From a virus: a stretch of 25,782 nt of DNA. This document shows, in pieces, positions 1 through 25,782 of this stretch; within the stretch, counting starts at the first letter, position 1; each line of letters starts with the position of its first letter. The notes under the pieces were generated by a model. It searched no databases and had not been told where the DNA came from. It was given only the letters and a program-made list of their open reading frames with translations. A program made the translations under genes and the position numbers. The stretch lies in IMG/VR virus record IMGVR_UViG_3300025630_000051, positions 1 through 25,782 of that record. One strand, given 5' to 3'.

Positions 1-57
1 GCCAATTTGTGAGCAAAGCGAACTAATTGACTGTTTATGAGTGACGTAGTCGCTCAT
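1..57 (-). CDS. 5' end of an unidentified gene, cut by the window edge
   Basis: An ATG at 57-55 opens a frame of 19 codons that reaches position 1 without a stop, beginning MSDYVTHKQS. It is the first credible start after the gene-free stretch and lies about 20 bases after a TATAAT-like box. No good Shine-Dalgarno sequence precedes it; only an AAGATGATAG run is visible upstream. The start codon lies inside a 9-bp hairpin (37-57), which could affect translation. Too little is visible for a function, and chance openness over 57 bases cannot be excluded. Confidence 0.35.
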   Translation of the reverse strand, partial: MSDYVTHKQSISSLCSQIG

Positions 58-78
58 TTATTATCTATCTATCATCTT

Positions 79-108
79 ATTATAAATTACCAAGTCATAA
101 GAGCAGAA
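79..108 (-). promoter_or_regulatory. Weak sigma70-type promoter candidate
   Basis: On the minus strand a perfect TATAAT (79-84) lies 18 bases after TTCTGC (103-108), which matches the -35 consensus only partly. Transcription would start near 72, just before the partial gene starting at 57. The -35 box sits within the hairpin-rich stretch. AT-rich DNA gives TATAAT often by chance. Confidence 0.3.
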
Positions 109-154
109 CGTGTTTTTTTGCGTTCCTGCACCTGACACCATCGTTTATGACTTG
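91..154. repeat. Nested inverted repeat (long hairpin)
   Basis: The outer arms caagtcataa (91-100) and ttatgacttg (145-154) are perfect reverse complements. Inside them gcagaacg (103-110) pairs with cgttcctgc (121-129) with one bulged base around a T-rich loop. Two nested stems point to a folded RNA element or a protein-binding site rather than a simple terminator, since no T-run follows on the minus strand. Confidence 0.55.
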
Positions 155-406
155 AAGGTCTTTATGTCCTTGGGTGTGTCTCCCTGCTAATGGCACTATA
201 ACCCCGCTCTCCTTTTTATCAATCCCCAGATACGCAGTTCTTTGGCAGTGGGTCTGCCATCATAGATATAGTGTAGTCCAATATGCTAACTGCTTCAAGT
301 AATCGTTATTTCGCGTTATTAGTCGCAGTTACGGACGGGTCGTTCTTTAACCCCGTTAATGTGCCTTGATTGTGTGTTTGGAAATGTGCCTGATAATGCC
401 TTTGTA

Positions 407-418
407 ATGTATTTATGT
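407..418 (-). promoter_or_regulatory. TAAATA motif, candidate late promoter
   Basis: Minus-strand ACATAAATACA starts immediately after the stop codon of the zinc-ribbon gene and faces the gene-free stretch. It resembles motifs at 12391, 14107, 20388 and 22891, all close to starts of downstream genes. TATAAATA is the known T4 late promoter core and NATAAATA is reported in T4-like cyanophages. This phage is not T4-like, so the role is inferred from position and shared sequence only. Confidence 0.3.
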
Positions 419-591
419 TATATAGCAAAAACCGCCTTAAAAGTGGATTTAAGAGCTAGATAGTCTTTTTTGCTTAACCATTGAATATGTGTGCCACAGT
501 CTTTACAGAACAATCTGGCATAATGCTTATTATCGGGCATCCTAAATACGCCAACATTGCATTTGTCGTGATGTTTTAGACGTGTAATCAT
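418..591 (-). CDS. Small zinc-ribbon protein, 57 aa
   Basis: A small protein with a likely zinc site: HHDKC near the N-terminus and FCKDCGTHIQWLS in the middle, so His/Cys and C-x2-C ligands are present. The HYARLFCKDCG...I.WL pattern recurs in small phage proteins and as an appendage on some phage nucleases, usually with no assigned function. I chose the ATG at 591 because its ATGA overlaps the TGA of the preceding gene. A longer frame from a TTG at 627 would overlap that gene by 40 bases and has no ribosome site. It is the last gene of the small operon read from the promoter at 845-873. A nucleic-acid-binding role is possible but not shown. Confidence 0.75.
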   Translation of the reverse strand: MITRLKHHDKCNVGVFRMPDNKHYARLFCKDCGTHIQWLSKKDYLALKSTFKAVFAI

Positions 592-818
592 TTGTTTAAT
601 GCGTCTGCAATACGTTTGAGTTGCCAACTAATTGCTTTTAGTTGTGACACAACATCATCATATTCTAATTTGTCTTCTTCAATTTTTGTTAGACGATCTA
701 ACTCAGGGTCTGATTGTCTTTCTGCTTCAATTCTTTTGTTTAGATGTTGAAGAACAGAGTCTTCTTTTTCATAATCTTCTTTGCCAAGATTACGGATAAA
801 GTCTTCCATAGATGTCAT
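588..818 (-). CDS. Hypothetical acidic coiled-coil protein, 76 aa
   Basis: I do not recognise a family. The protein is highly charged and probably helical throughout, with a predicted coiled coil toward the end (heptad-like LEYDDVVSQLKAISWQLKRI). It has no signal peptide, membrane segment or cysteine. The start is well supported: AAGGAG lies 7 bases before the ATG at 818, and a near-consensus sigma70 promoter lies at 845-873. It is the first gene of a two-gene operon and ends in an ATGA overlap with the zinc-ribbon gene, so the two are probably translated together. A small regulatory or adaptor protein would fit. Confidence 0.8.
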   Translation of the reverse strand: MTSMEDFIRNLGKEDYEKEDSVLQHLNKRIEAERQSDPELDRLTKIEEDKLEYDDVVSQLKAISWQLKRIADALNK

Positions 819-844
819 AGTTATACTCCTTATTATACTCTACA

Positions 845-873
845 AGTATAACATCAAACTATCTAAAAGTCAA
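845..873 (-). promoter_or_regulatory. Near-consensus sigma70 promoter
   Basis: On the minus strand TTGACT (868-873) and TATACT (845-850) are separated by exactly 17 bases. Each box differs from consensus at one position. Transcription would begin near 838, upstream of the ribosome site of the gene starting at 818. The -35 box abuts the stop codon of the gene ending at 874. This is the clearest host-type promoter I found, and it separates the small accessory genes from the structural operon. Confidence 0.75.
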
Positions 874-1122
874 CTAAAAAATTACTGGTTTGTCTAATTC
901 TGTTGAATGCCATGACGTTTGACACTTAGGACAGTTGAATTTGAAGTAGGGTTGGCCATAATCATAGCAGTCTAATACCCTTTTCATTTGTCCGTGATTG
1001 CCTATTTTGCGTATGTGAATTTTGTCTGCGCCGCATGATGGGCATTCGCGTGTCTTACACCATTTATCATAACGTTCTGCGTTCATGTCTAACGTCACTG
1101 GTTCATATCTCTTGTAACCCAT
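874..1122 (-). CDS. Zinc-ribbon protein, 82 aa
   Basis: Two C-x2-C knuckles are visible, ECPSCG near residue 27 and NCPKC near residue 64, separated by about 35 residues. This is the layout of a rubredoxin/TFIIB-type zinc ribbon. The protein is basic and aromatic-rich, with no membrane segment. AAAGGA lies about 10 bases before the ATG at 1122. It follows the fibre genes after a 21-base gap, so it probably belongs to the tail end of the structural transcript, while the next gene has its own promoter. Small phage zinc ribbons are often DNA-binding or transcription-associated, but no specific role can be assigned. Confidence 0.75.
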   Translation of the reverse strand: MGYKRYEPVTLDMNAERYDKWCKTRECPSCGADKIHIRKIGNHGQMKRVLDCYDYGQPYFKFNCPKCQTSWHSTELDKPVIF

Positions 1123-1143
1123 TACTTCAGGTCCTTTACTTTA

Positions 1144-1596
1144 TTAAGAAGTTGCTATTGCATTTCCTATTTGAACTACTTTCCAATCAGGTCCACCAGC
1201 ACTATCACTTTCAATTACAGCTACAGCAAGACATTCTGTGCCTGCGTCTCCGTTTGAACAAAACGCAATATCGCCTTGTTGTATGTCTGTTCTTGCGTTT
1301 AGTTGTGCTACTGTCTGTGGATTCAAGTTTAGAATATGTTCTAACTTCACTTTGTCTGTGCTAGGATCTAGTGTTAGATCGTTGCCACTTGCACTATTGA
1401 TTTCATCTGGCAAATAAGTTGCCGCAATCTTAGTGCTCGCATTCAACCCTACAACACCATTTGCTGTGTTGCGTCCGCTGATTACGTTTGTTAGTTCTGT
1501 AAGAGCGGCCTTAAGATCTGCTCTTGCTAGGGCAGGACTATCAGTGCCTGCACTTAAATTGGTTGTTGATACATTTCCTGCTGTTCCCCATCCCAT
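1144..1596 (-). CDS. Tail fibre-type structural protein, 150 aa
   Basis: The N-terminus (MGWGTAGNVSTTNLSAGTDS, then ARADLKAAL) matches the N-terminal modules of the genes at 1607-2239 and 20419-21066, so these are paralogues joined to different C-termini. The middle contains GVVGLNASTKIAATYLPDEI, a pattern common in phage tail fibres that precede a distal domain. The C-terminus is short and holds a DSAG motif (1195-1206). AAGGAG lies about 9 bases before the ATG at 1596. A virion location is inferred from the fibre pattern and from its place in the fibre block after the tail tip gene. Confidence 0.7.
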   Translation of the reverse strand: MGWGTAGNVSTTNLSAGTDSPALARADLKAALTELTNVISGRNTANGVVGLNASTKIAATYLPDEINSASGNDLTLDPSTDKVKLEHILNLNPQTVAQLNARTDIQQGDIAFCSNGDAGTECLAVAVIESDSAGGPDWKVVQIGNAIATS

Positions 1597-1606
1597 GTCT
1601 TTCTCC

Positions 1607-2239
1607 TTATGTTACTTTTTCTGTTCCTGAAGCTACTGCTCCATTATTTCTTGCTACGTGAAACTTCACATAGGTATTCTTGCCTGCACTATCTGCCGTG
1701 CCTGTGTCAATAATATGAAATTCTCCAACTGTGCTTGTGCCTAGTGGAGTTGAACTCATTGATGTAATCAGTGTGCCGTTGTATAACACTCTGGTATTGA
1801 TACTGTTTATGTCTACACTTTCACCATCATGCACTACTACTACCTTTTGATTGCCTACATAATTTTGTAGGTCAATGTCATAGTTGTATGCACTATCTGG
1901 ATCACCAACGTGCTGAACAACAATAGTTTTTGCCACTGCTACAACATTAGAACTTGTAGTTCCTTCTGTTGCTGTAATTTCTAGAGTAGGTGCAAAGAAC
2001 ACACCAACTGATTTTGCTGTGCTGGCAGGTCCTACTGTGTTAGGACTTACAAAGTCTAATTTACCTGTTGAACTGTTGTATTGCAATATTTGATCATCAC
2101 CAATAGCGTTTAGATCTATAAAATCTACAATGTCATTTACTGCTTGACTCATTGTTAGTAAGTCTGCTCTTGAATCACTTATTCTGTCACTGTCAGCATC
2201 AAATGATGTGTTGTTTGGTTTTGCTGTTGGCCACGCCAT
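1607..2239 (-). CDS. Tail fibre-type structural protein, 210 aa
   Basis: It begins MAWPTAKPNNTSFDADSDR and shares the module W-[PG]-x(n)-T-x-D/S-A-x-x-D-x-x-x-x-R-x-D-[LI] with the genes at 1144 and 20419. A GDDQILQYNSSTGKLDFVSP segment follows, a turn-and-strand pattern common in phage fibres (compare GDVLKYSSSSGKWEQV in the 20419 gene). The rest is beta-rich with no membrane segment. It carries one DSAG (1682-1693), one DSAY (1886-1897) and several other D-S pairs. The ATG overlaps the stop of the preceding gene by one base (TAATG), indicating translational coupling. Likely part of the tail tip or side fibre; the receptor is unknown. Confidence 0.7.
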   Translation of the reverse strand: MAWPTAKPNNTSFDADSDRISDSRADLLTMSQAVNDIVDFIDLNAIGDDQILQYNSSTGKLDFVSPNTVGPASTAKSVGVFFAPTLEITATEGTTSSNVVAVAKTIVVQHVGDPDSAYNYDIDLQNYVGNQKVVVVHDGESVDINSINTRVLYNGTLITSMSSTPLGTSTVGEFHIIDTGTADSAGKNTYVKFHVARNNGAVASGTEKVT

Positions 2240-3105
2240 TATAGATCCTCCACTAAATTACCTGTCGCATCTCTTCTGAGCTGTGGCAGTCCTGTTACTA
2301 TTGCATCAAACACACATTCAGTTCTTTCTCTGTGACTGTATGTGTCAAAGTCAAATATATTTAACTCTGGCGGAACACTATCTTTGTTCACATAGATAAC
2401 AGGTGTTTCATTTGTAAATGATGATATATAATCATCTTCTGCACTATCTACATCTTGTTCTACATAGTCTATTGTTACATATTTCGGATCAGGCAAATGC
2501 ACTTGGCATACAATTGAACTTACACTACCAATGCCTGCTATTGTATCACTGCTGAGAGTTCTTCTACCTGTTGTGCCACTTAGAGTTGCACTATTGATGT
2601 CTTTCAAAAACTTCTGTCTTTGTTCTGCTTTTAGTTCTACGTTTATGCTTTTTATATAAGGCATATAGATTAAATCGCTGTCGTTTGTATCACCTGCACT
2701 ATCAAATTGGGTATCTACACTAACATCAACTTGAACATATCTTGCACTTATGGGTGCTACTGTTGTTGTGTCTGCATCAACGCTAATTGTGCCTGCTATG
2801 TCTATTTGACCTGCACTTTCTAGAGTGTTACCATATCTAATTGTGTATGTTGGGGCATTGGTTGCGTCTACGTTTATGTTTACGTTGAATACTGCAATAC
2901 TACCGTAGTCAATTATGTCTGTGGTATAAACAAGTGGTAGTTCTGGTTGAACAGGCATACCAACTGTGACGTTGTTGCTGTCCCATACTACCCAACTGTC
3001 CCAATCATTACCTGAACTTGCCGCATCGTAGGTGTCCCAAGTTAGATTAGTTTTTGCTTGGTAATAACCATATGTTTCGTTAAAATATCCGTTTCCTACA
3101 CCCAT
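2239..3105 (-). CDS. Tail structural protein, beta-rich, 288 aa
   Basis: I recognise no named family. The protein starts 3 bases after the tail tip gene stop and is coupled to the next fibre gene, so it belongs to the tail-tip/fibre set. It is rich in Thr, Asp, Val and aromatic residues, and the centre (about 75-165) alternates strands and Asp/Ser turns. The D-S-A series is dense here: DSAG (2692-2703), ESAG (2809-2820), DSAE (2437-2448) and NSAT near 2590. The C-terminus is more charged. Candidate roles are a fibre-attachment or tail-tip accessory protein. Confidence 0.65.
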   Translation of the reverse strand: MGVGNGYFNETYGYYQAKTNLTWDTYDAASSGNDWDSWVVWDSNNVTVGMPVQPELPLVYTTDIIDYGSIAVFNVNINVDATNAPTYTIRYGNTLESAGQIDIAGTISVDADTTTVAPISARYVQVDVSVDTQFDSAGDTNDSDLIYMPYIKSINVELKAEQRQKFLKDINSATLSGTTGRRTLSSDTIAGIGSVSSIVCQVHLPDPKYVTIDYVEQDVDSAEDDYISSFTNETPVIYVNKDSVPPELNIFDFDTYSHRERTECVFDAIVTGLPQLRRDATGNLVEDL

Positions 3106-3108
3106 GTT

Positions 3109-5712
3109 CTACCCACCTAAGTTCTGCGTAAAGCTGACATTTGTGCTTGATGTTGAACTACTAAACCATAATTCATTTAGATAGTTGAAAAACGCTTCAA
3201 TGTTAGTATCACGTCTTACATTGCCTCCGCCTATGTCATATTGATATCCGTTTGGATATGCTTGTTTGAATTCATATAAATTACTGCCGTCTGCAAATTC
3301 CATTAGTGCTACTTCTGTTTCTTTTAACCATTTAACACTTATAAACGCATTTTTTGATCTAGGATAAAAAGCATAATCAATTGGATGATATAAACCTGTT
3401 GCATAATCTTGTCTTGTTCTTATGTTTAGATAAGGATTGTTTACTCCACCTATGTTACTATCTCTAAGAGCAAGTTTTGCTGTGTTTATAACTTGTCCTG
3501 TTGTCTTGTCAATGTGTTCTACTAAGAAATGTGTTATAACACTATCTCTTGGCATGTTCAGTGTCATTAGATAATTGTTACTGCCTCTTTTTGCATGTCC
3601 GTAGATATCTCTATTGATCCTTGCCCAATCATATGATTTGAAGTTTGTTAATTTTTGTAAATCTGTTGAAACGCTGTCATTTAGAATGTAAGGAAATCCA
3701 TCAGGTGTTTCTCCACTGCTGTCTATTTGTGTGCCACCTCTTGGAGGAACACTTGGTGTAGTAAAAGGTGGATAGTAAGTAAGTCCACTGTCACCTGTTG
3801 CAAAATAACCTAAGGAACTTACATCTAGAGCTGTGCGAACTGCATCTTTTCTTGTGGTTCCATTTACATTTATAGCAGGTAGTCTTGCGCCTGTCTGTGG
3901 ATCTCTAGGACCATCTCTACCTACGTTGCCTCTATATGCAAGATACACAATAGCATCACCATATGCCGCTTGTGATATACCAGGCACATAAGGTTGAATA
4001 TAAAATTTTGTAAAGTCTTCAAATTTTGTAATTTTTGTAAGTGGTGTATCAAAACTTGGTGGTAATTCAAACGGAACACCTGCACTATCAATGTCTGGAT
4101 CCAAAGGAGGAAACAAACCTAATGCGTTTTCTGGTAATTCTCTTACATAAGGTATAACTGTAAATTCATCTGGTCTATATAAACTAGGTGGTATTTCAAT
4201 TTGTTCACCTTGCACGAAAGGATATACTGTTGCATCATGTTCTACTGCTTCAATACCTATATTGCCATCTGTAAGCAATTTCATACCTATCACTCTAAAT
4301 GTTTGTAGATTTAGATCCAATACTGTGTCTGTTACTCTAATGATATCACCAACTTCTACATCCAACAGTTCTTGTGTGCCTGTAAATTCAATTGAACGTT
4401 GACTTCTTGACTTTTTGTAAATCATTTGTGCCAAGTCTTGTGCTATACTAGGATTGGTAATTGTGTGAAAAGTAAATTCGCCTGATAGCTCTTCTTCTTT
4501 GTCAATAGTTTTATCACCATCTACTCTGTATACTTCTTGTTGGTTTGTAAATTCTAAATCAGGGTTGACATAGTTTACAATCACTTGGTTAAATTTTGAA
4601 CGTTTACGTTCGCCATTCATTGTGATGCCACCAATAACATTTTTAGATGTTACATCATACGCAACGGTTACAGTTGCTGAAGTTATGTCAGTTGCGTTAC
4701 CGCCATCTTCTACTTTTAGTTTGTATCTACCTTGTGAATAAGGCATTGTGCCTCTAGCACCTGCCAATAATATTTTTGTGTTTTCTATAACTTTGGCACC
4801 TGTGTTTACCACAGCATTCATAGTTAGAGCTCTACCTTGTTGTGTGCTACTGTAGTTGACCTGCTGTTCAAACTTGTCTGCGGCAATCCTAAAACTGCCA
4901 CCATGTATTTTAGCAGTTGAAATACCACAACCATATCTTGGGTTTTCTAAATAATCTAACAAACAGTTGGCAGGATTGAAACTGTATTTTGCGCCACTTT
5001 GTCTGCTGGCATATGTGCCACTTATCAATGATACTGTGCTACCGTGTGCTCTTACGTCATATACTTTTTTACCAAACACATCAAACTTAACATTAGGTAT
5101 ACCACCTGCAAATGGATTGTTGTCTGCGTCTTCTTGTGTTTTAACTTCTTTCCATTCAAAACGCATCACAGCATAAGCAAGTCCTGGTAATGCTCTTGGT
5201 TTCTTTGGCCATGTTGCTGATTCGTTTGCTAACTTACTTTGTCCTTGGTTATCTTCTCCATAGAAGAATTCCATTTTGACTCTGCCTTTGTATCTACCAC
5301 TGTCAACATTGTGTAAGGCATTGATTGCATAGATACCGCCTGCTGGTCCTGGCAATTCAATGTCGTTAATTAGTATTCTACCTACACCTTGTATAGGTCC
5401 TTCACATAGTGCATACACAACATAAAGATATCTGTTGGTTTCACCATTTGTTTCTGAAAATATGTTTATACCACCTGTGCGTCTAAATCCGTATACAACA
5501 GGAATAGGATTGTTTGTGCCTTGTCTTGTTATAACTATGCCTTGTGCTTGTTCTCCTGGATCTCCTACATCTGGTGTGTCAAATGCACCCATTGGATTCA
5601 AAACAAATCCTACAACATCACCAACAAAGTCTACCACAGCTTTGACAACGCCTACGACAGCTTTGACAATACCTTTTACAATACCTGTGATTGCTTTTAC
5701 TACTCCGCCCAT
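3109..5712 (-). CDS. Tail tip / host-specificity protein, lambda J-like, 867 aa
   Basis: The central tip protein that usually contacts the receptor in siphoviruses. The N-terminus (about 3-37) is a hydrophobic, Val/Lys repetitive stretch, typical of J-like proteins. The tip core follows: PIPVVYGFRRTGG, then a long beta-rich region including CEGPIQGVGRILINDIELPG (about 104-123), as in the J/phage-tail_3 family. Later parts resemble fibronectin-like and distal domains. Its place after the tape measure and two hub proteins matches the lambda order H-M-L-K-I-J, although no NlpC/P60 (K) protein is present. It contains one DSAG (4078-4089). It overlaps the upstream GNAT gene by 13 bases. The exact receptor-binding part is unknown. 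Confidence 0.85.
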   Translation of the reverse strand: MGGVVKAITGIVKGIVKAVVGVVKAVVDFVGDVVGFVLNPMGAFDTPDVGDPGEQAQGIVITRQGTNNPIPVVYGFRRTGGINIFSETNGETNRYLYVVYALCEGPIQGVGRILINDIELPGPAGGIYAINALHNVDSGRYKGRVKMEFFYGEDNQGQSKLANESATWPKKPRALPGLAYAVMRFEWKEVKTQEDADNNPFAGGIPNVKFDVFGKKVYDVRAHGSTVSLISGTYASRQSGAKYSFNPANCLLDYLENPRYGCGISTAKIHGGSFRIAADKFEQQVNYSSTQQGRALTMNAVVNTGAKVIENTKILLAGARGTMPYSQGRYKLKVEDGGNATDITSATVTVAYDVTSKNVIGGITMNGERKRSKFNQVIVNYVNPDLEFTNQQEVYRVDGDKTIDKEEELSGEFTFHTITNPSIAQDLAQMIYKKSRSQRSIEFTGTQELLDVEVGDIIRVTDTVLDLNLQTFRVIGMKLLTDGNIGIEAVEHDATVYPFVQGEQIEIPPSLYRPDEFTVIPYVRELPENALGLFPPLDPDIDSAGVPFELPPSFDTPLTKITKFEDFTKFYIQPYVPGISQAAYGDAIVYLAYRGNVGRDGPRDPQTGARLPAINVNGTTRKDAVRTALDVSSLGYFATGDSGLTYYPPFTTPSVPPRGGTQIDSSGETPDGFPYILNDSVSTDLQKLTNFKSYDWARINRDIYGHAKRGSNNYLMTLNMPRDSVITHFLVEHIDKTTGQVINTAKLALRDSNIGGVNNPYLNIRTRQDYATGLYHPIDYAFYPRSKNAFISVKWLKETEVALMEFADGSNLYEFKQAYPNGYQYDIGGGNVRRDTNIEAFFNYLNELWFSSSTSSTNVSFTQNLGG

Positions 5713-6194
5713 GAATCTCTCCCTAGTGGTTTGATATAATGATATCCAACTTCTTTCATTTGACCTCTTTTGAAAAAATAATCACGAGCTTTGTCTACAT
5801 ACTGTTCTTGGCATGCCCATTCATTTGTGTATGCCATAACACTTGCCTGCATAAACAGACAGTTGTTGTCTAAGAACCATGTTTCCATTCTAGCAAATAA
5901 ATCATCTAACAATGTTTTATTTCTTACACTAGGATCAATAAAAATATACAGCAATTCACCATAGAGTTTAGCGTTATAAAATTTTTCGTGTATGGCACCA
6001 ATTGCATAACCTACAAAACGATTATTTTGTTCTGCTACAAATATTTGATAGTTTGTTTGTATCAACATTTCTCTTAGTTGCTTTCTAAGATATGTTCTAT
6101 TGATAGCATCATGATCCATACCACTGTCTTTTGAATGTAGTAGTGTAAGATCTACAAACTTTTCTAATTCTTCTGGTGCAATTGGTCTAATCAT
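5700..6194 (-). CDS. GNAT-family N-acetyltransferase, 164 aa
   Basis: The fold pattern is GNAT: an N-terminal MIRPIAPEELEKFVDL strand-helix, a central FVAEQNNRFVGYAIGAI strand pair, then LLYIFIDPSVRNKTLLDDLF, which corresponds to motif A with a degenerate R-x-x-x-G/A acetyl-CoA loop. Length is normal for the family. It presumably transfers an acetyl group from acetyl-CoA to an amine, but the substrate is unknown. It is coupled by ATGA to the hub gene before it and overlaps the tail tip gene after it. It therefore occupies the slot where lambda-like phages carry K and I, and modification of a virion or host surface component is a reasonable guess. Confidence 0.8.
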   Translation of the reverse strand: MIRPIAPEELEKFVDLTLLHSKDSGMDHDAINRTYLRKQLREMLIQTNYQIFVAEQNNRFVGYAIGAIHEKFYNAKLYGELLYIFIDPSVRNKTLLDDLFARMETWFLDNNCLFMQASVMAYTNEWACQEQYVDKARDYFFKRGQMKEVGYHYIKPLGRDSWAE

Positions 6195-6781
6195 TTCTTA
6201 CCCCATTTTATGTCTAACATACTTTCATGTGAGTATTCCATACCAAAGTCTGTTGGATGTTCTCTTTGAAAGTTTTTAAGACTACTGCGTCTACCATTAC
6301 GTCTGTCAAAGTTTGTAAACTGACTGTTGACTTCAATTGTTACTGTTGCTGTGTCATCAGCATCTTCAATTCTATATCCACCAATTGATCCTTCAAAAAT
6401 ATCTATTGTGTCAATTGTGCCTGAACTATCTGTAATAAGTCCTAGAGCACTATCGCCTGGATCTACAAAAACACGTCTAATAGTAACAGTTTGATTGATT
6501 TGATTGCTGTTGCATAGTTGTCTTACACTTGTGATGTCTAGTGCTGTAAAAATAAGGTTTATGTTTGTAATTTGTAAATCAGCTGTTTCACTTGCTTCAC
6601 TGTAACCTAAAAAATTACCTTGTGCTAGATAAGTTCCGCCAAAGTATGCTGTGATGTCATATGGTGCGTCTGTGTATTTTAAGGTAGTGCCACCATGAAG
6701 ACCAATCTCTATAAGAGTGTATGAAATAAAACTATCACCTGCTAGGTGATTATTAAAGTTTTCATTAAGTCCTCTACTCAT
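6191..6781 (-). CDS. Minor tail / hub protein (gpL, DUF1833/DUF2163-like), 196 aa
   Basis: The segment TLKYTDAPYDITAYFGGTYL, then a region ending in LQITNINLIFTALD, resembles the first domain of tail hub proteins that link the tube end to the J-like tip (lambda gpL, DUF1833 or DUF2163). It lies between the distal tail protein and the GNAT/J pair, as expected. The C-terminus is basic (NFDRRNGRRSSLKNFQ). It contains DSAL (6443-6454) followed shortly by DSSGTID. TAATG coupling to the preceding gene supports the start. I cannot separate the candidate families without a profile search. Confidence 0.65.
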   Translation of the reverse strand: MSRGLNENFNNHLAGDSFISYTLIEIGLHGGTTLKYTDAPYDITAYFGGTYLAQGNFLGYSEASETADLQITNINLIFTALDITSVRQLCNSNQINQTVTIRRVFVDPGDSALGLITDSSGTIDTIDIFEGSIGGYRIEDADDTATVTIEVNSQFTNFDRRNGRRSSLKNFQREHPTDFGMEYSHESMLDIKWGKK

Positions 6782-7440
6782 TAAATTGTCTCTTCTACGT
6801 CTATCTCGTATGCAATTAGGTTGTCAGTTCTGTAGTTAAATTCTTGAACATCTCCAGACATCATCATTCTAAAAGGCACATTGTTGGTTGTTACTGCTTC
6901 TTCATCTGCTAGAGCTTCTACTAATCCTGGTTGGATGTTTAGTGTAGCAAGTCCACCTGAGTCAGTGTTGATATCAGTAGTTACCATATAAACTTTTGTA
7001 TGGTTTGCAAAGCGAACTACATCTCCTGCTTTCAATAAAACTTGATCGCCTAATTGTGTTGAAGCACTATCAGGGAATGTTGTGATTGCAATAGTTGTAT
7101 CTCCTGCACTATGAGCTCCTTCTACAAATACTCTACCATTTATAATGTCTGCTATACTGGCGCCTGTTGTGATGTCTTTTGCTTGTGATTCACTTACACC
7201 TGGTATAACAATATCAAATTCATTTAGAGGTCCTTGTGTCTGTGCCATAAATCCTTGTATAGGTCTAAATTCACCTAAGTTCATAACAGGAAACGCTAAT
7301 GTGCCACTCCATAATGTTGTTGAATTTGTAGCTCTGATAGTTCTACCACTTGCCGCTCTTGTAATTTTTGTTTGTGTGTTCATCTTAAAATTAACAGCGT
7401 TAAATCCTGGTGAACTTGGAAACGTTCCTATATATGCCAT
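6781..7440 (-). CDS. Distal tail-type protein, 219 aa
   Basis: The N-terminus (MAYIGTFPSSPGFNAVNFKM, then LWSGTLAFPVMNLGEFRPIQGF) is typical of marine phage tail proteins encoded right after the tape measure, comparable in place to lambda M. The remainder is beta-rich: IADIINGRVFVEGAHSAGDT, a strand-rich section around residue 130 and a C-terminal NLIAYEIDVEET. HSAG (near 7100) and DSAS (7060-7071) occur in predicted turns. It overlaps the tape measure stop by one base. It probably forms a ring at the tail end, but no specific family is assigned with certainty. Confidence 0.65.
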   Translation of the reverse strand: MAYIGTFPSSPGFNAVNFKMNTQTKITRAASGRTIRATNSTTLWSGTLAFPVMNLGEFRPIQGFMAQTQGPLNEFDIVIPGVSESQAKDITTGASIADIINGRVFVEGAHSAGDTTIAITTFPDSASTQLGDQVLLKAGDVVRFANHTKVYMVTTDINTDSGGLATLNIQPGLVEALADEEAVTTNNVPFRMMMSGDVQEFNYRTDNLIAYEIDVEETI

Positions 7441-9947
7441 TACACTATACCTCTTCTTCCTTTACTTTGCATCGCTTGGTTAATAATACCTGTTATAGTT
7501 CCGCGACGTTCTAATAACAGTTCGTCCATACCTCTAGCATCAACTGTATTGATAGTAAAGTTAACATTTACATTATCACCTCTGCCGCCTAGTCCATTAA
7601 CTGCTTCAGCTACTTCTCTTGGAATAACTGTGCTTGGTTGTTTAGGAACAATAAGTTCTGGCCCATCTTCTCCAACAATAGTGCCTTGGCCTAGTGTTAG
7701 ATTACCACCACGTTGTCTACCTGTGTATTGTTGACTTCTAATTGCACTAACCTGTGCCAAACCACTTGCTACCACTGCCGCGGCCGCAATAAAGTTGAAC
7801 GGTGGTGGATAAGTTGCTAATGCTTTTGTGGCACCCATATAAGTGTTCATAATAGCGTTGGCAATGTTAAATGCTTTTGCCGCCTGGAACGCCTGTTTGT
7901 TCATTTGTCCTAGACTGTTGAACATGTCAGTTGCTTGTCCAATTGCAAATTGTGTTTTTTCTAATTCTGATTTCTTTTCAAATTCTATTCTGTCGCCAGT
8001 TATTTTTTGTTGACGTTCTTCAGCACCTTTTTTCTGTAAGAAGTTTTTCTGATCCGCACTTAAGATTGCATCATTGGCATTCAATGTTGCATTGATCTGC
8101 TTCAACATGTTTTCTTCAAATTTGGCAGTTGTCGCGTCGTTTTGTTCTTGTATCAGTTCATTTAATTTTTTGTTAGAAGCAAGTTTTAATGCATCAAACT
8201 CTTGTTGAGTAAGCAATTCGTTTTCTAGAGCTTCGCTGAATATTTTGAAGTTGTCTTGTTGTTGTTTTTTGAATATTTCTACAGTTGTAAATCTATATTC
8301 ATCATAACTTTTTATTAGGTTCTGTAATTTTGTTTTGAATTCTTTTGTTGCACCTGCCGCCTTGTCAAAAGAACTTGCTACGTCTTTGTTGCCACCTGTA
8401 ATTTCTGCAAGTTTAAGGATTTGATCTTTGTAAGCAGGTATACCTTTTATTCTTGTGTTGTATTCATCTCTTGCGGCCTGTTCTGCTTTATCATAACTAA
8501 CACCTGCGTCAACATACGCCTGTGTCAACATTTCTAAAACATCAGCACCTTCTGCCTGTGCTCTTTTTATAACATCTAGACTGTTTACATATTCCAGACC
8601 TGAGTCTATTGTTTCTGTAATTGCACCTGACACGGCGTTGAATGCTTCAACGGCAGTATTGCCTACTGATACCCTTATGTCTTCACTTGTGCTTTCAATA
8701 ATTTTACCAAGGCCTACAAATTCACTAACTGAGTTGATGCCTCTAATAACACCATTTACAAAACTGTCAAATACACCTGTTAGTTTTTCAATAACTTTTG
8801 CAAAGACGTCTTTTAAGAAAGTTCCTACTGCGGAGAATACTTCTCCTACTTTGTTCATTACAGCAAATATCTGTGATAGTGTCTTACCTAGTCCATTCTC
8901 CATACTTAGGAATGTGATAACACTTGCGGCCGCTACTGCCAACAGTCCAATAGGATTTCTTGCCATTGCGAGTGTTAATGCTTTGACGCCATTTGTAACA
9001 CCTTTTAGAACTGCAATCAATCCTGCGCCACCTAGTGCCGCCGCCGCTATCTTGGCACCTTTGATAAACATACCCATATCAAAGTTTGATTCTCTAAGAA
9101 ACTTTGTAAATTTGAAAATTGCAAAACCTAACTTGTCACCTATGATAGTTGCAAGTGGTAGTGCTCTTTCTAACATTTTGTTGAACACATTTACAAGCTC
9201 TGTCATAGCAGGACCAACTCCACCTTGTCCTATTGCATCTTGAACGTTTTTGAATCCAATCTGCATGTTTGACAATGCTGTTGATAAGTTGTTTAATCTT
9301 GCTTCTGTGGCACCACCAAATCTTTCTTTGATACCATTACCTAGTGCCTCAATAATTTTAGTTGTGTTGCCTGCTTCTTTTGAAAACTTACCTAGTTCAC
9401 TTCTTGATACACCTAATTTTTCTTTTAGGATATCATAAACAGGCAAACCTCTATCAGCAAGTCTATCCAAGTCCATAAGTTCAACAGTTTGTGATTGAAG
9501 TGATCTTGTATAGAAGTCAGTGATAGCAGTCAACGAACCTAGTTGGTCCGTTGTAACCGCCGCGGCATCTGTAAATGTTGTAAGAAGCTCTTTGGTTGGA
9601 TCTATTCCGTTTGATTTTAGTTTAGTAAAGGCAACACTAAGTTCTTCAACGCCAAACTGTGTTTGTGTTGCAAATTCACTTACGAACTTGAATGCTTTTG
9701 TGCCTTCATTTAGACTGCCTGTTACACTTGATAGTGTAGTTCTTAGATCTTCAAATCTAGCAGTTGTGGCAATTATACCTCTTGCTAAATTTGCCGCACC
9801 TATACCACCAAGTGCCGCCACAGCGAGGCCCGCGACTTTGTTAACACTAAGAAGACTGCCTTCAACCTTTTTGATGCGATTGTCAATACCACGTAACGCA
9901 CCTTTGGTTTTATCTACGACTTTTACTTCTATCTGTTGTGTTGCCAT
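7440..9947 (-). CDS. Tail tape measure protein, 835 aa
   Basis: It sets tail length and occupies the tube lumen. It starts MATQQIEVKVVDKTKGALRG, then has a long helical part (FEDLRTTLSSVTGSLNEG, then LGSLTAITDFYTRSLQSQTV) typical of the TP901/Mu-like tape measure family. Hydrophobic segments lie at about 41-57 and 295-350, and long coiled coils at about 530-680. The C-terminal part (IVGEDGPELIVPKQPSTVIP) is a frequent tape-measure ending. At about 1.5 angstroms per residue, 835 residues would give a tail of roughly 125 nm. GGGAGG lies about 12 bases before the ATG. The start overlaps the frameshifted chaperone end (9910) by 38 bases. It has no DSAG, unlike the outer tail proteins. Confidence 0.92.
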   Translation of the reverse strand: MATQQIEVKVVDKTKGALRGIDNRIKKVEGSLLSVNKVAGLAVAALGGIGAANLARGIIATTARFEDLRTTLSSVTGSLNEGTKAFKFVSEFATQTQFGVEELSVAFTKLKSNGIDPTKELLTTFTDAAAVTTDQLGSLTAITDFYTRSLQSQTVELMDLDRLADRGLPVYDILKEKLGVSRSELGKFSKEAGNTTKIIEALGNGIKERFGGATEARLNNLSTALSNMQIGFKNVQDAIGQGGVGPAMTELVNVFNKMLERALPLATIIGDKLGFAIFKFTKFLRESNFDMGMFIKGAKIAAAALGGAGLIAVLKGVTNGVKALTLAMARNPIGLLAVAAASVITFLSMENGLGKTLSQIFAVMNKVGEVFSAVGTFLKDVFAKVIEKLTGVFDSFVNGVIRGINSVSEFVGLGKIIESTSEDIRVSVGNTAVEAFNAVSGAITETIDSGLEYVNSLDVIKRAQAEGADVLEMLTQAYVDAGVSYDKAEQAARDEYNTRIKGIPAYKDQILKLAEITGGNKDVASSFDKAAGATKEFKTKLQNLIKSYDEYRFTTVEIFKKQQQDNFKIFSEALENELLTQQEFDALKLASNKKLNELIQEQNDATTAKFEENMLKQINATLNANDAILSADQKNFLQKKGAEERQQKITGDRIEFEKKSELEKTQFAIGQATDMFNSLGQMNKQAFQAAKAFNIANAIMNTYMGATKALATYPPPFNFIAAAAVVASGLAQVSAIRSQQYTGRQRGGNLTLGQGTIVGEDGPELIVPKQPSTVIPREVAEAVNGLGGRGDNVNVNFTINTVDARGMDELLLERRGTITGIINQAMQSKGRRGIV

Positions 9948-10424
9948 TTTTTACGGCCTCCCTCTGTAACTTGAACCATTCATACCAAAGTTGTATTTCT
10001 AGGACGGATAGGTTCATAACTTCTTCTATGCTTTTATGGATCTCAGTTGCGATCCTCATTACAAGTTGAAGTTCTCCGTCCTCCTTTAGTTTTTTCCTAC
10101 GTCCTGATAATCAGTCGTAGCTGAATTTAATTCAGCACATACTTTTAGCAATACGGCAGGGTCTGCTTCATTCATAAGTTTTGTTCTGTCAAACTTTGTA
10201 AACAATGGATCACCTTCTGGTCCCAATGCTTTTTGAATTAGACTTTCAACCAATGCGTCAACCATTTTACCTGATTGTTGAAGTTCAATAATTTTAGCTT
10301 CAACGGCAAATGGATATGTGCCTTTGTAGTAGATATCAATTTTCCATTCTTCTACTGTCATTTTTTGTAATCCACCACTGAGCTTGCTTTTGTAGTGGGA
10401 TGCAATGTTATTCATTACGCTCAT
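9910..10424 (-). CDS. Tail assembly chaperone, -1 frameshift product (gpGT-like), about 171 aa
   Basis: The zero-frame chaperone ends directly after a slippery A AAA AAC (10095-10089). Slipping back one base lets translation continue 59 codons, from CTA at 10089-10087 to a TAA at 9912-9910. The added part reads LKEDGELQLVMRI...IHKSIEEVMNLSV, then LWYEWFKLQRE, and resembles the helical T domain of lambda gpGT, which recruits tail tube protein to the tape measure. It ends inside the start of the tape measure gene, just as in lambda. The extension is open with a sensible composition, although it lies on bases that would otherwise be a 138-base gap. Confidence 0.85.
10086..10424 (-). CDS. Tail assembly chaperone, short product (gpG-like), 112 aa
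   Basis: An unshifted product ending at the TAA at 10088-10086. It is helical and charged: the N-terminal part holds MTVEEWKIDIYYKGTYPFAV, and the C-terminal part TDYQDVGKN leads into the slippery site. It lies between the gp10-like/tube genes and the tape measure, the standard place for gpG. GGAGATATAA precedes the ATG, which overlaps the stop of the previous gene. In lambda, G is made in large excess over GT. The same ratio is expected here but cannot be seen in the sequence. Confidence 0.85.
   Translation of the reverse strand: MSVMNNIASHYKSKLSGGLQKMTVEEWKIDIYYKGTYPFAVEAKIIELQQSGKMVDALVESLIQKALGPEGDPLFTKFDRTKLMNEADPAVLLKVCAELNSATTDYQDVGKN
10089..10095 (-). promoter_or_regulatory. A AAA AAC slippery heptamer for -1 frameshifting
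   Basis: The zero-frame codons are GGA AAA AAC TAA, so the heptamer A AAA AAC is in phase with X XXY YYZ and sits right before the stop codon. This is among the most efficient known bacterial -1 slippery sites. A GGAGG-like stretch follows at once (10080-10086), but a stimulatory hairpin is not obvious by eye. Confidence 0.85.
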
Positions 10425-10714
10425 TTATATCTCCTTTGTGATATCTCCCTAACGGTAGGTCCTAGAATACCATTAGGTGCTTGTTTAGAACGGCCTTGCT
10501 CTAGGTAATTTATATGACGGGAACGGTTGACAATACGTTTATTTTCAAACGTATTTTCAAGGCGCCAACCGCGTCTTGCTAATCCCGTGTCAATTGGTGT
10601 ATTCTTGCGAGCTACATCCAAAGTATCTTGCGCCATCCTATCTATAATACGGTCTTTTTCTCGTTCAAGTCCGCTCATAGCTTTTTTAGTGCCCTGAATC
10701 CTAACCTCAATCAT
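10421..10714 (-). CDS. HK97 gp10-like head-tail joining/tail component, 97 aa
   Basis: The protein has the features of the HK97-gp10 family: ARKNTPIDTGLARRGWRLEN in the middle (about 35-54) and an H-[IY]-x-x-[YL]-E-x-G module (HINYLEQG, about 68-75). Length is a little short for the family, which often reaches 110-150 residues. It probably acts at the head-tail joint or tail completion step. Its ATG at 10714 lies 3 bases after the tail tube stop, and its own stop overlaps the chaperone start. No missing key residue is apparent. Confidence 0.8.
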   Translation of the reverse strand: MIEVRIQGTKKAMSGLEREKDRIIDRMAQDTLDVARKNTPIDTGLARRGWRLENTFENKRIVNRSRHINYLEQGRSKQAPNGILGPTVREISQRRYK

Positions 10715-10717
10715 AAT

Positions 10718-11131
10718 CTATGAAGTATAGTCTACGATTTCTAGTGCTCCAGATCCCTGGAAGTTGACTGTTGCAGTTACAAGGTCATCAAAACTTGATG
10801 TTCTTGAAATGCTTGTTACCAACACATTGCCTGCAAGTTTTTTACCTGCCGCGTTGCTTGGATAGAACTCAGCTCTTAGAGTTGTATCAGCATCTGGATT
10901 GTTATGTCCTAATGCTAATTGTGCCGCTGTATCATCATACAAGATCTCCATTGATCCTGTAAACTGATGTAAACCAGCTTTGTAAGTTCTTGCCGCATCG
11001 CCCATGACTGTGTCTTCAACCACATCTTTAGTGTGTTCAACTGTCCAGGAACGAACTTCAGCAATAGTAGTTTGGCCTGCACTATCTGCTCCGATAGATA
11101 CTTGACCGTTTTCACCTGTGTATGTTGCCAT
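10718..11131 (-). CDS. Major tail tube protein, 137 aa
   Basis: The repeating subunit of the tail tube. The N-terminus (MATYTGENGQVSIG, then TTIAEVRSWTVEHTKDVVED, then TVMGDAARTYKAGLHQFTGS) is characteristic of short tube proteins of the 130-145 residue class in marine siphoviruses. The fold would be the beta-sandwich shared with lambda gpV. A DSAG (11075-11086, residues about 16-19) sits between QVSIG and TTIAEV, where related proteins usually have a short turn. GGAGAAATAAACT precedes the ATG at 11131. It is upstream of gp10-like, chaperone and tape measure genes, the standard order. Confidence 0.85.
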   Translation of the reverse strand: MATYTGENGQVSIGADSAGQTTIAEVRSWTVEHTKDVVEDTVMGDAARTYKAGLHQFTGSMEILYDDTAAQLALGHNNPDADTTLRAEFYPSNAAGKKLAGNVLVTSISRTSSFDDLVTATVNFQGSGALEIVDYTS

Positions 11132-11134
11132 AGT

Positions 11135-11437
11135 TTATTTCTCCTTTTTAGCAGTTTCTTTAGAATCTTCATCTTCAACTTCTACTTGTTCTGGCGCAAG
11201 GTCTTTTAGTTCCTCATCGTCATGCCAAGCATAACTTTCTGAATCGTCTTCTTTGGGTGAAGTCACAATTTGGGCGGTAGCTGAGATTTTATTCTTGCTA
11301 CTACTTTTTTGTGACTTTTTTTCTTTACCAGAGTCTGCTAATTTATAACCCTGGTCTAGAAATCTTTGCACACGGTCCTCTTGAATTGCTTCTTTGATAC
11401 CGTCTGGATTGATTAGTTTAATATATTTTACTGGCAT
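11135..11437 (-). CDS. Conserved structural-region protein, Lys/Glu-rich tail, 100 aa
   Basis: The N-terminal 35 residues (IKLINPDGIKEAIQEDRV, then FLDQGYKLAD) form a small compact domain with the pattern x-NPDG-x-x-x-x-I-x-E-x-x-V-x-x-x-L-x-x-G[WY], seen in short phage and Mu-like proteins. The remainder is low complexity: a Lys/Ser stretch, then an acidic stretch (DDEELKDLAPEQVEVEDEDS). It lies between the tail completion and tail tube genes, and both boundaries are tight (1 and 3 bases). A role at the head-tail joint is possible, but the function is unknown. Confidence 0.6.
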   Translation of the reverse strand: MPVKYIKLINPDGIKEAIQEDRVQRFLDQGYKLADSGKEKKSQKSSSKNKISATAQIVTSPKEDDSESYAWHDDEELKDLAPEQVEVEDEDSKETAKKEK

Positions 11438-11438
11438 A

Positions 11439-11888
11439 TTATGTCGCTCCTTGTGTAAATGAATAGTGGACTTCTGCTGTTAAGGCAAATTCGCCTAGTG
11501 GCGGAGTTCTGTCTACAATCTCAATGTTTGTTACATGAGTGGTTGCGGCGCGAACTGCATTCAAGTCTCTATTCCTATTTGTGTTCAATGCTTCTTCAAT
11601 GCGTTCAATCATTTCGTTGCGTTTTTCATCAACTGACTGAACGAAACCTTTTCTACCATCACTACGCACAACCCCTCTTATGATGACTTGTAATACACCA
11701 CGACGTGCGCCACCCATTGCTAGGTCCTCACGGTCTTCATTGCCTGTGGTTACAAGTATTGCTGGAAATTGTGTAAGTGCTAATTTGTCTACGTCAAAAG
11801 GTTCTCTGCTGATAAAAGCAGGACGAGGCGGTGACATATCGCCTAAAACTTCAATAATATTTTGTGCTATACTTTCGCGATTGCTCAT
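11439..11888 (-). CDS. Tail terminator/completion-like protein, 149 aa
   Basis: The pattern is that of gpU/tail-terminator-like proteins: an N-terminal helix (MSNRESIAQNIIEVLGDM), then a strand-rich core with FPAILVTTGNEDREDL, a VLQVIIRGVV strand, a second long helix with MIERIEEALNTNRN and a final EVHYSFTQGA strand. Length and position between a head-tail connector and the tail tube fit a protein that caps the tube end. The start at 11888 follows the connector stop after 4 bases. The family call is from pattern and order only. Confidence 0.6.
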   Translation of the reverse strand: MSNRESIAQNIIEVLGDMSPPRPAFISREPFDVDKLALTQFPAILVTTGNEDREDLAMGGARRGVLQVIIRGVVRSDGRKGFVQSVDEKRNEMIERIEEALNTNRNRDLNAVRAATTHVTNIEIVDRTPPLGEFALTAEVHYSFTQGAT

Positions 11889-11892
11889 TTAC

Positions 11893-12345
11893 CTACCTCT
11901 TAAGGCGTAGGTAATATGTAGGTTCTCTTTCAGTATCTTCAATTGTTCCTGAACTGTCTCTATCATATTCTACACCATCTCTTAAAACAAGTTCCATTTC
12001 TCTATCATACTCTTTACGATAGAATTCCATTTTTCTTTCAAATAGATCTTGTTCTGCTTCAAATTTTGATAATTTTGGATAGATATGATAACCAAGTGCT
12101 TGGTAACAGCAGGCGCGAGTAAGTTGACTCGCTGTATATAGATCTTCATCTGGTTCTGACTCTGCGCCAACCAAATATTTTACGTCATACTGTCCGTGTG
12201 TTACAGTTGGCCAATATTTAATTCGTAAATCTCTGAATACGTCGTTTTGAGCTTTTGTGATTTCTGCGTCAAAATCTGGGATACCAAAATCAGTGATATC
12301 AGGTTCGTATTGTTCTATATCTGTTATAGTTGCTAATGTTGCCAT
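11893..12345 (-). CDS. Head-tail connector-like protein with EF-hand-like loop, 150 aa
   Basis: Helical pattern and place right after the capsid suggest a head-completion/connector protein (gp6-like, neck ring). An N-terminal region (TDIEQYEPDITDFGIPDF) precedes DAEITKAQNDVFRDLRI and YTASQLTRACCYQALGYHIY. Near the C-terminus is D-R-D-S-S-G-T-I-E-D-T-E (residues 128-139, 11964-11929), a perfect EF-hand/dockerin-type calcium loop: D at 1 and 3, S at 5, G at 6, I at 8, E at 12. The ribosome site is weak (GGGAAG). A TAAATA motif lies about 50 bases upstream and a terminator separates it from the capsid gene. Confidence 0.65.
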   Translation of the reverse strand: MATLATITDIEQYEPDITDFGIPDFDAEITKAQNDVFRDLRIKYWPTVTHGQYDVKYLVGAESEPDEDLYTASQLTRACCYQALGYHIYPKLSKFEAEQDLFERKMEFYRKEYDREMELVLRDGVEYDRDSSGTIEDTEREPTYYLRLKR

Positions 12346-12390
12346 ATGGGTACTTCCCTTTCTAGTGAGTAGAGTCCTTCTCTATCCACA

Positions 12391-12402
12391 AGTATTTATC
12401 AG
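12391..12402 (-). promoter_or_regulatory. TGATAAATA motif, candidate late promoter
   Basis: Minus strand TGATAAATACTTG lies between the terminator after the capsid gene and the connector start at 12345. A promoter is needed here if the terminator works, which makes this the best placed of the TAAATA motifs. TGATAAATA is also found at 14107 and 22891, and AAATACTTG recurs at 20388. It matches NATAAATA of T4-like cyanophage late promoters. Confidence 0.45.
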
Positions 12403-12431
12403 AATGTGAAAATATATGGTGGATAACGAAG

Positions 12432-12461
12432 AAAAAAGGGCGATGTTGCCACCGCCCTTTT
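12432..12461 (-). terminator. Rho-independent terminator after the capsid gene
   Basis: On the minus strand AAAAGGGCG (12461-12453) and CGCCCTTTT (12442-12434) form a perfect 9-bp stem around a 10-base loop, followed by more T (TTTTTTC to 12431). It begins 25 bases after the capsid stop at 12486. It would end most transcripts carrying the highly expressed head genes, leaving the tail genes to read-through or to a new promoter. Confidence 0.85.
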
Positions 12462-12485
12462 ATGTTAGTAAAGTCTATTCAACTA

Positions 12486-13328
12486 TTACAGTTGAGCGTC
12501 TGCGATGATACCAACACCATAAGCGTCAAATAACTCAGAAGCGCCATATGCCATAGAACCAACAAATTCTGTTGCTCTTAGACTTGCGTCTCTTTGCTCT
12601 TCAATTCTCATGTCACGCTTAACCATGTAAGCGATAGCATCTGCACTCATTGCCGCACCAACAAATCCACCAGCACTTGGGCCAGTTACATTGTTAGTTT
12701 CAAAGATTTGCATACCTGCAACCTGACCAACATAACCTGATCTTAGAGCTTCGTTAGCTAAATCGTGGTTGTTCATTGGAGTGTTGCCGTTACCTGCAAG
12801 TGTCTTCTTAAGTTGGAATGCTTGGTATGGGTGTAAAATACACACATATGGTCCAGGAGCATTGTTAGCTCTTAGAGTAGCGGCCGCTTTGAAAATATCG
12901 TCCACTGTAATCTCTGCCGCACCTGATCCAACAGTATTTGAAAATCCTTCAAATAATGCCGCAAGTGACTGGTCCACTTTGTTTGCCATTCCGTCACCAA
13001 TCTGACGACCAATCGCCGCCGCTACGTCTTCTGCGGCACCTTCACGTGCGATGTCAGTTAGTGATACATTAACACCAATTTCACTTGCTGTTACAGTTGT
13101 AACGTCAGTTGAAAAAGTTGTTGGTGTGCTAAGGTCTGTGCCCTCAGCTACTGCGGCCGCCGCAATAGTTCCATACTTTGGAATCTGTGCTACTAGGCCT
13201 GGTGTTCCTACCATGTTGTAATTTCTTACTAATGGACGGATAACCGTTCTTTCACTTAAAGTGAATGCCGCCGCTTGAACGATATTTGCATATAGATCAT
13301 TAAGCGTAGTTGTTGTTGAAATTGCCAT
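12486..13328 (-). CDS. Major capsid protein (HK97 fold), 280 aa
   Basis: It forms the head shell. The N-terminal arm (TLNDLYANIVQAAAFTLSER) leads to a beta-strand region (RPLVRNYNMVGTPGLVAQIP) and KYGTIAAAAVAEGTDLSTPT, patterns common in HK97-fold capsids of marine phages. The P-domain helix (DDIFKAAATLRANNAPGPYV, then CILHPYQAFQLKKTL) and the C-terminal MAYGASELFDAYGVGIIADA are also typical. No head-maturation protease is visible nearby. AAGGAG lies about 9 bases before the ATG. It lies directly after the scaffold gene, and a strong terminator follows. It contains PSAGG (near residue 217) but no DSAG. Confidence 0.92.
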   Translation of the reverse strand: MAISTTTTLNDLYANIVQAAAFTLSERTVIRPLVRNYNMVGTPGLVAQIPKYGTIAAAAVAEGTDLSTPTTFSTDVTTVTASEIGVNVSLTDIAREGAAEDVAAAIGRQIGDGMANKVDQSLAALFEGFSNTVGSGAAEITVDDIFKAAATLRANNAPGPYVCILHPYQAFQLKKTLAGNGNTPMNNHDLANEALRSGYVGQVAGMQIFETNNVTGPSAGGFVGAAMSADAIAYMVKRDMRIEEQRDASLRATEFVGSMAYGASELFDAYGVGIIADAQL

Positions 13329-13353
13329 AATTATATCTCCTTATGATAGCAAG

Positions 13354-14049
13354 TTATATACGAACACCTCTTTCGTTCATTATCTTACGATACTGTTCGC
13401 GATGTGTGGGGTTGTTCATATCCAATTTAGTCACATCATTTTCTACCACAGGTGTTTGCTTACCTACTCCTTGTCCTGTGCCTGAACCACTTGGTCCTGC
13501 ACTTACAAAGTGTGGATTCGCTGTAAGGAATTCATTTACCAAACTTGATACTTTGATAGGTTCACCCTTGTCATCATATCTTACTTGTCCGTTTGCATCA
13601 ACAACATCTACGGCGCCTGCTTCATTTAACTTAACTTGGCCTTTTAGTAGTTGAACCACTTGCTGTGGATTAACTGCTTTGTTGGCACTTGCTTCGTTAA
13701 GCAATGCTCCGTCAATTTTGATAGAATGAAGTTCTGTTTCATACTGTTGGATTTTACCTGAAAACTTCTCAGCTTGTTCCTTTAACAGTTTTTCATACTC
13801 GCCACGCTTTTCAAGTTCTTCTTGTTTGCGTGCCTCTTCTTGTCCTACCAAGTTGTTGTAATGATCAAGATCAACATTTGAATATTTCTTTTCAAACTTT
13901 GCTCTTTCTCTTGCAACCCTTTCTGCTACAATGCGATTCACATCGTCTTGTGTCAGTGTTTGTTCCTTTACAGTTTCCTGTGTTGCTACCTGCTGTTCGT
14001 TTGGAGATGCAGTTGTCTCTGTTTCATTTACCGCTGTTTCTGCGTTCAT
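13354..14049 (-). CDS. Scaffolding protein, 231 aa
   Basis: Highly charged and largely helical: the N-terminal 30 residues are Glu/Thr-rich and disordered, followed by a coiled coil from about residue 35 to 110 (DVNRIVAERVARERAKFEKK, then EEARKQEELEKRGEYEKLLK). A DANGQVRYDDKGEPIKVSSL segment and a basic C-terminal HREQYRKIMNERGVRI, expected to bind capsid subunits, complete the usual scaffold pattern (DUF4355-like). It lies immediately upstream of the capsid gene (25-base gap). AGAGGT lies about 7 bases before the ATG. A TGATAAATA motif is 60 bases upstream. Confidence 0.85.
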   Translation of the reverse strand: MNAETAVNETETTASPNEQQVATQETVKEQTLTQDDVNRIVAERVARERAKFEKKYSNVDLDHYNNLVGQEEARKQEELEKRGEYEKLLKEQAEKFSGKIQQYETELHSIKIDGALLNEASANKAVNPQQVVQLLKGQVKLNEAGAVDVVDANGQVRYDDKGEPIKVSSLVNEFLTANPHFVSAGPSGSGTGQGVGKQTPVVENDVTKLDMNNPTHREQYRKIMNERGVRI

Positions 14050-14106
14050 ATTATACCTCTTTCTTTTTGGTTGAGTCTACCACCTACCCTCTTATAGTAG
14101 TATGCT

Positions 14107-14118
14107 TTTATTTATCAA
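14107..14118 (-). promoter_or_regulatory. TGATAAATA motif, candidate late promoter
   Basis: Minus strand ATTGATAAATAAAAG lies in the 86-base gap between the basic 24-aa peptide and the scaffold gene. The first nine bases after AT are identical to those at 12391 and 22891. A promoter here would boost scaffold and capsid, the most needed virion proteins, and the downstream terminator at 12432-12461 would close that unit. No -35-like box is obvious. Confidence 0.45.
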
Positions 14119-14135
14119 TCTAGACAAAAAAATGC

Positions 14136-14210
14136 TTATTTACGGCGTCTACCGCCACGCATTGACTTTTTCTTTTTGTCCTTCTTCTTTTTTCCACCTC
14201 TACTGGCCAT
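14136..14210 (-). CDS. 24-aa highly basic peptide
   Basis: This gene starts at an ATG (14210-14208) and ends at a TAA (14138-14136). AGGAGA lies about 7 bases before the start, a clear ribosome site. The peptide is MASRGG, then KKKKDKKKKS, MRGG and RRRK: 14 of 24 residues are Lys or Arg. It lies between the methyltransferase and the scaffold gene, with 41 bases before it and 86 after it. A protamine-like DNA or RNA binding role, or a function in head assembly, is possible. Small basic peptides of this kind occur near phage capsid genes and have no assigned function. Low complexity makes homology calls unreliable. Confidence 0.65.
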   Translation of the reverse strand: MASRGGKKKKDKKKKSMRGGRRRK

Positions 14211-14251
14211 GGTTTTTTCTCCTATTGTATGACGAATACTGACGCTGGTAG

Positions 14252-14737
14252 TTACAGACATTGCACATACCAGATGCCATTATTCGTAGTTTTTACGGTA
14301 TCAAAATGTTTTTCAATACCTGCCCTCACGCTCTTCCAATCGTAGTCGTGACCCATTACATATCCACCTGGTTTGACTTTTGTCTTATAGGTTTCAATAT
14401 CTCTAGATACGCCTTGTTCGCTGTGATCCGCATCAATAAAAACAAAGTCAAGTGTAGAGTCTTGTATTTGATCTGCTACTTCTGTAGTCTTGCCTTTGAT
14501 AAGTTTACAGCGGTCACCAAACTTTTTTGTTTTGTGGCGAACTTCGCGTTCATTTTGTTTGTGATTCCATTTAGTCCATTTGCCCATACTATCCCAAGCA
14601 TCTATACCTGTCATATGTAACTGTGGACATGTTTCTAAAAGGTGTGTAATAGTTTTACCTTTCCATACACCTAATTCAGCGCCTGTTGAAAGGTCTTTTT
14701 CTTTTATAAATTTTTCTAAGGTATCCCAACGTGCCAT
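14252..14737 (-). CDS. Class I SAM-dependent methyltransferase, 161 aa
   Basis: The Rossmann-fold methyltransferase signs are clear: motif I GAELGVWKGKT (about 19-29), DFVFIDADHSEQGV (about 96-109) and PGGYVMGHDYDW (about 124-135). The pattern matches the Methyltransf_24 group, which includes enzymes acting on sugars, small molecules and proteins. It has no DNA methyltransferase D/N-PP-Y motif, so DNA is an unlikely substrate. Length is normal for the core fold. It is coupled by TAATG to the membrane peptide gene and lies between portal and scaffold. A role in modifying virion or host surface components is inferred, not shown. Confidence 0.82.
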   Translation of the reverse strand: MARWDTLEKFIKEKDLSTGAELGVWKGKTITHLLETCPQLHMTGIDAWDSMGKWTKWNHKQNEREVRHKTKKFGDRCKLIKGKTTEVADQIQDSTLDFVFIDADHSEQGVSRDIETYKTKVKPGGYVMGHDYDWKSVRAGIEKHFDTVKTTNNGIWYVQCL

Positions 14738-14919
14738 TACATCATCATGTTGGCAATAACAGCAATCATCTGTGTAAACACTATGATACCAACTGCGCCA
14801 AGCACCTTTTTAATCATTGACATGTCACGTTCCATGTGCGTCAAATGATTGTCTAACACTAGATCTAATTTTTGTTCTAATAGTGCAAGTCGTTTGTCCA
14901 AGTCTTCAAACTGTTTCAT
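14737..14919 (-). CDS. Small membrane protein, XhlA/holin-like, 60 aa
   Basis: The protein has a coiled-coil N-terminal half (LDKRLALLEQKLDLVLDNHL, heptad Leu) and one hydrophobic segment at the C-terminus (about 41-60, VLGAVGIIVFTQMIAVIANM). This arrangement is that of the XhlA (hemolysin) family, which often acts in lysis as a holin partner. The short size and the place in the head operon are odd for a lysis gene. No endolysin is visible in the window. GGAGGG lies about 9 bases before the ATG, and it overlaps the upstream gene by 14 bases. Alternatively it anchors a head or packaging component to the membrane. Confidence 0.7.
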   Translation of the reverse strand: MKQFEDLDKRLALLEQKLDLVLDNHLTHMERDMSMIKKVLGAVGIIVFTQMIAVIANMMM

Positions 14920-15166
14920 CTTCTACACCCTCCCAACTAGGATGTTCATACATGCCTAGTGTTTTACTGCGGTCTAATATTTCTTTGCGTCTTTGTTTTG
15001 CTAGACCGTAAAGTTCTAGTAAATTGTTTCTTGCTCTTACGCCTGCCGCTTTTGTATCTTTGGTTTCAAACTTGTGAATGTTGTCATTGTATTCACTCAA
15101 CACTTCACGGATTCTTTTTTCCGTGCCCTCTATATACAGGTTTGACTCAGCTACAAATCTACCCAT
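14906..15166 (-). CDS. Conserved head-module protein, 86 aa
   Basis: The frame could open at a TTG at 15193, 35 bases inside the portal gene, but the ATG at 15166 overlaps the portal stop and is more credible. The ribosome site is poor for both. The protein is helical and charged (EKRIREVLSEYNDNIHKF, then AAGVRARNNLLELYGLAKQR) and ends in GMYEHPSWEGVEDE. It has no membrane segment or cysteine. It sits directly after the portal gene, where some phages carry a small portal-associated or head-completion protein. I recognise no family; coupling with the membrane peptide is seen through an overlap of 14 bases. Confidence 0.6.
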   Translation of the reverse strand: MGRFVAESNLYIEGTEKRIREVLSEYNDNIHKFETKDTKAAGVRARNNLLELYGLAKQRRKEILDRSKTLGMYEHPSWEGVEDETV

Positions 15167-16664
15167 TTGCCAACGCCTGTTTTGCTGTGTCAATATCCGC
15201 TTGTGTTATTTCAGGATGTAGATCTAACATTTGTGTGTCAGTCAAACCTTCCATAATCATCTGTTGGATATGCTGTTGTCTATTTTCAGGTGTTGTAACA
15301 GGATGCGTCATTGCTAACTCCGCCGCACTTTCTTCTGTAATTGTTTCAAAAATCAAATCATCAATTCTGCTTGTGATACTTGGATTTGTAATGTTTGAAT
15401 CTTTTGCAAGTTTTAACATTGCAATGTCATTTGCTTTGTCTTGTATTGAGAAGCTTCTAGCATACTCTACATGACCGTCCCATGCCTTGCCTTGATACAT
15501 TGCCCACATACGCCAAATTTGTTCTTCAGCATGTTCTAGGTTTGCCGCAAAATCACTAATCTTAGCATTCAACATTTGGAATTCAGTTTGTAGTCCAATG
15601 CCTGAAAGTCTACGACTTTCTATACTTCTAATTCCTCCTAGGCATGCCATCCTATCAATACTTTCAATCTTTTTGTCCATTGCTCCAATGATACTTTCAA
15701 TTGAACTACCGTTTGGTTGTAGTAAGAAAGGTTTTAATCCTGGATCTAATCCTTCTTCCATCTGCACTATTGAACCTGCTCCTGCACTTGCTTCTGTGCC
15801 TCTTGTTTTTACAAGACTAGGGTGATTGGTTAAACGTATAATTTCGTTCATCTCTGAACTTAATTCATACAAGTCTTTTTGAACGTCTGCTATATCTCCA
15901 ACGGCACTTACACCAATACCTCTTAGGTTTGAGCGTTGTGCGTATACACATACCGCAGGCACTTGGCCAAGTGTGTTTGGCATACTGTCTACAATTGATC
16001 CTGTTTTTTCATCTCCGTCTACTTTGTATACGTTAATTTCATCAGGTGTGTATTCTCTTATATATTGAACGTTCTCAATTACTTCTTCTTTTACTTTTAG
16101 ATATGTTAGGGTATACAATCCATTTGGTTGTCTTTTATACTGCCAGTCCAGCACATTATCTGGTGTAAAAAGACTTACATATGGACGTAATCCTTGTTCT
16201 AATTCTTCTGCTCTTGTGCCTACTTGAATATTGCTTTTGTCAACAATTACCCAACAGTTACCATAAACCATTGTGTAAGCACTTAGGTCTCTTAGAAACG
16301 CATCAAAACTTCTACCATCAAGATCTGCATCTTTCATAAATGGTTTTAGTCCTGGGTCTGTTTCTACACTACCAAATTCTCTGTAGATATCTTTTCTGAA
16401 TAAAAAGCTGTTGAATATACCTACAACACTTTTTGTGTGGTTGTCTACAGCTGTCATTCTTAGACGCTTTTCATAGTCTTCTCTTGATTCATAATAGTAT
16501 GGTTCAAGATATTTTCCCATAAAGTAATCATAACCACCTTGGTATGAATCACCTAAAAATGTCCATCTGTTGATATAATATTTGTAGGCATCGTGTGCTT
16601 CTACAATGTAATCAACATTGGTTGTGTTGTTTCCTTTTATTACTCTGTCTCTTATATAGGGCAT
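15159..16664 (-). CDS. Portal protein, 501 aa
   Basis: The portal forms the dodecameric ring at one head vertex. I chose the ATG at 16664 (MPYIRDRVIKG) because AAGGAG lies about 9 bases upstream and its A overlaps the terminase TAA. The longer frame starts at a TTG and would overlap by 46 bases. The N-terminal helix-rich part (YYINRWTFLGDSYQGGYDYF), the core TDPGLKPFMKDADLDGRSFD, and GISAVGDIADVQKDLYELSS-type stem/wing pattern (about 263-285) fit the DUF4055-type portal family. Length is normal for that family. It follows the large terminase as usual. Confidence 0.88.
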   Translation of the reverse strand: MPYIRDRVIKGNNTTNVDYIVEAHDAYKYYINRWTFLGDSYQGGYDYFMGKYLEPYYYESREDYEKRLRMTAVDNHTKSVVGIFNSFLFRKDIYREFGSVETDPGLKPFMKDADLDGRSFDAFLRDLSAYTMVYGNCWVIVDKSNIQVGTRAEELEQGLRPYVSLFTPDNVLDWQYKRQPNGLYTLTYLKVKEEVIENVQYIREYTPDEINVYKVDGDEKTGSIVDSMPNTLGQVPAVCVYAQRSNLRGIGVSAVGDIADVQKDLYELSSEMNEIIRLTNHPSLVKTRGTEASAGAGSIVQMEEGLDPGLKPFLLQPNGSSIESIIGAMDKKIESIDRMACLGGIRSIESRRLSGIGLQTEFQMLNAKISDFAANLEHAEEQIWRMWAMYQGKAWDGHVEYARSFSIQDKANDIAMLKLAKDSNITNPSITSRIDDLIFETITEESAAELAMTHPVTTPENRQQHIQQMIMEGLTDTQMLDLHPEITQADIDTAKQALANG

Positions 16665-17920
16665 TAGCTCCATCTCCTTGTTGTGCTGGTTGACCCAGAG
16701 AATGCCCAACGGTCTGGCGTTGTATTGTCATTGTAATCTGTGCGTAATGGATATAAGAAATCTATAAGATAACCTACTGCATCTGCCATATGATCTAATG
16801 ACCCATCTTTTTCTACGATGTTCGTTCCTGGTTTGTATACCATTTTTTCTAAACTATTTACGATATTCTTACACTTAGGATCAACGAATAAGGAACGTTC
16901 TCCTAGTGTGTTTTTTAATTTTGCGTTAACGGCGTTAACTCTATCTCTAATTGCTGTATGTGAATTTCTAACCTGGACATTGAAACCTGCGTTTTGTAGT
17001 ATTGAAATATCTGTTTTACCACCTGCACTTGTTCTGCGTTGACGTCCTGCAGGATCTGGAAATACAGTTATTCTGCTGTTTGGATATCTACGTTTTAATT
17101 CGTCACAAACATCTTCTGTGTTTGATCCGTTCATTAGTATTTCATCTATAAAATATACTTTGCCATTTTCGATAACACTAATAGCACTTGCAAGAGCGCC
17201 TACGTTAAAGTCTTGTCCAACATATATTTCTTTTAGGTCTAATGGTTTGTGTGGTTGTATATTTTTCTCTCTATCCCAATTATAATATACTACGCCTGAA
17301 TAGGTTGTAAATGAAGCAAGGTATTCTTGTTCAAATGTTCTTTGATCCATATCACGTTTTGCTTGTTCAATTTCATCTTTGCTAACATTGCCACCATCTA
17401 GAGTTGTGTATGTAAATGAATCCCAATCTTCTGTAGTTTTTGCCATTGTATACATTTCATGACTCCAACTACCAACACCTCTTGGTGTGCCTAAAAACAA
17501 AGCGTGACCTTTTTTATCTGACAGCGTAGGTCTTAAAACTTCAGTCCATGCTTTTGGTTCAATGTCTTGAAATTCGTCCATAACAAGAAAGTCAAGGCCA
17601 ACGCCTCTTAAACTGTCAGGCGCATCAGCACCTTTCAAATATATTTTACTTCCTGATTTTAGACGTAACATAAGTTCTGCTTCATTAGTTGCTTCTACCC
17701 AACGAAGTTCTTTTAGTTTGCCCTTGAGTTGATCCCATACAATATTTTTTGACATTCTATAACTGGGACTACAATACCAAATCAACTTGTCTGGTTGACT
17801 TGCATATCTTGCCAATTCTCTCATTGCGATATGTGTTTTGCCAAAACGTCTGCCTGTGACCGCTACTCTAAAACGAGCATCACTATCGCAGATGTCTTTT
17901 TGTGGCATGCTTAACGGCAT
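16664..17920 (-). CDS. Terminase large subunit, 418 aa
   Basis: The DNA packaging motor ATPase and nuclease. Walker A is GRRFGKT (23-29), Walker B is LDFLVMDE (109-116). The nuclease half shows YVGQDFNVG (233-241, first metal Asp D237), FPDPAGRQRR near 290, and DGSLDHMADAVGYL near 385, the C-terminal metal site. This is the Terminase_6 family with an RNase H-like nuclease. Length is normal. It follows the small terminase by one base and is coupled to the portal by TAATG. The set of conserved Asp residues is complete by eye. Confidence 0.95.
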   Translation of the reverse strand: MPLSMPQKDICDSDARFRVAVTGRRFGKTHIAMRELARYASQPDKLIWYCSPSYRMSKNIVWDQLKGKLKELRWVEATNEAELMLRLKSGSKIYLKGADAPDSLRGVGLDFLVMDEFQDIEPKAWTEVLRPTLSDKKGHALFLGTPRGVGSWSHEMYTMAKTTEDWDSFTYTTLDGGNVSKDEIEQAKRDMDQRTFEQEYLASFTTYSGVVYYNWDREKNIQPHKPLDLKEIYVGQDFNVGALASAISVIENGKVYFIDEILMNGSNTEDVCDELKRRYPNSRITVFPDPAGRQRRTSAGGKTDISILQNAGFNVQVRNSHTAIRDRVNAVNAKLKNTLGERSLFVDPKCKNIVNSLEKMVYKPGTNIVEKDGSLDHMADAVGYLIDFLYPLRTDYNDNTTPDRWAFSGSTSTTRRWS

Positions 17921-17921
17921 A

Positions 17922-18245
17922 TCAATCTTCCCATGGCAACGGTGCTTTGGACTCTCCGTCTTCTGGTGTATCTCTCATTCCAAGATATTGTTTACTAAGA
18001 TAAATTTGAACCCTTGAATCTCCATTTATTGCCTTTTCCCACATTGCTCGTCTGAGTGACTTCTTGCCTTCTTGTTTGCCTTTTTCTAATATGCCTGCGA
18101 ATCTTTTTCTTAGGTTTGTTGCAGATGTGCCAACCACTTCTGCAATCTCTTGGTCTGAGCATTGAATACACGCTAATTTGAAAACAAGATCTCTATCTAT
18201 AGTCTTGTATTTTTTAGTTGTCTTCTTTTGCTCATTGTGTTCCAT
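17922..18245 (-). CDS. Terminase small subunit, 107 aa
   Basis: It recognises phage DNA for packaging. A helix-turn-helix segment is visible (FKLACIQCSDQEIAEVVGTS, then NLRKRFAGIL, about 24-56) after a basic N-terminus, followed by a helical oligomerisation part with LRRAMWEKAINGDSRVQIYL and KQYLGMRD, which is typical of small terminases with a YLA/L-KQ-x-LGM pattern. The ATG overlaps the stop of the Gp77-like gene by one base (TAATG), and the large subunit starts one base after its stop. The DNA sequence it binds is not known. Confidence 0.88.
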   Translation of the reverse strand: MEHNEQKKTTKKYKTIDRDLVFKLACIQCSDQEIAEVVGTSATNLRKRFAGILEKGKQEGKKSLRRAMWEKAINGDSRVQIYLSKQYLGMRDTPEDGESKAPLPWED

Positions 18246-18577
18246 TATGCTTGTCGCTCCAATACTTTTATTCTAATGTTTCTACTGTCTTGTTTACTGT
18301 TATTGGTAACAATCTTGTATTCAACATTATAAATGTTTCCTGCTGTGCCTCCGCTGATAACAGCAGTAACCACATAATCAGTTGCACTTGTGCTATCAAC
18401 TGCGAGTGCAGAACCATCGCCTGCAATGGTTTCAACTGTAACAGTTCTTGATGCAATCGTATCACCACTAGGCATCCAGTTTGTAAAATCTAAACTATAG
18501 TCTAGAACAGCATATGGATCTTTTTCAATGTAAACGCCTACGCGGTCTTGCTTAAAACCTGTTAATGTGTGGGCCAT
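18245..18577 (-). CDS. Fibre-tail adaptor-like protein (Gp77-like), 110 aa
   Basis: The pattern KDPYAVLDYSLDFTNWMPSG (about 19-38) and VVTAVISGGTAGNIYNVEYK (about 68-87) is a recognised Ig-like phage fold found in fibre-tail adaptors and similar Gp77-like proteins. Length is normal. It holds DSTS, a loose relative of the DSAG motif. AGGAGAG lies about 8 bases before the ATG. It is unusual in lying directly upstream of the small terminase rather than in the tail block. Confidence 0.7.
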   Translation of the reverse strand: MAHTLTGFKQDRVGVYIEKDPYAVLDYSLDFTNWMPSGDTIASRTVTVETIAGDGSALAVDSTSATDYVVTAVISGGTAGNIYNVEYKIVTNNSKQDSRNIRIKVLERQA

Positions 18578-18579
18578 GC

Positions 18580-19863
18580 TTACTCTCTCCTATCCACTGG
18601 TGTGTTTTCAACATCTACTAATGTAAGATGTTGGATCTCAAGTGTTCTTGTTTCGCTTGGAACACTGAAGTTTCTTGTTTCACTTTCAATAGTATTTATG
18701 CGAGTTTCAAAATCCACTGTATAAATACGTGGTTCTTCAACAATTTGTAAGGTTCTGGACTCAGTATCTACTTGATATATCCTAAATGGATCTATACTGT
18801 AAATGCTTAACACACCTACTATTGTTGTGAACGCTGTTATATTACATTCGCCTAAGAACGCCGCACCACCTGTTCCAGTAAGACTAAAGTTGGCATTTAA
18901 GTTTGCTTCAACGCCTCTTATTCTTACTGCTGATTGTGTAGTTGTAAAGGTTCCTGCTGTTATAATAACGCCACTTGCTATTGCGCCTGTGATTGCCTGT
19001 AGTGTAAATGATGCTGAAAGATTAGCACTTGCACTTACTTTGAAACTGCCGTTAGCTGTTACTGTTGCTGAACTTGATAGACTTGCTGTTGTGCTTCTTG
19101 TTCTATCTGCTGATGCTGTAAGAGCAAAACTTGCATTGATATCCGCAGGATCTGCGTCTATACGTCTTATACCTACTGATACTGTTGTTGCAAATGCTGT
19201 GATATTTGCTGTGCCTTGTAATACTGATGTGCCTGTTTGTGTTGTTGTAAATGATGCTGATAATGAACTTGCACCACTTCTTATTCTTAATGCTGATGCT
19301 GTAAGTGATCCAAATCCAGTTACAACAATATTTCCTATTGCTGTTTTTTGTGCTGTTGCACTTAGAACAAAACTGCTTGATAAGTTTGCAACACCTGTCA
19401 ATACTCTTATGGCAGTTGCACTGAACAGTGGACCCCATATTTGACTTCTTGCATTGCCCCAAGTTTGTGCATTTTGCCATTGAACTTCATCGCCTGTCAT
19501 TACTAGACTTGCGGATGCAATTCTTGTTCTATCTCCACTTGCTGTAAGCGTAAACGAACTTGATATAGCTATATCACTTGTTTTTTGTGCTGTTGCTGTA
19601 ACTGTGGCAGTAATTGCACCTGATAGATCAGCACTTGTAGTTCTAATCCTGTTTGCAGAGGCAGTGATTGACGCACTAGACGTAAGCGTTGCCGCTCCTA
19701 GTCTTAGGTGTGTTGCTGTTGCTGTTACTGATGCACTAGATGAAAGTGTGGCCGCACCTTGTATTTGACCTACTACATAACCAGAAGCTACATATAGGTC
19801 TGTGGCATAACCATCATCTACATAATCAGTAGTTACAAACGGATCTTGAACATAGACTGTCAA
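18580..19863 (-). CDS. Repeat-rich beta structural protein, 427 aa
   Basis: This is probably a fibre or appendage. The start is TTG at 19863, with GGGAG 7 bases upstream and no early ATG. The N-terminal 31 residues are aspartate and tyrosine-rich (DPFVTTDYVDDGY). From about 36 to 350 run roughly 15 units of 19-21 residues with the pattern GxAxLSxSFxLTATAxRxR. One unit is interrupted by a Trp-rich loop (WQNAQTWGNARSQIWG). The end (363-407) has five 9-residue units ending in ETR or similar. These repeats are known from uncultured marine phage contigs with no assigned function. A beta-solenoid or stacked sandwich would fit. Confidence 0.75.
   Translation of the reverse strand: MTVYVQDPFVTTDYVDDGYATDLYVASGYVVGQIQGAATLSSSASVTATATHLRLGAATLTSSASITASANRIRTTSADLSGAITATVTATAQKTSDIAISSSFTLTASGDRTRIASASLVMTGDEVQWQNAQTWGNARSQIWGPLFSATAIRVLTGVANLSSSFVLSATAQKTAIGNIVVTGFGSLTASALRIRSGASSLSASFTTTQTGTSVLQGTANITAFATTVSVGIRRIDADPADINASFALTASADRTRSTTASLSSSATVTANGSFKVSASANLSASFTLQAITGAIASGVIITAGTFTTTQSAVRIRGVEANLNANFSLTGTGGAAFLGECNITAFTTIVGVLSIYSIDPFRIYQVDTESRTLQIVEEPRIYTVDFETRINTIESETRNFSVPSETRTLEIQHLTLVDVENTPVDRRE
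18643..18777 (-). repeat. Five 9-residue ETR repeats (coding)
   Basis: Residues 363-407 of the 427-aa protein read as five 9-mers: YQVDTESRT, LQIVEEPRI, YTVDFETRI, NTIESETRN and FSVPSETRT. The core is E-[ST/P]-R-x with an aromatic or hydrophobic at position 1. The period of 9 residues differs from the 20-residue units before it. Confidence 0.8.
18814..19758 (-). repeat. About 15 tandem beta units of roughly 20 residues (coding)
   Basis: The units share G-x-A-x-L-S-x-S-F-x-L-T-A-T-A-x-R-x-R and vary in length from 18 to 21 residues. They account for most of the 427-aa protein and create a long open frame on the plus strand by mirror composition, which is not a gene. Confidence 0.75.
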
Positions 19864-19886
19864 TAGGAATCTCCCTTAAAGACAGC

Positions 19887-20348
19887 TTATGCCAATGATA
19901 CTGTAAGTGAACCTGATGTAATTTGGAACGTATCGCCTGACAAAATTTCTTTAGATGCTGTTAATGGTCCATAAAATAAAACATTTCCACCACCTGCACT
20001 ATCGCCTGATGCAAATTCTGCATCTGAATCCATAATTGCAATATGTGTAATTGTGCCCCAGTTGTTGTCTGTTGCCGCCGCAAATGTTACGTCTGCGTTT
20101 GATGTTGCTGTTCCGCCTGAAATCGTAAAGGTTACTGCTTTTCTTTCATAACCGCCGCCTTGGCATTCGTCTGTAATTGTTCCTGATTCTAGTCTATCAA
20201 TAACACCGCCCTGATCAATTGCTCCTGCAGAGTCAGTAGTGTTAAAGAGAGCTACATACACCGCACTTGGTGCTGATGTGCTGGTGCTATTGGCCTTCAA
20301 CCAAAAGTCCAGTGTCTTTGTCTCCGTGTAATTGGATGCTTGTGACAT
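19887..20348 (-). CDS. Conserved tail-associated protein, 153 aa
   Basis: A familiar phage/prophage family with the pattern YVALFNTTD, GGGYERKAVTF, NADVTFAAATDNNWGTITHI, and LFYGPLTASKEILSGDTFQI, ending in SGSLTVSLA. It is a small beta-rich structural protein of unknown exact role, often near fibres. It carries two DSAG motifs (20223-20234 and 19992-20003) in positions where related proteins have loops, the second within an insertion next to a GGN-LFYG strand. AAGGAG lies about 8 bases before the ATG at 20348. A TAAATA/palindrome element lies 40 bases upstream. Confidence 0.75.
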   Translation of the reverse strand: MSQASNYTETKTLDFWLKANSTSTSAPSAVYVALFNTTDSAGAIDQGGVIDRLESGTITDECQGGGYERKAVTFTISGGTATSNADVTFAAATDNNWGTITHIAIMDSDAEFASGDSAGGGNVLFYGPLTASKEILSGDTFQITSGSLTVSLA

Positions 20349-20377
20349 ATTATTTTCTCCTTAAGGGTTTAGTCGTA

Positions 20378-20400
20378 TATACGCAAGTATTTAGCGTATA
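20378..20400 (-). promoter_or_regulatory. TAAATA motif inside a 7-bp palindrome
   Basis: TATACGC (20378-20384) and GCGTATA (20394-20400) are perfect inverted arms around the 9-base sequence AAGTATTTA. On the minus strand this reads CGCTAAATACTTGCG, sharing TAAATACTTG with the motif at 12391. It lies 40 bases upstream of the gene at 20348 and after the stop at 20419. It may be a promoter, an operator or both. Confidence 0.45.
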
Positions 20401-20418
20401 AATTAAATACCCTGGTTT

Positions 20419-21066
20419 TTAAGTTATTTTTGTAATCAAAATTTGGCCTGTATAGGTAGCATCGCCTTCAGTGTTGTCAACATAACCAAATCTTACTGTT
20501 AAAGTTGTGCTGTAAACAGCAGTATCATAAAATTTGCTGGTAAATGTGTTCTGTGTATTACTTGATGTCACATTATGAGTCCACTCTACAGCACTATCAT
20601 TTGTCTTGTCTGATAATTTGAAATCGTAACTTAACGCTGAAATTAATGAACCTGCTAATAATTCAATCATGTAAGAACCTGCGTCTAGTGTAATTTCATA
20701 AGCGTTTGCACTATCACCTGAAATACTTACAAATCCTCCTGGATCTTTGTTTTCTGTAACCTGTGCAGTTAGTAGTGCCGCGGCACTATCTACGCCCACT
20801 GTTGCGTTTTCATCTAGATTAGGTGCAAGAACATCTAAAACTGCTACCTGTGTTCCTAATGTAGTTGCTTGAACCTGTTCCCATTTGCCTGATGAACTAG
20901 AATATTTTAGAACATCTCCATCGCTAGGTGAACTAATATTTAGGTGATCAATTATTTCATTTACGTTGTCAATGTTTTGTTTGATGTCTGGTCTTGCGTT
21001 AGCAATTAAGTCTGTGCCTGCATCAACATTAGTTGTGCCTGCTTTTGTTCCTGATGGCCATCCCAT
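20419..21066 (-). CDS. Tail fibre-type structural protein, 215 aa
   Basis: It begins MGWPSGTKAGTTNVDAGTDL, then RPDIKQNIDNVNEIIDHLNI, the N-terminal module also found at 1144 and 1607. A SPSDGDVLKYSSSSGKWEQV segment follows. The C-terminal half (about 75-215) is a beta-sandwich-like domain (YEITLDAGSYMIELLAGSLI, then TLTVRFGYVDNTEGDATYTG), resembling TNF/C1q-like or fibre head folds. It carries DSAA (20779-20790), DSAN (20704-20715) and DSAV (20587-20598) but no exact DSAG. The ATG overlaps the stop of the 56-aa gene (TAATG). Likely a tail or side fibre subunit. Confidence 0.72.
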   Translation of the reverse strand: MGWPSGTKAGTTNVDAGTDLIANARPDIKQNIDNVNEIIDHLNISSPSDGDVLKYSSSSGKWEQVQATTLGTQVAVLDVLAPNLDENATVGVDSAAALLTAQVTENKDPGGFVSISGDSANAYEITLDAGSYMIELLAGSLISALSYDFKLSDKTNDSAVEWTHNVTSSNTQNTFTSKFYDTAVYSTTLTVRFGYVDNTEGDATYTGQILITKIT

Positions 21067-21236
21067 TATTTGTTCTCCTCAACGTATGTTGTGAATTCAG
21101 AGTAAGAAGAAAATGTTTGTGTTGAGTCATCTGGTTTTGTTAGTGTTACTTCACCATCATCATAGATTGCCATTACCCATGCTAATTCAAGTGTTGATTC
21201 TTGTTTTACGCCTGCGTTTGTTGTTACTGTATACAT
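21066..21236 (-). CDS. Small conserved-type protein, 56 aa
   Basis: A 56-codon gene with ATG at 21236 and TAA at 21068-21066. AAGGAG lies about 5 bases before the ATG, and the stop overlaps the next start (TAATG). The product reads MYTVTTNAGVKQESTLELAW, then VMAIYDDGEVTLTKPDDSTQ and TFSSYSEFTTYVEENK. It is acidic with alternating strand residues, and no membrane segment is present. The good coding signals and coupling make it real despite its size. It sits between a LamG-like protein and a fibre, so a fibre assembly or minor structural role is the likeliest guess. Confidence 0.8.
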   Translation of the reverse strand: MYTVTTNAGVKQESTLELAWVMAIYDDGEVTLTKPDDSTQTFSSYSEFTTYVEENK

Positions 21237-21245
21237 TTATTCTCC

Positions 21246-22067
21246 TTATGCAAATTGTGGTCCGTCGTCTGCACTAATATCATTACCACTACCATTTGAT
21301 GTTAGACCGTATGTAAATGTGCCATCACCAGCGGCAGTTAAAATACTGCTGGTATCGCCTGTGTGGAAAATAATAGGTTGTGCAAGTCCTGAACCTGTGC
21401 CATCTGATCCCATGTCAACTGCTCCACCGTTGTAAAACTTTTGACGTGTTGCAGTATCACCAAGATTGTAATAAACATTGTCTATAAAGATTTGTGTCAT
21501 ACCACAACCAACTTTGTTACTACCATTACCTTCTGCTAGGATACTAATTTCTGACCATTCAGTTCCTTGCCAAACATTTGGTGTAAAACTTTGTCTGCCT
21601 GCGTTTACTGAAAAACTTGTAGAACTACCATCTACGTAAAGATGTTCTGTTGAAGCACTACCATCTCTTGAGTATACCAAGTGATGCCAATTACCATCAT
21701 CATATGTTCCTGAACCATATGTTGCGTTGTATGTTCCAATCAAATAATCAAAACCCCAAGCAACATTGGCATCTAGAGCAAGTAGTCTTGCTCTACCACC
21801 TTGGTATTCAAAGTTCAATAGATTTGTGCCGCCTCCAGCATGGTAAAATCTAAATGCCGTATCTGCAAGAGTTGCCCCTGCTGTTGTGCCGTCGCCATCT
21901 TTGAACCAAAGAGCTATTGTTATGTCTCTGCTGTCACTTGATGAATTACTTACACTTGAATCATAACCATAAAAACTTTCGTTAGGGTCTGTTGCTGTTA
22001 GTCCTGCCGCACCTGCCGCCGCTTGGACTCTTGATAGTGTGTTTAATCTACTTGCTCCTAAAGGCAT
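21246..22067 (-). CDS. LamG/concanavalin-like structural adhesin, 273 aa
   Basis: The region about 30-215 fits a LamG-type beta-sandwich: DITIALWFKDGDG, FRFYHAGGGTNLLNFEYQGG, then GNWHHLVYSRDGSASTEHLY and VDGSSTS, which is the classical W-H-H-L...YVDG core strand pair. A C-terminal extension (DMGSDGTGSGLAQPIIFHTG) is rich in Gly and Ser. Such domains bind glycans or glycoproteins, so a receptor-binding role is likely. AAGGAG lies about 7 bases before the ATG. Neighbours are fibres on both sides. It has no DSAG. Confidence 0.8.
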   Translation of the reverse strand: MPLGASRLNTLSRVQAAAGAAGLTATDPNESFYGYDSSVSNSSSDSRDITIALWFKDGDGTTAGATLADTAFRFYHAGGGTNLLNFEYQGGRARLLALDANVAWGFDYLIGTYNATYGSGTYDDGNWHHLVYSRDGSASTEHLYVDGSSTSFSVNAGRQSFTPNVWQGTEWSEISILAEGNGSNKVGCGMTQIFIDNVYYNLGDTATRQKFYNGGAVDMGSDGTGSGLAQPIIFHTGDTSSILTAAGDGTFTYGLTSNGSGNDISADDGPQFA

Positions 22068-22076
22068 AATGTCTCC

Positions 22077-22862
22077 TTAACTAAAGTTTGTGCTTAAAGA
22101 ACCGTAGTAAGTAGTTCCATCATAGAATATTGTTAGAATATCAATTGCGTTTGCGCCTGTTGATAGTGTGCTTGTGCCACCTGCGAATAACATTCTACCT
22201 GCTGAGTCTTCTGTAAGTAATCTGCTACCAGTGCCGTCTTGTTTGATAATCAATGTTACACTTTGTCCAGGTTCTTCGTTTGCAAATCCGCTGAATTGTG
22301 TGTTGCCTGTTAGTGTTACTGTTTGAACGTTGCCGTTTGCTACATCTGGAGTCAATATTGCGTTGTATGATAACGCATGAACTGTTTCTTTGTAATCTTT
22401 AAGTTCAATACCATCTACCAAACTTTCTAAGCTGATTGTAACTGCTCCTGCTGAGTCTGGTGCAGTTGTGTCAATGTTTGTGCCTGCGTTAATGGCAATG
22501 TCTACCGGATTTGTGTTTGTAATTGTTACACTACCAGCACTATCTGGTGTGCTAACACTAATACCTGTTCCTGCCGCAATAGCACTGATACCTTCACTGT
22601 CTGTGCCAGTGATAGTAATAGTGGCATTACCTGCTGAATCTTCTGTTGCCGCTACACTGATATTGCCTGCGCCGTTTACTACTAATCTACCTGCTTGTAA
22701 AGGTTCACCAAGAGTTACATCTCCTGAGTCACCAACAATTTGTATTGGTTGAATTTTGTTTGTTAATAAATCCACAAAGTTTGCATCAAGTTCTGCAAAT
22801 GTAAGAGCACTACCTTTGTTGGTTGCTCCTGTCTGTGTGGTTTGTCTTAGAGTAACTGTCAT
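22077..22862 (-). CDS. Tail fibre protein with four DSAG turns, 261 aa
   Basis: The N-terminus (TNKGSALTFAELDANFVDLL, about 16-35) is the well-known KGSALTNAELDNNF-type phage fibre start. A middle of repeated strand-turn-strand units follows: ATEDSAGNATIT, STPDSAGSVTIT, APDSAGAVTIS and, later, TEDSAGRML. These are DSAG sites at 22629, 22533, 22446 and 22197. The C-terminus includes FANEEPGQSVTLIIKQDGTG and NAIDILTIFYDGTTYYGSLS, a common fibre ending. AAGGAG lies about 6 bases before the ATG. Receptor and partner proteins are unknown. Confidence 0.8.
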   Translation of the reverse strand: MTVTLRQTTQTGATNKGSALTFAELDANFVDLLTNKIQPIQIVGDSGDVTLGEPLQAGRLVVNGAGNISVAATEDSAGNATITITGTDSEGISAIAAGTGISVSTPDSAGSVTITNTNPVDIAINAGTNIDTTAPDSAGAVTISLESLVDGIELKDYKETVHALSYNAILTPDVANGNVQTVTLTGNTQFSGFANEEPGQSVTLIIKQDGTGSRLLTEDSAGRMLFAGGTSTLSTGANAIDILTIFYDGTTYYGSLSTNFS

Positions 22863-22889
22863 TTTGTCTCCTTGGTTTTAATCTACTAT

Positions 22890-22901
22890 ACTTATTTATC
22901 A
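22890..22901 (-). promoter_or_regulatory. TGATAAATA motif, candidate late promoter
   Basis: Minus strand ATTGATAAATAAGTATAG overlaps the last codons and stop (GATAAATAA) of the preceding gene and lies 31 bases before the fibre start. The first nine bases after AT match those at 12391 and 14107. Because part of it is coding, chance is harder to exclude here. Confidence 0.35.
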
Positions 22902-23347
22902 ATATCTTGAAAAAACTTATAATAATCCGTATTTTGAAGGCGATTTCTTGCATCTGTCAATGTGTTGATGCGTTGTAGTATAAGGATAGGGTATTCAAAG
23001 TTATATTCTAACGCTAATGGCGGTTCTTCTGAGTCAGGGTGCATTGCTAGACATACAACATTCTTTGTTTTATACAGTGAGTTGATCCTGTTGCATATCT
23101 TGTGCAATTTTTCAAAACTATATCGTTTGCCATATAGTATACAAGCTTCTATATCTAATGTTTCTTTTAGATCAGCAAAATTTTTAGCAATAGTCATTGG
23201 TGCAGTTGTTTCAACTATGTGTATCTTGTCTCTATATTGTTTGATAAAAGGACATATAGGCATACCACCTATTTCTTTTCTTGGCACGACAAGAACTTTA
23301 TCAATCCATTTAGTGAGTTTCTGCTTGTAGGTTTTTTGCTTTGACAC
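22892..23347 (-). CDS. Conserved phage protein of unknown function, 151 aa
   Basis: The start is a GTG at 23347 with GGAG about 9 bases upstream, overlapping the preceding gene by 38 bases. Notable features are KEIGGMPICPFIKQYRDKI (about 24-42), VVCLAMHPDSEEPPLALEYN (about 97-116), and a C-terminal ARNRLQNTDYYKFFQDIDK. I recall similar G-x-P-I-C-P-F and H-P-D...A-R-x-x-L...YY patterns in marine phage proteins of unknown role, but name no family. The one Cys-Pro-Phe motif and HPD resemble conserved functional sites. It belongs to the modification-like cluster and not to the structural operon. Confidence 0.7.
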   Translation of the reverse strand: MSKQKTYKQKLTKWIDKVLVVPRKEIGGMPICPFIKQYRDKIHIVETTAPMTIAKNFADLKETLDIEACILYGKRYSFEKLHKICNRINSLYKTKNVVCLAMHPDSEEPPLALEYNFEYPILILQRINTLTDARNRLQNTDYYKFFQDIDK

Positions 23348-23858
23348 TTAGACTTTCTCCTTTGGGTATATGAACCGTAAATAAAATATTAGGGTTTGCA
23401 GTGATTAATTCAATCCAATGCGGATGCCATTGGTTATTCAAAGGTGGGCGATTTTTTCTTGGAACATGTTCGTCCATTTGACTTGATAGGTCCTTTGAAT
23501 ACATACTGTCCATTCCCCATAGATGTATACCTAGGGGTGGATGTTTTTGTTCACAGATATATTTCACTGCGTGATGTCCACTATTGAATCTTGGTCTATT
23601 TGTAGTTGTAAAAACGCTTCTTACGTCCCAGTCTAATTGTTTTCTAATTGCATATTCCTTACAATTTTGTGTGCATAGTATAGGCACCTTAGGTGTTATG
23701 TGATTGTTATGAATATATTTAATTGCAAGTCCGTCTATCATACAAAGATAGTCATACACAAAGTCATGTGTAGGCCAATTACAGGCATACACGGTGCCTT
23801 GTGTTTTTTTATAAAATTTATTAGAGTTACCGTTTCCCAAGAGGTGTGCTATCATCAT
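23310..23858 (-). CDS. Glycosyltransferase-like protein, 182 aa
   Basis: The segment RPRFNSGHHAVKYICEQ, then LGIHLWGMDSMYSKDLSSQM (about 93-130) and NNQWHPHWIELITANPNILF (about 143-162) match a phage family with N-[CS]-G-H-x-A...I-x-[LV]-[WY]-G-x-D-S and N-N-x-W-x-x-x-W, related to sialyltransferase-like (GT29/DUF115) proteins. This suggests sugar transfer, donor and acceptor unknown. Length is short for a complete enzyme. ATG at 23858 follows AAAGG, and the start overlaps the membrane-protein gene by 32 bases. It is one of two transferase-like genes in this cluster. Confidence 0.6.
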   Translation of the reverse strand: MMIAHLLGNGNSNKFYKKTQGTVYACNWPTHDFVYDYLCMIDGLAIKYIHNNHITPKVPILCTQNCKEYAIRKQLDWDVRSVFTTTNRPRFNSGHHAVKYICEQKHPPLGIHLWGMDSMYSKDLSSQMDEHVPRKNRPPLNNQWHPHWIELITANPNILFTVHIPKGESLSVKAKNLQAETH

Positions 23859-24042
23859 TTTTAACCTTTGGTAATAACCATAAATGTTTGTATTCTTGCG
23901 AATGTCCTAAAAATAATAAAATTGTTGCCAATATACTATACCAACCACTGATTTGATTGAATACTACACCTGCCAAAATAATTGCTCCTGCTATTGAGAG
24001 TGTTGGCACTAAAAAAGTGTCATTTCTTTCTGGTAATTGCAT
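23827..24042 (-). CDS. Small two-segment membrane protein, 71 aa
   Basis: Two hydrophobic segments are seen: about 11-28 (LVPTLSIAGAIILAGVVF) and about 34-46 (WYSILATILLFLG), followed by a basic/polar C-terminal tail (LWLLPKVKNDDSTPLGKR). It could be a holin-like or transport-accessory protein, but nothing in the sequence decides this. AAGGAA lies about 8 bases before the ATG. It overlaps both neighbours in a dense cluster, which argues for coordinated expression with the coiled-coil gene before it. Confidence 0.65.
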   Translation of the reverse strand: MQLPERNDTFLVPTLSIAGAIILAGVVFNQISGWYSILATILLFLGHSQEYKHLWLLPKVKNDDSTPLGKR

Positions 24043-24244
24043 CTATCTGTTCCTTTTGTTTATACATCATTTGTTCTACGCTTAACATAGTTTCTTCTAG
24101 TCTATGAACCCTTGTGTTGAGTAAATTATATTGTTCTACCAACACTTTATGATTCTTGTCAAAGTTTTCTATAAATTTATCTGCGGCCTTACAGAACTTT
24201 ATTACTTCTATAAGTTCTTGGTATGCATCAAAGGTTGGTTTCAT
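24020..24244 (-). CDS. Coiled-coil protein, 74 aa
   Basis: The protein is helical with a long heptad stretch (HKVLVEQYNLLNTRVHRLEE, then TMLSVEQMMYKQKEQIDAIT), ending in basic residues (RKK). The ATG overlaps the stop of the preceding HNH-like gene (ATGA). It probably forms a dimer or trimer, and it could pair with the neighbouring membrane protein. No family is recognised. Confidence 0.7.
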   Translation of the reverse strand: MKPTFDAYQELIEVIKFCKAADKFIENFDKNHKVLVEQYNLLNTRVHRLEETMLSVEQMMYKQKEQIDAITRKK

Positions 24245-24693
24245 TCAACAATCCTTTTTCTATATGGCACATTTCTTTGAATAGGCAAAGTTGCCGCATC
24301 TTGGATATCCCAACCACAATATATTCTACTGTTGAAACATCTTGTAGATATACCATTAGAGTGTGCAATCAATCTATACTTTGTTCTTTCTTCGTGTGTA
24401 TGGTGCCATCTTTTGTTGTTGTTCATCTTACGCAAGGTGCTCCATTTTACATTGCCTGGTTGAAAGTTTTCAAATTTATTTAGACGTTCTTGTATTTCGC
24501 AGTTTTTTGGTCTTGGACCCATATAATCAAACCAATTGATAAATCCTTGTTCGCCGTGCCATTCTTCACAGATATTAACATCTACATAACACTCAGCTTG
24601 CCATTTTTTACTATACACCAATTGATGCATACGATACCAAACACGCCATTCTTTCAAATAGCTTTTTCTTAAACTTGTATACAAACTAGACAC
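24241..24693 (-). CDS. HNH-like endonuclease-family protein (divergent), 150 aa
   Basis: I chose the GTG at 24693, since GGGAGGAG lies 7 bases upstream. An ATG at 24741 would overlap by 56 bases and has no such site. The protein has the conserved outline VWYRMHQ, CEEWHGEQGFINWFDYMGPR, then FENFQPGNVKWSTLRKMNNN. This matches the phage family whose core reads W-x-x-M...C-x-x-W...F-x-x-x-M-G-x-x-P...D-R-I-x-N...Y-x-P-x-N-x-R-W-x-T...N-x-R, seen in HNH/intron-type endonucleases. The usual D-R-I-x-N is replaced by Q-E-R-L-N-K, so catalysis may be lost or altered. Confidence 0.7.
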   Translation of the reverse strand: MSSLYTSLRKSYLKEWRVWYRMHQLVYSKKWQAECYVDVNICEEWHGEQGFINWFDYMGPRPKNCEIQERLNKFENFQPGNVKWSTLRKMNNNKRWHHTHEERTKYRLIAHSNGISTRCFNSRIYCGWDIQDAATLPIQRNVPYRKRIVE

Positions 24694-25003
24694 CGTGTTT
24701 CTCCTCCCAAGGCATTTTAGGAAAGTTGTGCATGGTTTCATATGCCTGTTTTTTTAGATGCATACGTCTACCAACTATAATACAGTTGTGTGGACCCCAT
24801 GCTTCTATAGGATCAAGTCTTACCATACAATACTGATGTGGTTTGTTGCCTCTGTGTTCTTTTACACCACTTGTTTCCCACATGTCATCCCATGTTTCAA
24901 ATGTAAACGCCCATTCTTCATTTCTATATCTCGCCAGTGCTCTTGTGTTGGAGTATTTTCTTCTCCATAGAGCTACCTTTGGAGCATACTGTCTTGGTCT
25001 CAT
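24686..25003 (-). CDS. Small HNH-like phage protein, 105 aa
   Basis: The start at 25003 is preferred over the ATG at 25009 because AGGAGA lies 6 bases before it and ATGA overlaps the previous gene's stop. The central part (EEWAFTFETWDDMWETSG, about 27-44) followed by QYCMVRLDPIEAWGPHNCII and a GRRMHL stretch resembles a short phage domain with F-x-W-x-x-M-W...C-M-x-R-x-D...W-x-x-x-N-x-x-I, related to the HNH/AP2-associated group. It is followed by the second HNH-like gene. Activity and targets are unknown. Confidence 0.6.
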   Translation of the reverse strand: MRPRQYAPKVALWRRKYSNTRALARYRNEEWAFTFETWDDMWETSGVKEHRGNKPHQYCMVRLDPIEAWGPHNCIIVGRRMHLKKQAYETMHNFPKMPWEEKHGV

Positions 25004-25782
25004 TGCCATTCTCCTGTAAATATTTCTTTTTTGTGTCTAACGCTACCCAACAACAAACGACATCTGTCTTCAACATCTGATTTATATATAGGACGAACAT
25101 TACCAAGTTCAAATTCTACCCATGGTGTGCCTAACATACCTGTTGGATGTGGTCCTGTTACCACAGGCGGTATACCTGCTATGGCACTTTCCATTGCGGC
25201 CACTGAATGTTGACTAACTGTTATACCATATTGTCCTGTAAGCAATTGATCTGTTAATTGATTGTTCATACGTTGTGCTCTACCTGGTTTTTGTCTTACT
25301 TCCCAGGTGTAACCTTGACGTTCTAGTCCTTTAGATACTTTCTTAATCCAATCTTGTTGTGTTGTTGCATAATAATGAACAAAATTAGGTGCAGTCACAG
25401 GACATAAGAGTGCATGTTTGGGTCTAGATACTTGACAGGCATGTATTTGTATAATAGTTTTCCAATCTTTGGTAAGACCTGTTGTAAGTTTACTTAAAAT
25501 TCTGTTTATGCGATGTTCATGGTCTACGTTTTCAAATTGTTGACCTTGTGTAAGCATATCTCCTTTGATCCAACGTATCCAATCCTTTGCACCTGTTGGA
25601 TTGTGTCCAAACTTCCATAAAAACTGTGGTAGTTCAGGATTGTCCCAATGATACCAATTGTCGTGTGGGCAATTTTTAGGATGTTGGAATGGTCTGTTGC
25701 ATTTAGGTCCAAATTCATTGCCAAATTTTACTAACATTCTAGATCCGTCTGTTTTTGATATGTCATCACATGGTTCAAAGTT
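25000..25782 (-). CDS. Glycosyltransferase-like protein, 5' end beyond the window
   Basis: The reading frame is open to the right edge (260 residues visible), so the true start is outside; the first ATG, at 25737, is not the real start with any certainty. The C-terminal third carries QYGITVSQHSVAAMESAIAG, then IPPVVTGPHPTGMLGTPW and VEFELGN, which fits the sugar-nucleotide-binding part of a GT-B-type glycosyltransferase (S-x-A-A-x-E-A...G-x-P). The N-terminal visible part holds CNRPFQHPKNCPHDNWYHWD. It starts the modification-like cluster and overlaps the HNH-like gene by 4 bases. The sugar and acceptor cannot be read from the sequence. Confidence 0.65.
   Translation of the reverse strand, partial: NFEPCDDISKTDGSRMLVKFGNEFGPKCNRPFQHPKNCPHDNWYHWDNPELPQFLWKFGHNPTGAKDWIRWIKGDMLTQGQQFENVDHEHRINRILSKLTTGLTKDWKTIIQIHACQVSRPKHALLCPVTAPNFVHYYATTQQDWIKKVSKGLERQGYTWEVRQKPGRAQRMNNQLTDQLLTGQYGITVSQHSVAAMESAIAGIPPVVTGPHPTGMLGTPWVEFELGNVRPIYKSDVEDRCRLLLGSVRHKKEIFTGEWQ

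Follow-up and report, generated by a model that had tools for sequence, protein, structure and literature searches.

The DNA analyzed here (the window) comprises 25,782 nt of the IMG/VR virus record IMGVR_UViG_3300025630_000051, from a marine phage whose nearest named relatives are Phage DSL-LC06 and the pelagiphages HTVC202P, HTVC112P and HTVC026P; a search of GTDB genomes for prophages and hosts returned a single weak relative (L172). All parts of the locus described below lie on the minus strand. Gene G (10086..10424), which was recognized from its ORF, its PHROG family and a fold match and has a zero-frame product of 112 aa, is located between the genes for the major tail protein (10718..11131, minus strand; PHROG major tail protein, E 4e-12; Pfam Phage_tail_2) and the tape measure protein (7440..9947, minus strand; PHROG tape measure, E 4e-40; Pfam TMP_3, E 1e-15), the placement that characterizes gpG/gpGT genes. 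An HK97-gp10-like protein (10421-10714) is encoded between the major tail protein and G, and the window also holds portal, terminase, scaffold, capsid, distal tail and hub genes. The G frame ends in GGA AAA AAC TAA, which puts a slippery heptamer, A_AAA_AAC (10089..10095), in phase and directly before the zero-frame stop (10086..10088). The −1 frame is open for 59 codons, from CTA (10089) to 9913, and closes with a TAA at 9912..9910; this T extension (9910..10089; 59 aa plus stop) overlaps the start of the tape measure gene at 9947. An earlier reading of the letters alone (the sequence-only reading) had proposed a chaperone frameshift at this site that fills a 138-base gap, and its account of the heptamer, its coordinates, its phase and the codon count proved correct, the distance from the G stop to the tape measure start being exactly 138 bases.

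We then asked how much of this could be coincidence. AAAAAAC is not enriched in the window (15 occurrences versus 13.2 expected), and by shuffling an open −1 frame of 59 codons has a chance probability of about 0.014. A scan of 36 candidate minus-strand ORFs turned up a single further heptamer that is in phase and has a long extension (TTTTTTC at 5778, toward the tail fibre frame). The heptamer and open frame alone make a weak case against chance, yet the comparison with relatives decides against it. Viral contigs were scanned with three queries (G, the G alignment, the major tail protein), and named phages were added; G and T occur together in 163 of the loci so collected, 119 of which are distinct. 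A homologous T domain was present in 163 of the 166 loci holding G, and 118 of the 119 distinct relatives have it in the −1 frame. A canonical heptamer is found at the stop or one codon before it in 117 of the 119: AAAAAAC directly precedes the stop in 88 and stands one codon earlier in 13, and elsewhere it is exchanged for GGGAAAC (6), AAAAAAA (6) or AAAAAAG (4). The shift site persists down to 23% G identity. The two features whose loss in close relatives would, by its own account, have spoken against the sequence-only reading, the heptamer and the open −1 frame, are retained together in 117 of the 119. In one locus, L005 (2995-3500), T is still in the −1 frame, with a longer G end and no canonical heptamer. 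The sole exception to the −1 frame is L052 (IMGVR_UViG_3300012920_002293), where the A run falls one base short of that in its relatives and T lies in the +1 frame; this is possibly a homopolymer sequencing error, or else a sign of run-length variation at the slippage site. Among 53 non-redundant close relatives the median dN/dS was 0.23 in the −1 frame, as against 0.83 and 2.10 in the other two frames, which shows that it is the −1 frame in which the extension is translated. The T extension is nevertheless left unannotated in the records of all four named relatives (DSL-LC06, HTVC202P, HTVC112P and HTVC026P), an example of how G-T extensions get missed in annotation.

The G family is recognizable at the level of profile and fold. 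PHROG 344 (tail assembly chaperone) was matched by 69 of 71 G members, with a best E of 2.3e-9; the window's own G protein reaches it at E 0.02 only and has no Pfam match. Structure models were built from alignments from which the rows of named phage records had been left out. Of the solved structures, 2OB9, the tail assembly chaperone of HK97, fits the G model (pLDDT 86) best (Z 10.5 and rmsd 2.9 over 100 residues; Foldseek E 8e-4; 12-17% sequence identity). The T extension is modeled as a small domain (pLDDT 83) with three predicted helices, at residues 5-17, 21-25 and 29-52, and both models match one chaperone of Rhodobacter phage RcRhea. By predicted fold and by family, G is a tail chaperone. 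The gpG/gpGT assignment agrees with the heptamer and its phase, the stop beside it, the open −1 frame, the tape measure and major tail genes nearby, the fold of a chaperone and the conservation among relatives, and we conclude from the comparison with the 119 distinct relatives that this is a real programmed −1 frameshift of the lambda kind, almost certainly one that makes a G/G-T tail assembly chaperone pair.

A codon-choice test across 55 relatives revealed strong synonymous constraint at the heptamer, four codons ahead of it (a Glu codon), just downstream of it (GAG GAC ACT) and about 80 nt downstream (AGT GTC CTA). A further strong cluster was seen where the end of T and the start of the tape measure gene overlap, and scattered single G codons were also above threshold. 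The two constrained downstream stretches are reverse complements (AGGACACT and AGTGTCCT). In the window both arms have changed together, to AGGACGGA (10075..10082, minus strand) and TCCGTCCT (10001..10008, minus strand), and in L021 and L022 both have changed yet again. The 5′ arm begins 6 nt after the heptamer, a distance that is fixed across the clade, and overlaps the GGAGG just after the slip site; the 3′ arm encodes part of an SVLE motif in the T domain. The loop that they close is about 60-66 nt long, 66 nt in the window. This helix is the only one predicted by RNAalifold from an ungapped alignment of 53 sequences, and the only conserved helix with covariation within 240 nt (−90 to +150) of those relatives; the same scan contained neither a pseudoknot nor a second conserved stem with covariation. 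Its positions pair in 92.2% of alignment cells, compared with 28-41% when the arms were slid by 1-3 columns. In 2000 synonymous shuffles, which preserve every protein and the codons of every column, neither the pairing (z 9.1) nor the number of double changes (z 8.3) was equaled. On a tree of the upstream G sequence, pairing was kept in 19 of 20 independent double changes, with 0-5 for the slid controls. The window's own RNA folds at −25.2 kcal/mol (z −3.3) with inner helices that are absent from the consensus, and at gathering threshold no curated Rfam family was matched in the window. The pattern of codon choice and paired substitution indicates that the helix is under dual selection, as RNA and as protein. 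We consider it very likely to be a frameshift stimulator, one that probably sets how often the slip happens. The sequence-only reading had suggested that the GGAGG may influence pausing; the idea that the stretch matters was broadly right, but it is better read as overlapping the 5′ arm of the conserved stem, and the Shine-Dalgarno (SD)-like element of this locus lies upstream, not downstream, of the slip site. A role for the GGAGG as the SD of a T start site was also considered and rejected, since the next ATG is 20 nt away and is not conserved.

The upstream element, CAGG in the window (10103..10106, minus strand) and GAGG in most relatives, was detected through codon choice and ends 7 nt before the heptamer. 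The constrained Glu codon at position −4 is GAG in 46 of 50 relatives against a background GAG usage of about 13% (p 4e-23). Of 55 relatives, 39 have an SD-like 4-mer that starts 12 nt before the AAA codon and 23 have one that starts 11 nt before it, where synonymous shuffles gave 5.4 and 4.0, respectively, with no comparable peak elsewhere in the 45 nt covered. The pairing energy with the 16S tail is likewise stronger than expected (−4.97 versus −2.30 ± 0.25). Several relatives have GAG without the following G, and the window itself is weaker, with CAGG. Spacings of 9-14 nt are reported to stimulate −1 shifting (PMC5009743). Given the 7-nt spacing here and the CAGG of the window, an SD mechanism is only likely, though selection on the motif is clear, and we lean toward a stimulatory function for it with less assurance than for the stem.

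In the mechanism that we propose, most ribosomes would terminate at the TAA that adjoins A_AAA_AAC, yielding gpG, and a minority would undergo a double-tRNA slip, in which both tRNAs re-pair one base back and reading continues with CTA AAG GAG. The slip would probably be boosted by the stem 6 nt downstream and perhaps by the SD-like GAGG 7 nt upstream. Slipped ribosomes would append the helical 59-aa T domain, giving a low-copy gpGT. By analogy with lambda, gpG would coat the tape measure protein, and the major tail protein would be recruited by the T domain of the scarce gpGT. In lambda the −1 frameshift occurs on G_GGA_AAG near the end of G (PMC5009743, PMC7618472) and gpG and gpGT are made at about 30:1 (PMC5009743); for HK97-like chaperone genes, frameshifting of 6-7% was measured in E. 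coli (PMC3711429). The present locus resembles lambda in the position of its gene between major tail protein and tape measure and in the presumably low-copy C-terminal T reached by a −1 shift. It differs in using A_AAA_AAC rather than G_GGA_AAG, in the stop directly after the heptamer in the window, in the conserved downstream stem and upstream SD-like motif, and in a protein similarity that is apparent at the profile or fold level only. The HK97-type chaperone (gp13, PDB 2OB9) is the closest solved fold to the G model at the low sequence identity given above. RcRhea shares several features with the locus: its heptamer also directly precedes the stop (GGGAAAC TGA), GGGAAACTGA is found at the junction, the chaperone adjoins the tape measure and is annotated as a two-piece join, and a similar T domain carries the same KS-x-xEVM / W motif. 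However, the RcRhea heptamer is GGGAAAC and no equally clear stem is present (best 7 bp). In the layout of its signals the locus is like E. coli dnaX and the IS3 family (IS911), with an A_AAA_AAx heptamer, an SD-like motif upstream and a stem a few nucleotides downstream. In contrast, dnaX has A_AAA_AAG, a simple stem-loop (PMC5009743) and, in the E. coli genome sequence, an SD 10 nt upstream, where the marine clade has a 7-nt gap and a stem around a loop of about 60-66 nt. The heptamer A_AAA_AAC shifts far less readily than A_AAA_AAG in E. coli (PMC5009743), so host context matters; this low tendency is consistent with dependence on stimulators, or else with a shift rate that need only be low.

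Relatives outside the clade show other arrangements. Outgroups with GGGAAAC or AAAAAAG have stems of their own that start 4-6 nt after the heptamer and have their far arm elsewhere; those of L024, L035/L037 and L009 have p values of 0.01-0.04 each, uncorrected, and those of the single outgroups L023 and L172 were not significant. In most of the pelagiphage loci (L008, L010, L027-L056) the G/T junction contains a run of 9-10 A, and no downstream stem was found in this poly-A group.

Covariation alone cannot reveal what a stem is for, and the frameshift could be real while the stem serves otherwise, by masking the SD-like GGAGG against internal initiation, by protecting the mRNA or by coupling translation of the tape measure to slipped ribosomes. 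The tape measure gene does begin just downstream of the stem, whose 5′ arm does overlap the GGAGG. We nonetheless regard such a role as unlikely: the spacing to the heptamer is constant across the clade, the outgroup stems of L024, L037 and L009 likewise begin 4-6 nt downstream of the heptamer, with a far arm that changes place, and the 5′ arm in most relatives is GAGGACACT, a poorer SD than that of the window. A stimulator of frameshifting remains our reading of the stem. The fused message might also arise from transcriptional slippage on the A run, without slippage by the ribosome. The pelagiphage relatives with 9-10 A and no stem, and the run shortened by one A in L052, are what such a process could leave behind, and at the pelagiphage poly-A loci we consider it possible. 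For the window it is highly improbable, since there are six A only, relatives carry GGGAAAC at the same place, and an RNA stem and SD-like motif at set distances suit slippage by the ribosome. That T is a separate gene with its own start, or is an untranslated remnant, we regard as scarcely credible. In the window an ATG stands at T codon 11, but this Met is found in 31 of 55 relatives only and no SD lies close upstream; an untranslated T is excluded by the dN/dS of 0.23, and the heptamer and its phase are conserved, against either version. Programmed −1 ribosomal frameshifting thus stays the preferred explanation for the locus.

Frameshifting in tail-chaperone genes is widespread among phages, and the G/GT system is well known. 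In a literature search that was made without the original survey of Xu, Hendrix and Duda (2004), no conserved stimulatory stem was described for tail-chaperone frameshifting, an absence that is not proof. The paired stimulators at this site look like an undescribed variant of the control signal in an ordinary member of a known system. We speculate, with slightly less than even confidence, that a large marine phage clade tunes its chaperone ratio via an RNA signal of two parts, contact with the anti-SD upstream and, within T, a covarying stem of long range, and that its pelagiphage cousins substitute a longer A run, so that exchangeable recoding mechanisms, possibly including transcriptional slippage, would reach the same protein ratio. 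The clade is deeply sampled and its helix is backed by many compensatory changes, beside sister lineages with other heptamers and with other stems or none; this comparison makes the setting of the gpG:gpGT ratio by phages directly testable.

Two further genes of the window were noted in passing. A methyltransferase (Pfam Methyltransf_24, E 2e-19) is encoded at 14252-14737 (minus strand) in the head module, between the scaffold and portal genes. A GNAT acetyltransferase gene (5700-6194, minus strand) lies within the tail module between the hub protein and a J-like fibre, and has an in-phase U_UUU_UUC (TTTTTTC, 5778..5772) 69 nt before its stop, which in principle would permit fusion to the fibre frame. 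Similar positions, directly ahead of a hub or tail protein, are taken by an acetyltransferase in DSL-LC06 and by an acyltransferase in the pelagiphages HTVC112P and HTVC026P.
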